64,000 nt of DNA, from contig JAJEAN010000007.1 in the NCBI GenBank assembly GCA_022822725.1, forward strand, positions 812,382 through 876,381. The letters are read 5' to 3'. Below the pieces are notes generated by a model. It was given only the letters and a program-made list of their open reading frames with translations. It ran no database searches and was not told the DNA's origin. This DNA is from Candidatus Latescibacterota bacterium (lineage in GTDB: Bacteria > JAAXHH01). Made by a program: the position numbers and the translations under genes. Positions 1 through 64,000 of this stretch are shown here, piece after piece. Each line of letters begins with the position of its first letter. The stretch's first letter is position 1.

Positions 1-78
1 CCGGCTTCGTGCCGCAATTCGGGATATCGGCCCGAACAGACCGGCGACCCGCGAAGGGTGTTCATGGGATACATGGAA

Positions 79-303
79 TTAATGATGGCATCCGCAGGCT
101 GGTCCGCAAGGTGCGGAGGGAACGGGTGCCGGGGTTGCCACGGCGTCAATTGCCGATCCGGCCGTTGCGAATGAGGAGAACTTCCTGACCACGTCGTCTT
201 CCGAGCACGTGGGACAGGAAATGTCTTCCGAAGTGGCCGCGTTCATCACGAGCAATTCGAAATCATTCTCGCAGTGGGCGCAGTGGTATTCATATATCGG
301 CAT
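79..303 (-). CDS. FmdB-family zinc ribbon protein
   Basis: A 74-residue protein that opens with the MPIYEY signature of the FmdB/CxxC_CXXC_SSSS family. Two CxxC pairs (C8/C11 and C30/C33) form a zinc ribbon. The tail is Ala/Pro rich and ends in a second Cys/His cluster (CGPACGCHH), a common ending in this family. The reading frame continues upstream to 435, but the start at 303 is chosen because the family always begins at this motif. It lies 61 bases downstream of glcF on the same strand and may be co-transcribed. Members are small putative regulatory or metal-binding proteins; the exact role is unknown. Confidence 0.85.
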   Translation of the reverse strand: MPIYEYHCAHCENDFELLVMNAATSEDISCPTCSEDDVVRKFSSFATAGSAIDAVATPAPVPSAPCGPACGCHH

Positions 304-364
304 GGAGGATAACGCTCCTGTGAATATGCGGCGCCGGGCCGGTACCCGTTCGCCGGTGAGCCTG

Positions 365-1696
365 CTAGGCTTCCTCTGATACGGCCGGTTGAACGTTTGC
401 TTCTTCTTCGCGCCTGAGGCGGTAGGCCCGGTCAAGCAGTTCTACCGGGTGAAGGACCTCGATCCCCCCGCCGTCCCGGTTTACGCCATGCCTGATCTGC
501 AGGATGCAGCCGGGATTGCCGGTGGCCACGACGTCGGGCGCAGCTTGCCTGACGTGGTTCATCTTGCGCGCGAGCAGCCTGTCCGCCATGGCGGGATGGG
601 TTATGTTGTATATGCCGGCGCTGCCGCAACACCAGTCCGATTCCTCCAGTTCGACGAGTTCGAGACCGGGAATCAGGTTCAGCAGGTCCCGGGGCTCTTC
701 GTGGATGCGCTGTCCGTGGGCGAGGTGGCAGGCGTCGTGATAGGCGACCCGTGCCCGGACCGGACCCATGTCCTCATTGACGGGTATCCCGGCTAGAAAC
801 TCGTGCACGTCTTTGACCTTGCCTGCGAAGTTTCGGGCACGTTCGCGATAGTCGGGATCCCCGGCCAGAAGGTCGCCGTATTCCTTTAACTGCGCGCCGC
901 ATCCCGCGGCGTTGATGATGACGGCATCCACCTCCGCCTCTTCAAAAGCGTCGATGTTGCTGCGGGCCAGTGTTTCGGCCACCCCGCGCTCGCCGCTGTG
1001 TACTTGAAGCGCGCCACAGCAGGTCTGGGCTTCGGGAAGGACCACGTCGCACCCGTTTTCGTTCAACACGCGGACCGTCGCGGTATTCACGGGGGTGAAC
1101 ATCTCGTTCATCACGCATCCCGTAACCAGACCCACGCGATAGGCCGCCGCCCCCCGAGCCGGGGCGAAGGGCCGAAGCTCCGCCTTCATCGAAGCGTCGG
1201 GCATGTCGGGCATCATGGCCTCCATGCCGCGCAGGCGCGCAGGAAGCCATTTCGTGAGACCCAGTTTTCGTGCGAGTTTTTGAATGCCGAGTGCCTGGTA
1301 CCAGCGTAAAGGCATGAAAACGACGGAGAGCAGGAAACGCGACGGCAGCAGTCGTTCGAACACCAGGTTCCGGAACAGCCGGCCGAGTAACGGTCGAGGC
1401 CGTTTCTCGACGATCTCCGCACGGGCCGCCTCCACGAGACTGCCGTAGTGGACTCCAGCGGGACAGGCCGTCTCACAGGCCCGGCAGTCCAGGCATCCGC
1501 TGATATGTGTTTCGAAGTGATCCGTCAGATCGATACGCCCGTCCGCGTAGGCCCGCATGAGATGGATACGGCCGCGGGGGGAGTCCATTTCCACGCCGAG
1601 TTCGGTATAGGTCGGACAGGCCGGAAGGCACAGTCCGCAGTGCACGCAATCCAGGAACTTGTCGTATTCGTGTACCAGTCTGTTCTGCGTGCTCAT
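365..1696 (-). CDS. glcF: Glycolate oxidase iron-sulfur subunit (GlcF)
   Basis: A 443-residue protein with two 4Fe-4S ferredoxin motifs (C17/C20/C23/C27 and C68/C71/C74/C78), followed by two cysteine-rich CCG domains seen as CCGALQ and WCCGSAG. This is the classic GlcF/LutA-like layout. GlcF passes electrons from the flavin subunits that oxidise glycolate to glyoxylate to the membrane quinone pool. No GlcD or GlcE gene is adjacent: the upstream neighbour is a divergent dapA-type gene. The flavoprotein partner must therefore lie elsewhere, or this subunit serves another 2-hydroxyacid dehydrogenase. A TTGACA-containing promoter candidate lies about 60-85 bases upstream. Confidence 0.88.
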   Translation of the reverse strand: MSTQNRLVHEYDKFLDCVHCGLCLPACPTYTELGVEMDSPRGRIHLMRAYADGRIDLTDHFETHISGCLDCRACETACPAGVHYGSLVEAARAEIVEKRPRPLLGRLFRNLVFERLLPSRFLLSVVFMPLRWYQALGIQKLARKLGLTKWLPARLRGMEAMMPDMPDASMKAELRPFAPARGAAAYRVGLVTGCVMNEMFTPVNTATVRVLNENGCDVVLPEAQTCCGALQVHSGERGVAETLARSNIDAFEEAEVDAVIINAAGCGAQLKEYGDLLAGDPDYRERARNFAGKVKDVHEFLAGIPVNEDMGPVRARVAYHDACHLAHGQRIHEEPRDLLNLIPGLELVELEESDWCCGSAGIYNITHPAMADRLLARKMNHVRQAAPDVVATGNPGCILQIRHGVNRDGGGIEVLHPVELLDRAYRLRREEEANVQPAVSEEA

Positions 1697-1754
1697 GCTG
1701 TGCGGATTCCGATCTTGCGCGGGCGGATGTATCGGCCGGTTTATGATCGTAGTA

Positions 1755-1782
1755 TACCTATAGTTTAACCGTATATTGTCAA
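1755..1782 (-). promoter_or_regulatory. Putative promoter of glcF
   Basis: On the minus strand an exact TTGACA (1777-1782) is followed after 16 bases by TAGGTA (1755-1760). A better sigma70 -10 (TATACT, 1751-1756) exists but needs a 20-base spacer. The segment is clearly AT-rich against its surroundings and lies in the divergent region between glcF and the dapA-like gene. The call rests on sequence only. Confidence 0.45.
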
Positions 1783-1851
1783 GCAGTTTATGGCCGTCCC
1801 GGAAGGCGAAATAATCCTACCGAAATCCTCCGTTCTATTTACCTTACCGTG

Positions 1852-1890
1852 ATACGCGCACACGCATCGATACGCGCGCACACGCATCGC
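1852..1890. repeat. Short imperfect tandem duplication
   Basis: Two near-identical copies of a roughly 19-base unit (core CGCGCACACGCATCG) lie head to tail in the 5' region of the dapA-like gene. This is the first of many short unrelated tandem repeats in this window. Confidence 0.6.
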
Positions 1891-1947
1891 TTGGCAAAAA
1901 ACATCCGGCCCACAGAACCCTCAACCTGACAGGAAGGAGCCGTTGGC

Positions 1948-2832
1948 ATGCCCGCGTTCGAAGGTATCCTGCCCGCCATCATCACCCCGATGCACAACGA
2001 CGGCAGTTTCAATGAAGAAGCGTTCCGCCGGGTAATGGAGTTCAATATCGAGGCGGGTGCCCACGGATTCTGGATCGCGGGCGGAACGGGGGAAAGCATC
2101 CTGCTCAGCGACGAGGAGAACATGCGGATCGCCACGGCGGCGGCGGACCAGTCCCGGGGCCGGGTGAACAACATCATGCATGTCGGCGCCGCGACCACGG
2201 GCAGGGCGGCCCGCCTGGCCGAACATGCCGCGGGTGCCGGGGTGGAGGCCATCTGCTGCGTGCCGCCCTTTTTCTACGGGCGGACCGACGAAGCGATCGT
2301 CGAACACTACCGCATCGTGGCGGCGGCGGCCGACCTGCCCCTTTTCGTCTACAACCTGCCCCAGTCCACGGGCGTAGAGATCACGCCCGGGCTGATGCGG
2401 ATGATCCAGGACCGGGTGCCGCAACTGACCGGACTCAAGCATTCGTCGCAGGTATTCGCCAATGTGCGCAGCTTCTCGGCCATGGGGCTGAAGTGCCTGG
2501 TAGGCAACCACCAGTTGATGCTGCCGGCCATGACGATCGGCGCTACGGGCTGTGTGGACGGCCCGCCTGTTATTGTGCCGGAATACTGGGTGGAAATCTG
2601 GAAAGCCTACCGTGCGGGTGATCTCGGACGGGCAGAATCCGCGCAGGACAGCGCCAGCAGGATATGGGCGTCCCTGGGCGCGTGCGGCGGCGAGTTCCAT
2701 TCGGTGGCCAAAGCGGCGCTCAGCGAGCGTCTTGGCATTGATTGCGGGACGGCGCGTCCACCGGGCAGGCCCTTGTCGAAGGAACAGCGGGACGCACTGC
2801 GCGGGACCATGGCGGAACTCGGCCTCCTGTAA
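1948..2832 (+). CDS. Dihydrodipicolinate synthase / N-acetylneuraminate lyase family aldolase
   Basis: A 294-residue TIM-barrel class I aldolase of the DapA superfamily. The GTGES phosphate/carboxylate-binding motif is at residues 46-50, the catalytic tyrosine at Y135 (in YNLP) and the Schiff-base lysine at K164 (in LKHSS). Members condense or cleave pyruvate with an aldehyde, or dehydrate keto-deoxy sugar acids. A strong ribosome site (AGGAAGGAG, 1931-1939) supports the start. It converges on a tartrate/isopropylmalate-type dehydrogenase, and an FAH-family enzyme is near. I therefore favour sugar-acid catabolism (2-keto-3-deoxy acid aldolase or dehydratase) over lysine biosynthesis, but sequence alone does not fix the substrate. 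Confidence 0.85.
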   Translation: MPAFEGILPAIITPMHNDGSFNEEAFRRVMEFNIEAGAHGFWIAGGTGESILLSDEENMRIATAAADQSRGRVNNIMHVGAATTGRAARLAEHAAGAGVEAICCVPPFFYGRTDEAIVEHYRIVAAAADLPLFVYNLPQSTGVEITPGLMRMIQDRVPQLTGLKHSSQVFANVRSFSAMGLKCLVGNHQLMLPAMTIGATGCVDGPPVIVPEYWVEIWKAYRAGDLGRAESAQDSASRIWASLGACGGEFHSVAKAALSERLGIDCGTARPPGRPLSKEQRDALRGTMAELGLL

Positions 2833-2839
2833 CGGACCG

Positions 2840-3898
2840 TCAGTCCGACAGCCGCCTTACGATGTCTTCGCCCACCTCGACGGTATTCGAACCGCCCCCT
2901 ATGTCGGGCGTGCGGACCCGCCCTTCGGCGAGGTTCTCCGATACCGCTTTTCGAATGGCCGCACCGGCCTTTTCTTCACCCAGAAACTCGACCATCATGG
3001 CCGCCGCGAGGATCGTGGCGACGGGATTGACCTGGCTTTTGCCGATGAGTTCAAAGGCGGAGCCGTGGACGGGCTCGAACATGGAGGGATGTACCCGTTC
3101 GGGGTTCAGGTTCGCACTGGGCGCAAGACCCATGCTGCCGACGGTAATCGCCGAGATATCGGTCAGGATGTCTCCGAAGAGGTTCGAGGCCACCACCACG
3201 TCGAAATCCTCGGGACGGCGCACGAAGTCCATGGCCGCCGCGTCGATGAGGAGGGACTCGGTCTCGACGTCCCCGTACTCCGCTTTCACGCTATCGAATA
3301 CCTCGTCCCAGAAAACCATGCCATGGCCCTGGGCGTTCGACTTCGTGATGGACGTGACCTTGCGCCGGCCGTCGCGGCGCCGTGCTTCTTCGAAGGCGTA
3401 GCGGATGATGCGCTCGGTGCCGTGCCGCGTGAAGACGGAGGTCTGGACCGCGACCTCCTGGTCGGTCTGATGGTACACCCGCCCTCCGATATCGGCGTAT
3501 TCCCCTTCGGTATTCTCACGGATGACCACCAGGTCGATTTCGCCGGCCTCCTTGCCTGCCAGGGGAGACTGCACACCTTCGTACAGATAGGCAGGCCGGA
3601 CGCAGGCATACTGGTCGAATCTGCGCCGAATCGGGAGAATCAGGTTGTTCAGGGTGATGTGGTCCTGCACCTCCTCGTCGCCGACCGCACCGAAGAATAT
3701 GGCGTCGAAGGCCGCCAGCCGATCCAGCCCGCCCTCGGGAATGAACCTTCCCGTACGCTTGTAACGTTCGGAACTCCAATCGAAACGGGTGAAGCGAAAG
3801 GCCGGAGCGCCCAGTGCATCGAGCGTCTTGATGCCTTCCTCGATGACTTCGGGGCCGACGCCGTCCCCGCCGATTACGGCGATTTCATAGTCTGGCAT
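2840..3898 (-). CDS. Tartrate / isopropylmalate-type beta-decarboxylating dehydrogenase
   Basis: A 352-residue member of the isocitrate/isopropylmalate dehydrogenase family. It has the N-terminal GDGVGPEV nucleotide/substrate loop (residues 10-17), the central RENTEGEYAD substrate-binding motif, the K of SITKSNAQG, the metal-binding DAAAMDFVRRP and SNLFGDILTD segments, and a C-terminal GSAFELIGK. Family enzymes oxidise a 2-hydroxy dicarboxylate with NAD(P) and often decarboxylate it. The overall pattern resembles bacterial tartrate dehydrogenase more than LeuB, and no leuA/C/D genes are nearby. The leader is A-rich with no clear Shine-Dalgarno. It is downstream of the FAH-family and HEAT/zinc genes on the same strand. 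Confidence 0.82.
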   Translation of the reverse strand: MPDYEIAVIGGDGVGPEVIEEGIKTLDALGAPAFRFTRFDWSSERYKRTGRFIPEGGLDRLAAFDAIFFGAVGDEEVQDHITLNNLILPIRRRFDQYACVRPAYLYEGVQSPLAGKEAGEIDLVVIRENTEGEYADIGGRVYHQTDQEVAVQTSVFTRHGTERIIRYAFEEARRRDGRRKVTSITKSNAQGHGMVFWDEVFDSVKAEYGDVETESLLIDAAAMDFVRRPEDFDVVVASNLFGDILTDISAITVGSMGLAPSANLNPERVHPSMFEPVHGSAFELIGKSQVNPVATILAAAMMVEFLGEEKAGAAIRKAVSENLAEGRVRTPDIGGGSNTVEVGEDIVRRLSD

Positions 3899-3961
3899 GT
3901 TTTTATTTTACCGGTGTGCCTTTCCAGGGTTAAGCGATGCCGGGAGCCAGGATCCAGAAGT

Positions 3962-4003
3962 CCGGAACCGGGGGCCGAAATCGGGGGCCCGGAACCGGGG
4001 GCC
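3962..4003. repeat. GC-rich degenerate repeats between two minus-strand genes
   Basis: A 15-base word (CCGGAACCGGGGGCC) occurs at 3962-3976 and again at 3989-4003, with a partial copy between. It fills the 142-base gap between the HEAT/zinc gene and the dehydrogenase gene. No coding signal is seen here. Confidence 0.6.
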
Positions 4004-4040
4004 GCACTCCGGTCGGAGGCGGCTGGACGCGCGCGCCTTT

Positions 4041-4598
4041 TCAGACGTCGACTCCTCCGGCGGAACATTCGTCGCATATCCACGCGGCGCGGGTCATCCC
4101 GCCCGCGGGGATCTCGGTCTCGTAGTCCTCCGCAACCGGCACCCGGGTCCTGCCGCAGAAGTCGCATTTCCCCAGTTGCCTGCCCGCCGGCTTTGCCTCC
4201 CGGATCCGGGACACCGCGTCTTCACGCAGGAACGGTTCGGCGACTTGCCTCGCGAATCCGAGCACCTGGCGGTCCGTTTCCGAATCCAGTGCGCGGCGGA
4301 CGATGGGTTCGAAAGCCGGATCGGTGGGACAGCCCCCGTCTTCCAGCGTATGCCACGCCCGGCGGCGGACCCGGGTGTCTACATCCTCCATCATACGATA
4401 AAGCGCCTTCCAGACTTCTTCGTTGCGGTGGCGGACGTGGCACGGACACATGTAGGTCGCGGCCACGATGCGGTCTTCGGGGTCCGCGCTTTCGGACAGA
4501 CGCAGGAGTTCCGCGATATCTGCCCGGCTCACGCGTTCCTCGCCCGGTTTCCGCCAGGCCTTCTGGTGGCGGTTGAGTCCGCTGTTCCGTTTGCCCAT
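4041..4598 (-). CDS. HEAT-repeat protein with C-terminal zinc-ribbon-like domain
   Basis: A 185-residue predicted cytoplasmic protein. Residues about 25-130 are alpha-helical with HEAT-like periodicity (ADIAELLRLSESADPEDRIV, RVRRRAWHTLEDG). The C-terminus carries two cysteine pairs (C145/C148 in CDFCGR and C175/C178 in CDEC), as in a zinc ribbon. A further CPCH sits at residues 51-54. There is no signal peptide or membrane segment. It lies between an FAH-family gene (14-base gap) and the dehydrogenase gene on the same strand. I do not recognise a named family. HEAT repeats plus a treble-clef-like site suggest a scaffold or nucleic-acid/protein-binding role. Confidence 0.75.
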   Translation of the reverse strand: MGKRNSGLNRHQKAWRKPGEERVSRADIAELLRLSESADPEDRIVAATYMCPCHVRHRNEEVWKALYRMMEDVDTRVRRRAWHTLEDGGCPTDPAFEPIVRRALDSETDRQVLGFARQVAEPFLREDAVSRIREAKPAGRQLGKCDFCGRTRVPVAEDYETEIPAGGMTRAAWICDECSAGGVDV

Positions 4599-4611
4599 CG
4601 CCGTATCCTGG

Positions 4612-5517
4612 TCAGAGTTGCTGTACGGGATTGGAGAGCACGCCGATCTGGGGGGAGGCGATCATCACGATGTCGTCCTCGCGCAGTCCCATGTCGTTCG
4701 GCACGATGATGCCCGTGCCCGTGGAAACGACGGTACCCGCGGGGATCAGGTTGTCCCGGTAGAGGTACTCGTTCAGTTCGTCGAAACTGCGCGCAAGCTG
4801 CGAAGTGTTGGCCTCTCCCTCGAACACGACGGCGTCGTCCCGTAGAATCCTGCAATGAATGTCGATATCATAGGGATCGTCGATCTCGTCCGCGGTGACC
4901 AGGGCGGGACCGAGCGCGCAACAGCCCTGGTAGATCTTGGACTGGTTCAGGTAGAGCGGATTCGTCTTCTCGATATCCCAGGCTGAAACGTCGTTGCACA
5001 GGGTGTAACCGACGATTGCGCCTTCATCGCCCAGCACGTAGGCCAGTTCAGGCTCGGTGGCGGTGAAGCTCGAGTCGCCTCGTACGCAAATGGGCGCGTT
5101 GGGGCCGGAACAACGGGAGGCGGTGGCCTTGAAGAAGGATTCGGGACGGTCGGACTGGTACACCTGGTCATAAATGGTCTGCTGTGCGTCATCGTCCCTG
5201 AATTCGGCGCTCCGCTTGTAGGTCACCCCGAAGCCCCACACCTCGGGCGAGAATATCGGGACCATAAGGTGCGGTACGCCCACATCAGGCGTAACGTCGA
5301 GCGATTCGTAGGAGAACCCGGTCACCTGCCCGTCGTAGTCGTCCATGGCGCGTTCGACGAGTTCGGACAATGATAGACGGGCTGCTCCGGATATGTACAG
5401 AAGGTCGTTGACGGTTTCCACCTCCGGCATGATCTCCGAAAGGTCGATGACCTGGTCATCCTGGAAGATGCCCACGCCGGACTCCTGGCCGGGTTCGTAA
5501 TATTGAACCAGTTTCAT
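4612..5517 (-). CDS. Fumarylacetoacetate hydrolase (FAH) family protein
   Basis: A 301-residue FAH-fold enzyme. The start at 5517 (MKLVQYYEPG) is preferred over upstream starts because this is the usual N-terminus and a GGGGAA site lies just before it. The core shows VWGFGVTYKRSAEFRDD, the metal-ligand TEPELAYV segment, and YTLCNDVSAWDIEK. Subfamilies with this pattern include 2-keto-3-deoxy sugar-acid dehydratases and hydroxymuconate-type hydrolases. With the neighbouring dehydrogenase and DapA-family gene, a sugar-acid or aldarate route is the simplest reading. It is first in a probable minus-strand transcript running 5517 to 2840. Confidence 0.82.
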   Translation of the reverse strand: MKLVQYYEPGQESGVGIFQDDQVIDLSEIMPEVETVNDLLYISGAARLSLSELVERAMDDYDGQVTGFSYESLDVTPDVGVPHLMVPIFSPEVWGFGVTYKRSAEFRDDDAQQTIYDQVYQSDRPESFFKATASRCSGPNAPICVRGDSSFTATEPELAYVLGDEGAIVGYTLCNDVSAWDIEKTNPLYLNQSKIYQGCCALGPALVTADEIDDPYDIDIHCRILRDDAVVFEGEANTSQLARSFDELNEYLYRDNLIPAGTVVSTGTGIIVPNDMGLREDDIVMIASPQIGVLSNPVQQL

Positions 5518-5720
5518 TCGAGATTCCCCGCATTTAAGGACAGTTACACCGGTTTCATGCATGCTGAAAACGTGAGGTAAAGATAGAATCACGGTGCTTC
5601 GTGTAAAGGGAATTCTGTCCGGCCTTCCGGGGGAAGATCACGGTTTGTGCTTGATCGCGGTTACGGTGGACATTACTATTCAAGAAGCTTTTTTGTTGAA
5701 GTGTGAAGCCCTCGACGGTG

Positions 5721-5726
5721 TATACT
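5721..5726 (+). promoter_or_regulatory. Possible -10 element upstream of the multiheme cytochrome gene
   Basis: TATACT lies about 75 bases before the GTG start of the cytochrome gene in an AT-richer stretch. A TTGAAG lies 19 bases upstream, a longer spacer than ideal. This is a weak promoter call. Confidence 0.25.
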
Positions 5727-5800
5727 ATTCCGTTTGCAGCGTCGTATCTACAGGTCATATCTACAGTCGGTCGAAAACCATACCACGGAAAGCACGCCGA

Positions 5801-6586
5801 GTGTCCTTTTTACTCCGGACCGTCGCAGTTCTGATCATGCTGACCTTCGTACTCGGCGTGATTCTGCCCACGGCACGCGGGCAACGTACCCCCGAATCTC
5901 CCGTTACAAGTTGGCGCAAGCTCGAAACACCGATGACCGACAACTGCGCCCTGTGCCACCAGCGTCTCGGAGAGCCCCTCTCCAGGCAGGTCGCCGAGTG
6001 GCAGGGCAGCATACACGCGTGGAACGGTGTCTTCTGCGACACGTGCCACGGGGGCGATCCCACGAGCACCATACTCACCGTGGCCATGGGCGAGCAGAAC
6101 GGGTTCATGGACGCACCGCTGCCCGAAGCCGTTCCGGACGACTGCGGGCGCTGTCACCCTGAGGCCCTGGAGAGCTTCTGGGAAAGCGCGCACGGGGACC
6201 TGTTCGAAGCCAATGACTTCGAACCCGAATGCGTCACATGCCACAACAGCCACGACGTGACGGAAGTGCACATCGACATGGTGTCCATGACCGCGGCCTG
6301 CGGAGAATGTCACAACCAGGACTACATCGACGAGGTCCGCAATCCCCTGATCGATACGGACGGGAGAATCGAAAGGCTCTACGGACAGATCCTGGCCATG
6401 CCCGGAGACAACCCCAATGCGCCTTATCTTCGCAACCGCCTCGTCCGCGTCCGCAAGGAGTTCCGCGGCCTGGCGCACTACCTCGCCACCAATACCATCG
6501 TCACCAGGCGGCAGGCCATCGACCGGGAACTCGACTACATCGAATTCATGCTGCATTTCGACGACAGCACGGTCGAAGGCAAGTAG
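5801..6586 (+). CDS. Secreted pentaheme cytochrome c
   Basis: A 261-residue protein from a GTG start. The frame is open back to 5594, but this start places a hydrophobic signal segment (residues about 3-22) at the N-terminus. Five CxxCH heme-attachment motifs are visible at residues 49-53, 79-83, 115-119, 144-148 and 167-171, with extra histidines between them as likely distal ligands. The C-terminal 90 residues have no heme sites and look helical. It should be exported and matured by a cytochrome c assembly system in the periplasm. The layout resembles cytochrome c3/NrfH/c554-type electron carriers. No oxidoreductase partner is adjacent, so the redox partner is unknown. Confidence 0.82.
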   Translation: MSFLLRTVAVLIMLTFVLGVILPTARGQRTPESPVTSWRKLETPMTDNCALCHQRLGEPLSRQVAEWQGSIHAWNGVFCDTCHGGDPTSTILTVAMGEQNGFMDAPLPEAVPDDCGRCHPEALESFWESAHGDLFEANDFEPECVTCHNSHDVTEVHIDMVSMTAACGECHNQDYIDEVRNPLIDTDGRIERLYGQILAMPGDNPNAPYLRNRLVRVRKEFRGLAHYLATNTIVTRRQAIDRELDYIEFMLHFDDSTVEGK

Positions 6587-6609
6587 CCAGTAGCAGCACC
6601 AGTCCCCTC

Positions 6610-6665
6610 AGCCGCAACCCGCCTACCCTGCGGCAACCAGTCTACTCTGCGGCAACCAGTCCCCT
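6610..6665. repeat. Degenerate tandem repeats after the cytochrome gene
   Basis: About three copies of a 19-20 base unit with the core CTGCGGCAACCAGT follow the stop codon of the cytochrome gene. The rest of 6587-6757 shows no gene. Confidence 0.55.
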
Positions 6666-6704
6666 CGCCCCCCTGTGATACGATGAATCTCCGGGTTATT
6701 TCTG

Positions 6705-6733
6705 TTGACATTCCCATACGGCTCCGCTAATTT
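6705..6733 (+). promoter_or_regulatory. Promoter of tRNA-Phe
   Basis: An exact TTGACA (6705-6710) is followed after 17 bases by TAATTT (6728-6733), and transcription would begin just before the tRNA. The -10 region reads TAATTTTG, which also matches the TAnnTTTG element described for Bacteroidota-type promoters. Confidence 0.65.
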
Positions 6734-6757
6734 TGACTGACTTTGCCAGACTCGATT

Positions 6758-6830
6758 GCCGAGGTAGCTCAGGCGGTAGAGCAGTGGACTGAAAATCCAT
6801 GTGTCGACAGTTCGACTCTGTCCCTCGGCA
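6758..6830 (+). tRNA. tRNA-Phe (GAA)
   Basis: A complete 73-base cloverleaf. The acceptor arm GCCGAGG pairs with CCTCGGC, with discriminator A at 6830. The D-stem is GCTC/GAGC. The anticodon stem GTGGA/TCCAT closes the loop CTGAAAA with anticodon GAA. The T-stem is GACAG/CTGTC around TTCGACT. The 3' CCA is not encoded. No other tRNA is near. The 284 bases between this gene and the next coding sequence (6831-7114) show no gene. Confidence 0.97.
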
Positions 6831-7114
6831 TTCTCCACAACACAACGAATATCCCGCTTTTGAACGGGCCTTTCGGCTGGCGTGGCTCCCGTCGGCATGG
6901 CCCGCGTCGGCGTGGTGGCACCGGCAATTCCCCAAGTTGCCGCACTCGCACGGCCCGAATCCTGATTCCCCTGCAACCTTTCTTGATCCGGTCGAGTCGA
7001 AACGATCGACACCAGCCTGCATGAACGGCCGATCGATCTCGAAGAAGGCCAACCGGGCTGCGCCAACGCGTTAATTGACCCGAACTCCCGCTACAGACTG
7101 GATACCACGCGACC

Positions 7115-9535
7115 ATGTTCCGGAACTACCTCACGATTGCCTATCGTAACGCCCTGCGCCACAGAGGATACGCCGTAATCAACGTCCTGGGCCTCGCGGT
7201 CGGGATGACCTGTTGCATCCTGATCCTGCTTTACGTCCAGGACGAACTGGGCTATGACCGGTACGCGTCCCGGCACGACCGCATCTACCGGCTCACCATG
7301 TCGATCGAGACGCCGGACAGGGCGGAGACCCGCACCGCACGGAGTCCGACGGCCTGGGGATGGATGCTGGCCGACGCCTTCCCGGAAGTCGAATCGTTCA
7401 CCCGCATAAAGGCGCCGCTGGTCTCCTGGCAGGTCACGTACGTGGAAGGCAACAAACGGTTCAACGAACCGGGTTTCTACTTCGCGGACCCCGGCATCCT
7501 GGATCTGTTCGACTTCAGGCTGGTCAGCGGCGACGCGAACACGGCCCTGAACGACCCCAATACGGTGGTCATGACCGAATCCACGGCGGCCAGGTACTTC
7601 GGCGACGCGGAGGCCCTTGGCAAAGTGATCCGTCTCGACAACACGTACGACCTGACCGTAACCGGTGTCATGAAAGACGTGCCGCGCAACTCCCATATGA
7701 CCTTCGGCTTCCTGGGGTCCTTCGAAACGCTCAACGTCAACCCCATCTACGGGGGAACGGACTACGGCAGGAATACGCAGAACTTCGGTCCGGACCTGTA
7801 CACCTATCTTTTGCTCGCCGAAGGTGCTTCGCCCGAATCCCTCGATCCGAAACTGGCGGAGTTCATCGCATCGCGCTACGGACCGGCCCTGAACCAGTTC
7901 AACGCGCAGATCGAAGCCGAACTCCAACCGCTGACCAGCATACACCTGCATTCGGACCTCGACGGCGAACTGGGCGCGAACAGCGATATCGCCTACATCT
8001 ACATCTTCTCGGCCGTTGCGTTCTTTCTCCTGCTGATCGCCTGCATCAACTTCATGAACCTGGCGACGGCCCGTTCCGCCGGCCGCGCCCGGGAAGTAGG
8101 CATCCGCAAGGTGCTGGGCGCGTACCGCGTCCAGCTGATCGGCCAGTTCATGGGCGAATCGACGATCATGGCGGTACTTTCGCTGGTCGTTGCCACGGGG
8201 CTGGTCTATGCGTTTCTCCCCGCGTTCAACGCCCTGGCCGGCAAGGACCTGGTTTTTGCCTTCGACGATATGGGCATGGCATTCGGCCTGATCGGCATCG
8301 TTGCGCTGGCCGGTGCGCTGGCCGGCAGCTACCCGGCGCTGTTCCTTTCGTCGTTCCAACCCGTCTCCGTGCTGAAGGGCTCCTCCAGGGCGGGCGCGGT
8401 CAATACGAACCTGCGGAAGATGCTGGTCGTGCTGCAGTTCGTGATCTCCGTCGTGTTCATCATCGGCACGGGCGTGGTGGCGGACCAGATGCGGTACGTG
8501 CAGGACAGACACCTGGGATTCGACAAGGAACAACTGGTGGTCATGCCGCTCGGAGATCCCAGGCAGCGCCTGATATACAATGCCTACAAAGACAAAGTCG
8601 CCGGGTATCCGAACGTACTGGGTGTTACCGTGGCGAACGAAATGCCGGGCGGCCTGGTGAACGACATCCTCTTTACGCCGGACGGCGCGCCGGAAGAGGA
8701 ACTGGTCCGCATCAACAACATGTGGATCGATCACGATTTCATCCGCACGATGGGTATCGATCTCACGGCGGGGCGCGATTTCTCCAGGTCCTTTCCCACG
8801 GACACGCTGCAGGCGTTCGTGATAAACGAGGCCGCCGTCAAGTGGCTGGGTTGGGAAGGCGCACCGCTCGACAGGAAGATCCGCCTGGGGAACTTCAAAG
8901 ACGGCCGGGTCATCGGTGTCGTGCGGGACTTTCACGTTCGGTCGCTTCACAGCGGCATCGAACCGATGATGCTGCAACTGGCGCCCAACCCGGACCCGCT
9001 CCACTATCTCGCCATCAGGATCGCCCCGGATGACCTGGCCGGAACCATGGGATTCCTGGAAAGCAGCTGGCGGGAGATCTATCCGGACGATTCGTTCACA
9101 TATTCGTTTCTCGACGAAGACTTCAACCGGCTGTATCAGAACGAAGCGCGGCAGGGCCGCATCTTCCGAAGTTTTTCCATTCTGGCGGTCTTCATCGCGT
9201 GCCTGGGCCTGCTGGGACTCGCTTCCTTCACGGCGGAGCAGCGAACCCGGGAAATCGGCGTGAGGAAAGTGCTGGGGGCATCCGCTTCCGGCATCGTCGC
9301 GCTGCTTTCCAGAGAATACGTCAGGCTGGTCGTGTACGCAAACCTCATCGCCTGGCCCATTGCTTACTACGTGATGACCGACTGGCTCGACAGCTTCGCG
9401 TTCCGTACGGACCTTTCTCTCTGGATATTCGTTCTCGCCGCGGCACTGGCCATAGCCGTCACGATGCTTACGGTGAGCTACAAAGCCGTCAGCGTCGCCC
9501 ACACCGATCCCGTGGACGCCCTCCAGCACGAGTGA
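7115..9535 (+). CDS. FtsX/MacB-type ABC transporter permease (orphan)
   Basis: An 806-residue membrane protein with the layout of large MacB/FtsX-family permeases. The N-terminal helix (INVLGLAVGMTCCILILLYV) is followed by a roughly 230-residue extracytoplasmic MacB_PCD domain. Then come three helices of a first FtsX domain (about residues 285-420, with GRAREVGIRKVLGA), a second extracytoplasmic domain, and a second FtsX domain at the C-terminus (EQRTREIGVRKVLGAS). Such permeases transmit force from a cytoplasmic ATPase to move lipoproteins, peptides or drugs, or to regulate envelope enzymes. No ATPase gene is adjacent, so a MacB/LolD-like partner must be elsewhere. Multi-copy orphan permeases of this type are common in FCB bacteria. 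Confidence 0.87.
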   Translation: MFRNYLTIAYRNALRHRGYAVINVLGLAVGMTCCILILLYVQDELGYDRYASRHDRIYRLTMSIETPDRAETRTARSPTAWGWMLADAFPEVESFTRIKAPLVSWQVTYVEGNKRFNEPGFYFADPGILDLFDFRLVSGDANTALNDPNTVVMTESTAARYFGDAEALGKVIRLDNTYDLTVTGVMKDVPRNSHMTFGFLGSFETLNVNPIYGGTDYGRNTQNFGPDLYTYLLLAEGASPESLDPKLAEFIASRYGPALNQFNAQIEAELQPLTSIHLHSDLDGELGANSDIAYIYIFSAVAFFLLLIACINFMNLATARSAGRAREVGIRKVLGAYRVQLIGQFMGESTIMAVLSLVVATGLVYAFLPAFNALAGKDLVFAFDDMGMAFGLIGIVALAGALAGSYPALFLSSFQPVSVLKGSSRAGAVNTNLRKMLVVLQFVISVVFIIGTGVVADQMRYVQDRHLGFDKEQLVVMPLGDPRQRLIYNAYKDKVAGYPNVLGVTVANEMPGGLVNDILFTPDGAPEEELVRINNMWIDHDFIRTMGIDLTAGRDFSRSFPTDTLQAFVINEAAVKWLGWEGAPLDRKIRLGNFKDGRVIGVVRDFHVRSLHSGIEPMMLQLAPNPDPLHYLAIRIAPDDLAGTMGFLESSWREIYPDDSFTYSFLDEDFNRLYQNEARQGRIFRSFSILAVFIACLGLLGLASFTAEQRTREIGVRKVLGASASGIVALLSREYVRLVVYANLIAWPIAYYVMTDWLDSFAFRTDLSLWIFVLAAALAIAVTMLTVSYKAVSVAHTDPVDALQHE

Positions 9536-9719
9536 AACGCGGACGACCTGCAACACGCGTGAACCGTCTGCGCCCCCCGCGCCAATTTCAGGTTTGACGA
9601 CCTTCCCGTTCGGCTGTAGATTTCTCGACCGAGCGCCCCGCCAAAATCGCGGTGCAGTGCGGTGCAGAACGGTGCATCACCGGAACACGCCAAACCGAAC
9701 GGGAAAGACAGCGCTGATC

Positions 9720-11648
9720 GTGGCTACCAAAACCTATGCTACGCTGCCTTACACCGAACCGGACCACCTCGTCCGGGATTTCGCCAGCCGCGGCATCGTC
9801 GCCCTGCCGCCGGAAAGCCTCGGCATCCCCGAAAAGATCCACCAGCGCATATACACGGTGGAGAAGCAGGCCTACCTGGCAAGAAAACCGGTGACACCGG
9901 GCAGTATACCGGAAGTCCTCGAAGTCATCAACGCACCGGGCGTGGTCGATGCCTGCAACCGGATCGTGGGCCGGAACTGGGCCATCGTCCCCTTTACCCA
10001 TAATGCCTCCTTCGCGAGCGGCGCACGGGACCAGCACTGGCACAAGGACGACAACGGACCGTACAACGGCCGCAAGCAACGCCATCACCAGGCCGTGCAG
10101 ATCGAGATGCTCTACTATCCCCAGGACGTGACCGAAGTCATGGGTCCCACGGCCACCGTTCCCTACTCGCACTACTGGACGTTCAATCACGAAGAAAACC
10201 ATGACAATTTCGCGGGCGCCGACCACCTCGATTTCGAATACCAGATCAGCGGGATGGAGGGCGTCCCGGTCAGCGGTCCCGACTCCGATTACGACTGGGA
10301 GGACGTCATCCACCGGCGCACGGCCCACGACGTCCGGATGCGGGAAGCCGTGTCCAACACGGGATGGCCGCTCGTGAAACCGCTCGAGGCGGCGCCGCTG
10401 CGGGCGGGCAGCGTGCTGCTTTATTCCCACAACACGTTCCACCGGGGGAATCACCGTAGAGACGACTGGCGCCTGTGGGACGCACATCCCCGGTTCATGT
10501 GGCGTTTCTGGATCTATCGGACGACGGAACCGGACGAAGGCGACGACTACGATGGGCCCGGTGAAACAGCCTGGCGCGAACTCGGCGTGGATCCCCTGAC
10601 CGGGGTCGATCTGCGTGAGGCGAGCGACGACACGACCGTGGTCTGGAGATATCACAATCACTGGATGCGGACGGGACGGACGCCGCCGCCGAGGCCGGAG
10701 GCCCGTGCACTTTCCGCGCAGGGACGGGAAGCGAAAGCCGGCGAGCTGGCCGAACAGTTACGCACCATGGGGGACGAAGCGGAACCTCTGCGTATCGGCG
10801 CGGCCTACCGGCTGGCCTCGATCGGAGACGGGGCGCTGGCCGTCAAGCATCTCGGCGCTGCGCTTTACAGCCACCGGGAGAGTGTCCGCCGTGCGGCAAC
10901 CTACGGTCTGATCGCCGTTGGAACGCAGTCCACGGAGACCTTACTCGAAGCGACGAAGTCACCGGTTAAATGGGTCAGGAAGGCCGGTGTGTATGGATTA
11001 GGCGACTGTGCGCCGCTCACCGAAGAAGTACTGTCCGCCGCCGCTTCACTGCTGCATAACGACCCCTCCGTATACGTCCGGGCCGTCGCCGCGGGAACGC
11101 TGGGCTGCCTGGGCCGACGCGCCGCCGGAACGGGCGTTGGACGGTCCCTGGTGCCCCGAATCCTCGATGCACTGGTCCGCAGCCTCGCACACGAAGAGAA
11201 CCGGCTGAGCATGGACCTGGCCCAGCAGCGGAGCATCAAGTTCGTGCGGCCCACCGACGAGTGCGACGTCTGCGAGGGCAACGGCGTCGACATGGGCCTG
11301 GAGCGTTTCGATCCCGTGCGCTCCGCGGTACGGGAGAACGCCCTCTGGGCCATGGTCATCCTCTGCTCCCACGGGGCCCACCTGGCGGGCTACGCGCTGG
11401 ATGCCGCCATCGATGCCCTGACCGAGGTGGTGCGCACCGACCGAAACGTCATCTGCGTGGGATACGCCATGGACGCGCTCAATCGCCTGGTCAACCTTGA
11501 GACCGAAGGGCCCTTGCCGGCTTCCGTCGATAGACTGCGGGCAGACCTGCTCAGTATCCTCGGCGAGTGCCCCATCCGGTGCTGGGAGGCGCTCGTTCGC
11601 GGCGGTTTGAGTACGGAACATCTTTCGACATTTTCCGATGCCGGCTAA
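9720..11648 (+). CDS. Phytanoyl-CoA dioxygenase-like domain fused to HEAT repeats
   Basis: A 642-residue protein, starting at GTG 9720 with GGGAAAG upstream. The frame is open back to 9594, but the earlier residues look non-coding. The N-terminal half (about residues 15-270) is a PhyH-like Fe(II)/2-oxoglutarate dioxygenase domain with an HxD pair at H108/D110 (HWHKDD) and a distal histidine H241 (TFHRGNHR). The C-terminal half (about 310-640) is a run of HEAT-like helical repeats (LRIGAAYRLASIGDGALAV, ESVRRAATYGLIAVG) with a CxxC pair (ECDVCEGNG). There is no signal peptide. The fusion suggests the oxygenase acts on, or is scaffolded by, a protein partner. The substrate is unknown. Confidence 0.78.
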   Translation: MATKTYATLPYTEPDHLVRDFASRGIVALPPESLGIPEKIHQRIYTVEKQAYLARKPVTPGSIPEVLEVINAPGVVDACNRIVGRNWAIVPFTHNASFASGARDQHWHKDDNGPYNGRKQRHHQAVQIEMLYYPQDVTEVMGPTATVPYSHYWTFNHEENHDNFAGADHLDFEYQISGMEGVPVSGPDSDYDWEDVIHRRTAHDVRMREAVSNTGWPLVKPLEAAPLRAGSVLLYSHNTFHRGNHRRDDWRLWDAHPRFMWRFWIYRTTEPDEGDDYDGPGETAWRELGVDPLTGVDLREASDDTTVVWRYHNHWMRTGRTPPPRPEARALSAQGREAKAGELAEQLRTMGDEAEPLRIGAAYRLASIGDGALAVKHLGAALYSHRESVRRAATYGLIAVGTQSTETLLEATKSPVKWVRKAGVYGLGDCAPLTEEVLSAAASLLHNDPSVYVRAVAAGTLGCLGRRAAGTGVGRSLVPRILDALVRSLAHEENRLSMDLAQQRSIKFVRPTDECDVCEGNGVDMGLERFDPVRSAVRENALWAMVILCSHGAHLAGYALDAAIDALTEVVRTDRNVICVGYAMDALNRLVNLETEGPLPASVDRLRADLLSILGECPIRCWEALVRGGLSTEHLSTFSDAG

Positions 11649-11737
11649 CCCGGCCAGCCTGCCAGCTCCGTACCACTTTCCACGCCGCGCAACGTACACC
11701 AGGACCGTACAACGCGCAGCATCTGGTACCATGGGTG

Positions 11738-12730
11738 ATGCCCGTGCCCCAAATCCTCGTCGACAACATCGTCAAGACCTTCCGGATCGCCCAGCGGCGC
11801 CCCGGCCTCTGGGGCGCGTTACACGGGGTGTTGCGCCGTGAATACCGGACCATCAAGGCCCTGGACCGCGTCTCCTTCGAACTGGATCCGGGAGAACTGG
11901 TGGGCTATATCGGTCCCAACGGCGCGGGCAAGTCCACGACCGTAAAAGTCCTCTCCGGCATCCTGGTGCCCGATTCGGGACGGTGCGAGATTGACGGCCG
12001 CATCCCGTGGCGCAACAGGATCGCCAATGCGGCCAACATCGGTGTGGTGTTCGGCCAGCGGACCCAGCTGTGGTGGGATCTGCCCGTAATCGAGTCCTTC
12101 GATCTGCTTCGTGATATCTACCGGATCGAAAGCGTCGAATACGACCGGGCCCGGGACGAACTCGCGGCGCTCATGGACCTGGAACCCCTGTACGACGTCC
12201 CGGTGCGCCAACTCAGCCTCGGCCAACGCATGCGTTGCGACCTGGCGGCGGCCCTGCTGCACGCGCCTTCGGTGCTCTTCCTGGACGAGCCCACCATAGG
12301 CCTGGACGCCGTCTCCAAGCTCGCCGTGCGGGATTTCATCAAGCGCCTGAACCGGGACCGGGGCGTTACCGTCGTGTTGACCACCCACGACATGGACGAC
12401 ATCGAAGCCCTGTGCGACCGGGTGATGGTGATCGGACACGGGAGGATCCTGTCCGACAGCACGCTGGACGACCTGCGCACCCGCGTTACCCGGGAACGCC
12501 GCCTCATCATCGATCTGCTCGATGGAGGCCAGACGATCGAGGATCCGGACGTTACCTTCATCTCGAGAAGCGGCAACCGCGTCCACCTGCAGTTCGATCC
12601 GGACCGTGTACGGACGGCCGCCCTGATCAGCCGGATCACGGCGAAGTACGCCATCAAGGACCTGTTCGTCGAGAACCCACCCATCGAAGAAATCATCTCC
12701 CGACTGTACGACGAACACGAACTCCGTTAA
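11738..12730 (+). CDS. ABC-2 type transporter ATP-binding protein
   Basis: A 330-residue ATPase with Walker A GPNGAGKST, signature LSLGQRMR, Walker B VLFLDEP and an H-loop TTHDMDD. The start at ATG 11738 (MPVPQ) gives the usual N-terminus; the open frame upstream looks non-coding. It resembles DRA/Nod-type exporters that work with two DUF990-family (ABC2_membrane_6) permeases, and both follow directly (12743 and 13553). The three genes form a plus-strand operon. The family exports unknown small molecules, with antibiotic or lipid export suggested in some cases. Confidence 0.9.
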   Translation: MPVPQILVDNIVKTFRIAQRRPGLWGALHGVLRREYRTIKALDRVSFELDPGELVGYIGPNGAGKSTTVKVLSGILVPDSGRCEIDGRIPWRNRIANAANIGVVFGQRTQLWWDLPVIESFDLLRDIYRIESVEYDRARDELAALMDLEPLYDVPVRQLSLGQRMRCDLAAALLHAPSVLFLDEPTIGLDAVSKLAVRDFIKRLNRDRGVTVVLTTHDMDDIEALCDRVMVIGHGRILSDSTLDDLRTRVTRERRLIIDLLDGGQTIEDPDVTFISRSGNRVHLQFDPDRVRTAALISRITAKYAIKDLFVENPPIEEIISRLYDEHELR

Positions 12731-12742
12731 AACCGGTCAGGC

Positions 12743-13549
12743 ATGATGCAATCGTTCGTACTCCCCTACACCGCCGTGCTGTCCGCCCGTTTCCGCATGA
12801 TCCTCCAGTACCGGGCCGCGGCCATTGCCGGGTTCGTCACCCAGATCGGCTGGGGCGCGATCCGCGTCATGGCCATGGAAGCGTTCTACCGGTCCACGAG
12901 CGCACCCCAGCCCATGCACCTCGAGGACGTGGTGACCTACATCTGGCTGGGCCAGGCGCTGCTCGGCCTGCTACCTTGGAATCCCGATACGGAGATCCGC
13001 GCCATGGTGCGGTCGGGTACCGTGGCCTATGAACTCGTCCGGCCGGTGAACCTCTATACGTATTGGTTCTCCAGGTCGATGGCTTTCCGTATCGCGCCGA
13101 CCTTCATGCGTTCCATCCCGCTGGCGATCCTGGCGTTGCTGTTTTTCGGGATGCAGGCGCCCGCCTCGCCCGAGGCCCTGGTATACTGGCTGGCGGCGAC
13201 CTTCGGCGCGGTGCTGCTCAGTACGGCCCTCACCGTGATCCTGTCCATCACGCTCATGTGGACGATTTCCGGGGAAGGCGTGTCCTTTCTGGTCTCTCCG
13301 GTCATCTATTTCCTGGCGGGGATGGTCATCCCCCTGCCCCTCTTTCCCGACTGGGCGCAACGCGTACTCGACATCCTGCCGTTCCGCGGCATCTGCGACG
13401 CGCCGTTCAGGCTGTATATGGGCCATATCCCGGCCACGGAAGCCTGGGCCGTGCTGTTCCACCAACTGATCTGGATCATCATCCTGGTCGCGTTCGGCGC
13501 GTGGCTGCTCTCGCGAGCAACCCGCCGGCTGGTCGTTCAGGGAGGTTGA
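12743..13549 (+). CDS. ABC-2 family transporter permease (DUF990-like), subunit 1
   Basis: A 268-residue membrane protein with six predicted helices and the N-terminal pattern SARFRMILQYRAAAIAGFVT that marks the ABC2_membrane_6 family. It lies 12 bases after the ATPase gene and 3 bases before a second permease of the same family, so the transporter is probably an ATPase dimer with a heterodimeric membrane core. ATG codons at 12743 and 12746 are both possible starts. Confidence 0.85.
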   Translation: MMQSFVLPYTAVLSARFRMILQYRAAAIAGFVTQIGWGAIRVMAMEAFYRSTSAPQPMHLEDVVTYIWLGQALLGLLPWNPDTEIRAMVRSGTVAYELVRPVNLYTYWFSRSMAFRIAPTFMRSIPLAILALLFFGMQAPASPEALVYWLAATFGAVLLSTALTVILSITLMWTISGEGVSFLVSPVIYFLAGMVIPLPLFPDWAQRVLDILPFRGICDAPFRLYMGHIPATEAWAVLFHQLIWIIILVAFGAWLLSRATRRLVVQGG

Positions 13550-13552
13550 AGG

Positions 13553-14356
13553 ATGGCGAACCCGCTTGCACTGTATACCCATTACGTAAGCATCTCCCTG
13601 CGGAGCCAGATGCAGTACCGGGTCTCGTTCCTGCTCGGAACCCTGGGGCAGCTATTCAGCACGGGGGTGGAGTTCATCGGTATCCTCGCCCTGTTCGATC
13701 GTTTCGGCAGCCTGAACCTGTGGTCGCTCGCCGAGGTCGCTTTCTTCTACGGAATCGTCAACGTGGCCTTCGCCGTGACCGACATGCTGTCCCGCGGCTT
13801 CGACCACGTGGGCCAGCTGGTACGCACCGGCGAGTTCGACCGCATGCTGCTCCGGCCCCGAAGCACCGTGCTCCAGCTGATCGGCCAGGAATTCACCCTG
13901 AGGCGGCTCGGGCGTTTTGGCCAGGGCGCAGGCGTGCTGCTCTGGGCGACGCTCTACCTGGACATCGCGTGGTCTCCATCGGTCGTGGCCCTCACCGTGA
14001 TCACAGTATGCTGCGGTGCCTGTTTCTTTCTGGGACTCTTCATCAATATCGGCACGGTGTCCTTCTGGACCACGGAGACGCTCGAGCTCATGAACGTGTT
14101 GACTTATGGCGGCATCGAGGCTTCCAAATACCCGCTGGCCATATACCACACCTGGTTCCGCCGGTTCTTCACCATGGTGATCCCCATGGGCTGCGTGACC
14201 TATTTCCCGATCGTGGCTATCCTCGGCCGGTCCGATCCGCTGGGTACGTCTCTCGCATTTCAATACGCGGCCCCCTTGTTCGGACTGCTCTATTTCATCC
14301 TGTCGCTGTTCATCTGGCGACTCGGACTGCGGCATTACCGCTCGACGGGCAGCTAG
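13553..14356 (+). CDS. ABC-2 family transporter permease (DUF990-like), subunit 2
   Basis: A 267-residue six-helix membrane protein homologous in layout to its upstream partner (SLRSQMQYRVSFLLGTLG near the N-terminus, GEFDRMLLRPRS in the cytoplasmic loop). GGAGG at 13541-13545 precedes the ATG and overlaps the end of the first permease gene, which points to translational coupling. It is the last gene of the ABC exporter operon. The substrate is unknown. Confidence 0.85.
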   Translation: MANPLALYTHYVSISLRSQMQYRVSFLLGTLGQLFSTGVEFIGILALFDRFGSLNLWSLAEVAFFYGIVNVAFAVTDMLSRGFDHVGQLVRTGEFDRMLLRPRSTVLQLIGQEFTLRRLGRFGQGAGVLLWATLYLDIAWSPSVVALTVITVCCGACFFLGLFINIGTVSFWTTETLELMNVLTYGGIEASKYPLAIYHTWFRRFFTMVIPMGCVTYFPIVAILGRSDPLGTSLAFQYAAPLFGLLYFILSLFIWRLGLRHYRSTGS

Positions 14357-14508
14357 CGCGACATTCCGTGCAGACCAGATCGACGGCCGGGCTTTCCCGA
14401 TCGGCTGCCGGACCGGCGCGAAGGACCGGTGCAAAGGACAGGCCGTTGGCCCGATCGGCGCGCCGTCCTTCTTGACGATGTTCCAGGCCGCCTGTTTATT
14501 GGTCCGGT

Positions 14509-15000
14509 ATGGCGAACAACAGGCAATATCGATCCAATACGCTGTTCGTAGGTACCCGCGGCGTCAAGGAGTACCGCGCCAGCATACCCCACTGGGTGAA
14601 CGGCTCCGATTCCGTGCTCGAGATCGGCTGCGAATGGGGCACGACCACCACGATCATCGCCGAACACGCCTCGGCCGTAATCGGTACGGACGTCAGCCCC
14701 GTGGTCATCGAACGGGCCCGTGAACGCCATCCCCACATCCGGTTTGAAACGCTGGACGCTTTCGACGTGCGGGCCGCGCTCGAACTGGACGAGGAATTCA
14801 CCAAGATCTATATCGACATGTCGGGGATATCGGGATACCGGTCGCTGCTGGACCTGATCGCCCTGCTTAACAGCTACGCCGCCGTATTGAGACCGGAAGC
14901 GATCGTGGTCAAAAGCGGCGCCCTTAAGCACTTCGCTTCCCGTTGCATTCCCTTCGGGGATGATGGCGCCTGGCAGGAGCGTGCGCATGACCGCCGGTAA
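14509..15000 (+). CDS. Small SAM-dependent methyltransferase-like protein
   Basis: A 163-residue Rossmann-like protein. Motif I is VLEIGCEWGTTT (about residues 43-54), followed by an acidic strand end (GTDVSPVVIERARERHP) and a motif IV-like IYIDMSGISG. This matches class I methyltransferases, but the protein is short and lacks an obvious substrate domain. Its end overlaps the start of the next gene by 14 bases, so the two are probably co-translated. The substrate is unknown. Confidence 0.72.
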   Translation: MANNRQYRSNTLFVGTRGVKEYRASIPHWVNGSDSVLEIGCEWGTTTTIIAEHASAVIGTDVSPVVIERARERHPHIRFETLDAFDVRAALELDEEFTKIYIDMSGISGYRSLLDLIALLNSYAAVLRPEAIVVKSGALKHFASRCIPFGDDGAWQERAHDRR

Positions 15001-15778
15001 ATCCAGCGACGCCCATAGGCGGAAGACGGGCATCCTCGTCCACGGATACAATCTGCATGCCGGCCAGTGGGAGGACGTGGCCTGGGGCGCGCCGCCGGAA
15101 CGGCCCGGCCGCGTACCCATGGGGGTGTTTGTGGCCCTGAGCGAGCAGGCGGACGTGTTGGTCTTCGGTTCGGGCGCATCGGAAAAGGACGGATTGCTCG
15201 AATCCGAAGCGACGGCCCGGTTGATGCGGGAACGGTTCGACGAACTCGCCGGATTCACGGTTTTCAAAGGCTGGGATGCCGAATTTGCCCGTCCTCCCGG
15301 AAACGGCCGGTTCATGCAGCGGATCGAATCCATACTGCACCTGGACCGGGGGTCGAAGAACACCCGAGACGAAATCGCCCATGCCGGCCGCGTTTTCGTC
15401 GATCGGGACGTGGAGCGGGTCATCCTGGTCTCGAGCCCGACTCATCTGCCGCGGTGCCTGAGAGACGCCTGCACGATCTACGGGGAAGAAGGGGAGATGT
15501 CGGGCCTGCTGCAGGAACTCTACGCCGCGCCGAGTGTCACCGGATACCCGGGGTACTCTGCAGGCGATGTAACCATTTTCGAACCGCCGCATCGTCCGGA
15601 CCGACCGGGCCACCCGGACCACCCGGGCCACCCGGACCACCAAGAACACCCGGACCGCCCGGGCCGTCGGGGGGCCGACTTGAGCCGAGTGGTATCCCGG
15701 GCGCACAATATACCGGATATCCAGAGGGACAGGTTCGTCCGGCGACTGGATGACCTTCTGCTGGAATTCGAAGTGTAA
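14987..15778 (+). CDS. YdcF/DUF218-like protein with a repetitive Pro-His linker
   Basis: A 263-residue protein starting at ATG 14987 behind AGGAG (14975-14979). It shows features of the YdcF/DUF218 fold: an early strand (ILVHGYN), VLVFGSGAS, a GSKNTRDEIAHA helix, and VILVSSPTHLPRCLRDA near residue 150. Family members bind nucleotides or SAM, but their function is poorly known. Residues about 202-226 are a low-complexity run of PDHPGHPD-type repeats encoded by a 9-base tandem repeat (15589-15664), followed by a conserved-looking tail. It overlaps the upstream methyltransferase gene. Confidence 0.68.
   Translation: MTAGKSSDAHRRKTGILVHGYNLHAGQWEDVAWGAPPERPGRVPMGVFVALSEQADVLVFGSGASEKDGLLESEATARLMRERFDELAGFTVFKGWDAEFARPPGNGRFMQRIESILHLDRGSKNTRDEIAHAGRVFVDRDVERVILVSSPTHLPRCLRDACTIYGEEGEMSGLLQELYAAPSVTGYPGYSAGDVTIFEPPHRPDRPGHPDHPGHPDHQEHPDRPGRRGADLSRVVSRAHNIPDIQRDRFVRRLDDLLLEFEV
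15589..15664. repeat. In-frame 9-base tandem repeat in the YdcF-like gene
   Basis: About eight degenerate copies of a 9-base unit (type CCGGGCCAC / CCGGACCAC) encode alternating Pro-Gly/Asp-His steps. Unit length is a multiple of three and the frame stays open, so copy number can change without a frameshift. Other frames give a collagen-like reading, which is an artefact. Confidence 0.8.
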
Positions 15779-15834
15779 ACCCCGGTCCGGCGACCGGATC
15801 AGTAAGGCGAGAGGCAAATCCTGAGGAGTACCGC

Positions 15835-16653
15835 ATGATGACCCCGGAACAACGGTACCTGTTCGATGTGTTCGGCTACCTGCACATCGAGAACGCGCTG
15901 TCCCGGCAGGAGCTCGAATCCTGCCAGCGCGCGTCCGCCCGATACATGAACACGCCGGAAGACAAACTGCCGCCGGGATTCGGGTTCGACGGCAAGCGCC
16001 ATCTCCACGGCTTTGCCTTCGACAAATCGCTCGAGGCCCTGACCCGCCATCCGTCGATCTGGCCCATCGTGCGGGAACTCACCAACGACAAGCCCCGGCT
16101 GATCAGCGGCACGCTCCAGGTGGACCGTCCCGGGGAATCGGCCGTGGGAGGCCTGCACTGCGCCCGGGAGGGTTTCGGTTGGGAGAGCACCCGCTACGAG
16201 ACCCATCATGGACGGGTCTACTGTGACGACATCATCGTGTTTCCCTACCTGGACGACGTCTTTCCCGGCGACGGTGGTCTCATCGTTCTGCCTGGATCCC
16301 ACAAGGCAAATTTCCCCCGGCCGGACAGCCTGTTCAACAACGGTCTCATGCATGGCGTGGAGGAACTCGCGCCGGGCGTGGTCAACATCACGCCCCGGGC
16401 GGGTGACATCATCGTGACATCAGAGCTCATGACCCACGGCATCCTCGAATGGCGACCCGGCGACCGGATCCGGCGCATCCTTGTGCTTCGGTACAAACCC
16501 CAGCACGCGGGTCTGGCCATGCCGTTCCCGGAGGATATCAAGGCCGTATTGTCCCCGGAAACGCTGGAATTGATCGAGACCGCCCACTACAACCACGTCA
16601 AGGACATCGTCAAGGACGACCGGGATGGCGGCCGGCAGGAAGCGGCCTCCTGA
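15835..16653 (+). CDS. Phytanoyl-CoA dioxygenase family protein
   Basis: A 272-residue PhyH-family protein with GAGGAG (15823-15828) six bases before the ATG. The cupin core is recognisable: LHCAREGF (H108), PGDGGLIVLPGSHKANFP (about 144-161), and LMTHGILEWRPGDRIRR with distal H201. A canonical HxD pair is not visible after H108 (the sequence reads H-C-A-R-E), so the third iron ligand may be absent or displaced. Related subfamilies in uncultured bacteria also show a modified motif here. The probable role is an oxygenase of unknown substrate; loss of iron-dependent activity is possible. Confidence 0.8.
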   Translation: MMTPEQRYLFDVFGYLHIENALSRQELESCQRASARYMNTPEDKLPPGFGFDGKRHLHGFAFDKSLEALTRHPSIWPIVRELTNDKPRLISGTLQVDRPGESAVGGLHCAREGFGWESTRYETHHGRVYCDDIIVFPYLDDVFPGDGGLIVLPGSHKANFPRPDSLFNNGLMHGVEELAPGVVNITPRAGDIIVTSELMTHGILEWRPGDRIRRILVLRYKPQHAGLAMPFPEDIKAVLSPETLELIETAHYNHVKDIVKDDRDGGRQEAAS

Positions 16654-16675
16654 ACGAACGTATCGGACGCGCTTG

Positions 16676-16786
16676 CATCGCGACCTGGCCTGGATGTGCC
16701 TTCATCGCGACCTGGTCCGTACCTGTGACCGTCTGAGCGCCCTTCCTACCCGCGGTCACGCTATACGCTCGCCCTTCCTACCCGCG
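16676..16786. repeat. Two imperfect duplications between convergent genes
   Basis: A 13-base word (CATCGCGACCTGG) occurs at 16676 and 16703. A 17-base word (CGCCCTTCCTACCCGCG) occurs at 16738 and 16770. They fill the 134-base gap between the PhyH stop codon and the mscS stop codon. Confidence 0.65.
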
Positions 16787-16787
16787 C

Positions 16788-17897
16788 TCATTCGGTACGC
16801 TGGTCCGTCTCCTGCTCACCGGATTCCGGCGAGAGATGAATCGTCCGGGTGGGGAAGGCCATCTCGAGTCCGAGCGATTCGACGATCTCCATGATCTTCA
16901 GGTTGACGTCCTCCCTGATCCGCAGGTAGTCGTCCCACACCGTCGTCGCGGTAAAGTAATAGACCATGATGTCGAGCGAGTTCTCAGCAATCTCGTTGAA
17001 GCGCACGAGCATGGTCGATTCCTGGCTGACCTCGGGATGGGTCCGTAGCAGTTTTCTTATCCTTGAAACCGTCTCCTTCATCAGGTCCGACGGCGTATCG
17101 TAGGTGAGTCCCACCGTGATCCAGACCCTGCGGAACGGACGGGACGAGATGTTGTCGATCACGAATTCCGCCAGCCGGTTGTTTGGGATGACGACGAGGG
17201 TCTGTTCGAAGGTACGGATCCGCGTGCTGCGGAATCCGATGCTTTCCACCACGCCTTCGATCTCCCGGTCCGGTGATACGATCCAGTCTCCCGCCACAAA
17301 GGGCCGGTCGACCAGCAGCATGATGGACCCGAACACGTCGGCCAGGGTCTTCTGGGCGGCAAGGGCCACGGCCAGGCCGCCGATACCCAGGCCGGCCAGC
17401 AGACCGGATACCGAGTAGCCCAGGTTCTGCAGGATCATGAGGGCGGCGAGGATCCATACCATGATCTGCAGCGCCCGTTCGACGAGGGGCACGAGGTGGT
17501 CGTCCAGGGCTGTATCCGTCTTGTGCGCCCACGCCTTGAGCATCGACGTAAAGACGTTGACGCATCGAAAGATCATCCAGGCCGTCAGGAGGGAAAAAGG
17601 CACCCAGAACCCGGCCCGCAACACTCCCATGACCATCTCGGGCGGACGCAGCGTATAAATGGCGAGGTAGAGGCCCAGCACGACGATCACCCATTCGAGC
17701 GGTTTCTCGACCGCCATGATCAGCATGTCGTCCAGGTTGGTCGTTGTCACCCGGGCCAGCCGTTTGACGGCCCGGGTCATCAAGTGCTTGAATACCCATT
17801 TTACGACAAAGGTTCCCAGGATAATCGCGAAGGCGATACCGAGTTCCTGCCCCGTCCACTGCCACGACTGTTCAAGGATGTTGATGAGGTTCTCCAT
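16788..17897 (-). CDS. MscS-family small-conductance mechanosensitive channel
   Basis: A 369-residue protein. The start at 17897 (MENLINILEQ) has GGAAAGG upstream and is preferred over the GC-rich extension to 17948. Four hydrophobic segments lie in the first 190 residues. The pore helix is Gly/Ala rich (GLLAGLGIGGLAVALAAQKT), followed by the MscS beta domain (GDWIVSPDREIEGVVESIGFRSTRIRT, VIPNNRLAEFVIDN) and an alpha/beta C-terminus. These channels open under membrane tension to release solutes on hypo-osmotic shock. It is divergent from the MltF-like gene. Confidence 0.92.
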   Translation of the reverse strand: MENLINILEQSWQWTGQELGIAFAIILGTFVVKWVFKHLMTRAVKRLARVTTTNLDDMLIMAVEKPLEWVIVVLGLYLAIYTLRPPEMVMGVLRAGFWVPFSLLTAWMIFRCVNVFTSMLKAWAHKTDTALDDHLVPLVERALQIMVWILAALMILQNLGYSVSGLLAGLGIGGLAVALAAQKTLADVFGSIMLLVDRPFVAGDWIVSPDREIEGVVESIGFRSTRIRTFEQTLVVIPNNRLAEFVIDNISSRPFRRVWITVGLTYDTPSDLMKETVSRIRKLLRTHPEVSQESTMLVRFNEIAENSLDIMVYYFTATTVWDDYLRIREDVNLKIMEIVESLGLEMAFPTRTIHLSPESGEQETDQRTE

Positions 17898-17918
17898 CGT
17901 CCTTTCCTTCCCGCCAGA

Positions 17919-17941
17919 GCCGGTACTTCCGGCATTTTTTT
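17919..17941 (+). terminator. Terminator-like hairpin with T-tract, reading plus
   Basis: A perfect 5-base stem (GCCGG / CCGGC, loop TACTT) is followed by A and seven T residues. It lies between the divergent mscS and MltF-like genes and points toward the latter. It could block antisense read-through from mscS, or act in a leader of the plus-strand gene. It is short enough to be chance. Confidence 0.45.
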
Positions 17942-18067
17942 GTCGCATCGCCGGCGCCGATGCATATATTTCAAGGGCTGTATCTTAACGTATGGCCCGT
18001 GGACTGTCAAGTCGAGGTCCCCTGGCAGGAACGCCCGGCCATTGGAACATCAAGAAGGAGGAAGGGT

Positions 18068-20257
18068 GTGGCGGCACGCACCACAGTACTGTTTTTCACG
18101 GCCGTATTCATCGGCTCGACCGCGATGCTCTGCGACGGCTCGGGGATTCCGGAACCGCCCAGGTACACTGGAGATCTTCCGGAGCTCCAATCGCGCGGAG
18201 TCGTCCGCGTCATCGTCCGGCCGGACGCTGTCGACCATTTGCCCCGGAACGCGGAACCGGTCGAACTCGACCATGAAATCGCGCGGGGCATCGCCGAATC
18301 GCTGAAGCTGCAGTTGAGGCTTGTCACCGTGGACGACCACCATTCCATGGTCGAAAAGCTGCTGCAGGGCGAGGGTGACCTCATCGCCGCGAATCTCACG
18401 GATACACCGGAACGGCAGGCAAGAACCGCCTTCTCGGTACCCTATTTCTATGTCGATGAATACCTGATCGTTCCCGCTGGAGAAAAAAGTCCGGAAAGCA
18501 TCGACGATCTGGCCGGCATGGAGATCAGCGTACGAGCGTCCAGCGCCTATTACCAGACCCTGCTGGAACTGCAGAAGGAGGTACCCGACCTGCGCATCAA
18601 CGTCGTGCCCGAGACGATGCTGACGGAAAGCATCGTCGACGGGGTCGCCCGTGGCGAGTTCGAGGCGACGGTTTGCGACAATAACCTCTGGTATGCCGTG
18701 GCGAGCGCGTACGACGAGCTGGCCGCTCCGCTTGTGCTGTCGGAGAACCGCGAGGTCGTCCTGCTGATGCGGCCCGGCGACGACGCGCTCAAGGAGAAAG
18801 TCGACGAGATCCTGCTGGCCCGGCAGATATCCCCCAGCCGCGACCGTGTTTACACCGATGACCTGGACGGATTGAGGAAACGCGGCCGGCTGCGCATGAT
18901 CACGCGAAACAACGCGCTGACCTACTTCATCCACCGCGGCATGCAGGTCGGTTACGAGTACGAACTACTGAAAGAATTCGCCAGGCGGCACGACCTGCGG
19001 CTGGAAATCGTCATACCGGACGACCACGCCAAACTGCTCGACTACCTGAACGAGGGCAAGGGAGACATCGTCGCCGCAGCCATGACGATAAACGAAGAAC
19101 GGGCAGCCTCGGCCGCATTCACGAAACCGTATAACGATGTGGAGGAAGTGGTGGTCGTACGCTCCGACGAAGAGGGCATTTCCGGTTTCGAGGATCTTGC
19201 CGGACGAACGGTGCACATCCGTGGCAGCTCATCGTTTCTCGCGCCGGTCCGCGCCGCCGCCGATTCCGTGGAAGGCCTGCAGATCGTCGAACTTCCCGGT
19301 GATGTCGAGACGGAGGAAATCATGTTCGGTGTCGAAGACGGCACCTACGACGTGACCGTGGCGGATTCGAATCTGCTGGAGGTGGAACAGGCTTACGGGC
19401 ACGACCTCAAGGCCGCGTTCAGCATCGGACCCGCGTCTCTGGGATGGGCCGTGCGCGAGGACAACCAGGCGCTGCTCGCCGCGCTCGACCAGTACATCGG
19501 GCAGGAGAAGCGGGGACTGTTCTTCAATCTGATGCGCAAGAAATACTTCGAGAACATCCGTACCATATCCAAGTCCAAGGACTCGCTGCGGGTCGATCGG
19601 AGCGGACAACTGTCGCCATTCGACGACCACGTAAAGAAGTACGCCGGGTATTACGGTCAGGACTGGCGTCTTGTCACGGCGCAGATGTACCAGGAGTCCA
19701 GGTTCGATCCGGACGCCGTGAGCTGGGTCGGCGCCCAGGGGCTCATGCAGGTGATGCCGTCCACGGGAGAGCAGATGGGATTCACCGCGCTGCACGACCC
19801 GGAAGAAGGCATCCACGCCGGGGTCAAGTACATGGACCACCTCCTCGACAGGTTCGACCCGAAGCTGCCGATGGAGACGCGGGTGCACTTCGCGCTCGCA
19901 TCCTACAATGTCGGCTACGGCCATCTCCTCGACGCCCGCCGCCTGGCCAGGGAGAAGGGATGGGATGCCGACCGGTGGTTCGGCCACGTCGAAAAAGCCA
20001 TGCTCCTCCTTTCCAGGCCCGAGTATTACAGCCGGGCCCGGTACGGTTTCTGCCGGGGTGGCCAGCCGGTACACTACGTCGAGAACATCCAGCAATACTA
20101 TGACGCCTACCTGGAAGTGCTCGCCTCGGTCGGCCCGGTCCAGGCCGACGCTGCAGCACGCACGGAACAACCCGCGCTTGACAGGCCGCTCGCGCTCGAC
20201 AGGCCGGTCCGCCCGGTCCGATCTGACAACACGTCCGAAGTCGCCACCTTCAAATAG
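18068..20257 (+). CDS. MltF-like lytic transglycosylase with two solute-binding modules
   Basis: A 729-residue exported protein starting at GTG 18068 behind AAGGAGG (18055-18061). An N-terminal hydrophobic segment (residues about 5-20) is a likely signal or anchor. Residues about 30-265 and 270-500 are two consecutive SBP_bac_3 (type 2 periplasmic binding) modules, each opening with a GVVRVIVR- or GRLRMITR-type strand. Residues about 520-690 form an SLT/Slt-type lysozyme-like domain with catalytic E543 (YQESRFDPDA) and GAQGLMQVMPSTG. E. coli MltF has only one binding module. The enzyme would cleave peptidoglycan glycan strands, with activity perhaps tuned by ligand binding. Confidence 0.88.
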   Translation: MAARTTVLFFTAVFIGSTAMLCDGSGIPEPPRYTGDLPELQSRGVVRVIVRPDAVDHLPRNAEPVELDHEIARGIAESLKLQLRLVTVDDHHSMVEKLLQGEGDLIAANLTDTPERQARTAFSVPYFYVDEYLIVPAGEKSPESIDDLAGMEISVRASSAYYQTLLELQKEVPDLRINVVPETMLTESIVDGVARGEFEATVCDNNLWYAVASAYDELAAPLVLSENREVVLLMRPGDDALKEKVDEILLARQISPSRDRVYTDDLDGLRKRGRLRMITRNNALTYFIHRGMQVGYEYELLKEFARRHDLRLEIVIPDDHAKLLDYLNEGKGDIVAAAMTINEERAASAAFTKPYNDVEEVVVVRSDEEGISGFEDLAGRTVHIRGSSSFLAPVRAAADSVEGLQIVELPGDVETEEIMFGVEDGTYDVTVADSNLLEVEQAYGHDLKAAFSIGPASLGWAVREDNQALLAALDQYIGQEKRGLFFNLMRKKYFENIRTISKSKDSLRVDRSGQLSPFDDHVKKYAGYYGQDWRLVTAQMYQESRFDPDAVSWVGAQGLMQVMPSTGEQMGFTALHDPEEGIHAGVKYMDHLLDRFDPKLPMETRVHFALASYNVGYGHLLDARRLAREKGWDADRWFGHVEKAMLLLSRPEYYSRARYGFCRGGQPVHYVENIQQYYDAYLEVLASVGPVQADAAARTEQPALDRPLALDRPVRPVRSDNTSEVATFK

Positions 20258-20275
20258 CCTGCATTCGAGCATTCC

Positions 20276-21649
20276 ATGGATTCAGACGCTAGAGATCCCG
20301 TCCATCCGGAGCCCTGGCAGAATCTCCAGGCACTCATCAAGGCCGGATCGAGACCGGTACTGCCGTCCTTCATCGAGTCGCTTTCGGCCACTGAATTGGC
20401 ACTGGCCGTCTCGCGCCTGAGCCAGGAGGAGCACACCCGGCTGCTCGGACTCCTCTCGCCCCAGGACGCGGCCGAGTTGATCCACCAGATCGAGGACGTA
20501 CAGGCGGTCGACCTGATCGAGGATATCCCTCCCGCCGATGCCGCGGCGATCGTGGACGAGATGTACAGCGACGCCCAGGCCGATCTGTTAGGCGGCCTCA
20601 AGGACGAGGAAGCGGAAGCCATCCTCGATCAGATGCCGGACGAAACGGCCGAGGAAGTCCGGCGACTGCTCCAATACCCGGACGAAACGGCCGGCGGGAT
20701 CATGCTGACCGAGTTCGTATCCTATCCCGTTGACTTCTCCGTGCAGGACGTGATAGAAGACCTGCGGAACCGGCACGATGAATACGTCGGTTACGACGTG
20801 CAGTACCTGTACGTATCGGACGGTGCGCAGTTATCGGGCGTGCTGCGGCTGCGCGACGTGCTGATGGCCCGTCCCGAACAGCATCTCACCGAAATCATGG
20901 TGAAAGATCCCGTGCGCGTCCACGTGCTTGCTTCGCTTGAGCAGATGCGCGATCTCTTCGAAACCTACACCTACCTCGGCCTGCCGGTCACGAACGATGA
21001 AGGCAGACTGGTCGGCGTGGTGCGCGCCGCGGACGTGCAGGAAAAACTGGCGGAACAGACCGAAAGCGAGTTCCGCAAGACCAGCGGTATCGTAGGTGGC
21101 GAGGAATTGCGCAGCATGCCCGTCCTGAAGAGGTCCTCGCGACGGTTGTCCTGGCTCAGTGTCAACGTCGTGCTGAACATCCTGGCCGCGAGCGTCATCG
21201 TCCTGTACCAGGATACGCTGGAAAAGGCAATCATCCTGGCGGTCTTTCTCCCCATCATTTCGGACATGAGCGGGTGCTCGGGCAACCAGGCCGTCGCGGT
21301 GAGCATCCGGGAACTGGCTTTGGGGCTAGTACGGCCCAGGGAGATCCTGCGCGTCCTCACCAAGGAGGCCTCCGTCGGCCTCATGAACGGCCTGGTCCTC
21401 GGCGCGCTGCTCGCCGGCGCCTCCCTGTTGTGGCAGGGAAATCCCTACCTGGGACTCGTCGTCGGAACCGCCCTGGCGGCCAACACGCTGCTCGCGGCCT
21501 GTCTGGGAGGGTGCATTCCCCTGGCGCTTCGGGCGATGAAGGCTGATCCCGCGCTGGCGTCCGGCCCCATGCTCACGACGGTGACGGACATGTGCGGCTT
21601 CTTTCTCCTGCTCAGCCTGGCGCAGTTCGTGTTGCCGAAACTGGCCTGA
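20276..21649 (+). CDS. mgtE: Magnesium transporter MgtE
   Basis: A 457-residue protein in the MgtE order: an N-terminal superhelical domain with DAAELIHQIEDVQ-type repeats (about 40-140), a pair of CBS domains (about 145-265, LTEIMVKDPVRVHV), a connecting helix, and five membrane helices (about 290-455). The pore segment reads FLPIISDMSGCSGNQAV, close to the family's Gly/Asn-rich selectivity motif. MgtE channels take up Mg2+, with the cytoplasmic domains closing the pore when Mg2+ is high. It lies 18 bases after the MltF-like gene and ahead of a YihY gene, all on plus. Confidence 0.92.
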   Translation: MDSDARDPVHPEPWQNLQALIKAGSRPVLPSFIESLSATELALAVSRLSQEEHTRLLGLLSPQDAAELIHQIEDVQAVDLIEDIPPADAAAIVDEMYSDAQADLLGGLKDEEAEAILDQMPDETAEEVRRLLQYPDETAGGIMLTEFVSYPVDFSVQDVIEDLRNRHDEYVGYDVQYLYVSDGAQLSGVLRLRDVLMARPEQHLTEIMVKDPVRVHVLASLEQMRDLFETYTYLGLPVTNDEGRLVGVVRAADVQEKLAEQTESEFRKTSGIVGGEELRSMPVLKRSSRRLSWLSVNVVLNILAASVIVLYQDTLEKAIILAVFLPIISDMSGCSGNQAVAVSIRELALGLVRPREILRVLTKEASVGLMNGLVLGALLAGASLLWQGNPYLGLVVGTALAANTLLAACLGGCIPLALRAMKADPALASGPMLTTVTDMCGFFLLLSLAQFVLPKLA

Positions 21650-21738
21650 AACAGGTATTTTGCCAGATAAAGGTCATCGGCACGGCATGGCCGACCGTTC
21701 AACGACCGTTTCTGCGATCCGCTACGAGGAATTCATAC

Positions 21739-23145
21739 GTGCATCCAGGTCTTTCCAGCGTCATAGGCAACCTGCGCAAGGCGGGCCAGTTCATCGGCAG
21801 CGAGATCTGGCATATCAACACCCGGGGGCTGTCCAGGCTGCACGCGCTCCTGGTGCGCGTCGCCAAGTCCATCATCTTCCTGTATCACCAGTTCTGGGAG
21901 GACCGCCTGCTGACCCGCGCCTCGGCCCTGACGTTCTCCAGCCTGCTGGCGCTGGTGCCGCTGCTCGCCATCGTATTCACCCTGTACCAGAGCCTGGGAC
22001 TCTACGTGGACTTCGAACCTACTCTGAGGGAATGGTTGAGTCCCCTGGGCAGCAACGGCGATATCGTGGCCACGAAGATCATGGATTTCCTGGCCAACGC
22101 CCAGACCGGAACGCTGGGATACATCGGGTTGGTGGTGCTCCTGTTCGCCGTGCTGGGTATCCTGGCGAACATCGAGGAATCCTACAACGACATCTGGCAC
22201 GTGCGGCGCATGCGAAGCTGGAAACAGCGCCTGGTGAGCTACCTGGCACTGCTGCTCATCGGACCGCTGCTCATCACGGGCGTCGTGACCTTCACGGGTT
22301 CGTCGAACAGCATCGCCATACTCGCCAACTTCGAAAGGATCGCGGGCTTCTCGCCCCTGTCCGTCCTGCTGATCGGGTTCTTCTTCTCCCTCATCATCTG
22401 GTCGGTGCCCAATACCCGTGTTTCCATCCGGGCCGCCCTGGTAGGCGGGATGATTTCCGGATGCGGCTGGATTCTGCTGAACAGGCTATTCGCCCAGTTG
22501 ATAACGGACACGACGCAGGCGGGGGCGCGGGAGATCCTGTTCGCCGGTTTCGCCGCCCTGCCGCTGTTTCTGATCTGGCTGTACCTGGGCTGGGTGATCC
22601 TGCTGCTGGGCGCGGTCCTGGCCCACTCCATCCAGAACGTGGGCATCATGGAGTGGAGACAGTCGGAGCGCGTCCACGGGACGGCGCTGCGAAGCTACAT
22701 CAACGTCCTCGCCTTCCTTTACATCATTCGCAATTTCGTGGAAGACAACAGGCCGACCAGGCTGGACCGGCTTTCCGGACAGACCGGGGCGCCGGAGAAC
22801 GTACTTGACGAGATGCTCTCTGCCTACGTGGACTCAGGGCTGCTTACACGTAAATCGGGGTACCACATCACCTATACGCCCGCGGCCTCGCCGGAGGACA
22901 TACCCCTGCGTTCCCTCCTGAACGTGCTCTACCATCCAGGACCGCTCCCCGACCGCTTCCAGAGCGTGGATCCACTGAACGCCCTGGCCCGGGACCTGCT
23001 GCAGTACTACCGGACGTCCTACCACTATCCTCTCGACCAGTCCCTCACGGACACGGTGCTCTCTCTCACGCCGCCGCGGAAGACACCTGGTGAAAACCCC
23101 CAGGGCGGTGCCCGGGAAGGGAACCAGGGCGGGGCCCAGGGTTGA
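21739..23145 (+). CDS. YihY/BrkB family membrane protein
   Basis: A 468-residue protein starting at GTG 21739 with GAGGA (21726-21730). The frame is open upstream into the mgtE end, but those residues look non-coding. Six membrane helices lie in residues about 45-320, with family motifs ASALTFSSLLALVPLLAI, NDIWHVRRMRSWKQR and LPLFLIWLYLGWVILLLGA. A winged-helix-like cytoplasmic tail follows (about 330-440), as in BrkB-type proteins once misannotated as RNase BN. The last 20 residues are Gly-rich and fall in a tandem repeat that runs past the stop codon. The function is unsettled (possible transporter). Confidence 0.88.
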   Translation: MHPGLSSVIGNLRKAGQFIGSEIWHINTRGLSRLHALLVRVAKSIIFLYHQFWEDRLLTRASALTFSSLLALVPLLAIVFTLYQSLGLYVDFEPTLREWLSPLGSNGDIVATKIMDFLANAQTGTLGYIGLVVLLFAVLGILANIEESYNDIWHVRRMRSWKQRLVSYLALLLIGPLLITGVVTFTGSSNSIAILANFERIAGFSPLSVLLIGFFFSLIIWSVPNTRVSIRAALVGGMISGCGWILLNRLFAQLITDTTQAGAREILFAGFAALPLFLIWLYLGWVILLLGAVLAHSIQNVGIMEWRQSERVHGTALRSYINVLAFLYIIRNFVEDNRPTRLDRLSGQTGAPENVLDEMLSAYVDSGLLTRKSGYHITYTPAASPEDIPLRSLLNVLYHPGPLPDRFQSVDPLNALARDLLQYYRTSYHYPLDQSLTDTVLSLTPPRKTPGENPQGGAREGNQGGAQG

Positions 23146-23202
23146 GCTCAGCACTGAGCCCAGGGCGAGGCCCGGGATGGTGCCCAGGGCGGTGCCCGGG
23201 AC
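23099..23202. repeat. GC-rich tandem repeat over the yihY stop codon
   Basis: Four to five degenerate units of about 22-24 bases (core CCCAGGGCGGTGCCCGGGA) begin inside the 3' end of the YihY gene and continue to the stop codon region of the convergent aminotransferase gene. The units carry self-complementary GGGC/GCCC words. Confidence 0.75.
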
Positions 23203-23212
23203 ATCTGTGTCT

Positions 23213-24388
23213 TTAGTATGAAATCCCGGACCGGCGCAATCCGTCCAGGCTGCATCCCGGCGGCAGGTCGTGGCCCTTGACCGCGCGGAAGAAATCCTCC
23301 ATCCCGAGCAGGAAGGGTTCGATGTAATCCCGCGAGCCGGCTTTGCCCATGTGGCCCACGCGAAGCGAGTCACGGGCGAATTCACCCATGGCCTGCGCCG
23401 CAAGGAATCCGTGGTTGCGAAGCAGGTAGGTCCGCAGCTCCGCGGCTTCGGACACGTCTCGATGGACCCGGAAGGTGGTCACCGTATAAGACGCGTATTC
23501 GTCGGCCACGATGGGCGTGCACCCAACCGCGCGCAGCCCTGCGCGAACGACGTCCCGGGCCCAGGCGTACCGGGCCCAGTGGCCTTCGAGCGTCTCCCGG
23601 TCCATGATGCGCTTCAGGCTGGCGTGCAGGGAGACGATCACGCTGCTCGACTGCGTCGTGGGGTAGGGATGCTCTCCGGACGATTCAGACGCCCGTTTCC
23701 ACACGGCCAGGTCGTAGTACCAGCCCCTATGGGCACTGTCCTTGGCGCGTATGATATCCCAGGCCCGGTCGCTGACCGCGAGGATGCCCAACCCGGGCGC
23801 GGTCTCCAGGGCCTTGTTGGAAGAGGTCACGGCCACGTCGATGCCCAACTCGTCCACGGGGATGTCATAGCCCCCCAGGGCCGACACGCCGTCCACGAAA
23901 AAGGGCAGGTCGAATTCGCGGGCGAGGCCGGCGTACTCCTCCAACGGATTCCGCACACCGGTGCCGGTATCGTTGGCGACTACGACCAGGCCGGCGGTCC
24001 CGGGGTGGCACTCGAGCGCGTCACGCATTTTGGCCGGATCGCCCGGCTCCCCCCAGGGAGCGTCCACGGCGATGACCTCGCATCTGAAGGCCTTTAGTAT
24101 CTCGACGAGACGATTGGCGAAGGGACCGTTGGTCACCACGGCCACTTGCTCGCCGGGTTGGAAGAGACTCGTGAGGCCGGCGTCGAGCGCGCCCGAACCG
24201 GGGGCCGTCATGATGATCACGTCGTTGCGGGTCTGGAAAACGGTCCGGAGCATCGATACGGTTTCTTCGTAGATGGGACCGAAGTCTTCACCGTAGTGGG
24301 GCAGCACCTGCCGGCTGAGCGCCTCCAGGGTTTCTTCCCAGATATCGATGGGACCGGGCAGCAACAGTTTGGGACGGGTCATGGGCAT
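23213..24388 (-). CDS. Class V aminotransferase (alanine-glyoxylate / serine-pyruvate type)
   Basis: A 391-residue fold-type I PLP enzyme. It has the family opening PKLLLPGPI, PGSGALDAGLTSL near residue 70, the PLP-contacting DGVSALGG and the Schiff-base lysine in TSSNKAL. The C-terminal domain ends in LRVGHMGKAG as in AGXT-type enzymes. Likely reaction: amino transfer to glyoxylate or pyruvate, or phosphonoacetate/ureidoglycine-type variants. ATG 24388 is chosen; TTG 24394 and ATG 24382 are alternatives. It starts right after the stop codon of another class V enzyme gene (24391-25599), so the two are co-transcribed. Confidence 0.85.
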   Translation of the reverse strand: MPMTRPKLLLPGPIDIWEETLEALSRQVLPHYGEDFGPIYEETVSMLRTVFQTRNDVIIMTAPGSGALDAGLTSLFQPGEQVAVVTNGPFANRLVEILKAFRCEVIAVDAPWGEPGDPAKMRDALECHPGTAGLVVVANDTGTGVRNPLEEYAGLAREFDLPFFVDGVSALGGYDIPVDELGIDVAVTSSNKALETAPGLGILAVSDRAWDIIRAKDSAHRGWYYDLAVWKRASESSGEHPYPTTQSSSVIVSLHASLKRIMDRETLEGHWARYAWARDVVRAGLRAVGCTPIVADEYASYTVTTFRVHRDVSEAAELRTYLLRNHGFLAAQAMGEFARDSLRVGHMGKAGSRDYIEPFLLGMEDFFRAVKGHDLPPGCSLDGLRRSGISY

Positions 24389-24390
24389 GC

Positions 24391-25599
24391 TCAATCCAGG
24401 TGGACGTCGGGATACTTCGCGATGATTTCGTTGATCGCGCTGATGAACCGGTCAATGTCGTCGTAGGAATCGTAGAAATGGGTGGACACCCTGAAAAACG
24501 ACTGGTCGTTCGCCCCGATGGCGGTGACTTCGATCTTGTAGTCGCTCCAGAGATACTGGCATACCTTCGACAGGTCGATGCCTTCGATGGAGAAACTGGA
24601 GATGAACCCGGACATGGACTCGTCCATCGGGATCGTGAGCCGTGCGCCCCGGATCCGCTCGAGTGCCTGCGCCTTCAGATACCGGGCCAGGCCGAGACAG
24701 TAGGGCCGGATCCTGCTTTCCCATCCGATATCGAGCTGGTAATCGATGGCGTCACCCAGGCCGGCATGGGGGATCAGGTCGCGCGTTCCGTTCACGTCGT
24801 AACGGCTGGCCGCATCGGTCTCGCGCATGTTGTGGCCTATGATCACAGGGCGGATCTTGTTCTGGTATTTCGCGTCCATGTAGAGAAACCCCACGCCCTT
24901 GGGCGCCAGCAGCCACTTGTGGGAGCTGCTCGCATAGAAGTCGCAGCCGACTTCGGACAGGTCCAGGGGGACCATCCCCACGGCGTGGGCGCCGTCCACC
25001 ATGGCGACGGCTCCGTGGTCGTGGGCCAGGCGGGTCAGTTCCGTGATGGGAGCGACCAGTCCGGTCGTGAAGTACACGTGACTGAAGATCACGACGCTGG
25101 TGTTCTCCGTGATGCCTGCCGCGTAGGCGTCCACGATGTCCTGCGGCGAAGACGGCGGAACGGGCAGCGAAACGTAATTCAGATTCAGTCCGTCCCGCTC
25201 GGCCAGCCAGGTCCACAGGGCGCGGACGGCGGGGTATTCCTGGTCGCTGAGCAGCACGTCGCTGCCCCGTTCCCAGATCAGGCCCTGGCCGGGTATGTTC
25301 ATGCCCATCGTCGTGTTCAGCACGAGGGCGATCCGTTCCGGGGTCGTCCCCACGAACCGGGCCAGCTTCTCCCTGGATGCCTCCACCAGGGGCCTGAGCA
25401 GGTCTCCGTGGCGGCGGTGAAGCGGATCCGCCTCGAATTCGCGCATGAGGCCGATGATGCGTTCGATGACTGGTCGGGCGGAGGGGCCTACCGTTCCGCC
25501 CTGGAGGTAGGTCACGTCGTCCATCAGGTAGAACTGTTTCCGGATCTCCGACCAGTAGGCCGCTTCTTCGGCTGTGATGGGATGCCTTGATGTAGTCAT
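24391..25599 (-). CDS. Class V aminotransferase-fold enzyme (isopenicillin N epimerase-like)
   Basis: A 402-residue fold-type I PLP enzyme. It has LQGGTVGPSARPV near the N-terminus, NTTMGMNIPGQGL, the Asp-containing VDGAHAVGMVPLDL and the Schiff-base lysine in SSSHKWLLAPKGVGF. This subgroup includes isopenicillin N epimerase-like and cysteine-desulfurase-like enzymes; the lack of a C-terminal catalytic Cys loop argues against SufS. It is the first gene of a two-gene minus-strand operon with a second class V enzyme. A similar enzyme with a Tat signal occurs at 60042-61427. The substrate is unknown. Confidence 0.84.
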   Translation of the reverse strand: MTTSRHPITAEEAAYWSEIRKQFYLMDDVTYLQGGTVGPSARPVIERIIGLMREFEADPLHRRHGDLLRPLVEASREKLARFVGTTPERIALVLNTTMGMNIPGQGLIWERGSDVLLSDQEYPAVRALWTWLAERDGLNLNYVSLPVPPSSPQDIVDAYAAGITENTSVVIFSHVYFTTGLVAPITELTRLAHDHGAVAMVDGAHAVGMVPLDLSEVGCDFYASSSHKWLLAPKGVGFLYMDAKYQNKIRPVIIGHNMRETDAASRYDVNGTRDLIPHAGLGDAIDYQLDIGWESRIRPYCLGLARYLKAQALERIRGARLTIPMDESMSGFISSFSIEGIDLSKVCQYLWSDYKIEVTAIGANDQSFFRVSTHFYDSYDDIDRFISAINEIIAKYPDVHLD

Positions 25600-25725
25600 G
25601 GGTAGTCCTGGATAGCGTGAATGGACGAGGTACCGGCCGATTGCATGACAACCCGTCTATTCTAAAGTCACCCCCCTGAGGTGTCAAGACGATACGATCC
25701 GTTTCGTCGGACCCGGGTCACCGGG

Positions 25726-25844
25726 AAAACACCCCGGCGGCACCCGATGAAATCACCCCGGCGGCGACCGATGAAAACGCCCGGCCGCGTCCGATGAAAA
25801 CGCCCCGGCGGCGCCCGATGAAAACGCCCCGGCGTCGCCCGATG
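25726..25844. repeat. 24-base tandem repeat, five copies
   Basis: Five head-to-tail units, four of 24 and one of 23 bases, with the core AAAACGCCCCGGCGGC followed by GCCCGATG. Copies differ from each other by a few substitutions. There are no spacers between units, so this is a minisatellite and not a CRISPR. Confidence 0.9.
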
Positions 25845-25873
25845 CCAACCGTCTACTTCCCGGCAGAAAAGCC

Positions 25874-25901
25874 TTGTCAATACAGGGTTACCACCTAACT
25901 T
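25874..25901 (+). promoter_or_regulatory. Putative promoter of the HpcH/HpaI aldolase gene
   Basis: TTGTCA (25874-25879) is followed after 16 bases by TAACTT (25896-25901), about 90 bases before the start codon. The TAnnTT -10 matches other promoter candidates in this window. Confidence 0.45.
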
Positions 25902-25993
25902 GTCCAGGTTGGTCATCCACTGCCAGCCTCAACATGGCGGGTTGTTTACGCAAGTGCGTTTCTTACCGGAAATCAAAAGGAGAATCAAGGCCG

Positions 25994-26749
25994 ATGCGAG
26001 GAAACAGGGTGCTGGAAAAACTGCGGGCCGGTGAAGTCGCCCACGTGGTCGGCGGCCACAGCCATACGGCGAATTCCATCGATTTCATGGGGCAGTTCGG
26101 TTTCGACGGCTACTGGATCGAAGGAGAACACGGGGACATCACCTTTGACCGGATCGGAGACGTTTCCCGCGCCTGCGACCTGTGGAACATGGCGTCGGTG
26201 ACGCGGGTCCACGCCAACGAGACCGGGTTGATCGGCCGCACGCTGGACTGCGGGGTCAGCGGACTGGTCGTCCCCCACGTGAGCAGCGCCGAGGCGGCTG
26301 AGCGCGTGGTGCGCGCCAGTCGTTTCGCCCCGGCCGGCATGCGCGGCATGTACTTCAACCGCCGGGGTTACGGCACCGAGAACAGCGAGTTCATCGCGAA
26401 GGTGAACGACGAGATCCTCGTCATCGTCCTCATCGAGGAAATCGAGGCCGTGGAGAACCTGGACGAGATCCTCGCCGTGGACCACATCGACGTGTTCTTC
26501 GTCGCCCCGGGCGACCTGGCCCAGACCATGGGCTATCCCGGAGAGATGTACCGCCCGGAGGTGAAGAAGGTAGTATCCGATACCCTGGCGCGGATCGTCG
26601 CGTCCGGCCGGAACGCGGGATCGCTTGTAGGAGACGAGACGTTCGAAGCGCACGCCGAGATCGGCGTCCGGTTCTTCTTCACCGTGTATGACCACTGGCT
26701 CCGGACCGGCGCCAAAGCTTACTGGGACCGGGTCGCGGCGATGAAGTAA
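25994..26749 (+). CDS. HpcH/HpaI family aldolase
   Basis: A 251-residue TIM-barrel class II aldolase. ATG 25994 is chosen because AAGGAG lies 10 bases upstream and the protein then starts in the usual way (RGNRVLEKLRAGE). Motifs are the early GYWIEGEHGD, a VVPHVSSAEAAERVV segment, the metal-ligand glutamate in VIVLIEEIEAVEN and the aspartate in FFVAPGDLAQTMG. Family members cleave 2-keto-4-hydroxy acids such as 2-keto-3-deoxyglucarate to pyruvate and an aldehyde. It stands alone on plus between divergent and convergent neighbours. Confidence 0.86.
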   Translation: MRGNRVLEKLRAGEVAHVVGGHSHTANSIDFMGQFGFDGYWIEGEHGDITFDRIGDVSRACDLWNMASVTRVHANETGLIGRTLDCGVSGLVVPHVSSAEAAERVVRASRFAPAGMRGMYFNRRGYGTENSEFIAKVNDEILVIVLIEEIEAVENLDEILAVDHIDVFFVAPGDLAQTMGYPGEMYRPEVKKVVSDTLARIVASGRNAGSLVGDETFEAHAEIGVRFFFTVYDHWLRTGAKAYWDRVAAMK

Positions 26750-26767
26750 CAGGCGGGAAGCGCCGGC

Positions 26768-26902
26768 ACCCGACCTGCGGTCACACCACCTGCAGTCATC
26801 CGATCCGCGGTCACCCGACCTGCCGTCACCCGACCCGCGGTCACCCGATCCGCGGTCCCACGACCCGCTGTCACCCAATCTGTTGTCACCCGATCTGCTG
26901 TC
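26768..26902. repeat. 15-base tandem repeat, nine copies, over a stop codon
   Basis: Nine head-to-tail 15-base units (type ACCCGATCCGCGGTC) with substitutions but no length change. The array begins 18 bases after the aldolase stop codon and runs through the TGA (26886-26888) and last codons of the convergent ornithine cyclodeaminase gene. Most units contain the same TCA triplet that serves as that stop codon. Confidence 0.92.
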
Positions 26903-27833
26903 CCACGCCTTCGGCTATCGCGCGCTCATAGATGACCGCGGCCACGGCCACGTCCTCTACGGCCAGGCCCTGGGATTCGAAGAGCGTAATGTCGGTGGGC
27001 TCGATGCGTCCGGGCACGAGGCCGGCGACCACGTCGGCCAGTTCGTGTACGCGGTCCCAGTGGAGGATCCCCTTCTCCACCGGCTCGAGCAGGTCTCCGC
27101 ACTCCACCTTCGCCTGCTCCCTGGAATCGACGGCCACCACCCGGGCCCGTCTCACCGTCTCCACATCGATCTCGTTGCGCACGAGCGCGTTGGAACCGGC
27201 GGCGTTCACGTGGGTACCGGGCGCCAGCCACGCGCCTTCCAGCACCGGCTGCGCCGCACTGGTGATCGTGATCACCACATCCACTTCCTCCGCGCAGTCC
27301 CGGGCCGAATCGACCGGCTGTACCGGCACCCCAAGTACCTCGCTCATCTCGCGGCAATAGGCCTCCCGCCGCGACCGGTCCCGTCCGAAGGCCTTAACGG
27401 AAGTCACTGCGCGTACGCCGCATACCGCCGCGAGCTGGCTTCGGGCCTGCCATCCCGTACCGATTACACCTACACTGGACGCGTCCTCCCGGGCCATGTA
27501 CTTCGTCGCCACGCCGCTCGCCGCGCCCGTTCGCATCTGCCCGAGGCGGTCGGCCTCGATCATGGCCAGCGGTTCGCCCGTTTTCGCCTTGAAGAGCAGT
27601 ACGACGAACTTCGCGCCGTGACGCGTGGTCGTATAGGCTTTCAACCCGGTGAGATCAGGCGCCGGCATTCCCCCGGACATGACGTGGAGCGTATGGCCCG
27701 GCAGCCGGACCCTGGTACGGGGGATGTTGACCGCCTGCCCCTTTCCGAGCCCGCTGAAGGCCTGTTCGACCGCGCACAGCGCGTCTTCCATGGACAGTAA
27801 ACCGCCAACCTGGTCTTCATTGATGAACAGCAT
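26886..27833 (-). CDS. Ornithine cyclodeaminase / mu-crystallin family protein
   Basis: A 315-residue protein from ATG 27833 (MLFINEDQV). It has the N-terminal TRHGAKFVVLLF segment, ADRLGQMRTGAASGVATKY, a Rossmann GTGWQARSQLAAV NAD-binding loop (about residue 130) and the C-terminal ESQGLAVEDVAVA. The family includes ornithine cyclodeaminase, alanine dehydrogenase (archaeal type) and ketimine reductases. The conserved Lys and Arg of the active site are in place, but the substrate cannot be read from sequence. The final codons lie in a 15-base tandem repeat. Confidence 0.88.
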   Translation of the reverse strand: MLFINEDQVGGLLSMEDALCAVEQAFSGLGKGQAVNIPRTRVRLPGHTLHVMSGGMPAPDLTGLKAYTTTRHGAKFVVLLFKAKTGEPLAMIEADRLGQMRTGAASGVATKYMAREDASSVGVIGTGWQARSQLAAVCGVRAVTSVKAFGRDRSRREAYCREMSEVLGVPVQPVDSARDCAEEVDVVITITSAAQPVLEGAWLAPGTHVNAAGSNALVRNEIDVETVRRARVVAVDSREQAKVECGDLLEPVEKGILHWDRVHELADVVAGLVPGRIEPTDITLFESQGLAVEDVAVAAVIYERAIAEGVGQQIG

Positions 27834-27904
27834 GTCATGCGCTCCGTTCGGTCGAGTGTGAGTCGGCGCCCGGACGCCATGATATTCGGTACGTCGAGGC
27901 GGTG

Positions 27905-28030
27905 TCAAGACCTATGTCCCGTCCCGCCTTGACCAATGTCCCGCCCGGCCTCGACCAATGTACCGCCCGGCCTCGACAGCCACCGCCCGGCCTTGACAGC
28001 CACCGCGCGCCTTGACAGCCACGGCACGCA
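27905..28030. repeat. 20-22 base tandem repeat in a divergent promoter region
   Basis: Five to six degenerate units, starting as GACCAATGTCCCGCCCGGC and changing to GACAGCCACCGCCCGGC, fill the gap between the ornithine cyclodeaminase gene (minus) and the MFS gene (plus). The later units carry TCGACA or TTGACA, so the array itself supplies -35-like words. Confidence 0.8.
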
Positions 28031-28039
28031 TGGTATCTT
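28012..28039 (+). promoter_or_regulatory. Putative promoter of the MFS gene, near-leaderless
   Basis: TTGACA (28012-28017), a 16-base spacer and TATCTT (28034-28039). Transcription would begin about 28046, only about four bases before the ATG at 28050, which has no Shine-Dalgarno. The -35 lies in the last unit of the tandem repeat. Confidence 0.45.
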
Positions 28040-28049
28040 CAGATGCGTC

Positions 28050-29285
28050 ATGCCTCTGACACTCCAAGCCGTCCGAGACCGCTTTCCCGCACTCCAATAC
28101 CGCGATTTCCGGCTCCTGTGGTCCGGCCAGGTCGTATCACTCACCGGATCCCGCATGCAGCAGACCGCCGTGCTGTGGCACATGTATCAGTTGACCGAAT
28201 CGGCGTATGCTCTTGGCGCGATGGCGGTTATACGTCTCATACCCATCCTGGTCCTGTCACCGCTGGCCGGGGTCATCGCGGACACCCACGACCGCCGTCG
28301 CGTACTGCTCATCGCCCAATGCGGCCTCGCCTTGATCAGTACCACGCTCGCCTGGATCACATGGTCGAGACAGGATTCAGCCACGGCACTATACGTGATT
28401 ACAGCCATAAGCGCGGGGATCGGATGCTTCAGCAGTCCGGCCAAGAACGCCATGGTGCCCAACCTGGTGGACCGGCGGCATCTCGCCAACGCCATGAGCA
28501 TCAATATCACCGCGTCCCACGTGGCTTCGGTGACCGGACCGGGCGTGGCCGGCCTGATCCTGGCCACGGGCTCCATCGCGACCGTCTACTGGATCAACAC
28601 CGTTTCCTTTGCCTTCATGATCGTGCCGATTCTGATGATGCGCACCGTACACCGGAGCATCGGAAGCGTGACGCGCGTGAGCTTCGCCGCGGCCCTCGAC
28701 GGACTCCGGTTCATAAAGCGTTCGCCCATCATCCGTTCGGCGATGCTGCTGGATTTCACCGCTACCTTCTTTGCTTCCGCCACCTCGCTGCTGCCCATCT
28801 TCGCCACGGAAGTACTGGGCGTGGGGGAACGGGGATACGGCCTGCTCTCGGCGGCCCCGGCCATCGGCGCGGTGCTGACCGGTGCACTCATGTCCACCTT
28901 CCCCGTGATCTCCGGCCAGGGCCGGCTGCTGTTCAAGGCGGTGGGCTGCTACGCGCTGGCCACGGTGGTCTTCGGCATTTCATCCAGCTTCTGGCTCACC
29001 TTCGCGGCGCTGTTGCTGACCGGCGCCTTCGACACGATCAGCATGGTGCTTCGACATACCATCATGCAGCTTTCGACCCCGGACGAACTGCGCGGCCGAA
29101 TGACCTCGGTAAACATGATGTTCGTCATGGGAGGACCCCGGCTCGGCGAGGCCGAAGCCGGGCTGGTGGCGGGACTCGCCGGCGCGCCGTTCTCCGTCGT
29201 CACGGGCGGGATCGGCTGCCTCGCGGCCGTCGCCGTCATCGCCTGGCGGTCGCCCGCGCTGAGAAAGTACGAAGGCCAGCGATAG
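28050..29285 (+). CDS. MFS transporter (EntS / MFS_3-like)
   Basis: A 411-residue twelve-helix protein. It has FRLLWSGQVVSLTGSRMQQTAVLWHMYQL at the N-terminus, the DTHDRRRVLL loop 2-3 motif, and NLVDRRHLANAMSIN typical of the EntS-like MFS_3 group of exporters. ATG 28050 is chosen because upstream codons fall in a tandem repeat and a promoter overlaps them. It is followed 22 bases later by an amidohydrolase gene. The substrate is unknown; group members export siderophores or drugs. Confidence 0.87.
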   Translation: MPLTLQAVRDRFPALQYRDFRLLWSGQVVSLTGSRMQQTAVLWHMYQLTESAYALGAMAVIRLIPILVLSPLAGVIADTHDRRRVLLIAQCGLALISTTLAWITWSRQDSATALYVITAISAGIGCFSSPAKNAMVPNLVDRRHLANAMSINITASHVASVTGPGVAGLILATGSIATVYWINTVSFAFMIVPILMMRTVHRSIGSVTRVSFAAALDGLRFIKRSPIIRSAMLLDFTATFFASATSLLPIFATEVLGVGERGYGLLSAAPAIGAVLTGALMSTFPVISGQGRLLFKAVGCYALATVVFGISSSFWLTFAALLLTGAFDTISMVLRHTIMQLSTPDELRGRMTSVNMMFVMGGPRLGEAEAGLVAGLAGAPFSVVTGGIGCLAAVAVIAWRSPALRKYEGQR

Positions 29286-29307
29286 CCCGAATCCAGGAGT
29301 ATATTCC

Positions 29308-30159
29308 ATGATCTACGATGTGCATTCCCATGCCTGGAGGTATCCCGATCACTTCAACGACACCTTTCGGGAACAGGCCATCCGCATGCGGGGCTACGAA
29401 CTGGACATGACGCCTTCGTACGAGGGGTATCTATCCTCGGCCCGGACCGCCGGAGCACCCGTAAAGACCGTGGTCTTCGGCGGAAAAGCGAGGTTGTCGG
29501 GGCTGTGGACGCCCGACCGTTACGTGGCCGAATACTGCGCGGCGTACCCCGATCAGACGATTCCGTTCATGTCGCTGGACCCCACCCAGGACGGCTGGAG
29601 AGAGGAAATGATCGAAGGCCGGGAGCATCTGGGCATGCGGGGCATCAAGTTGCTGCCCATGTACGCCGGGTTCTATCCCCAGGCCCGCGAGCTCGACGAC
29701 CTGTGGCGCTACGCCGGCCGGAACGGACTGCCCGTCCTATTGCACACCGGGACCACGTTCGTGGACCAGGCGCCGCTGGACTGCACCCTGCCCCGGCACC
29801 TGGACGCCGTCGCCATCCGGTTCCCCGAATGCAGGATCATCATGGCCCATCTCGGACATCCCTACGAAGGCGAGACCGTGGCGGTCATCCGCAAGCATCC
29901 CAACGTATACGCCGACATATCCGCGCTGCACTACCGTCCCTTCCAGTTTTATCACAGTCTCATGCTCGTTCAGGAATACGGGGTATGGAACAAGCTCCTC
30001 TTCGGCACCGACTACCCGGTCACGACGGTGGACGACACGCTCCGCGACCTGCGCGGCCTGAACGCCATGCTCGACGGCACGAATCTGCCCCGGCTCGACG
30101 AAGCGGAAATGGAAGGGATGATTCACCGGGACGCGGGGAAGATACTGGGGCTTGACTGA
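29308..30159 (+). CDS. Amidohydrolase family (metal-dependent TIM-barrel hydrolase)
   Basis: A 283-residue Amidohydro_2/COG2159-type protein with AGGAG upstream of the ATG. Metal ligands are visible: the HxH in DVHSHAW (H6, H8), a histidine in LLHTGTTF, a histidine in IIMAHLGHP and an aspartate in LFGTDYPV. The group includes decarboxylases such as ACMSD and hydrolases of unknown substrate. It follows the MFS gene on the same strand and may be co-transcribed. Confidence 0.87.
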   Translation: MIYDVHSHAWRYPDHFNDTFREQAIRMRGYELDMTPSYEGYLSSARTAGAPVKTVVFGGKARLSGLWTPDRYVAEYCAAYPDQTIPFMSLDPTQDGWREEMIEGREHLGMRGIKLLPMYAGFYPQARELDDLWRYAGRNGLPVLLHTGTTFVDQAPLDCTLPRHLDAVAIRFPECRIIMAHLGHPYEGETVAVIRKHPNVYADISALHYRPFQFYHSLMLVQEYGVWNKLLFGTDYPVTTVDDTLRDLRGLNAMLDGTNLPRLDEAEMEGMIHRDAGKILGLD

Positions 30160-32076
30160 TCAGTCCTCGCCGGTCAACCACCGCCAGAATCGAAAGGGTT
30201 CCGGTTTGATCTTCGTGGGATCCTTCAGTACGTCTTTCGTAATATAGAGTTCGGTCTGCAGATTGGACATGAGCTCGCCCCGCCATGCGCGGTAACCCCA
30301 CTTGTTGGGTTCCAGGGCATCTCCCCGGATAAAGGGTTTCCACATCTGGTTGATCCGGATGTACCACAGGAAAATCCCACCGACTTCATCGACGAGGATA
30401 CGCTCGGCGTCCCTGTACATGGCCATGCGCCGGTCGGGATCGCCCACCAGTTCGTTGGCCTGCCGCACGAGGCTTTCGAAACGGTCGTTGTGCCAGGCGT
30501 GACGCCCGTTGGATAGCCAGATGGTCAACAGGTTGCCCGCGTCGATGTAGTCGTACTGGTAGGGAACCATCCCGAGCGTCAGTTCCCGGGCGCTCATGGC
30601 GTCCAGGTATACCTTGCGCTCCACGTTACGGACGCCCACGTCCAACTCCAGGTGCTGATTCAACATGGCCTGCACCGCCTCCGCGGCCGTCCGGATGTTG
30701 GCGGCTTCTCCGCGCAGCCAGATGTTCACGTCCGGAAAACCGCGGCCGCCGGGATAGCCGGCCTCGTCAAGATAGCGCCGTGCCAGTTCAGGGTCGAACC
30801 GTTGAAACGGGGCGAGTTCCTCCGAGCTGGAACCCGGGAACCCGGGCGGCAGCATGGAGGCAGCCGGGATGCCCACGTCGCGCATGGCGGATTTCATGAT
30901 GGCGTCTACGTCGATGGCGTGGGCGAAGGCCTTGCGCACGCGGACGTCGTCGAAGGGCGGATTATAGGTGTCCAGCATCAGGTAATACGTGGCGAAATCC
31001 GTGTAGGCATTGAGTTGTCCGCGCAGGACCGGGTCCGCCTTGATCCGGTTGATCTCGGCCTGATTGGTCAGGGGGACGTAGTCAACCTCGCCGGCTTCGT
31101 ACGCCGAGAGGAACTGGGGCGGCACGGCGAGATTGTACAACCTGGCCACGACCCGTTCCAGCATGGGCTGGATCGGGCCCCGGTAGTTGTGATTGATCCC
31201 GAGCACGATGCGGTCGCCCTTTATCCACTCGACCAGGCGGTACGGGCCGCTTCCGAAATGGGTTTCGGGCCGTGTCGCCCATTCGGGGCCGTACTTGTCG
31301 AACAGGTGGGTCGGGGATACCCAGCTTTTGGCAAGCAGGAGCGGTAGATAGGGCGTGGGATGTTCCGTCGTGAAGGTCACGGTGTGCTCGTCCAGCGCTT
31401 TGACGCCCAGTGAATCGAGGGGCTGGCGTCCACCGACGACGTCGGTCCAGTTCCTGATCGAGCGGAAGTACCATTCGAAATCGAAGCCCGTCTCGGGATT
31501 CGCCCAGCGGCGGAAGGTGGCCTCGTAGTCGCGGGCCGTGAGCGGGTGGCCGTCCGCGAAGACCATGCCTTCCCGTATCCGGTAGGTCCAGGTCAGCCCG
31601 TCTTCAGACAACTCCCATGATGTGGCGCCGGCCGGAATCAGGTTGAAATCGCGGTCCACGCGGACGAGCGGCTCGGCCACCAGGCCCACGCCCCAGGCCT
31701 GCTTGTAGGTGGAAGTCCCCCGGTCCAGATACCGGTTGTCGGGCGAGAACTGGGTGAGGACCTGCAGTTCCGGCGGCGCCGCGTCCGGAGGCAGTGTGAC
31801 CCCGAAGGAGTTGACATGCCGTTCCGCCCCGCCGGATTCCTTCCCGGAAAATTCCTGTTCGTCGGACACCTGTTCGCCGGACACCTTTTGACCGTCAACC
31901 GGCAACACGAGGATGGAAAGGGTGATGAGGACGACGGACGCGGCGGCCAGGAGCATGGGGACCACTGGACGCGTACGTACTGCGCTACGCAGTCTGGCCG
32001 CGGCTGGAACGAGTCGGAACAACTGGCGTGTCCCTTGGACGACAGGTTGGATTTGGTGAAGGAGTCGCTGGTGCAT
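30160..32076 (-). CDS. ABC transporter substrate-binding protein (peptide/nickel, SBP_bac_5)
   Basis: About 638 residues. It opens with a basic N-terminal region and a hydrophobic segment (MLLAAASVVLITLSILVLPV), then a variable linker and a full SBP_bac_5 domain: VAEPLVRVDRDFNLIPAGA, TWTYRIREGMVFADGHPLTA, FGSGPYRLVEWIKGDRIVL, VRKAFAHAIDVDAIM. The start is uncertain: ATG 32076 is used here, GTG 32142 is possible, and the hydrophobic segment lies 40 or more residues in from either. Such proteins deliver oligopeptides or similar solutes to an ABC importer. No permease or ATPase gene is adjacent. It is divergent from the AKR operon. Confidence 0.85.
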   Translation of the reverse strand: MHQRLLHQIQPVVQGTRQLFRLVPAAARLRSAVRTRPVVPMLLAAASVVLITLSILVLPVDGQKVSGEQVSDEQEFSGKESGGAERHVNSFGVTLPPDAAPPELQVLTQFSPDNRYLDRGTSTYKQAWGVGLVAEPLVRVDRDFNLIPAGATSWELSEDGLTWTYRIREGMVFADGHPLTARDYEATFRRWANPETGFDFEWYFRSIRNWTDVVGGRQPLDSLGVKALDEHTVTFTTEHPTPYLPLLLAKSWVSPTHLFDKYGPEWATRPETHFGSGPYRLVEWIKGDRIVLGINHNYRGPIQPMLERVVARLYNLAVPPQFLSAYEAGEVDYVPLTNQAEINRIKADPVLRGQLNAYTDFATYYLMLDTYNPPFDDVRVRKAFAHAIDVDAIMKSAMRDVGIPAASMLPPGFPGSSSEELAPFQRFDPELARRYLDEAGYPGGRGFPDVNIWLRGEAANIRTAAEAVQAMLNQHLELDVGVRNVERKVYLDAMSARELTLGMVPYQYDYIDAGNLLTIWLSNGRHAWHNDRFESLVRQANELVGDPDRRMAMYRDAERILVDEVGGIFLWYIRINQMWKPFIRGDALEPNKWGYRAWRGELMSNLQTELYITKDVLKDPTKIKPEPFRFWRWLTGED

Positions 32077-32249
32077 CTTACGGAAACAGCGTGAAGCTGT
32101 CAACGTTTTCGTCCCGGAACGGCCGCCAAAAACAGGTGACACGAAGCGTCGGGCCGATTACTGTATACAGGATCCGATTTGATGCAACTGCCCCCGTTTC
32201 AAGGGAACGCGGAGCCAGGACGGCGGATTACACAGAAAGGAAAAAAAGC

Positions 32250-33269
32250 ATGCCGATCGCCGCGAGACAATTGGGAACCACGGACGCCTACGTGACCGAA
32301 CTGGGCTTCGGCAGCGCGCCGCTGGGAGACCTGTTCCAGCCCGTCACGGACGCAAAGTCGCGCGCCACGCTGCGTGCGGCCTGGAGGGCCGGAATCCGTT
32401 ACTACGACACCTCGCCATGGTACGGTCACGGCAAGAGCGAATTGAGGCTGGGGGAACTGCTGCGACAGAAAAGCCACGGCTCCTACGTGGTGTCCACCAA
32501 GGTCGGCCGCGTTTTCAAGGCGACGCGGGACCTGAAGCACTTCGATAAAGGCGCCTGGTGCGGCGGGCTGCCCTTCGACCATGTCTTCGATTACAGCTAC
32601 GACGGCATCATGCGGTCCTACGAAGACAGCCTGATCCGCTTCGGGATCCACCGCATCGACCTGCTGCTGATCCATGACCTCGACCCCTTCTACCACAACG
32701 ATCCGCAGATCCAGGCCTACCTGCACCAACTGTTCACCAGCGGCTGGCGCGCGCTGGCGGAACTCAAGGCCTCGGGCGACATCAAGGGCGTGGGCGCCGG
32801 TCTGAACAAGACCGGGATGATGCTGCGCTTCCTGGACCTGATGCCCCTTGATTTCTTCATCGTCGCCATGCCCTACACACTCCTGGACCAGGACGCGCTG
32901 GACCTGGAACTGCCCCGGTGCATTGAGGACGGCATCGGCATCGTGATCGGCGCCGTCTTCGCCTCGGGCATCCTGGTCACGGGCCCCACGGAGACTTCGA
33001 CCTACGGGTACTTTCCCGCGACGCCGGAAATCATGGAGAAAACCCGTCGTATTCAGGCCGTTTGCGAGCGGCACCGTGTGCCCCTGGCCGCGGCCGCCCT
33101 TCAGTTCCCGCTGTTTCACCCGGCGGTCGCGTCCGTCATTCCGGGTGCGATCAGGCCCGAGTACGTCGAATCGAACCTGGCCCACTACCAGCATCCCATT
33201 CCAACCGACCTTTGGGCGGAGCTCAAATCGGACGGGCTGATACGCGATGACGCGCCGGTTCCGGGTTAG
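32250..33269 (+). CDS. Aldo/keto reductase (aldose/L-fucose dehydrogenase-like)
   Basis: A 339-residue AKR barrel. ATG 32250 has AGAAAGGA just upstream; the earlier open frame is not used. Tetrad residues are seen as the D and Y of YYDTSPWYGHGKSE, the K of VVSTKVGR and the H of LLLIHDLDP. The pattern resembles D-threo-aldose 1-dehydrogenase (L-fucose dehydrogenase), which oxidises the sugar at C1 with NAD(P). It opens a four-gene plus-strand operon with TauE-like, sulfatase and MFS genes (gaps of 6, 23 and 22 bases), which suggests use of a sulfated sugar. Confidence 0.86.
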   Translation: MPIAARQLGTTDAYVTELGFGSAPLGDLFQPVTDAKSRATLRAAWRAGIRYYDTSPWYGHGKSELRLGELLRQKSHGSYVVSTKVGRVFKATRDLKHFDKGAWCGGLPFDHVFDYSYDGIMRSYEDSLIRFGIHRIDLLLIHDLDPFYHNDPQIQAYLHQLFTSGWRALAELKASGDIKGVGAGLNKTGMMLRFLDLMPLDFFIVAMPYTLLDQDALDLELPRCIEDGIGIVIGAVFASGILVTGPTETSTYGYFPATPEIMEKTRRIQAVCERHRVPLAAAALQFPLFHPAVASVIPGAIRPEYVESNLAHYQHPIPTDLWAELKSDGLIRDDAPVPG

Positions 33270-33275
33270 GCGCCC

Positions 33276-34016
33276 ATGGAATTCGAACTCTGGCAGTTGT
33301 TCCTTCTCGCCGGCGTGGGCGTCCTTTCGGGGTTTCTGAACGTCATGGCGGGCGGCGGTTCGCTACTTGCCCTTCCCGTGCTCATCTTCCTGGGCCTGCC
33401 AGGAAACGTAGCCAACGGCACCAACCGCGTGGCCATCGTCGCCCAGAACGTTTCGGCCTTCACCAGCTTTTTCAGGCAGGGGTATTCGGACCTGCGCACC
33501 ATGGTGACCCTCGCGCTCTGCGCCGTGCCGGGCGCGGCGTTGGGGGCCTACCTTGGAACCCAGGTCAGCGGCGAGCTGTTCAACAGGATCCTCGGCGGGT
33601 TGATGATCCTGCTGCTGATCCTGATGAGCAGAAAACAGCGTGAAGCGGAGACTGCCGAGCAGCCGAAGAGACTCGTTCTGGGGCACATCCTGATGGTCGC
33701 CGTGGGGTTCTACGGCGGGTTCATCCAGGCCGGAGTCGGGTTCTTTCTCATGGCCGTGCTCTACCGTGTCGTCGGCCTCGACCTCGTCCGCGTGAACGCC
33801 TTCAAGGTATTCATCATCGGCATCTATACCCTGGTCGCGCTGGCCATCTTTGCGGACAAGGGACAGGTGCTCTGGCTTCTCGGGGCCGCCCTGGCCGCGG
33901 GCACGACGGCCGGCGGATGGATCGGCGCCCATTTCACGGTCAAGCGAGGCGAGGGACTGATCCGTGTGGTCCTGAACGTGGTTCTGGTCGTCATGGCGGT
34001 CCGGCTCCTGCTCTGA
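33276..34016 (+). CDS. Sulfite exporter TauE/SafE family protein
   Basis: A 246-residue membrane protein with seven to eight helices and the two family repeats, each opening with a Gly-rich helix (AGVGVLSGFLNVMAGGGS and VGFYGGFIQAGVGFF). Family members move sulfite, sulfonates or other organosulfur anions. It starts six bases after the AKR gene and is followed by a sulfatase gene. Its likely job is to remove sulfur oxyanions released in the cytoplasm or to move a sulfonated or sulfated substrate. Confidence 0.88.
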   Translation: MEFELWQLFLLAGVGVLSGFLNVMAGGGSLLALPVLIFLGLPGNVANGTNRVAIVAQNVSAFTSFFRQGYSDLRTMVTLALCAVPGAALGAYLGTQVSGELFNRILGGLMILLLILMSRKQREAETAEQPKRLVLGHILMVAVGFYGGFIQAGVGFFLMAVLYRVVGLDLVRVNAFKVFIIGIYTLVALAIFADKGQVLWLLGAALAAGTTAGGWIGAHFTVKRGEGLIRVVLNVVLVVMAVRLLL

Positions 34017-34039
34017 CACCCATCGCATCGGAGTGCATC

Positions 34040-35455
34040 GTGACCGGCCCCGCAAGTCCTTCCCGTCCGAACGTCATCCTCTGCATCTGCGACCAGCTGC
34101 GCGCGTTCGAAGTGGGTTGCTACGGAAACGAGGTCGTCCGGACGCCCCACCTGGACCGGCTCGCGGCAGAAGGCGTGCGGTTCGAAACGGCGGTGAGCAA
34201 CAACCCCGTCTGCATGCCCGCCAGGTCCTGTCTCCTGTCGGGGCAGTACAGCCGGACCTGCATGGGCGCGCTGGGCAACTTCTCGGAACGGCATGAGGAT
34301 GGATCCACGTCGATGCCCGAGTATCCGGCATCCGGCCGGCCCCACCTGCCCGCGCCGACGCTGCCCGAGATGTTCAGGTCCCTGGGATACGATACGGCGC
34401 TGATCGGGAAATGGCACATCCATTCCGCACCCGGACCGCTGGGGTTCGACTACAGCCTTTACCCGCGGGTCCACCACCGGCACAGCGGGCAGTCCTTCGT
34501 GGAAAACGACGGCGAGGAGTTCCGGGTGGACGGATTCAGCGTCCGCTTCGAATCGGACCAGGTCGGGGGATACCTGAGGGACCGGGAGAACCGGGAACAT
34601 CCCTTTTTTCTCTACTACAGCATTTCTCCACCCCATATGCCGCTCATGGACGCGCCGGAATCGTACCTGGATATGTACGACCCCGCCGATATCCCCCTTC
34701 GCCCCAATGTCTACAGGGACGGCCGGCTGCCCTATGACGAACACTGGTTCAAAGTGTACCTGTGGGACTTTCTCTTCTACGAAAAAGACCTGCCGTTCAC
34801 GCGCATGCTGCCCCCCGGATTCGATCTGCGGCACCTGATCGCCCTGTATTACGGCATGACGACGTGGGTGGACGACATGGTCGGACGCCTCATGCACTTC
34901 CTCAAGGCGTACAACCTCGCGGAAAACACCATCGTCGTATTCCTCTCCGATCACGGAGACAACCTCGGCAGCCACCACCTGTTCAACAAGGGCCGCCTGA
35001 TCGAAGAATCCATCCGCATCCCGATGATCTTTCACGCGCCAGTCAGGCCGAAACCCCGGGTCGATACGGCCACGACCACCCAGCTGATCGACGTCATGCC
35101 CACTCTGCTCTCCCTCTGCGGCGGTTCCGTACCCGCCCACGTTCAGGGGCGCGACCTCGCTTTGACGCTTACCGATGGAACCGGGCCGACGGGAGATGAA
35201 GGCATATTCGTGGAGACCTCCGGGGGACAGGTCGGACTGCGCACGTCGACCCACACCTATGGAATCCGCGTCGATCCGAAAAACGGCAGTGTACTGGATG
35301 ACCGCGCGTGCCTCTTCGACCTGCGGACCGACCCCTACCAGTTATCCAACCTGAAAGACGGCCGCCGCGACACGGGGCTGGCGGCCGGTCTCCGGGACCG
35401 GGTGCTCGACTGGCACCACGAAACGCCGTGGATGCACAGCGGCACATACCGGTGA
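34040..35455 (+). CDS. Type I sulfatase without signal peptide
   Basis: A 471-residue alkaline-phosphatase-fold sulfatase. GTG 34040 with GGAG at 34030-34033 gives an N-terminus that goes straight into the core strand (RPNVILCICDQLR). The formylglycine motif C-x-P-x-R is C58-M-P-A-R, so it needs a maturase encoded elsewhere. Other metal-site segments are IGKWHIH and FLSDHGDNLGSHH. No signal peptide is visible, so hydrolysis of a sulfate ester probably occurs in the cytoplasm. Phosphonate or choline-sulfate type activity cannot be excluded. Confidence 0.86.
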   Translation: MTGPASPSRPNVILCICDQLRAFEVGCYGNEVVRTPHLDRLAAEGVRFETAVSNNPVCMPARSCLLSGQYSRTCMGALGNFSERHEDGSTSMPEYPASGRPHLPAPTLPEMFRSLGYDTALIGKWHIHSAPGPLGFDYSLYPRVHHRHSGQSFVENDGEEFRVDGFSVRFESDQVGGYLRDRENREHPFFLYYSISPPHMPLMDAPESYLDMYDPADIPLRPNVYRDGRLPYDEHWFKVYLWDFLFYEKDLPFTRMLPPGFDLRHLIALYYGMTTWVDDMVGRLMHFLKAYNLAENTIVVFLSDHGDNLGSHHLFNKGRLIEESIRIPMIFHAPVRPKPRVDTATTTQLIDVMPTLLSLCGGSVPAHVQGRDLALTLTDGTGPTGDEGIFVETSGGQVGLRTSTHTYGIRVDPKNGSVLDDRACLFDLRTDPYQLSNLKDGRRDTGLAAGLRDRVLDWHHETPWMHSGTYR

Positions 35456-35477
35456 TGAATAACAGCAGGAACCCCCT

Positions 35478-36776
35478 ATGAGCGAGGCGAGCAGGGAAGG
35501 AAACAACCGTCTGATCGGGGTGTTGTTCGGCCTCATGTTCGTGGCCGTCGCCGACAACCAGATGATCTCCCCGCTTCTGCCCGACCTGATGGCTGCCTTC
35601 GGCATGGGCGCGGGCCGGGCCGGGCTGCTGGTCTCGGTCTACGCCATCGCCGCGGCCGTGGTCTCCTTCACGATCGGACCGCTGTCGGACAGGACCGGGC
35701 GCCGTAAAATGCTCATCGCGGCGCTGATCGTATTCACCGCTGCGACCCTGTTGTGCGGCCTGGCGTGGGACTATGCTTCGCTGGTGGCCTTCCGGGCCGT
35801 CACGGGGGCGGCCGCGGGGGTTCTTTCCCTCAATATCACCGCCTGCATAGGGGATCACTTTCCCTACAAACGGCGCGGCGCCGCCATGGGACTGGTCATG
35901 TCCGGTTACTTCGCGGCCATGATCCTGGGCGTGCCGGCCGGTGCCTTTGTCGCGGAGGCCTGGTCCTGGCGGTGGGCCTTCGGCGCTTTTGCCGGGGCGG
36001 GTTTGCTGCTGTGGGTACCTGCGCTGGCCATCCTGCCTCATCGCATTCCGCCGGCAGGCACGGCAGGCACGGACAGCACGGCCGGGACAGGTAGCACGGC
36101 CGCCACGGGCAGCTCGGGCGGATCGGCCCCCGCGGATAGGACGGCAAGCACGGCCCCCGCGGTCCAGGGCGTATCCATCACTGATCTGGCGAGAGTTTAC
36201 GGCCGATTCCTCGTGCGCACCGGCCCCCTGGCGGTGGTCGCGGCGTCGTTTCTCGTATCGGCTTCCACGGTCGGTTTCATCACCTTCGTGGGGACGTGGC
36301 TGCGGGACGCTTACGGACTCTCGACCGACTGGATCGGCCTGGTATTCCTCTTCAGCGGACTGGGCGCGCTACTGGGCAGCCCACTGGCCGGATACCTCTC
36401 GGACTATACGGGAAAACGGGGCGTCGTGGTGGTGAGCGGGTTGGTGATGGCCGTCCTGCTGGCGGCTATACCCTGGATAACCGGCCTGTTGCCGGTAGTC
36501 TTCGCCGGATTCATCCTCACCGGTATCGCCGGGGCCTTTCGACACGCGCCGCTGCAGGCGCTCGTCACAGCCATGGCATCCGACGAGGAACGCGGCACTC
36601 TCATCGCGCTCAAGAACACCGTGGCGGAATTCGGCATCGCCGGGGGCACGGCGCTTTGCGGTGTGCTCTACGTCGCCTTCGGCTATCCTTCCGTAGGAGC
36701 GGCCTGCGGCGCCATGGCCGCCGCCGCATCCATCATCATTCTGATCTGGGTACGCGAACCGGGCGAACCGGGCTGA
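35478..36776 (+). CDS. MFS transporter with Thr/Ala/Gly-rich central loop
   Basis: A 432-residue twelve-helix MFS protein with AVADNQMISPLLPDLM at helix 1 and the loop 2-3 motif GPLSDRTGRRKMLI. The cytoplasmic loop between helices 6 and 7 is a low-complexity run of Gly-Thr-Ala-Ser steps (36050-36170) encoded by a degenerate tandem repeat. It closes the AKR/TauE/sulfatase operon and is probably its uptake or export permease. The DHA1-like pattern would suit drug or sugar efflux too. Confidence 0.86.
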   Translation: MSEASREGNNRLIGVLFGLMFVAVADNQMISPLLPDLMAAFGMGAGRAGLLVSVYAIAAAVVSFTIGPLSDRTGRRKMLIAALIVFTAATLLCGLAWDYASLVAFRAVTGAAAGVLSLNITACIGDHFPYKRRGAAMGLVMSGYFAAMILGVPAGAFVAEAWSWRWAFGAFAGAGLLLWVPALAILPHRIPPAGTAGTDSTAGTGSTAATGSSGGSAPADRTASTAPAVQGVSITDLARVYGRFLVRTGPLAVVAASFLVSASTVGFITFVGTWLRDAYGLSTDWIGLVFLFSGLGALLGSPLAGYLSDYTGKRGVVVVSGLVMAVLLAAIPWITGLLPVVFAGFILTGIAGAFRHAPLQALVTAMASDEERGTLIALKNTVAEFGIAGGTALCGVLYVAFGYPSVGAACGAMAAAASIIILIWVREPGEPG

Positions 36777-36812
36777 CCAAGCCGGCCGGCCGGGCTGCAA
36801 TGTCCGGACGGA

Positions 36813-37544
36813 TCAGGATTCGTCGTAGGCGGTAAGGCGTCTCATCCAGATGTTGCGGAACCGGACGGGATTGCCGTGATCCTGCAGTTGCAGGGGGCCC
36901 GTGACGGCGTGGGGCGTATCGTAGTTCGCCAGGTTCCGGTGCCCGGTGGGACCGACGGCCCGCTGGCGGTGGTGCACCACGATCCCGTTGTGGATGACCG
37001 TCAGGTGCGCGCCCTTGACCAGTCTGCCGCTGTCCCAGGAAGGCGCTTCAAAAATAACATCGTAGCTTTGCCATTCACCCGGTCCCCGGCTGGCATTGAC
37101 CAGGGGCGGGTACTGGCCGTAGATGGCCGAGGCGGATCCGTCGGCATAGGTCCGGTTGTCGAAGCTGTCCAGCACCTGGATTTCATAGAGCCCCAGCAGG
37201 AAAACGCCGCTGTTGCCCCGGCCCTGGCTGTCTCCGACGACCTCTTCGGGCGTAGCCCATTCTAGATGGAGCTGGCAGTCGCCGAAATGCGCGCGGGTCG
37301 AGATATCTCCCGTACCGTTGACCTCCATGTACCCGTTTTCCACCTTCCACGCGGCGTCGCCTCCATCCCGCCCGATCCACTGGGCGAGGTCCGATCCATC
37401 GAAAAGCACGACCGCGTCTGAAGGAGGGCTGGCGCTGGCGCCGCCCGGCGTTACGACGCGGGGCTGGGGCCGGTCGCCGTCGTGGACGCGCCATTTGCTG
37501 CCGGTTATTACAGGGGTATCGCTGTATCCTACGGAATCTGCCAT
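36813..37544 (-). CDS. DUF1080 (3-keto-disaccharide hydrolase-like) protein
   Basis: A 243-residue protein containing one concanavalin-like DUF1080 domain: VVLFDGSDLAQW, WKVENGYMEV, FGDCQLHLEW, GRGNSGVFLLGLYEIQVLDSF and a C-terminal GNPVRFRNIWMRR. Known members hydrolyse 3-keto-glycosides or bind carbohydrate, and many are secreted, but no signal peptide is seen here. It lies 10 bases downstream of an M20 peptidase gene on the same strand. Confidence 0.86.
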   Translation of the reverse strand: MADSVGYSDTPVITGSKWRVHDGDRPQPRVVTPGGASASPPSDAVVLFDGSDLAQWIGRDGGDAAWKVENGYMEVNGTGDISTRAHFGDCQLHLEWATPEEVVGDSQGRGNSGVFLLGLYEIQVLDSFDNRTYADGSASAIYGQYPPLVNASRGPGEWQSYDVIFEAPSWDSGRLVKGAHLTVIHNGIVVHHRQRAVGPTGHRNLANYDTPHAVTGPLQLQDHGNPVRFRNIWMRRLTAYDES

Positions 37545-37554
37545 GGATCGACTC

Positions 37555-38670
37555 CTATAAGCAAACTTCGTGAATCATGCGTGAGTAGATGTCCACCGCT
37601 TCGTAAAGCTGCGGTATTTCAACGTATTCGCCTACCGTATGCGCCTGTTCTATACTGCCGGGGCCCAGGACCACCATCTCCAGCTGTTCCCTGAAATGGG
37701 GGGCGTCTGTCCCGTAGGGCACGGTCTCCGGCCGCCTGCCGCCGGTGACGTTGGAGGCCAGTTGCACGATGGTGTTCGAGGGATCGGCGTAGAAGGGGCG
37801 GGATATGCTGCTTTTAACCTCGAAGCCGTAGCTTTCGGCCCGGGAAACCAGTTCGTCCACCAGTTCCTCGCTGTGATCGTCCGGCATCGTGCGAAAGCAG
37901 ATGTGACAGGTCGACCGTGCCGCGGAGACGTTCTGCTTCGTGTCGTAGTCGGTGATCACCATGTTGAACCCGTTGGAAGGCGGATTGAACTCCGCGTTCC
38001 GGAACCGTTCATCCTTTATGACCCGCTCCGCCAGTTCGGCCATTTCAGCCAGGAACGGGGCGATCTTGAAATTGGCGGATTCTCCCAGTCCCGTGCTGGT
38101 GTGCGCCGCCCTGCCGTGAGCCGTCACCACGACGTGGGCCGCACCCTTGTGGGCGTACACCGGCGTCAGGCCGGTCGGCTCGGCCACCACGCCGTAGGTA
38201 GGGCGAACGGCGCCCATGATGCGGGACTCCGTGGCGACCTGGTGCGCACCGCCGCCGCCCACTTCCTCATCGGCCGTGGCCACCACCAGAATCGGCTTCT
38301 TCAGTCGGTCCGCGTCCACCTGCGCAGCGGCGATCATGGTACATGCCAGGGGGCCCTTCATGTCGCAGCTGCCCCGGCCCAGCAACCGGTCGCCTTCGAC
38401 CACGCCGTGATAGGCGTCCCAGTCCTGCTCCTGTCCGGGTACCGTATCCGTGTGGGACAGGAAGGCCAGGCCGCCTTCGCCTTCGCCTTTGCGTCCGACG
38501 AGGCTGACCTTCAACTCGCCGTTTTCATCCTCGTAGGTCAGCCGTTCCACTTCGAGTCCGCATGCCTTCATCCGGTCTTCGACCAGGTCGGATATGGCGG
38601 CGTTGCTCCACCGGCTGACGGATTTCACATCCACGAATTCCTTCGTCATTTCAACTGGATCAAGGCCCAC
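37555..38670 (-). CDS. M20 family metallopeptidase (ArgE/DapE-like)
   Basis: A 371-residue zinc amidohydrolase. The first metal ligand is in FLSHTDTVPG, the bridging Asp in GRGSCDMKGPLA, the catalytic Glu pair in TADEEVGGGGAH, and later ligands in VAEPTGLTPV and near LGPGSIEQAHTVGEYV. A dimerisation domain lies in the middle. GTG 38670 is preceded by an AAGGGGGT site; ATG 38649 is an alternative. Enzymes of this group deacetylate acetylornithine or cleave succinyl-diaminopimelate and similar N-acyl amino acids. It is followed closely by the DUF1080 gene. Confidence 0.87.
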   Translation of the reverse strand: MGLDPVEMTKEFVDVKSVSRWSNAAISDLVEDRMKACGLEVERLTYEDENGELKVSLVGRKGEGEGGLAFLSHTDTVPGQEQDWDAYHGVVEGDRLLGRGSCDMKGPLACTMIAAAQVDADRLKKPILVVATADEEVGGGGAHQVATESRIMGAVRPTYGVVAEPTGLTPVYAHKGAAHVVVTAHGRAAHTSTGLGESANFKIAPFLAEMAELAERVIKDERFRNAEFNPPSNGFNMVITDYDTKQNVSAARSTCHICFRTMPDDHSEELVDELVSRAESYGFEVKSSISRPFYADPSNTIVQLASNVTGGRRPETVPYGTDAPHFREQLEMVVLGPGSIEQAHTVGEYVEIPQLYEAVDIYSRMIHEVCL

Positions 38671-38704
38671 TCAATACCCCCTTAAAGATCGTAGTTACCG
38701 CAAC

Positions 38705-38752
38705 GCTGCGAGTGCGGCTCAGTCCGCCGCTGCGGGTGCGGCTCAGTCCGTC
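38705..38752. repeat. 24-base tandem duplication over the AKR stop codon
   Basis: Two copies of a 24-base unit (GCTGCGAGTGCGGCTCAGTC plus four bases) differ at two positions. The second copy contains the stop codon (38743-38745) and final codons of the aldo/keto reductase gene. Confidence 0.85.
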
Positions 38753-39732
38753 AGCCAGCGCGACATTTGTTCACGAAGTTCCGTGTCCGCCCTCAGTTCG
38801 AGGGCGTCGAAAGCGTTGTCCAGGTGGCCGGTGTGCCGGGCGCCGACGATGACGGACGTGATATCGGGATGGCCCATGGCCCAGGCCATGGCCAGGCGCA
38901 CCATGGGAAGGCCCCGGGTGTCCGCCAGCGTTCGCAGCCGTTCCACGTTGCGGAAGTTACGGTCGCTGAAATAGATGTCGGCGTGTCCGGGAATCACGTC
39001 GAATCTCGAGCCTTTTGGAAAGGCGCCTCGGTCCGGCGTGTATTTTCCCGCCAGGAAACCCGCAGCGAGCGGGCTGTAGGACGTGACGCCCACCTCTTCC
39101 CGCCGGCACAGGGGAAAAAGTTCGTCCTGCGCGCCGGGATCGGCCAGGTTGTAGGGCGGCTGGACCACCTCGAAACGGGCGTAGCCCTCCCTGGCGCTGG
39201 CGTCCAGGGCTTCCTGAAGCTGCGCGGCGTTGAAATTGCTGCAACCCACGGTTCTGATTTTACCGGCCGCCGCCGCCTCGTCCAGCACGGCCAGGCTTTC
39301 ATCGATAGGAACCGTTTCGTCGGGAGAATGCAGTTCGTAGATGTCCACGCAGTCTACCTGAAGCCGTTCGAGACTGACCTGGAGCGCCCGGGCGATATTC
39401 TCCGGGCTGTTGCCACTGCTTACCTTGGAGCAGATCACCACGTCGTCCCTGCAGCCCCGCGCCTTCATCCACTTGCCGATGATGATCTCGGAAGAACCCA
39501 TGATATCCGAGGTCTCACGTACATCATCGACCTTCAAAACGTCCCGCCGGTACGTCCGCGCGTTGCCGCCTCCGTACCCCTCCGCCGTATCGAGCCAGTT
39601 CAGCCCCTTTTCGACAGCATAATCCAGGATCGAGGCCGAAGCGTCCTCGTCAATCTCGCGACCGAACGTAACGCAGCCAAGGCCAATGAAGCTGAGCGAC
39701 GTGCCGGTGCGGCCGAGTTTTCTATGTTCCAT
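38743..39732 (-). CDS. Aldo/keto reductase
   Basis: A 329-residue AKR. ATG 39732 (MEHRKLGRTG) has AGGGAG upstream and gives the standard family opening. The active-site D and Y lie in WLDTAEGYGGGNA, K in VVICSKVSSG and H in VDIYELHSPDE. NADP-binding residues follow in the C-terminal third (SVIVGARHTGHLDNAF). It belongs to the AKR group near YajO/IolS-like enzymes that reduce aldehydes or ketones. It sits upstream of the M20 peptidase gene on the same strand. Confidence 0.88.
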   Translation of the reverse strand: MEHRKLGRTGTSLSFIGLGCVTFGREIDEDASASILDYAVEKGLNWLDTAEGYGGGNARTYRRDVLKVDDVRETSDIMGSSEIIIGKWMKARGCRDDVVICSKVSSGNSPENIARALQVSLERLQVDCVDIYELHSPDETVPIDESLAVLDEAAAAGKIRTVGCSNFNAAQLQEALDASAREGYARFEVVQPPYNLADPGAQDELFPLCRREEVGVTSYSPLAAGFLAGKYTPDRGAFPKGSRFDVIPGHADIYFSDRNFRNVERLRTLADTRGLPMVRLAMAWAMGHPDITSVIVGARHTGHLDNAFDALELRADTELREQMSRWLTD

Positions 39733-39952
39733 GCACACTCCCTGGTGGTCTCCTGCGGAGGTGGTCTCCCGCGGATGCCGCGGAAGTCTGACGATTACTG
39801 CGAATGCCCGACGCAAGTCACCCAGCGCGGATGATCAAGGTGTGGTGTGAATGTATACCGGGGATGATCACGCAGGCAAGGGATGTTTGGCGGGAAAAGC
39901 GAGGAGAACGGGGAGGGCGGGGAAGGCGGGGAGGCCCCGGCGAATCTCCCGT

Positions 39953-41275
39953 TCAGATTCCATCGTCCCCTGACCGGACCGGGATTCGCTGGTCGATCAG
40001 CCGCATGCGTTCATCCAGCAGCCGCTTGAGTTGGTTCAACTTGATCCGGTGGGCCGCGAGTTCCCTTTCGTGTTCCTGGATCATCTGTTGAATGAGATGG
40101 CGATCTTCACCAGACCGGGGATCGTCCGGGCCGTCTTCGGTGAGCAAGGGAGAAGCGGGAGCGGCGAGTGGTTTCGGCTGAGACGCGAGCACCGTGTGCA
40201 CGGTATGTTCCACATCCCCCCGAAGGTACTTGATTTCGATCCGGGTGCCCACGGGTAGCGCGGTCACGAATTCGGCCAGGACGATGGGATGGTTCATAGT
40301 GACGCCGTTGACGGCCTGAAGCACGTCGCCCTTGCGCAGCCCGACCCGCATGGCGGGACTGTCGGGATATACATCTGAAACGACCATGCCTTCGACGGCG
40401 CCCAGCATGATATTCCGGTCGCCGCCGATGGAGACGCTTTCCCAGATTTTTTCCACGTGAACGCCCAGCCAGCTCCGGCGGACTTCGCCGTATTCGATGA
40501 GCTGCCGGGCGAAGGTCTTCACGCGGTTGACGGGGATAACCGTAATCAGGCCGTTGCCTTCTCCTGCGGCGGAATTGCCCGTGGCGGAAGTCTGGACCCG
40601 ATGGGGATCGGCCACGAGACCGAGCAGGCGGCCGTTCGTGGAGAAAACCGCGCCGCCTGAGTAGGCGGAACCGGCCACGGTGCTGATCTGGATCATGACG
40701 TCCTCTTCCCGCAACCCGTTTACGATCCCCGTCGTCATCGAGGACGGAAAGCCGTGAACGTTGTTCAGCACCAGTACCCAGGACCCCGGACGGACGTCAT
40801 CGGAATCACCCAGGCGCGCGGTCTGGGTCTCCAGGCTGTCGACACGGATCACGGCGATGTCTGAAAGCCGGTCCACTCCGACGAGACGGCCCCGGCGGTA
40901 ACTGCCGTTTCGAAAGTTCACCAGGATGTCGTGGGCATGGTCCACGACGCCGGCCGTCGTAATGATGAAACCGTTCCGGTGAAGGACCACGCCGGTCCCG
41001 ATGGACCGCTCCCAGTCCGTGAAGGTCTGTCCGTTCACCGTATTGATGAACTTGCGCTGTACGATCACGCTGGCGACCGTCGGTTCCACGCGTTCTACGA
41101 GACTGACGATCTCCCGCTCGAGGCTATGGAGATACGGAGTGGTCTGCGCATGGACCCGGCCAGCGTCGCCCGTGAGCCCGATGCAGGCCAGTAGCGCGGC
41201 CCGGATCAGGATACGGAGACGGCCGGTCCAGAGGCGGCCGGTCCAAAGGCGGTAGTTGTAATGAGAACCGAGCAT
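39953..41275 (-). CDS. HtrA/DegP-like protein with degenerate catalytic triad
   Basis: A 440-residue exported protein: signal segment (about 20-43), trypsin-like domain (about 50-265), one PDZ domain (about 270-365) and a C-terminal coiled-coil-like helix (about 385-430). Against DegP the catalytic Asp (D139 in LSDIAVI) and Ser (S206 in AYSGGAV) are present. The catalytic His position in TNNHVVD reads TTAGVVD, with G109 (codon GGC, 40949-40951). His to Gly needs two base changes, so sequencing error is unlikely. It may be a chaperone or sensor, or use a shifted His (H113, H115). It is third in the sigma/anti-sigma operon, six bases after the anti-sigma gene. Confidence 0.85.
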   Translation of the reverse strand: MLGSHYNYRLWTGRLWTGRLRILIRAALLACIGLTGDAGRVHAQTTPYLHSLEREIVSLVERVEPTVASVIVQRKFINTVNGQTFTDWERSIGTGVVLHRNGFIITTAGVVDHAHDILVNFRNGSYRRGRLVGVDRLSDIAVIRVDSLETQTARLGDSDDVRPGSWVLVLNNVHGFPSSMTTGIVNGLREEDVMIQISTVAGSAYSGGAVFSTNGRLLGLVADPHRVQTSATGNSAAGEGNGLITVIPVNRVKTFARQLIEYGEVRRSWLGVHVEKIWESVSIGGDRNIMLGAVEGMVVSDVYPDSPAMRVGLRKGDVLQAVNGVTMNHPIVLAEFVTALPVGTRIEIKYLRGDVEHTVHTVLASQPKPLAAPASPLLTEDGPDDPRSGEDRHLIQQMIQEHERELAAHRIKLNQLKRLLDERMRLIDQRIPVRSGDDGI

Positions 41276-41281
41276 GGTCGA

Positions 41282-42187
41282 TCAGAACGATATACGGACG
41301 CGCCTGAGGGGCGCTGCCGGCCCCGGCGACTCCGACGCGTCGGGCGCGCCAGGTGCGCCGATTGTGCCGACCGCACGCTGCGAATCAAGAAGTTCAGCGG
41401 TGCCAACGGTTTGAAGCAGGCCTTCCGTTGCCGGTCGATCCGGATCACCGTTGGTTACCAGGTCCCGGCCGAAGGCCTCGTCGAACAGGGATGGATCGAG
41501 GCGCATGCCCGTTCCCGCCGAAACGAACCGGATCCCATGGGTCATCGGCTCCATGGTCCTGACGGTGAGGATGCCCGGTCTGTCGACGGTCATGCGGTTT
41601 GCGGAATATGGGAGACTGGTTGCAGCGGGAGTGGGGGGATTTGATGCCTGTTCCGTGTTCGTTTCCGGGCTTGTCGCCATGGGCGGCGCGAGATCCCGTT
41701 CAAGGGGAAAGGGAGAAATGGGATCGGGCGGCGCAAGTTCGGGTTCGATGGGTGCCGGCAGGGCGAAGGCCGTCGCAGGACCATCAGACGAACCGGACCT
41801 TTCCGCCGGGCCGGTCATTTCGGCGATACCGCCGATCACGGCTATGGTCAGGACCAGACTGGTCGTGAATACCAGTTGAACGGGGCGCTGCCGGCTGAGT
41901 TCGCCCAGTCCGGAAAAAGCGGCCGATACGCGTCTCCACCAGTAGGAGGCGTACAAATCGCGGGCGACTTCCCGGCTCAGCAGGTTTCCGAGCTGTTGAT
42001 CGAACACCGGCCGGGGGGACACGGCAGGAAGACTCTTGACGGCCCGAATGGCGCTTTCCATGTCTTTCATCCGAAGCCGGCACCTGGGACATCCGTTCAG
42101 GTGAAATCGAAACTCGTCTTCGGCGGCCTTCGTCAACTTACCGTCCAGGTAGTCCGACAGCTGCCGCTCGTATCCACTGCAGTTCAA
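41282..42187 (-). CDS. Zinc-finger anti-sigma factor, membrane anchored
   Basis: A 301-residue protein from a TTG start at 42187. The start is supported by AGGAGG (42197-42202) and places the zf-HC2 motif at the N-terminus: C3, H29, C33, C36 (HLNGCPRC). A single membrane helix spans about residues 103-123, and the outer part is Pro/Ala rich without a known fold. It should bind and hold the ECF sigma factor at the membrane. Its ribosome site lies in the last codons of the sigma gene, suggesting translational coupling. An HtrA-like gene follows six bases later. Confidence 0.85.
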   Translation of the reverse strand: MNCSGYERQLSDYLDGKLTKAAEDEFRFHLNGCPRCRLRMKDMESAIRAVKSLPAVSPRPVFDQQLGNLLSREVARDLYASYWWRRVSAAFSGLGELSRQRPVQLVFTTSLVLTIAVIGGIAEMTGPAERSGSSDGPATAFALPAPIEPELAPPDPISPFPLERDLAPPMATSPETNTEQASNPPTPAATSLPYSANRMTVDRPGILTVRTMEPMTHGIRFVSAGTGMRLDPSLFDEAFGRDLVTNGDPDRPATEGLLQTVGTAELLDSQRAVGTIGAPGAPDASESPGPAAPLRRVRISF

Positions 42188-42201
42188 AGCGTCCTTCCTC
42201 C

Positions 42202-42849
42202 TCAAAGTATCTCTACCTGCCACTGTCTCAACATTTCCTGCAGTCTCAGCCGTCCCCGGTTGACCCTTGACTTGACCGTTCCCGTCGGGCAACGGAGGAT
42301 CTCGCCGATCTGCTCGTAAGAAAGCTCCTCGACGTCACGCAACACGATCACCGACTTGTACTTCTCCGGCAGCTGATCGATCGCGTGCTGTATCGCCCGG
42401 CCCAGTTCGTTCTGCTCAAGGTGATCGCCGGGTCCCGCGTTCATGTCCGGCAGATCGATGCCTTCCCTCGTGCTGTTCTCGTGGGGTGAAGCGTTCAGGG
42501 AGAAGAACTGGCGGCGTTTCCGCTTGCGCAACTCGCTACGGGCGAGATTGAGTGCGATGGTATAGATCCAGGTGGAAAGATTGGAGATCGCCTTGTAGTT
42601 GTGGCGGTTTCGGTAGACCCTCAGAAACGTCTCCTGCACAAGGTCTTCCGCGCATTCCGTATTGTGGACCATGCGGTAGACGCAGTTGTACAGCCGGGTA
42701 CGGTATCTTCCGACGATCACCTCGAACGCACGTATGTCGTCCCGCTGGACTCGGACGAACAGCACTTCGTCCGACAGCGCCAGTTCGTCCTGTACACCGG
42801 ACTCGAAATCGGTGACCTGAACCGTGTTTATGGAGGTATTTTCAGCCAT
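42202..42849 (-). CDS. ECF (RpoE-like) RNA polymerase sigma factor
   Basis: A 215-residue sigma70-family factor with region 2 (AFEVIVGRYRTRLYNCVYRM, AEDLVQETFLRVYRN, STWIYTIALNLARSELRKRKR) and region 4 (QLPEKYKSVIVLRDVEELSY, GEILRCPTGTVKSRVNRGR). ATG 42849 is preferred over 42864 because GGTGG lies seven bases upstream and a promoter candidate would start transcription near 42864. It is the first gene of an operon with an anti-sigma factor and an HtrA-like protein, an envelope-stress arrangement known from sigE-rseA-htrA loci. Confidence 0.92.
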   Translation of the reverse strand: MAENTSINTVQVTDFESGVQDELALSDEVLFVRVQRDDIRAFEVIVGRYRTRLYNCVYRMVHNTECAEDLVQETFLRVYRNRHNYKAISNLSTWIYTIALNLARSELRKRKRRQFFSLNASPHENSTREGIDLPDMNAGPGDHLEQNELGRAIQHAIDQLPEKYKSVIVLRDVEELSYEQIGEILRCPTGTVKSRVNRGRLRLQEMLRQWQVEIL

Positions 42850-42870
42850 ATTATTTCCACCCATACCGCG

Positions 42871-42901
42871 TTATACGCCGCGCGGAGGGATTCGGTTTCA
42901 A
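42871..42901 (-). promoter_or_regulatory. Putative ECF-type autoregulatory promoter
   Basis: On the minus strand TTGAAACC (42894-42901) is followed by CGTATAA (42871-42877). The AAC and CGT words are about 17 bases apart, as in many ECF sigma promoters, and the predicted start (about 42864) gives a short leader before ATG 42849. Autoregulation by the encoded sigma factor is an inference. Confidence 0.4.
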
Positions 42902-42984
42902 AAAAGGCCCTTCGACGTCCTGATACCAGCCGGGTCGGGCTTAACTGAATATAGAAATCCGCCGCGTCCGTGTCAACCTGACCG

Positions 42985-44691
42985 TCATGCCCGTACTTCG
43001 CTCACGTCGTGGATGGTATACTGGTAGCCCTGTTCCGTAAGAAAGAGCTGACGGTTCACGGCATAGTCCTGGTCCAGGGTGTTCCGCGTGATGAGCGAAT
43101 AGAAAATGGCGGCGGAGCCGTCCGCCTTGGGCCGGAGAATCCGCCCGAGCCGCTGGGCTTCCTCCTGGCGGGACCCGAAGGTGCCCGATATCTGTATCGC
43201 CACGTTGGCGTCCGGCAGGTCGATGGCGAAATTGGCGACCTTGGACACCACGAGACGCTTGAGTTCGCCGTTTCTGAACCGGGTGTAGAGATCGAGGCGG
43301 GCCTGGAGCGGCGTGCTGCCGGTGATCAGGGGAAAATCGAACAACGCGGCGATCTGCTTGAGTTGTCTCACGTACAGTCCGATGATCAGGACCTGGTCCG
43401 AGGGATGTTGTTCCAGCAAGGCGCGGATGATCTCGGTCTTGCGGCTGTTCTCCGAGGCGATCCTGAACTTGTCTCGGCGGTTGGCCACGGCGTAGGACAT
43501 GCGACGCGCTTCGGGCAGATCGATCCGTATTTCACGGCAGTACGCCTCCGCGATCCAGCCCTGGCGCTCGAGCAGCTTCCACGGCATGTCGTACCGGCGG
43601 GGGCCGATCAGGCTGAAGACGTCGTCCTCCCGGCCATCCTCTCGGACCAGCGTCGCGGTAAGGCCGAGGCGCCGCCGGGCCTGGATCTCCGCCGTGTACC
43701 GGAAAACCGGGGCGGGGAGCAAATGGACCTCGTCGTAGATGATGAGGCCCCAGCCTTTCTGGTCGAAGAGGCCGAAATGCTCGAATTCGTCCCCTTTGCT
43801 CTTCCTGTAGGTCAGAATCTGGTAGGTTGCCAGGGTTACGGGCCGGATCTGTTTCGTCTCACCGGAATACTCGCCGATATGCTCTTCCGACAGCGAGGTC
43901 TTCTCGATCAGTTCCTCCCGCCACTGGCGCAGGGCCACCGTGTTGGCCGTCAGCACGAGGGTGTGGCACTTCAGAACGGCCATCGCTCCGAGGGCCACGA
44001 TGGTCTTCCCGGCACCGCAGGGCAACACGATGACCCCGTTGCCTCCCTGCGGCTCCCCGTTCATGTGAAACGCGCCGACCGCATCCTGCTGGTATTCCCG
44101 CATGCTGAAGGATTTCCGGTCTCCGGTACCGGTGCGCAGGTTGATTTCCAGCGGGGCGCCTTCGACGTATCCCGCCAGGTCCTCCACGGGAAACCCGACT
44201 TTGATCAGCGCCTGCTTGATGTGGCCGCGGAACCGGTCTCCCACCTGAACCCTTCGCTCGTCCAGGGGCTGCGCGAGGAACTGCTTGACCGAAGGCAGGC
44301 CGGAAACCTCCGCGATCAGGGCGGGGTCGTCGGACTCGAGGACCAGCCTGCCGTCTTCCTTGTGCAGGCGAAGCTGCCCGTACCGGTCGATGAAATCGCA
44401 GATCTCGCGGCGGATGTTCTGCGGGATCTCGTACTTGCTCAGGTTTTCAAGCGATTCGAGCACGCCGTCGGCGTTCATGCCGGCCGAGGCGGCGTTCCAG
44501 AGGGAAAGCGGACTCAGGCGGTAGACGTGGATATGCTCCGGCGACTTCTCCAGTTCCGCGAACCGGGCCAGCGCGTCCCTGGCATCCTCGTAGCGCGGAT
44601 GGTCGACTTCGACGAGGATGGTGCGGTCGCTCTGTACGATCAATGGGTTTTTCAGGTCAGGCAAGGATATCCCCCGGGTTCCATCCTGCAC
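42985..44691 (-). CDS. XPB/Rad25-like superfamily 2 DNA helicase
   Basis: A 568-residue SF2 helicase of the bacterial XPB type. An N-terminal helicase C-domain-like XPB_DRD region (about 20-200) precedes RecA domain 1 with Walker A LPCGAGKT and DEVH, the XPB hallmark RED loop (VREDGRED), and RecA domain 2 with VVSKVANFAIDLPDA and QRLGRILRPK. XPB helicases unwind DNA in nucleotide excision repair; bacterial homologues often pair with a nuclease such as Bax1-like XPG. No such partner is adjacent. The GTG start at 44691 is tentative. It lies 15 bases after the Sua5/YrdC gene. Confidence 0.9.
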   Translation of the reverse strand: MQDGTRGISLPDLKNPLIVQSDRTILVEVDHPRYEDARDALARFAELEKSPEHIHVYRLSPLSLWNAASAGMNADGVLESLENLSKYEIPQNIRREICDFIDRYGQLRLHKEDGRLVLESDDPALIAEVSGLPSVKQFLAQPLDERRVQVGDRFRGHIKQALIKVGFPVEDLAGYVEGAPLEINLRTGTGDRKSFSMREYQQDAVGAFHMNGEPQGGNGVIVLPCGAGKTIVALGAMAVLKCHTLVLTANTVALRQWREELIEKTSLSEEHIGEYSGETKQIRPVTLATYQILTYRKSKGDEFEHFGLFDQKGWGLIIYDEVHLLPAPVFRYTAEIQARRRLGLTATLVREDGREDDVFSLIGPRRYDMPWKLLERQGWIAEAYCREIRIDLPEARRMSYAVANRRDKFRIASENSRKTEIIRALLEQHPSDQVLIIGLYVRQLKQIAALFDFPLITGSTPLQARLDLYTRFRNGELKRLVVSKVANFAIDLPDANVAIQISGTFGSRQEEAQRLGRILRPKADGSAAIFYSLITRNTLDQDYAVNRQLFLTEQGYQYTIHDVSEVRA

Positions 44692-44706
44692 TGCGTCCGG
44701 TGCCGC

Positions 44707-45339
44707 TCATAGGTGCCAGGCGTTCTCGACCCGGCTCAAGGGTGTACACCCCGCGCGGATCAGCCGCGGCGTTCCCGCGGATACGTCCACCACCGTCGAA
44801 GGCTGGTCCGAAGGCGATCGACCGCCATCGAGTATCAGGTCGACCCGGTCGCCCAACCGGGCGGCCACATCCTCCGCCGTAAGGGGTTCCGGCTCACCGG
44901 AGCGGTTGGCGCTGGGTGCGGTCACGGGGCTGCCCGCCGCGCGGCACAAAGCTCCCGCGATCGCCGCGCCGCTGTGTCTGACCCCGATCGTGGCGCCTCC
45001 ACCCAGCAGTTCCCGTGGCACGCTGTCCAGCGCGGGCAAAACCAGGGTCAGCGGTCCGGGCCAGCATGCGTCCATCACCGCATGGACACGTTCGGGGATG
45101 CACCGGACCAGGTTTGCCAGGTCCTTCCGGTGGGAAACGAGTACCAGGATCGGCTTGGATTCGTCTCTGCCCTTGGCTTCATAGATGCGCCGGATCGCGG
45201 CGGGATTGGTACCGTCCGCGCCCAGTCCGTACACCGTTTCGGTTGGAAAAGCCACGAGTCCCCCGGCGCGTATTATGCCCGCGGCCTCCTGCAGTATGGA
45301 ACAGTCCGGCCGCACCGGATCGACAGTCAGTACCCTCAT
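44707..45339 (-). CDS. L-threonylcarbamoyladenylate synthase (Sua5/YciO/YrdC family)
   Basis: A 210-residue YrdC-domain protein. It has GGLVAFPTETVYGLGADG near the N-terminus, the KGRDESKPILVLV nucleotide-binding region, WPGPLTLVL, and TAPSANRSGEPEP. It makes threonylcarbamoyl-AMP from threonine, bicarbonate and ATP for t6A37 tRNA modification. ATG 45339 is chosen as the usual N-terminus; 45369 is possible. Neighbours on the same strand are purD upstream and the XPB-like helicase downstream. Confidence 0.9.
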   Translation of the reverse strand: MRVLTVDPVRPDCSILQEAAGIIRAGGLVAFPTETVYGLGADGTNPAAIRRIYEAKGRDESKPILVLVSHRKDLANLVRCIPERVHAVMDACWPGPLTLVLPALDSVPRELLGGGATIGVRHSGAAIAGALCRAAGSPVTAPSANRSGEPEPLTAEDVAARLGDRVDLILDGGRSPSDQPSTVVDVSAGTPRLIRAGCTPLSRVENAWHL

Positions 45340-45399
45340 GTTTTCGCATCCGATCGACCTGACGCGCATGGCAACGGAACCCGGTTGGTCCACGCGGGC

Positions 45400-46677
45400 C
45401 TAGGCCATTCTGCGCAGGCCCTTCCGGCCGATGTCCCTGCGGAAGTAACGATGCTCGAACCGTATCCGTTCCACCGCCTCGTAAGCCCGGTCGATGGAGG
45501 CCCCGAGATCGTCGGCCAGGGCCGTCACGCCCACGATCCGGCCGCCGTTGGTCACCAGTTTTCCATCGCGCCTGGCCGTATCGGCATGAAAGGCCAGGAC
45601 ATCGTCCATTTCGTCCAGCCGGTCCAGCCCGTTTATCTCCATCCCTTTTTCGTATTCGCCGGGATATCCACCGGAAGCCACCACCACGCAGGTGGCGGCC
45701 TTCCGCTTCCAGGTCAGGGGCCGGTCGGGCATCCTGCCCTCGCTGATGCCGGCCGCCAGTTCCGCGAAATCGTCCTCGAGGAGCGGCAGGATGACCTGGG
45801 TCTCGGGATCGCCGAAACGGCTGTTGAATTCCACCACCATCGGGCCCTGGCCGGTCATCATGATGCCGCAATACAACACCCCTCTGAAAGGCCGTCCCCG
45901 TTTCCTCATGCCGAGTACCGCGGGTTCGATGATCCGATCCAGGATGTCCTCCATCGCGCCTTCGTCGATCACCGGCGCCGGTGCGTAAGCGCCCATGCCC
46001 CCGGTGTTGGGCCCCGTATCGCCGTCGTGGATGGGCTTGTGGTCCTGCGACGGGACCAGCGGCAGGACCCGTTCTCCATCGGTGATCGCGAACACGGACG
46101 CCTCCTCGCCTTCCATGAACGCCTCCACGACCACGTTCCGACCCGCATCGCCGAACTGCCTGTCGGTCATCACGACGTCAAGCGCCGCCATGGCTTCCTC
46201 GACGGTCCGGCACACCAGCGCACCCTTGCCGGCGGCCAGTCCGTCGGCTTTAATCACGATCGGTGCGCCCTGTTCGCCCACATACGCCCTTGCCGCGTCC
46301 ACATCTGAAAATACCGCGAACGCGGCCGTGGGGATGCCTTCCTCCCGCATCATCTGCTTGGCGAACACCTTGCTCCATTCGATTTCGGCGGCCGCCCGTG
46401 TCGGGCCGAAAGCCCGCATGCCCAGGCTTTCCACCGCGTCGACCACGCCGGCTTCCAGTGCGCCGTCGGGTCCGACCACCACCAGGTCCACCCCGTTTTC
46501 GCGGGCAAAGCCGGCGATCCCGCGTGCGTCTTCCGGAGCGATGTCGACGCATTTTCCGAGCGCGGCGATGCCCGGATTGCCAGGAGCGGCATACAGTTCC
46601 TTCACGAGGGCCGATCTTCGCAGCGCCCAGGCCAGCGTGTGTTCTCTTCCTCCCTTGCCGACGACAAGTACGTTCAT
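45400..46677 (-). CDS. purD: Phosphoribosylamine-glycine ligase
   Basis: A 425-residue ATP-grasp enzyme of purine synthesis that joins phosphoribosylamine and glycine to form GAR. It starts MNVLVVGKGGREHTLAWAL as in PurD (one Gly differs from the common GSGGREHA). Later motifs are FGPTRAAAEIEWSK, PIVIKADGLAAGKGA, the grasp segment SQDHKPIHDGDTGPNTGGMGAY, and MVVEFNSRFGDPE. Length is normal for the family. No other pur genes are adjacent. The Sua5/YrdC gene follows 60 bases downstream. Confidence 0.95.
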   Translation of the reverse strand: MNVLVVGKGGREHTLAWALRRSALVKELYAAPGNPGIAALGKCVDIAPEDARGIAGFARENGVDLVVVGPDGALEAGVVDAVESLGMRAFGPTRAAAEIEWSKVFAKQMMREEGIPTAAFAVFSDVDAARAYVGEQGAPIVIKADGLAAGKGALVCRTVEEAMAALDVVMTDRQFGDAGRNVVVEAFMEGEEASVFAITDGERVLPLVPSQDHKPIHDGDTGPNTGGMGAYAPAPVIDEGAMEDILDRIIEPAVLGMRKRGRPFRGVLYCGIMMTGQGPMVVEFNSRFGDPETQVILPLLEDDFAELAAGISEGRMPDRPLTWKRKAATCVVVASGGYPGEYEKGMEINGLDRLDEMDDVLAFHADTARRDGKLVTNGGRIVGVTALADDLGASIDRAYEAVERIRFEHRYFRRDIGRKGLRRMA

Positions 46678-46740
46678 GGCGTCTCCGGATTACGGGGCGG
46701 TGGGACCGTGAACAACAAATCCATACCACAGATCACACGT

Positions 46741-46846
46741 GACTGGATCAGGTCCGCTTGCGATTGGAAAAGGTCTGTGCGCGACTGGACAAGACCCGTA
46801 CGAGATTGGATCAAGATCCGCCTGCGACTGGATATGATCCGCGTGC
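46741..46846. repeat. 21-base tandem repeat, five copies
   Basis: Five head-to-tail units, four of 21 and one of 22 bases, of type GACTGGATCAGGTCCGCTTG plus C, with many substitutions between copies. The array lies 63 bases upstream of the purD start and just before the AT-rich promoter region of the S41 protease gene. Confidence 0.85.
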
Positions 46847-46883
46847 GCGGGTCTGCATTCCGAAGGGATGTACGGTGAAACCT

Positions 46884-46915
46884 TTGAAATGTCGTGGGCG
46901 TTCATACTGTATAAT
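46884..46915 (+). promoter_or_regulatory. Distal promoter candidate for the ctpA operon
   Basis: TTGAAA (46884-46889) and a perfect TATAAT (46910-46915) with a 20-base spacer, in an AT-rich dip. The spacer is long, but the -10 is exact. Confidence 0.4.
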
Positions 46916-47087
46916 GAATAGGGCTGTGCCTGCGTAAACGCATTCGGGGATGGCCGCGGGACCACATGGAATCCACCCGGCCCCTCGACAGGGTGATGAT
47001 TAGCGAGATCGGAAAAGTTAACGAAACACCCGGGGAATGTCAAGGTGTGAACACGAAAATCACCATTGCTCGAATCCCTGAAAACCA

Positions 47088-47115
47088 TTGACATGGCACC
47101 TTCCTGCTTTAGTTT
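47088..47115 (+). promoter_or_regulatory. Proximal promoter candidate for the ctpA operon
   Basis: An exact TTGACA (47088-47093) is followed after 16 bases by TAGTTT (47110-47115); the sequence continues TTAC. Layout and TAnnTT -10 match the tRNA-Phe promoter. The leader would be about 125 bases. Confidence 0.5.
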
Positions 47116-47133
47116 TACATAGATTCATCGATA

Positions 47134-47154
47134 CCGGTGGGCGGCCTTCACCGG
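47134..47154 (+). other. Inverted repeat in the ctpA leader
   Basis: CCGGTG and CACCGG form a six-base stem around a nine-base loop, about 90 bases before the start codon. No T-tract follows, so it is not a typical terminator. Confidence 0.35.
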
Positions 47155-47246
47155 ACGCATACTGCCCGAGTGCATGCTGAAGGCTGTTTCCGTCGCGAAC
47201 CAGGTAGCATTCCGGGCGGAAGAACGGGACGAAGGAGTCTGGCCAA

Positions 47247-48923
47247 ATGTCGATCCTGAAGAAACCGAAATACGCCATCCTGCTGGTTTTTGTCGCGGTC
47301 GGGTCGTTTCTGCTGGGCAGTGCGGCCGACCGGACGATCCATGCGGCGGACAATATCTTCTCGAGCACCAGGCTGCTGATGGGCGTGCTCAACCTGGTCA
47401 ACGACAACTACGTGGAGGAAGTCGAGCCCGGCGAACTGATCTACGCCGCGATCGACGGCATGCTCGAGGTGCTCGACCCCCATTCCAGCTTCATGAGCAA
47501 GGAGAGCTTCGCCGAAATGGGCGAGCGGTTCAGCGGGAATTTCTATGGCATCGGCATCGAGTTCGACGTCCTGGATGGATTCCTGTACGTGATTTCAGTG
47601 ATCGACGAATCGCCATCGGAAGCCGTCGGCCTTCAATCCGGGGATCGAATCGTCCGGATCGACGGTGCATCGGCGATCGGCATCAAGCACGAAGAGGTCA
47701 GGCAGAAACTGCGTGGGGAGAAAGGGACCATGGTGGACGTAACCATCGAACGTCCCGGTGTCGAGGAGCGGTTCGACGTGACGATAACCCGCGATCGTAT
47801 CCCCATACGCAGCGTCAGGACATTCTTCATGCTGGAAGACCAGACGGGATACATCCAGTTGATCCGGTTTGCCAAAACCACCTCGCGTGAACTGGAGGCC
47901 GCCCTGGTCCGGCTGCAGCAGGACGGCATGCAGCGGCTGGTACTCGACCTCAGAGGCAATTCGGGGGGCTACCTGGACCAGGCGGTAGAAGTGTCCAGCA
48001 AATTCATTCCCGAAGGCCGCGTAATCGTCAAGACCATGGGCAGGAACCGGAGTTCCAACCAGACGTTCCATTCGCTGAGTGGCATAAACCACCGGGAAAT
48101 GCCCCTCGTGATTTTGCTGGACCACCGTTCCGCCTCGGCGTCCGAAATCGTGGCGGGCGCCGTTCAGGACTGGGACCGGGGCGTAATCGCCGGCACCCGC
48201 AGTTTCGGCAAGGGCCTCGTTCAGACCCTCTTCTCGGAGCCTCACCTGACGGACGGATCCGCGCTCAAGCTGACGACGGCCAGGTACTTCACCCCGAGCG
48301 GCCGGATGATCCAGCGGGACTATAAGAACAAGTCCTTCCAGGAGTATATCGAAGGCTCGTTCAGCGAGGCCGGGGAGGACGGGGAGGAAGCGGGATCCGG
48401 TACGGGTGAGGGACCGGCAGACCAGGCAGAATCCGAGGGCCAGGCAGAATCCAGGGACATCCCTGAGCGCACGGAATTCACCACCGCCGCAGGGCGTACG
48501 GTCTATGGGGATGGCGGCATTACTCCCGACGTCGTGATCGCGGCCCCGAAACGCACATACCCCTTCGTAATCGGCAAGTACAGGGGTTGGGTGCCTTTCG
48601 ACCGGGCCTGTTTCGAATTCGCCAACACCTACGGCGTATCCCGGCAGGATCTCAAGGATGACTTCGAGATCTTCCTGCGGGAGTTCCAGGTCGACCAGGC
48701 GATGCTGGAAGCGTTCAAGGTCCAGGTCCGGGATTCGGGGATGTCTTTCTCCGACGAGGAATTCAATGAAGACCTGGACATCGTCGAACTCCAGCTGAAG
48801 CGGGCGCTCGCGCGGAATCTCTGGGGTGACGAGGAAGCAAACCGCGTGGCCGCGGCCGGAGACGAGCAACTCCAGCAGGCTCTTCAGTTGTTTGACTCTC
48901 ACGAGATGCTGGTCCGGCATTAG
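47247..48923 (+). CDS. S41 family C-terminal processing peptidase (CtpA-like)
   Basis: A 558-residue exported or anchored serine protease. An N-terminal hydrophobic segment (about 8-28) is followed by a helical region (MLEVLDPHSSFMS), a PDZ domain (about 95-180, GIGIEFDVLDGFLYVI), and the S41 catalytic core with S297 (SASASE) and K322 (SFGKGLVQ). Residues about 371-412 form an acidic Gly/Ala/Glu-rich insertion before the conserved YGDGGITPDVV. The C-terminal 130 residues are helical. Such proteases trim periplasmic proteins and control murein hydrolases. It heads a plus-strand run of envelope genes. Confidence 0.92.
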   Translation: MSILKKPKYAILLVFVAVGSFLLGSAADRTIHAADNIFSSTRLLMGVLNLVNDNYVEEVEPGELIYAAIDGMLEVLDPHSSFMSKESFAEMGERFSGNFYGIGIEFDVLDGFLYVISVIDESPSEAVGLQSGDRIVRIDGASAIGIKHEEVRQKLRGEKGTMVDVTIERPGVEERFDVTITRDRIPIRSVRTFFMLEDQTGYIQLIRFAKTTSRELEAALVRLQQDGMQRLVLDLRGNSGGYLDQAVEVSSKFIPEGRVIVKTMGRNRSSNQTFHSLSGINHREMPLVILLDHRSASASEIVAGAVQDWDRGVIAGTRSFGKGLVQTLFSEPHLTDGSALKLTTARYFTPSGRMIQRDYKNKSFQEYIEGSFSEAGEDGEEAGSGTGEGPADQAESEGQAESRDIPERTEFTTAAGRTVYGDGGITPDVVIAAPKRTYPFVIGKYRGWVPFDRACFEFANTYGVSRQDLKDDFEIFLREFQVDQAMLEAFKVQVRDSGMSFSDEEFNEDLDIVELQLKRALARNLWGDEEANRVAAAGDEQLQQALQLFDSHEMLVRH

Positions 48924-49073
48924 CGTATTCCGTAATCTGGATCGAGAGCGGATCGGACTGCCCGGATCGCCCGGTCTTCACCGTGCGCACAAGACATACG
49001 GAGCGCACGTAACACACGGACCGCACGGACCACATAGCACACGGGCAATGCCGGAGAACGCCAAGGACTGACC

Positions 49074-52000
49074 GTGCCGAGTAAATCCACCCCTTCCACC
49101 TGGCACGCGCTGCGCATCCGGCTCCACGCGCTGCGCATCCGAAGCCGATGGATCGTCATCGCCGAAGGACTGCTCACCGCCGGCGCGCTGATCTGCATCC
49201 TCGTGCTGGCCCTTGCCGCGCTCGAATCCTACCTGTATCTCGACCGGACGGTCCGCCTGGGACTGATTGCGGCGGGGATCCTCCTCCTCGCGGCGTGGCC
49301 TGTCCGGCGCTGCATACACCGCCTGCGTTTCGGTCTGTCCGACGAGGACCTCGCACGGCGGGTCGATCGACAGTACCCCGATCTGAGCGACCGGGTCACC
49401 GTGGCGCTGCAACTGGCCCGGCAGCGCAAGACGGGTTCCAGGGATTCCGGGACCTCACCCGCCCTGCTGGACGCGGCGGTGTCGGAAACCGCGCGATACA
49501 CCGAGTCGGTGGATTTCAGCGAAGCGGACCAGCGGCACCGCATCGCCCGGTCCGCCAAAGGATTCGGTATAGCCGCGCTCCTGGTGCTGATCGCGATGGC
49601 CGCCTATGGCGCGCCGTTTGCCGGCGCGCTGAACCGCCTGGCCAGTCCCCTGAGCCATTTCCAGCCTCCGCAACGTACGTTTCTGAGCGTTTTGCCGGGC
49701 GATGTGGAAGTAACGTCGGGCGGACAGGTCACGATCATGGCCGAAGCGTCCGGGGAGCGACCCGACCGGGCCTTGCTGCAACTGGTCTCCGACGACGGAT
49801 TGAGGAATACCATGGAGATGAAGGTCACGGCGCCTTCAACCTACGCCCATACCGTGCGGGATATCCGGGAGAACCTGACCTACATCGTCGAAGCCGGCGA
49901 CGCCGCCACCCGTCCCTTCCGTATAGACGCCATAGACCGTCCGTTCCTCGGTGGGTTGCGCCTGAACTATCGTTATCCGTCCTATACCAGGCTGGCGCCC
50001 AGAACCACCAAGGAAGGCGGAGATATCGTTGCACTGAAGGGAACGAGGGTGGAACTGACCGCCGTGAATGCGGGCCGGGACCTGTCGGAAGCGGCGCTTT
50101 ACCTCGAGCATGCGGACAGAACCGTAGCCATGGAGGCGGCGAACGACACGGCCGCGGCATCGCTGACCGTGCGGTCGGACGGGCGGTACCGCATCACGCT
50201 GCGCAACGCGGACGGCCATGAAAACGTGAATCCCGCCTGGTACCGGATCATCGCGCTGCCGGACCGCATGCCGTCCCTGCGGATCCTGTCTCCGGGCCGG
50301 GACGCCGACCTCACGGAGAACATGGTCGTTCCGTTTCTGGTATCGGCCACGGACGACTTCGGATTCTCAGCCATGAACCTGATTCACCGGAAGGAGCCTG
50401 AAGGCGAAGAACAGGTCAAACCCATCCCCGTGGACACGGAGTCCACCATGATGACGCAGCCCTTCGTCTGGGACCTGTCCAATGAGAACCTGTTTCCGGG
50501 GGACGTGGTCTCCTACCGGATTGAAATATACGACAACGACACGGTATCGGGTCCCAAACGGGCGGTTAGCCGAACCTACACGGTCCGGTTTCCATCGATC
50601 GAAGAGATTTACGAACAGATCGACCAATCGCAGGAGCAGCAGGTCTCCGACATGGAAGACCTGCTGGAAGCACAGGAAGAATCCAGGGAGAAGATCCAGG
50701 CGTTGAACCGGACGCTCGAACAGAAGGCGCGGCAGGAAGCGGAAGGGGTTCAGACGGAGGAATTGGCCTGGGAGCAGAAGAAGGAAATCGAATCCGTCCT
50801 GGCCGGCCAGGAGCAGGCGACCGACGAACTCCTCAAGGCGGCCGAAGCGATGAAGGCGGCCATGGAAACCCTTGAGGACCACGATTCCACGAGCCAGGAG
50901 CTCATCGAAAAGATGGACCAGCTGAGAAAGCTGTTCCAGGAGATCGCCACCCCCGAACTGCTCGAGGCCATGCGGGACCTGAAACAAGCCCTTCAGTCCA
51001 TCGACGACGAACAGCTGAAAGCGTCGATGGAAGCGTTCGAATTCGAGCAGGAGGAGTTCCTGAAACGACTGGAGCGCAGCCTTTCGATCCTGAAGCGCAT
51101 ACGGACGGAGCAACAGTTGATGGCCGCTGTTCGCCAGACACAGGACCTCGCCGCACGGCAGGACGAACTGCGCTACGCCACGGAGAATACGTCGGACGGC
51201 AGGGAAGGGTCGGAACTGGCGGAAAAGCAGGAGCAGCTGGGCAAGGATACGGGGTCCCTGCAACGCGGCCTCGAAAGCCTGGCCAGCGAAATGGAGGTGT
51301 TCCCGGACATGCCTTCTGAAAGTGTTCGGGACGCGTCCGGGGAAATGGAACGCCGGGGAATGACAGAATCCATGGAACAGATTGCCTCGCAGCTCAAAAC
51401 GGGCAGGATGGGGCAGGCGATGGAAGGCCAGCAAGAAATGTCCCAGGCGCTTACCGGCCTGGGGCAGCAACTGCAGGAGATCCAGGACCAGCTGCAGGAA
51501 GACCGGATGAGGGAAATCGCCGAGGGCATGCGCCGCGCGATGCACAATCTCGTCGACCTCTCCGTCGGCCAGGAGGACCTAAACGAACGCACGCGTCGGC
51601 CGGGCGGGTCCGTTACCCGGATCGATGTGCTGTCGGAGGACCAGCAGGGACTTTCGGACGGTGCAACGCTCGTAACCAACGATCTTGTATCCATCGCCCG
51701 GAAGACGATGTTCATTTCGCCATCCATCGGACGAGCGCTGGGAGAAACCCTCAACAGCATGGATCGTGCGGAGGGCCACCTGGCCGAACAGGAACGCGAT
51801 TCCGCCGCCGAGGAGCAACTGGCCGCCATGGAGTCGCTGAACGAGACCGTGCTCGCCCTGCAGCGGGCCATGCGAGACATGGCGAATTCCGGTTCGTCCT
51901 CCGGCATGATGGATCTCATCGAGCGGCTGCAGGGCATGGCGAGACAACAGACCGGGATCAACGACCAGATGAACCAGATGATGGACGAGTCGGAAGGAGA

Positions 52001-52466
52001 AATGGACCTGCGGACCCAGGCGCAGGTTTCCAGGCTGGCGGCCCGGCAGGAAGCGCTGCGAAAAAGCCTCCAACAGCTGCGACAGGAGCAGCAGGCCAAC
52101 CAGGGCCAGGTCCTCGGACGACTGCAGCAAATCGAGAGAGAGATGGAAAATACGGTACGCGAACTGCAACAGTACCAGATCGACCCCGGCCTGTTGGAGC
52201 GCCAGCAACGGATCCTGTCCAGGCTGCTGGACGCTTCGAGGTCCATACGCGGCCGGCAGCGCGAGGAAAGGCGGCGGGCGGCCCCGGGCGAGGATTTGGC
52301 AACCCGACCTTCACCCGGCGGATTGTCCGACGACCTGACCCGGTTCGAACGCACCTTGCGTGACGATGTCATGGGCCGTATCGAGGAAGGCGCTTATCCC
52401 CAGGAATACGAAGCGCTCATTCGCGCCTATTTCCGAGCACTTTCAAACGTACCGGTCGTCAACTAG
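49074..52466 (+). CDS. DUF4175 family membrane protein with giant coiled coil
   Basis: An 1130-residue protein from GTG 49074 behind AAGGA. Three hydrophobic helices lie near the N-terminus (about 27-50, 60-78 and 161-182), followed by beta-rich extracytoplasmic segments (about 200-500). From about 510 to 1090 there is a very long Gln/Glu/Arg-rich helical region with strong coiled-coil character (QEQQVSDMEDLLEAQEESRE and similar). This matches DUF4175 proteins, often found near MoxR/BatA-type operons; none of those are here. It lies between an S41 protease and a TPR protein gene (3-base gap). The function is unknown; an envelope scaffold is a reasonable guess. Confidence 0.82.
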   Translation: MPSKSTPSTWHALRIRLHALRIRSRWIVIAEGLLTAGALICILVLALAALESYLYLDRTVRLGLIAAGILLLAAWPVRRCIHRLRFGLSDEDLARRVDRQYPDLSDRVTVALQLARQRKTGSRDSGTSPALLDAAVSETARYTESVDFSEADQRHRIARSAKGFGIAALLVLIAMAAYGAPFAGALNRLASPLSHFQPPQRTFLSVLPGDVEVTSGGQVTIMAEASGERPDRALLQLVSDDGLRNTMEMKVTAPSTYAHTVRDIRENLTYIVEAGDAATRPFRIDAIDRPFLGGLRLNYRYPSYTRLAPRTTKEGGDIVALKGTRVELTAVNAGRDLSEAALYLEHADRTVAMEAANDTAAASLTVRSDGRYRITLRNADGHENVNPAWYRIIALPDRMPSLRILSPGRDADLTENMVVPFLVSATDDFGFSAMNLIHRKEPEGEEQVKPIPVDTESTMMTQPFVWDLSNENLFPGDVVSYRIEIYDNDTVSGPKRAVSRTYTVRFPSIEEIYEQIDQSQEQQVSDMEDLLEAQEESREKIQALNRTLEQKARQEAEGVQTEELAWEQKKEIESVLAGQEQATDELLKAAEAMKAAMETLEDHDSTSQELIEKMDQLRKLFQEIATPELLEAMRDLKQALQSIDDEQLKASMEAFEFEQEEFLKRLERSLSILKRIRTEQQLMAAVRQTQDLAARQDELRYATENTSDGREGSELAEKQEQLGKDTGSLQRGLESLASEMEVFPDMPSESVRDASGEMERRGMTESMEQIASQLKTGRMGQAMEGQQEMSQALTGLGQQLQEIQDQLQEDRMREIAEGMRRAMHNLVDLSVGQEDLNERTRRPGGSVTRIDVLSEDQQGLSDGATLVTNDLVSIARKTMFISPSIGRALGETLNSMDRAEGHLAEQERDSAAEEQLAAMESLNETVLALQRAMRDMANSGSSSGMMDLIERLQGMARQQTGINDQMNQMMDESEGEMDLRTQAQVSRLAARQEALRKSLQQLRQEQQANQGQVLGRLQQIEREMENTVRELQQYQIDPGLLERQQRILSRLLDASRSIRGRQREERRRAAPGEDLATRPSPGGLSDDLTRFERTLRDDVMGRIEEGAYPQEYEALIRAYFRALSNVPVVN

Positions 52467-52469
52467 GCG

Positions 52470-54389
52470 GTGAACGTGAATCGCAGCCCCGAAGCGCTTT
52501 GCGGGCCCGTCCCCCCGCGTGGCACGCATCTCGCAAGCCGTCTGCTCGCCGAACCGCGACGTACGCTTCTCTCAATCAGTCGTCTGCTCGCCGTATTGCT
52601 GGCAATTCAGATCGTCCTGCCCTCGAGCGTCGAGGGACAACTCAGCCGGTCCGCCGACATAAACCGGCGGATCGAACAGGCCCGGAGCCTGGAACGCCTT
52701 CGGCAGTATGACCGTGCAGCCGTGCTTTTCGAGCGGGTGCTGCAGGACGATCCGGATAACCGGTCCGCCCTGAACGGCGCGCTCAGGCTGTACTTCCGGC
52801 TGGAAGCGTACGGCAAGCTGATACCGCTGCTCGAAACGCACATCGCGAAGTCTCCCGACGATTCAAGATTGCGCGGCAGGCTTGCCGAAGCGCTATTCGG
52901 CGCCGGCCGGGACGGCGAAGCGGAGGACCAGATCCAGGTAATGCTGGAACTATTTCCGCAGAGCGAGTCGGCCGTAAGCCAGATCGCGAATCTGCACCTG
53001 AGACGAGAAGCGTACGATCGGGCCATTCAGACCTACCTCGACGGCCGCGAACGACTGAACAAACCAGAGGAATTCGCACTGGCGCTCGCCAGTGTCTATA
53101 CCAGTGCGTTCGAAGTACCGGGTGCCGTCCGGGAATACACGCGCTGGTTGACGCAGCAACCCGGCCAGTGGCGTATCGTCAACGACCGGATCGACCTGCT
53201 CGCGGCGATTGGAAGCCAGCAGCTCGTGGAACAGGCGCTGCGATCGGCGGTGGACGAACACCGGGACAGCAAGGACGCCCAGGATCTGCTCGGTGGTTTC
53301 TATCTCCGGTCCGGCAAGACGGAGGAGGCGCTGGCGGCGTACCGTGAAGCCGACCGGCTAGACGGGGACAGCGGAAAATTCCTGGTCAGGTATGCCGATT
53401 GGGCGTTGCGTGAGGGGCACCACCAGGACGCCATCGATACGTACCGGGAGCTGATCGGGGCGGAGGGGTCGGAGGCCCTGCGTGCCGAGGCGTATACCGG
53501 CCTTGCCCTGGCATACCGGAAGCACGGCGCCATGGACGATGCCGCCGATACCTACCGGCAGCTCATCGAGCGGTATCCGGAGACCGGGTTCCGCGACGAG
53601 GCCATGTCCAACCTGGCGGATCTGCACCTGGTCCATTACCAGGACGCGCCGACAGCGCTCGCCATGTACCGGTCACTGCTGGCCGACGCTTCCGCGCAGG
53701 AGTACCGGAAGAAAGCCCGATTCGGCATCGCGGCATGTCATGTCGTCATGGGCAGCCTGGAGGACGCGGTCGTACAGTACAACCGCATCCTCGAGCCGGG
53801 CGGCGAACCCATCGAAGCCGAGATCCGGGCGAGGACGCAGTATCACCTGGGTGAACTGGCACTGTTCCAGCACCGGCTGGACGATGCCCTGGACTTTTTC
53901 AGGGAGACGGCGGACCGCTTTACGGGCAGCCCCTATGCCAACGACGCGCTGGCGTGGACCATCCTGATTGCGGAAGGCCGCCAGGGCGGGGACGGCTCGC
54001 TTTCCGAATACATACAGTCGGTGCTGCTGCGCCGCCAGTACCGGGAACGGGAAGCCCTGGAAGCATGCAAGTCGTTTGTCGAAGAAAACGCGCAAAGTCC
54101 CATCGCCGACACCGTCATCCTGGACATCGGGATGTTGCTCGACCGGTTGGGCAAGCCGTTCCAGGCCGTCGCGGCCCTGGAGGACCTGATCGAGCGGCAC
54201 CCGGAAAGCCGCCGCGTCGCCGCCGCCCGGTGGCGGATCGCGGAGATCTACGAAACGAAGATCGGCGACATCCCCCGGGCGCTTACCGAGTACGAGTCCC
54301 TGCTCCTCGCACACCCCGACCACTTCAGGAACGACGCCGCTCGCCGCAAGATCCGGGAACTGACCGAAGACCATCCCCCCGTGCCCTGA
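52470..54389 (+). CDS. Exported TPR-repeat protein
   Basis: A 639-residue protein from a GTG start three bases after the DUF4175 stop codon, hence probably coupled. A signal-like hydrophobic segment (about 34-52, ending near SSVEGQ) precedes about fifteen TPR or TPR-like helical repeats, e.g. RQYDRAAVLFERVLQDDPDN, GKTEEALAAYREADRLDGDS and MDDAADTYRQLIERYPETGF. It is a likely periplasmic or outer-membrane scaffold resembling the repeat parts of YbgF/BamD-like proteins. The mpl gene begins two bases later. Confidence 0.85.
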   Translation: MNVNRSPEALCGPVPPRGTHLASRLLAEPRRTLLSISRLLAVLLAIQIVLPSSVEGQLSRSADINRRIEQARSLERLRQYDRAAVLFERVLQDDPDNRSALNGALRLYFRLEAYGKLIPLLETHIAKSPDDSRLRGRLAEALFGAGRDGEAEDQIQVMLELFPQSESAVSQIANLHLRREAYDRAIQTYLDGRERLNKPEEFALALASVYTSAFEVPGAVREYTRWLTQQPGQWRIVNDRIDLLAAIGSQQLVEQALRSAVDEHRDSKDAQDLLGGFYLRSGKTEEALAAYREADRLDGDSGKFLVRYADWALREGHHQDAIDTYRELIGAEGSEALRAEAYTGLALAYRKHGAMDDAADTYRQLIERYPETGFRDEAMSNLADLHLVHYQDAPTALAMYRSLLADASAQEYRKKARFGIAACHVVMGSLEDAVVQYNRILEPGGEPIEAEIRARTQYHLGELALFQHRLDDALDFFRETADRFTGSPYANDALAWTILIAEGRQGGDGSLSEYIQSVLLRRQYREREALEACKSFVEENAQSPIADTVILDIGMLLDRLGKPFQAVAALEDLIERHPESRRVAAARWRIAEIYETKIGDIPRALTEYESLLLAHPDHFRNDAARRKIRELTEDHPPVP

Positions 54390-54391
54390 CC

Positions 54392-55816
54392 ATGTCCCAA
54401 TCGCTTCACATTCACCTCGTGGCCGTCTGCGGCACGGGCATGGGCGCGCTCGCGGTGATGCTCAAGTCCCAGGGACACCGGGTCACCGGAAGCGACGAGA
54501 ACGTTTATCCCCCGATGAGCACGGTACTTTCGGAGCAGCAGATACCCGTGCTCAAGGGTTTCTCCGCCGCCAACCTGGAACCGCGGCCGGACCTCGTGGT
54601 CATCGGAAACGCCGTTTCGCGGGGGAACCCCGAGGCCGAAGCCGTCCTGGACCGCAAGATCCGGTACGCTTCCATGCCGGAGACGCTCAAGTCCTTCTTC
54701 CTGTGGGACCGCAGACCGGTCGTGGTCACGGGGACACACGGCAAGACGACCACGACGGCGATGCTCGCCTGGGTGCTCACCGAGGCCGGCCTGGATCCCA
54801 GCTACATCATCGGCGGCGTGCCCATCGGGTGGCAGACCGGCGCGCGGCTGGGATCGGGCGACCTGTTCATCCTGGAAGGCGACGAATACGACAGCGCCTT
54901 CTTCGACAAACGGGCGAAGTTCCTGCACTACCTGCCCGACACGGTGATCATCAACAACGTGGAATTCGATCACGCGGACATCTACGATTCGATCGACGAG
55001 ATCGCGCTTTCCTTCAGGAGGCTGGTCAACATCATTCCTGAAAACGGTCTGTTGATCGGCCCGGAAGTCGACGAGCGGGTCCAGGCGCTCGCTTCCCACG
55101 CATACTGTGCCGTCCACACCATGGGCATGGCGTCCGGCGCCTGGTGGTCGGCGCGCAACACGTCCTTCGATCCGGGGGGCACGTCCTTCGACCTGTATGA
55201 ACGGGACAAGCACCGCGCCCGGCTGTCAACGAGCCAGCTCGGCGACCACAATGTGAGGAACGCCCTTTCCGTGGTGGCCGTGGCGAGGCATTACGGTGTG
55301 TCCTGGCCGGATATCGCACGGGGCCTGGAGACCTTCCCCGGCGTGAAACGGCGTCTCGAAGTGCGGGGTGAGGTGAACGGCATTACGGTCTACGACGACT
55401 TCGCCCACCACCCCACGGCCGTTCGGGCCACGCTGGAAGCACTCAGCAAGGCGGCGCCCGGACGGCGGACCTGGGCGGTGTTCGAACCCCGTTCGGCGAC
55501 GACTATCCGGCGGGATTTCCAGGACGCCTACGCCACCGCCTTCGACCAGGCGGACCGCGTGCTGATCGCGCCGGTCTACCTGCCTGAGAAGGCGCCTCCC
55601 GGCAACCGGCTTTCGGTGGAGGAACTCGTGGCCGGACTGCTTGAACGCGGCGTGGACGCCGACGCGCCGGGCGGTGTGGAGCAGATCGTCTCGCGACTGG
55701 CGGGACAGGCGGCACCGGGCGACCGGATCGTGTTCATGAGCAACGGGGGTTTCGGCGGCATCCACGAGAAGACGATGGACCGGCTGGAGCGCGAGCAAAC
55801 GGCGGAATCGGGCTAG
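54392..55816 (+). CDS. mpl: UDP-N-acetylmuramate:L-Ala-gamma-D-Glu-meso-DAP ligase
   Basis: A 474-residue Mur-ligase-family enzyme. ATG 54392 gives the usual opening (LHIHLVAVCGTGMGALA); the frame upstream is not coding. The Mpl-typical N-terminal domain is followed by the ATP loop VVVTGTHGKTTTT, EGDEYDSAFFDKRAKF, the central NNVEFDHADIYDS and C-terminal YDDFAHHPTAV and VFEPRSATT. Mpl rejoins recycled tripeptide to UDP-MurNAc, which implies a DAP-type murein and muropeptide recycling. It ends the S41/DUF4175/TPR envelope run. Confidence 0.93.
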   Translation: MSQSLHIHLVAVCGTGMGALAVMLKSQGHRVTGSDENVYPPMSTVLSEQQIPVLKGFSAANLEPRPDLVVIGNAVSRGNPEAEAVLDRKIRYASMPETLKSFFLWDRRPVVVTGTHGKTTTTAMLAWVLTEAGLDPSYIIGGVPIGWQTGARLGSGDLFILEGDEYDSAFFDKRAKFLHYLPDTVIINNVEFDHADIYDSIDEIALSFRRLVNIIPENGLLIGPEVDERVQALASHAYCAVHTMGMASGAWWSARNTSFDPGGTSFDLYERDKHRARLSTSQLGDHNVRNALSVVAVARHYGVSWPDIARGLETFPGVKRRLEVRGEVNGITVYDDFAHHPTAVRATLEALSKAAPGRRTWAVFEPRSATTIRRDFQDAYATAFDQADRVLIAPVYLPEKAPPGNRLSVEELVAGLLERGVDADAPGGVEQIVSRLAGQAAPGDRIVFMSNGGFGGIHEKTMDRLEREQTAESG

Positions 55817-55819
55817 TCA

Positions 55820-55910
55820 AGCGGTGGCCGGGGTCTAGCGGTGGCCAAGATCAGACGGAGGCCGGGATCAGGCCGCGGCTGAGATCAGACGGAGGCCGGG
55901 ATCAGGCGTA
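55820..55910. repeat. Degenerate tandem repeats between convergent mpl and GNAT genes
   Basis: About five units of 16-18 bases (type CGGAGGCCGGGATCAG), also visible as a 34-base higher-order duplication. The array starts after the mpl stop codon and includes the stop codon of the GNAT gene (55902-55904). Confidence 0.75.
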
Positions 55911-57041
55911 TCGCGCATACACCTCGACGTCCAGCACGTTACCGGCGGCCTTGTACTGCTGCCTGTGTGTAGCCTCGCGGACGAATCCCGCGCCTTCCAA
56001 CGCGGCGATCTTCGGACCGTCTCCCGGTTCGACGTGGCAGAGCACCTTGCGGCCGGCAGGCAGGGCGAACGACTCGAGCAGCGGCTTCAGGTGTGCCTCG
56101 AATGCTGAATGAACGGTCAGGTCGAAGAGCAAAGTCTCACCGCGCCACCGGGTGTCCGGCACCAGGGTCGCATATCCCGCGACCGCGTCGTGCTCCGTGA
56201 CCACCAGGCGGACCTGGACATCCTCATCATCCCGCGTCTCCTTCATCAATCCCAGGTATGCCCCCTCGAACATGCGCGGTCCGATATGTCCCAGGCCCAC
56301 GTTGCGCAAGTAGGGCGGCCCGTCCTGTGCGCAGAGCACGTTCAGCGAAGGCCAGTGCTTCCAGTTTCCCGGGATTACTCGCGCATCACTTATCCTGAAA
56401 TGCTCCGTCTCGAACACGGCGTTCCTCAAATACTTCATGTGGCCCGATTCCGGCACGACGCTTCGAAACCCGAAGCCGTGGTAAAGCCAGTAGGGATGGG
56501 TGTCGTAGCCCGTCGACAGCGTGAGGTAGCGACCGCCCCGGGCCCGGAAATCCGCCATCTGTTCGGTCATGACGTGCCGGGCTATACCCTTGCGGCGGTG
56601 TGCGGGCTCGGTATATACATGGCTGAGGATGCCGATGCCGTCGTGTTCGCTGACCATGATGTTGCAGACTGACCGATCCTGCAGGCGACTGAGGTAGAAC
56701 CTGGTCTGAAGTGGCCCAACCCGGCCGGCGAACACCTCGTCCAGGTGCCACTGCTCGTTGCTCGATTTGTGCGCGAGAATCGGCCGAACGAGCGGCGCGT
56801 GGTCCAGCGGTCGAACGAGCGGCGCGTGGTCCAGCGGCGCGAGAACTTCCGGCGCAAGTTTGTCCGGGGCGTGCTCGTCCGGTGCGTTCACATCCGGCGC
56901 GTGCTCGTCCGGCGCGTGTTCGTCCGGCACGTGCACACCCGGCGCGTGTTCGTCCGGCACGTGCTCGTTCGGGGCGAGAACGACGCCGATCTCGAGCGTC
57001 TCACCTGTGCGGAGGGTCCTGGCGGCAATCGGCGTGTACAT
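55902..57041 (-). CDS. GNAT acetyltransferase with N-terminal pentapeptide-step repeats
   Basis: A 379-residue protein. Residues about 100-215 form a GNAT domain with the acetyl-CoA loop HRRKGIARHVM and a C-terminal YDTHPYWLYHGFGF. Residues about 220-379 look like a second, degenerate GNAT-like domain. Residues about 24-88 form an unusual low-complexity stretch stepping by five residues (APDEHAPDEHAP), encoded by a 15-base tandem repeat (56778-56972). The acetyl acceptor is unknown. The repeats may be a flexible linker or metal-binding arm rich in Asp and His. Confidence 0.75.
   Translation of the reverse strand: MYTPIAARTLRTGETLEIGVVLAPNEHVPDEHAPGVHVPDEHAPDEHAPDVNAPDEHAPDKLAPEVLAPLDHAPLVRPLDHAPLVRPILAHKSSNEQWHLDEVFAGRVGPLQTRFYLSRLQDRSVCNIMVSEHDGIGILSHVYTEPAHRRKGIARHVMTEQMADFRARGGRYLTLSTGYDTHPYWLYHGFGFRSVVPESGHMKYLRNAVFETEHFRISDARVIPGNWKHWPSLNVLCAQDGPPYLRNVGLGHIGPRMFEGAYLGLMKETRDDEDVQVRLVVTEHDAVAGYATLVPDTRWRGETLLFDLTVHSAFEAHLKPLLESFALPAGRKVLCHVEPGDGPKIAALEGAGFVREATHRQQYKAAGNVLDVEVYARYA
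56778..56972. repeat. In-frame 15-base tandem repeat in the GNAT gene
   Basis: About thirteen degenerate 15-base units encode a five-residue step (consensus A-P-D-E-H). The length keeps the frame. The minus-strand reading is part of the GNAT gene; plus-strand frames through it are artefacts. Confidence 0.85.
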
Positions 57042-57082
57042 AGGGCGAGAGAGGACCGTACGGTAAGGGGGTGGGCTTGAGT

Positions 57083-57178
57083 GCGGGCCTGGGCCGGGCC
57101 TGGGTCAGATCCAGGGCCAGGTAGAGATCCAGGGCCAATTAGAGATCCAGGGCCAGGGAGAGATCCAGGGCCAGGACC
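57083..57178. repeat. 18-base tandem repeat, four copies plus partial units
   Basis: Units of type AGATCCAGGGCCAGGTAG begin at 57107, 57125, 57143 and 57161, preceded by two more diverged GGGCC-rich units. The array ends five bases before the stop codon of the membrane-protein gene at 57183. Confidence 0.88.
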
Positions 57179-57182
57179 AGGG

Positions 57183-57608
57183 TCAGCACTGGCTCTGCCC
57201 GGTGCGGCCCAGCACGTATCCGACGGCCATTCCGGCCAACGCCAACTGAACCGTATCGATGACGATCTTGACCAGGGTTCCGGTGAGGTTCAGCATAGTG
57301 GTCATGCCGAACAGGCTGAATCCCAGGAACAGGTGGAGAAGCAACCCGAAGACCGCACTGGTCCCGAGGGCCTTCATCGCGCCGGTGTGGCCGGTCCAGC
57401 ATCCGAGGAGGACGGTCAGCAGCGCCCCCATGGCCACGGCGCCCAGTACGATCGTCCACAGGTTCGGGCTGGACTTCATGACCAGTCCGGGGTCCGCCAC
57501 CGCGAAACCTTCAAGCAGACCGCCGAACAAGGCACCGGTGACCTGGCCAAGTAACAGTACCATGACGGTACCGGTTACGGTCGCCATGGAGAATCGTCGT
57601 GCGGACAT
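57183..57608 (-). CDS. Small four-helix membrane protein (paralogue A)
   Basis: A 141-residue protein with four predicted membrane helices (about 8-32, 50-70, 80-102 and 108-134) and few charged residues. I do not recognise a named family. Its C-terminal half (AVFGLLLHLFLGFSLFG, LALAGMAVGYVLGRT) aligns by eye with the protein at 59535-59987 (AVFGFLMSLAISMMFYG, VALAGAVIGMVLRTK), so the two are paralogues. They flank a lower-GC region with a leucine-rich-repeat gene. No function can be assigned. Confidence 0.7.
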   Translation of the reverse strand: MSARRFSMATVTGTVMVLLLGQVTGALFGGLLEGFAVADPGLVMKSSPNLWTIVLGAVAMGALLTVLLGCWTGHTGAMKALGTSAVFGLLLHLFLGFSLFGMTTMLNLTGTLVKIVIDTVQLALAGMAVGYVLGRTGQSQC

Positions 57609-57689
57609 AGGCTTCTCCCGGTGAATGCCGTTTATTCTTTCGACGCCATTTTCAGAACAGGAAACGCCAATAAACTTGCTGATCGCTTA

Positions 57690-57764
57690 ATGTACAAAGC
57701 GTATACCAGAAATTCGTTCCTGTACAGACCGTTGCTGACCTACATGCTCAAGTCACTGGGCTAG
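57690..57764 (+). CDS. Possible 24-residue micro-ORF
   Basis: ATG to TAG frame with basic and aromatic residues (MYKAYTRNSFLYRP...). There is no clear ribosome site. Its stop codon overlaps the AGGAG site of the next micro-ORF. It may be chance or a gene remnant. Confidence 0.12.
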   Translation: MYKAYTRNSFLYRPLLTYMLKSLG

Positions 57765-57771
57765 GAGATCA

Positions 57772-57867
57772 ATGGAAAAACGTTACAGGACTCGTGCAGT
57801 TTATGGTCTTCTGCGCTGTCTATTCTATCGCAAGGACTACCAGTGCCACGTGATCGACAAACCATAA
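57772..57867 (+). CDS. Possible 31-residue micro-ORF
   Basis: ATG to TAA frame preceded by AGGAG (57763-57767). The product is basic and Cys/Tyr-containing (MEKRYRTRAVYGLLRC...). There is no recognised homology. It could be a fragment of a decayed gene in the lower-GC island. Confidence 0.18.
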   Translation: MEKRYRTRAVYGLLRCLFYRKDYQCHVIDKP

Positions 57868-57903
57868 TCGAACGACGTTGGCGCATTGTCAATATGTGGA
57901 CAT

Positions 57904-57925
57904 CCGCCTCGATGTCTAAGACATC
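57904..57925. other. Nested inverted repeats
   Basis: GATGTCT-A-AGACATC (57911-57925) is a perfect 15-base odd palindrome. An upstream GACATC can also pair with the same GATGTC across a six-base loop, giving two mutually exclusive hairpins. This could be an operator or an RNA switch-like element, or chance. Confidence 0.3.
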
Positions 57926-58226
57926 CTGCCAGCACTGATCAATGAGATAGACCTCTATTTCTCATTTTGCAACCATGAAAGACGCATCATACAACGGGTT
58001 ATCTCACCCCGGCCAGGGTGCACTTTGAGCAGCAGTTTCACGTTGAGGCTCCACATTGGATCATACAAACTGTGGTCTATGTATCCGGGCGTAAGCTCAA
58101 TTGGCCTTCGCCCTAGTATAGTATCCCCGCCTACTGCAAGTGAAAACAGTTCAGGCCTTGACTCCGACCGTCAGGCCAACTATTGACGTGCCGCCGCATA
58201 TCGGAAGCGGATCCTTTCGGATTTAT

Positions 58227-59444
58227 CTAAGGACATTTCACGGTCTCACTCCTATCTCGAATCCCACTGAGCCACGTCTGGAATGCGACGTCCGTCGGTA
58301 CGCACAACTGCGTATCATCTAACCATAGAGTTTCCAATCGGTTGAGTTTGACTAAAGTCGATGGAAGCGGTCCTGATAAATCGTTGCTAAAAAGAAGCAA
58401 CTTCCGGAGGTTGCTCAGATTACCCAGAGAATAAGGGACACTACCAGACAACGAGTTTTCGCCAAGGGACAGACTGTGCAGGTTGCCCAGATGATTACCC
58501 AGGGACGAAGGGATACCGCCAGTCAACGAGTTGTCTCTAAGGTGCAGATTGTGCAGGTCGCTCAGGTTGCCCAGTTCGGAAGGGATACTGCCAGACAAAG
58601 AGTTGCCGCCAAGAAACAGGGATGTCAGGTTGCTCAAATCGCCCAGGGACGGAGGGATACTGCCAGACAAAGAGTTGCCGCTAAGGTCCAGACTGAGCAG
58701 GTTGCTCAGATTGCCAAGTTCGGAGGGTATGTTACCAGATAACGAGTTGCTGCCAAGTTCCAGGAATAACAGGTTGCTTAGATTGCTTAGTTCGGGTGGG
58801 ATACTGCCGGACAAAGAATTGCCGCGAATGTACAGGGATGTCAGGTTGCTCAAGTTGCCCAGTTCGGAAGGGATACTACCAGACAGCAAGTTGTTGTAAT
58901 CAAGGTCCAGAGTACGCAACTCGCTCAGATTACCCAGGGACGAGGGAATTCTGCCAGACAAAGAGTTGTATGGAAGGACCAGTTCGCGCAACTCGTCCAG
59001 GTCGCCTAGTTGTGGCGGGAGGTTACCCTTCAATCCGTTGGGTACTGGTCTGCCGTGTTCATCAATGGCGACAAATACCAACCGTGTCACTCTTCCAGCC
59101 GTGTTGGTCGTGACCCCGTACCATTCCCCAATTGGTCTGCCGCTTAGCCAGTTCGTGCTGTTCGTCCAGCTCGGACCGTCAGTGGCGTCGTAGAGGGCGA
59201 CTAGGGCGGTGCGGTCGTCTGAGACGCTGGCCGGTGGCTCCAGCGGCGATTGCATCGGGTTGTCCCGGCCACAGGTGACCAGCAGTAGAAGAGAAAGCGA
59301 GAGGGAAACTGGCAGGGAGACACGCCAGGAAGTGCTGCAGAAAACAGCTGTTGTTTTATAGAAGGAAATGGGTAGAATGTACCGGAGAACAAAATTTCGG
59401 AAACAACCAGAACGCTGTGGAGTCTGCCAGGACTCGAAAACCAT
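58227..59444 (-). CDS. Leucine-rich-repeat lipoprotein-like protein (plant-type LRR)
   Basis: About 405 residues from ATG 59444. A hydrophobic stretch ending LLLLVTCGRDN suggests a lipoprotein signal, although it sits about 40 residues in, so the start is uncertain. A cap domain follows (ALVALYDATDGPSWTNSTNW), then ten 24-residue LRRs of the LSGSIPSELGNLSNL type, and a C-terminal cap (LWLDDTQLCVPTDVAFQTW). The protein is probably surface exposed and binds another protein or polymer. GC is clearly lower than in neighbouring genes, and the repeats are near-identical at DNA level, suggesting recent expansion or horizontal gain. Confidence 0.85.
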   Translation of the reverse strand: MVFESWQTPQRSGCFRNFVLRYILPISFYKTTAVFCSTSWRVSLPVSLSLSLLLLVTCGRDNPMQSPLEPPASVSDDRTALVALYDATDGPSWTNSTNWLSGRPIGEWYGVTTNTAGRVTRLVFVAIDEHGRPVPNGLKGNLPPQLGDLDELRELVLPYNSLSGRIPSSLGNLSELRTLDLDYNNLLSGSIPSELGNLSNLTSLYIRGNSLSGSIPPELSNLSNLLFLELGSNSLSGNIPSELGNLSNLLSLDLSGNSLSGSIPPSLGDLSNLTSLFLGGNSLSGSIPSELGNLSDLHNLHLRDNSLTGGIPSSLGNHLGNLHSLSLGENSLSGSVPYSLGNLSNLRKLLLFSNDLSGPLPSTLVKLNRLETLWLDDTQLCVPTDVAFQTWLSGIRDRSETVKCP

Positions 59445-59534
59445 GGATGTACTCTCATAAGGCGCGTGTTGCAAACGGCCAGGAGTTTCGAACAGTTCTT
59501 CACGCTGTTTACGTCGTCCAACGATATAAGGTTC

Positions 59535-59987
59535 CTACTGCGTACCTGCTGGCAGCGGCTGGGATTCCGCAGATCGCTTCGTGCGCAGCACCATTCCGAT
59601 CACGGCGCCCGCCAGGGCAACACGCACCGTCGTCAGGACGACGTCGAACAACGTCGCCTGCAGGTTCATGTAGTTCACCGTGCCATAGAACATCATGCTG
59701 ATCGCCAGGCTCATCAGGAAACCGAAGACCGCACCGGTCCTGAATCCCGCAACCGCGCCGGATACGTCTGCCCAGCGCCCGATCACCAGGCACAGCAGCA
59801 CCGCCAGGATCAGTTCACTCAGATAGATGAACGGCATTTCGGGCGGATCTTTGGCCACGGCGGCCGCGCCCGGTTCGGCATTCGCCGCGAAGTACCCGGT
59901 GAATACCACCGCGTAGAGGATGAATCCCAGGACGAGCAGGACGAGGGTACCTGCGACTATGGCCACCGCGAAACGTACAATGCGCAT
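59535..59987 (-). CDS. Small four-helix membrane protein (paralogue B)
   Basis: A 150-residue protein with four predicted membrane helices and a loop rich in Ala/Pro after helix 1. It is similar by eye to the protein at 57183-57608 along its whole length (RFAVAIVAGTLVLLVLG against RFSMATVTGTVMVLLLG at the start). The family is not recognised. It is upstream of the LRR gene and downstream of a Tat-signal aminotransferase gene, all on minus. Confidence 0.72.
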   Translation of the reverse strand: MRIVRFAVAIVAGTLVLLVLGFILYAVVFTGYFAANAEPGAAAVAKDPPEMPFIYLSELILAVLLCLVIGRWADVSGAVAGFRTGAVFGFLMSLAISMMFYGTVNYMNLQATLFDVVLTTVRVALAGAVIGMVLRTKRSAESQPLPAGTQ

Positions 59988-60041
59988 AATGGCTCCGGGG
60001 ATACGTTTACCGCTCAGCTCTCACTCAGTCCGCCTGAGACC

Positions 60042-61427
60042 TTAAACCTCCGCGAGACCCGCGATCCGGTCGATGAGCGTATCCACCTGGCCGGCCGTAT
60101 CCATGAGGTGCAGCGTGGCGCGGACTCCGCTGAAACCGCCGGCGGCGCCCACGGTACGGATATAGATGTTCGGGCTGCGGTACCAGAGCCGCCCGACGAT
60201 ATGCGATGGGTCCAGGTCCCTGACGGAGAAGGAAATGAGGGCGCAGGACATCCTTGGGTCGTCGGATGCGTACACCTTGACGCCGTCGATGGCCCTCAGG
60301 CCCTGGATCAGGCGACGGGAAAGGTACCTGAGCCGGGCTTCCGTGGCCTCGACGGTTATCCTGTTGTGAAAATCGAGAGCCGCGCCGATCGAGACGCGGT
60401 CGGAATAGCTCGTGGAACCGCGCTGTTCCAGTTTCCTGGCGCCCGTGATCGCCCGGTCCGGATCCGACGAACCCGTGTAGACCAGCGGTTGCACTCTGTC
60501 GGCAATGTCGTTCCGTACATAGAGAAACCCGGTATGCTGGGCAGCAAGCATGTACTTGTGGCCCGGTCCCGCATACATGTCGCAGCCAAGTTCGCTCATA
60601 TTCATCTTCATCATACCCGGCGGCTGGGCGCCGTCGATCAGCGTGATGATGCCCCGGTCGCGGGCAATCTCGCAGATCTCCCTGACCGGCATGACGAACC
60701 CGTCGGTGTAGTTGACGTGACAGATGGTAAGGAACCGGGTCTTCGGCGTGATGCCCGCCACCACGGCGTCGATGACCTTCTGAGGACTGTCCGGCGTGCG
60801 GAAACTGGGATCCGAGATGTCCACCATCTTGAATACCAGGCCGTCCCGCTTCGCCCGGTAGGCCATCATGTTCTTCACCCAGCCGTAATCGTAGTTCGTG
60901 GTCAGGATCTCATCGCCGGGATCCAGGCGCAATCCCATGAATCCGAGGCCCATCCCGTCGGTGGTGCTGTTGGTGAAGGCGATTTCGTCGACCTCGGAAC
61001 CGATGAACGCGGCCATCTTCTCACGGATCTCGTCCATCCCCGCGAAGAAGTAGGTCGACCAGCACATGTTGGGATCTGAATTCACGGCTTCCACGGCCTC
61101 GACCTGGGCCTTGTGCACGCTGATGGGCGAAATGCCCCGTGTGCCCGAATTCATGTAGATGACGTTGTTGCGCAGCAGGAACTGGTCCGCCACGCCTTCC
61201 CAGTATGCCTCGTCGTCCGGTGCCGCTCCGCCGGGCGGGATGTCGGCGATGTCCGGCAGCGGCTCTGCTTCGGCTTCAGATACCGGGGACAGCAGGGTTG
61301 ATGCGCCTGCCACTCCGGCCGCGCCGGCCATCACGCTGCCCATGAATCCACGGCGGGACAGGCTCTGGATCTTCTCGGAATCCTGTATACGGGGATCAAT
61401 TCTGTTCGTGCCTGTGTCGTCAGACAT
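60042..61427 (-). CDS. Class V aminotransferase-fold enzyme with Tat signal peptide
   Basis: A 461-residue protein. A twin-arginine signal (SRRGFMG, R25/R26, then a hydrophobic stretch to about residue 50) precedes a fold-type I PLP domain. Landmarks are NVIYMNSGTRGISP, NSTTDGMGLGFMGL, the Asp of LIDGAQPPGMM and the Schiff-base lysine in GPGHKYMLAAQHTGFLYV. It resembles the isopenicillin N epimerase-like enzyme at 24391. Export through Tat would allow folding with PLP in the cytoplasm first. GGAGG lies just before the ATG. The substrate is unknown; a periplasmic amino-compound reaction is implied. Confidence 0.87.
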   Translation of the reverse strand: MSDDTGTNRIDPRIQDSEKIQSLSRRGFMGSVMAGAAGVAGASTLLSPVSEAEAEPLPDIADIPPGGAAPDDEAYWEGVADQFLLRNNVIYMNSGTRGISPISVHKAQVEAVEAVNSDPNMCWSTYFFAGMDEIREKMAAFIGSEVDEIAFTNSTTDGMGLGFMGLRLDPGDEILTTNYDYGWVKNMMAYRAKRDGLVFKMVDISDPSFRTPDSPQKVIDAVVAGITPKTRFLTICHVNYTDGFVMPVREICEIARDRGIITLIDGAQPPGMMKMNMSELGCDMYAGPGHKYMLAAQHTGFLYVRNDIADRVQPLVYTGSSDPDRAITGARKLEQRGSTSYSDRVSIGAALDFHNRITVEATEARLRYLSRRLIQGLRAIDGVKVYASDDPRMSCALISFSVRDLDPSHIVGRLWYRSPNIYIRTVGAAGGFSGVRATLHLMDTAGQVDTLIDRIAGLAEV

Positions 61428-61464
61428 GGAAAACCTCCGTCGGGGATCGAAAACAACGAATTTT

Positions 61465-61492
61465 CAAATGTATGGGGATTCGGAATATCAAA
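61465..61492 (-). promoter_or_regulatory. Putative FCB-type promoter of the Tat aminotransferase gene
   Basis: On the minus strand TTTG (61489-61492) and TACATTTG (61465-61472) match the TTTG / TAnnTTTG pair known from Bacteroidota, but with a spacer of 16 bases, shorter than usual. The leader would be about 30 bases with GGAGG before the ATG. Confidence 0.4.
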
Positions 61493-61594
61493 TCTAACCG
61501 GGCAGGATTGCGGGTACAAGGTTTAAATGATGACTGGTACCGCAGGAACCCAGGCTATCGAGCAGTTCAGGTCTTCCGTTAGCCTTGGCCCACA

Positions 61595-62602
61595 TCACTC
61601 ATGCTTATCCAGATACGCACGTAGTTTCCTGTATTCCTCTTCCGCAGCGGGGTCAAGCTCGATCTGGTTCATGCGGGCGCGTACATTATAGAGGTCCATC
61701 TCGTCCGGCGATGCTACGCGATCAAGTATCGCCTGTATCCTGGCCGGGAAGTAGCTGCCCCAGTCCGGCTGGCGCCCGTCCAGGTCCGTGAACCCATACT
61801 CCTTTGCCAGCGTCCAGCTGCCGTATAGCCCGCCGTGCTTCGACGCGACGTCCGGATCGGCCGCCAGGGCCGCTACGCCCCTGCCCATGTAACACGGCGT
61901 CTCCGATTCCTCGAAAAACGAGTCCTGCGCGATCGCGTCCCGCCAGTTTTCTTCCGTCACCCCCATGCCGTCCAACATCGCTTCGGACCGCAGGAAGCCG
62001 GGTGTAACGGTCAGCGCGGTGATGTCGTGCGCGTGGAGGTCGCGCGACATGGCGTAGCCCAGACGGATCGTGGCGTTTTTCGCAAAATCATAGAAAAGGT
62101 TGCCCCGGTAGCCCATCGTGTCGCCGTCGGTGACTTCCACGATCAGTCCGGAGTTCCGCCCGACCATCATGGGAACGCCGTAACGGCTTGTGATGATATG
62201 GGTGTGCACCGCCCCTTCGAGCATTTTCAAGCCCTTGGCCGTATCGAGTTCCCAGAAAGAGGAACCCCACTGGATCATTTCATCGCCACCCCAGATGTCG
62301 TTGACGAGGATGTCGAGCCGGCCCTGTTCATCCCTGACGCGCGCAAACAGCCGCTCCACTTCGGCCGCGACGGTGTGGTCGGTCCTTGCCGCAATGCCTC
62401 GGCCGCCTTCGGCCGTGACCAGTTCGGCGGTTTCTTCGATCGTCTCGGGTCGGCCCGGCGTGGCGGGATGGCCTTTCACGCTGCGTCCGGAGCAGTAGAC
62501 CGTGGCGCCCGCCGCACCAAGCATGCGGGCGATCCCCCGTCCGGTACCACGCGTCGCGCCCGCAACGACCGCTACGCGATCCTGTAGTGGTTTCCCTGTC
62601 AT
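61595..62602 (-). CDS. SDR family oxidoreductase
   Basis: A 335-residue short-chain dehydrogenase. The NAD(P) loop is GATRGTGRGIA (about 15-25), the strand-4 motif LDILVNDIWGG differs from the common NNAG, and the catalytic YxxxK is YDFAK. The usual catalytic Ser position reads VEVTDGD, so a Thr may substitute. A C-terminal extension of about 90 residues beyond the SDR core is present. The substrate is unknown. It stands divergent to the Ldh_2 gene. Confidence 0.86.
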   Translation of the reverse strand: MTGKPLQDRVAVVAGATRGTGRGIARMLGAAGATVYCSGRSVKGHPATPGRPETIEETAELVTAEGGRGIAARTDHTVAAEVERLFARVRDEQGRLDILVNDIWGGDEMIQWGSSFWELDTAKGLKMLEGAVHTHIITSRYGVPMMVGRNSGLIVEVTDGDTMGYRGNLFYDFAKNATIRLGYAMSRDLHAHDITALTVTPGFLRSEAMLDGMGVTEENWRDAIAQDSFFEESETPCYMGRGVAALAADPDVASKHGGLYGSWTLAKEYGFTDLDGRQPDWGSYFPARIQAILDRVASPDEMDLYNVRARMNQIELDPAAEEEYRKLRAYLDKHE

Positions 62603-62742
62603 TTCGTATCCCGGAAGTTGGTCTGGCCGTGTTTCGGCGCAGGACGTAGAAAGCGGCGAGAGAAGGTTGCGTTGTAGAAGATCAAAAGGTACATGCAGCT
62701 GCGATGCATGTCAAAGTGATCGGCAGCGTATTCGGATAGCGG

Positions 62743-62771
62743 TTGTCTTGCCGTTCGGGTCCCATTATGGT
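62743..62771 (+). promoter_or_regulatory. Putative promoter of the Ldh_2 gene
   Basis: TTGTCT (62743-62748), a 17-base spacer and TATGGT (62766-62771), about 55 bases before the start codon. Moderate match to consensus. Confidence 0.3.
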
Positions 62772-62826
62772 AAAGGTTGGTTGATCATTGCTCCTTTCTC
62801 ACGTGAAATTGATCCCGGAGGCATGT

Positions 62827-63813
62827 ATGGCCATCACTCCCGTCGACTACACCAATCCACGCTACGACGCGAAGGCCCTGCACCGCTTTGCCGTTGAAGC
62901 ATTTCGAAAAGCCGGCCTGTCGGAAACCCACGCGACGGAACTGGCCGATTACCTGACCGCGACGGACCTGCGCGGCGTCCTCAGCCACGGCACGCGCCAG
63001 CTTCCAGGCTACGTGAAGTCCTTCCAGTCGGGTAAATACAATCCGAAACCGAATATCAGGATCTACCGGGAAGCCGGCGCCGTGGCGCAGTGGGACGGAG
63101 ACGGAGGCATCGGACACCTGGTTTCTGCCCGGGGGATTCGATCGGCGGTGTCCAGGGCGCGGACGACGGGGATCTGCCTGGTCACGGCGACCCACTGCGG
63201 CCACACGGGTTCTGTCGGCAACTGGACACGCATCGCGACCGGGGCGGGCATGATCTGCCTGTACTACAGCACGCCCATGAGCCGCCTTCCCTTCGACCGT
63301 CCGCAACCCGTCGTGGAAGCGTTGAACAACCCGCCCGTGAGCTTCGGTTTCCCACCGGCGGAGGGCGAGCCGCCCGTGCTGATCGATATGGGCGTGCACC
63401 TGGAACTGCCCGACGTGCAGCGGGAAATCGCCGAGATCAGCGTGCTCCCCCTGATCAAGGGCCTGGCCTACCAGGTCGTCTCCGTCATGATGACCTGGCC
63501 CGTGGACGCGCTGTCTACCGTCGAGGTGCGCTTTCCGGGCGCCACCAGCAGCCTGACCGCCATCGTCCTGGATCCCGCCTTCATCGGAGATCCGTCCGAC
63601 TATACGCGGACAGTCGCAGACCTTCGGCGGAAAGTACACGCCATGATACCCCTGCCGGGGCTTGATCGTGCACTTCTACCGGGGGAAATCGAAGCCGAGC
63701 GGGAGGCCGATTTCGGCAAACACGGCATTCCCCTGGACGACGCCCATATCCAATCGCTGCGGGAACTGGGCGGTGACCTGGGCGTGCCATGTTACTGGGA
63801 AACGGACGGATGA
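62827..63813 (+). CDS. Ldh_2 family malate/L-lactate/ureidoglycolate-type dehydrogenase
   Basis: A 328-residue protein from ATG 62827 with GGAGG (62817-62821) just upstream. Family features are the helical N-terminus with YLTATDLRGVLSHGTRQLPGYV, WDGDGGIGHLVSARGI, the catalytic-region THCGHTGSVGNW and the NAD-binding second half ending in GIPLDDAHIQSLRELG. These enzymes reduce or oxidise 2-keto/2-hydroxy acids with NAD(P) by a fold unrelated to classical lactate dehydrogenase. It overlaps the start of the next gene by four bases (ATGA). Confidence 0.88.
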   Translation: MAITPVDYTNPRYDAKALHRFAVEAFRKAGLSETHATELADYLTATDLRGVLSHGTRQLPGYVKSFQSGKYNPKPNIRIYREAGAVAQWDGDGGIGHLVSARGIRSAVSRARTTGICLVTATHCGHTGSVGNWTRIATGAGMICLYYSTPMSRLPFDRPQPVVEALNNPPVSFGFPPAEGEPPVLIDMGVHLELPDVQREIAEISVLPLIKGLAYQVVSVMMTWPVDALSTVEVRFPGATSSLTAIVLDPAFIGDPSDYTRTVADLRRKVHAMIPLPGLDRALLPGEIEAEREADFGKHGIPLDDAHIQSLRELGGDLGVPCYWETDG

Positions 63814-64000
63814 GGCCACCAGACAACGGACCGTCAAGCGCACGCGGCAGTGAGGATTCCGGACGGCTGGACCGGGAGGCACTCCTGGACGTGCTTGATT
63901 GTTACCGGGCGCGTCATCCCGCGGAGGAGGACACGGTTGCCCGGATCCGAAACCTGGTCGCCGGACGCCCCGACTGCTTCGAAAGGTCCTGCATGCCGGG
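63810..64000 (+). CDS. NUDIX-type hydrolase, N-terminal part (runs off the window)
   Basis: The frame starts at an ATG overlapping the Ldh_2 stop codon (ATGA) and stays open for 63 codons to the window end. The visible part (LDVLDCYRARHPAEEDTVAR, then VAGRPDCFERSCMPG) matches the region before the NUDIX box in a group of NUDIX hydrolases. The NUDIX box itself lies beyond the window, so the call is tentative. Translational coupling with the dehydrogenase gene is likely. Confidence 0.55.
   Translation, partial: MRPPDNGPSSARGSEDSGRLDREALLDVLDCYRARHPAEEDTVARIRNLVAGRPDCFERSCMP

Follow-up and report, generated by a model that had tools for sequence, protein, structure and literature searches.

Does an HtrA protein that has lost its catalytic histidine still act as a protease, and if it does not, what is its task in the operon of an ECF sigma factor and a membrane anti-sigma factor? 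The question is raised by a gene in the window, by which we mean the whole stretch of 64,000 nucleotides analysed here, taken from a Candidatus Latescibacterota genome. We refer to the product of this gene as pseudo-HtrA. Its features and those of its operon are listed in Table 1.

Table 1. Features of the pseudo-HtrA operon (positions are those of the window)
Feature	Position	Strand	Details	Basis
ECF-type promoter	42871..42900	(-)	TGAAAC-N17-CGTATAA, upstream of the sigma gene	Motif match
ECF sigma factor	42202..42864	(-)	Start possibly at the second ATG, 42849	Pfam Sigma70_r2/r4
Membrane anti-sigma factor	about 41282..42187	(-)	zf-HC2, one TM segment, periplasmic region	Pfam zf-HC2 (E 1e-9), TM segment
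Anti-sigma start		(-)	Probable TTG after GAGGAGG	Sequence reading
Anti-sigma C-terminal tail	41285..41305	(-)	RRVRISF-COOH, candidate PDZ ligand	Sequence
Pseudo-HtrA gene	39953..41275	(-)	440 aa, ATG start	
Pseudo-HtrA parts			N-terminal signal sequence, dead trypsin-like domain, one PDZ, C-terminal helix	Pfam, model, Foldseek, family alignment
Gly109 (catalytic His position)	40949..40951	(-)	Codon GGC	Sequence, alignment with canonical HtrAs
Asp139	40859..40861	(-)	Codon GAC	Sequence, alignment with canonical HtrAs
Ser206	40658..40660	(-)	Codon TCA	Sequence, alignment with canonical HtrAs
PDZ domain	40193..40465	(-)	Residues 271–361	Pfam PDZ
Carboxylate-binding loop			WLGV, residues 269–272, start of PDZ domain	Loop pattern in alignment
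C-terminal helix	39986..40102	(-)	Residues 392–430, probable coiled coil	AlphaFold2 model, heptad

Domain structure of pseudo-HtrA

Pfam identifies residues 93–220 of pseudo-HtrA as Trypsin_2 (E 6e-21) and places PDZ_6/PDZ_2 behind it. In the alignment with canonical HtrAs the protein has TTAGVVD where these have TNNHVVD, and AYSGG where they have GNSGG. The glycine in the histidine slot, the presence of D139 and S206 and the altered AYSGG had all been noticed in a sequence-only reading of the window, and the alignment, together with direct reading of the codon, bears them out. The AlphaFold2 model of a single chain (mean pLDDT 73, with the protease and PDZ domains mostly at 80–93) has the HtrA fold with an additional helix at the C-terminus, in agreement with the single PDZ domain and helical extension described in the same reading. 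Foldseek gave as top PDB match of the model AlgW bound to its activating C-terminal decapeptide; DegQ and DegP came next, and MucD (8k2y) and DegS ranked lower.

With its trypsin-like and PDZ domains the protein has the composition of the HtrA/Do serine proteases (S1C), according to both Pfam and the fold match; its triad, however, reads G-D-S instead of His-Asp-Ser. It scores 176 bits on TIGR02037, below the curated cut-off of 416 bits, and reaches 18.7 of the 800 bits required by the NCBIfam model for MamO; it is also below the cut-offs of the DegS and DegP models, and membership was therefore rejected. The N-terminus appears signal-like by eye, and the protein is apparently secreted by means of this signal sequence, without a membrane anchor. 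Elsewhere the same genome has two tandem pairs of other trypsin-like genes (L003/L005 and L006/L007).

Loss of the catalytic triad across the family

We searched 96 related genomes for orthologues. Ten were found within the genus, with 72–89% identity, and all of them read TTAGVVD, which excludes the sequencing error that had been considered, and discounted, when the glycine was first noticed. The remaining genome of the genus (G009) has no pseudo-HtrA orthologue in its 87% complete assembly. More distant members of the phylum have the triads S-S-T, G-S-T and G-D-T. Profile searches brought the number of relatives to 93, of which 74 are of the same type as the window's protein (clade I) and 19 belong to a sister clade (clade II). 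Clade I covers five phylum-level groups as divided by the search tool, and clade II occurs in a sixth; in one clade-I phylum 56 of 82 genomes contain a pseudo-HtrA. Some HtrA matches in distant genomes have an in-frame TGA (G084:C28, G088:C47, G091:C1 and C3), and one of them also a TAA.

None of the 93 relatives has a histidine at position 109, compared to all 58 canonical HtrAs checked, and this absence exceeds chance. Orthologues with a normal histidine had been named beforehand as the result that would count against the loss; they were sought without success in this set. Orthologues in ECF operons, which the same reading had proposed to check, share the loss of the histidine. Position 109 is most often Ser (48) or Gly (15) in the 74 clade-I members, the rest having other residues, and is Phe (8), Gly (7), Ala (3) or Leu (1) in clade II. 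The catalytic Asp is kept in 13/74 and the Ser in 15/74 members of clade I, where the most frequent triads are S-G-N, S-G-A and G-D-S; in clade II the numbers are 18/19 and 17/19.

Quick IQ-TREE trees, calculated without bootstrap, separate clade I, clade II and the canonical HtrAs by one branch each (SH-aLRT 95, 96 and 99), and the same split is obtained without the active-site columns (97, 94 and 99). Each group thus lies on one side of a branch, and the histidine may therefore have been lost a single time in the family. Clade II (L238, L274–L285, L287 and L289–L293, from the phylum of G331) is without the histidine, mostly keeps Asp and Ser and has no coiled coil, which suggests a half-way state. 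Most clade-I proteins have a short Leu/Glu heptad near the C-terminus, and none of those in clade II does. The carboxylate loop of the PDZ domain, mostly WLGV/I, is present in 73/74 clade-I and 19/19 clade-II proteins (92/93 in total); judged from this loop pattern, the domain appears to be of the DegS/AlgW type, which has a carboxylate loop for C-terminal peptides.

The sequence-only reading had left two roles open, that of a chaperone or peptide sensor and that of a protease using H113 or H115. The second, or an active protease reached by regulated rearrangement, draws some support from the retention of S206 and D139 in most of the window's genus and of Asp and Ser in clade II. However, H113 occurs in 14/74 and H115 in 11/74 clade-I members, essentially those of the window's genus; outside it H115 is absent and H113 nearly so. 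A relocated triad is not conserved even within the genus, because D139 is Asn in three species (G003, G007 and G011) and S206 is Thr in one (G004), and rescue by H113 or H115 is unsupported because most of clade I has usually lost Asp and Ser as well. On conservation across the family we reject a shifted histidine at 113 or 115, and we regard an unconventional active protease as very improbable. What stands of the earlier suggestion is a non-protease role such as that of a peptide sensor: from the family alignment, pseudo-HtrA is very probably not a protease.

Selection on the pseudo-HtrA gene

Comparison of the window's species with ten congeners gave dN/dS values of 0.20–0.31 for pseudo-HtrA, indicating purifying selection; the corresponding values are 0.05–0.17 for the sigma factor and 0.30–0.46 for the anti-sigma factor. 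The loss of catalytic residues could also be expected of a functionless gene copy in decay, but the dN/dS values over the ten species pairs rule out such pseudogene decay, and the gene is moreover kept in 14 of the 16 genomes of its phylum and across six phylum-level groups, leaving this explanation a negligible probability. Pseudo-HtrA thus has both marks of an HtrA pseudoprotease: every orthologue is without a catalytic residue, and the gene is under purifying selection.

Operon and promoter

The gene order in the window is ECF sigma factor, zf-HC2 anti-sigma factor and pseudo-HtrA, with 6 bases between the last two. A gene with Sigma70 regions 2 and 4 followed by one for a zf-HC2 protein with one transmembrane segment is the arrangement of an ECF/zf-HC2 module, and the window has it. 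Pseudo-HtrA is the third gene of such an operon in at least 90 of the 93 cases: at the clade-I loci the ECF gene is present in 71/74 and the anti-sigma gene in 72/74, those without one or the other being stretches that start at or near a contig end, and in clade II both are present in 19/19. None of 58 His-bearing HtrA loci checked in the same way contains the ECF and anti-sigma pair, although one, from SAR86, has an upstream ECF gene, like a MucD-type operon. In nearly all Latescibacterota genomes checked, genes for an XPB-like helicase and a Sua5/YrdC protein (42985–45393 in the window, minus strand) precede the operon, and an aldo/keto reductase and an M20 peptidase usually follow it.

The promoter motif upstream of the sigma gene has a single match in the 64 kb, where none is expected. 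It is kept in 13 Latescibacterota genomes, with the −35 part 34–52 bases before the putative start, and the DNA around it is otherwise unconserved; a search in the other phyla of the family gave no match, the motif being found in Latescibacterota only. The best NCBIfam match of the sigma factor is SigW, under the cut-off, and we take the motif to be similar to the sigmaW consensus. It is likely that the sigma factor autoregulates its operon. As a SigW-like sequence conserved through the order, the motif could be used for genome-wide mapping of the regulon.

The anti-sigma tail

Across the family, the anti-sigma factors combine a zinc-finger domain and a single transmembrane segment with a hardly conserved periplasmic region, about 30–180 residues long. 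The exception is the C-terminus. In clade I the last residue is aromatic in 71/72 proteins (Phe 59, Tyr 12), typically as V/I-x-F-COOH, the one exception (G073) ending in ...VTFSP. The information content is 3.57 bits at position −1 and 1.77 and 1.82 bits at the next two positions, falling to 0.4–1.2 bits at residues −4 to −40. As controls we used 24 complete zf-HC2 proteins encoded outside the pseudo-HtrA operon in the same six genomes, a small set, of which three end in Phe or Tyr; a zf-HC2 protein from outside the operon that ends in ...STF is L187 (in G117:C146). With the window's genus counted once, the comparison is 61/62 against 3/24 (Fisher p about 7e-16, as a guide only, the members being related). 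Clade-II tails are conserved differently, as ...YT..PTGGGL. Within the periplasmic region we also saw a motif Y-[VILTP]-[LMV]-x-x-[VI] in 56/81 proteins, against a mean of about 3 after shuffling, a comparison that overstates the case because the pattern was picked after viewing the sequences; in the window's own genus the motif cannot be made out with confidence.

C-terminal peptides with the ending ...YYF or ...WVF bind to the PDZ domains of DegS and AlgW and activate these proteases (PMC8545111, PMC8103513), and in sequence the clade-I anti-sigma tail resembles these ligands. The PDZ domain of pseudo-HtrA probably binds the tail. Alternatively, the tail could be directed at another HtrA of the same cell, an active one of DegS/AlgW type, with pseudo-HtrA as a competitor or as a passive subunit of mixed oligomers: the genome has other HtrAs with an intact H-D-S triad (L001 and L002), and DegS and AlgW recognise C-termini of this kind (PMC8545111, PMC8103513). 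However, the tail tracks the pseudo-HtrA operon and is mostly missing from control anti-sigmas of the same genomes, of which at least some encode active HtrAs too, and we consider this alternative unlikely.

Somewhat less probable again is that pseudo-HtrA works as a general periplasmic chaperone or scaffold, in the manner of a DegP whose protease is off, and has no tie to its neighbours beyond a common envelope-stress operon. Some HtrAs act as chaperones, the operon is probably under the control of its own sigma factor, and the C-terminal helix would suit such a role; against it are the single PDZ domain, the strict linkage to the anti-sigma factor in all groups, and the conservation of the aromatic tail on that partner.

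Comparison with known systems

Among the closest known systems are DegS and AlgW, the site-1 proteases of the sigmaE and AlgU pathways. These are periplasmic, have the HtrA fold with one PDZ domain, a domain type to which aromatic C-termini bind (PMC8545111, PMC8103513), and act in signalling by an ECF sigma factor and a membrane anti-sigma factor, and pseudo-HtrA is encoded in an operon of that type. Unlike them, proteins of the pseudo-HtrA family lack the catalytic His and frequently Asp or Ser, and hence the triad needed for cutting the anti-sigma; pseudo-HtrA is apparently secreted without an anchor and has a C-terminal helix, and the candidate ligand of its PDZ domain is the anti-sigma factor itself.

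MucD resembles pseudo-HtrA in fold (8k2y) and in being an HtrA encoded in an ECF sigma/anti-sigma operon (algU-mucABCD). It is regarded as an active protease, whereas no member of the pseudo-HtrA family has a full triad. The mycobacterial sigE-rseA-htrA operon has the same order of ECF sigma factor, anti-sigma factor and HtrA; there the triad of the HtrA is intact and the anti-sigma factor cytosolic. RseB and MucB bind the periplasmic part of the anti-sigma factor (PMC8103513). Pseudo-HtrA resembles them in being encoded in a sigma/anti-sigma operon and, from its signal-like N-terminus, presumably exported, and by analogy its role may be comparable; its fold, however, is that of HtrA and not of RseB/MucB, according to Foldseek. 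MamO is a magnetosome pseudoprotease of the HtrA family, with a degenerate triad and non-catalytic roles (PMC4794232); it shares the degeneration with pseudo-HtrA and differs in lineage and partner, as it binds metal and activates MamE.

The HtrA pseudoproteases that the literature search turned up in bacteria are magnetosome proteins. Neither an ECF/anti-sigma/pseudo-HtrA operon nor a dead HtrA as constant third member of such a module, with a matched tail, was found in the literature searched, though it may already have been mentioned in the 2021 re-classification of ECFs. The family has at least 93 members in six phylum-level groups and one signalling context. HtrA annotations in ECF operons cannot safely be read as site-1 proteases.

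A proposed role for pseudo-HtrA

We propose that the dead HtrA is a periplasmic co-regulator of the anti-sigma factor whose PDZ domain holds the anti-sigma tail, and give this reading a probability of about 0.6. The lost triad, the operon, the selection on the gene, the conserved tail, the retained PDZ loop and the promoter are observations; the binding of the tail, the shielding and the signal are inferred from them. In this view an ECF sigma factor and a membrane anti-sigma factor form a switch to which pseudo-HtrA adds a third, periplasmic component. Its PDZ domain would most likely bind the aromatic C-terminus of the anti-sigma factor encoded directly upstream. When bound, it would shield the periplasmic region of the anti-sigma factor, as RseB/MucB might suggest, or hold it in place. 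Release could be triggered, for instance, by stray C-termini of outer-membrane proteins, which are of the same kind and would compete for the PDZ domain; the released anti-sigma factor would then be open to an ordinary site-1 protease, degradation would begin, and the freed sigma factor would fire its own operon promoter.

We hold the protection from a true site-1 protease and the release by competing C-termini with less confidence than the binding of tail to PDZ domain. The full sensing scheme, in which the tail mimics the C-terminus of an unfolded outer-membrane protein, is read by the dead HtrA and is displaced by such C-termini, is tentative and rather doubtful as a whole. It would mean that the module senses stress by competition, whereas DegS and AlgW sense it by activation. 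Clade II, which keeps Asp and Ser and has anti-sigma tails ending in ...GGL, speaks against the co-regulator reading.

The family suggests that a DegS-type sensor can turn into a non-enzymatic co-regulator. The conserved aromatic tail offers an unusually direct point at which to test this: one peptide, one PDZ domain and one residue.
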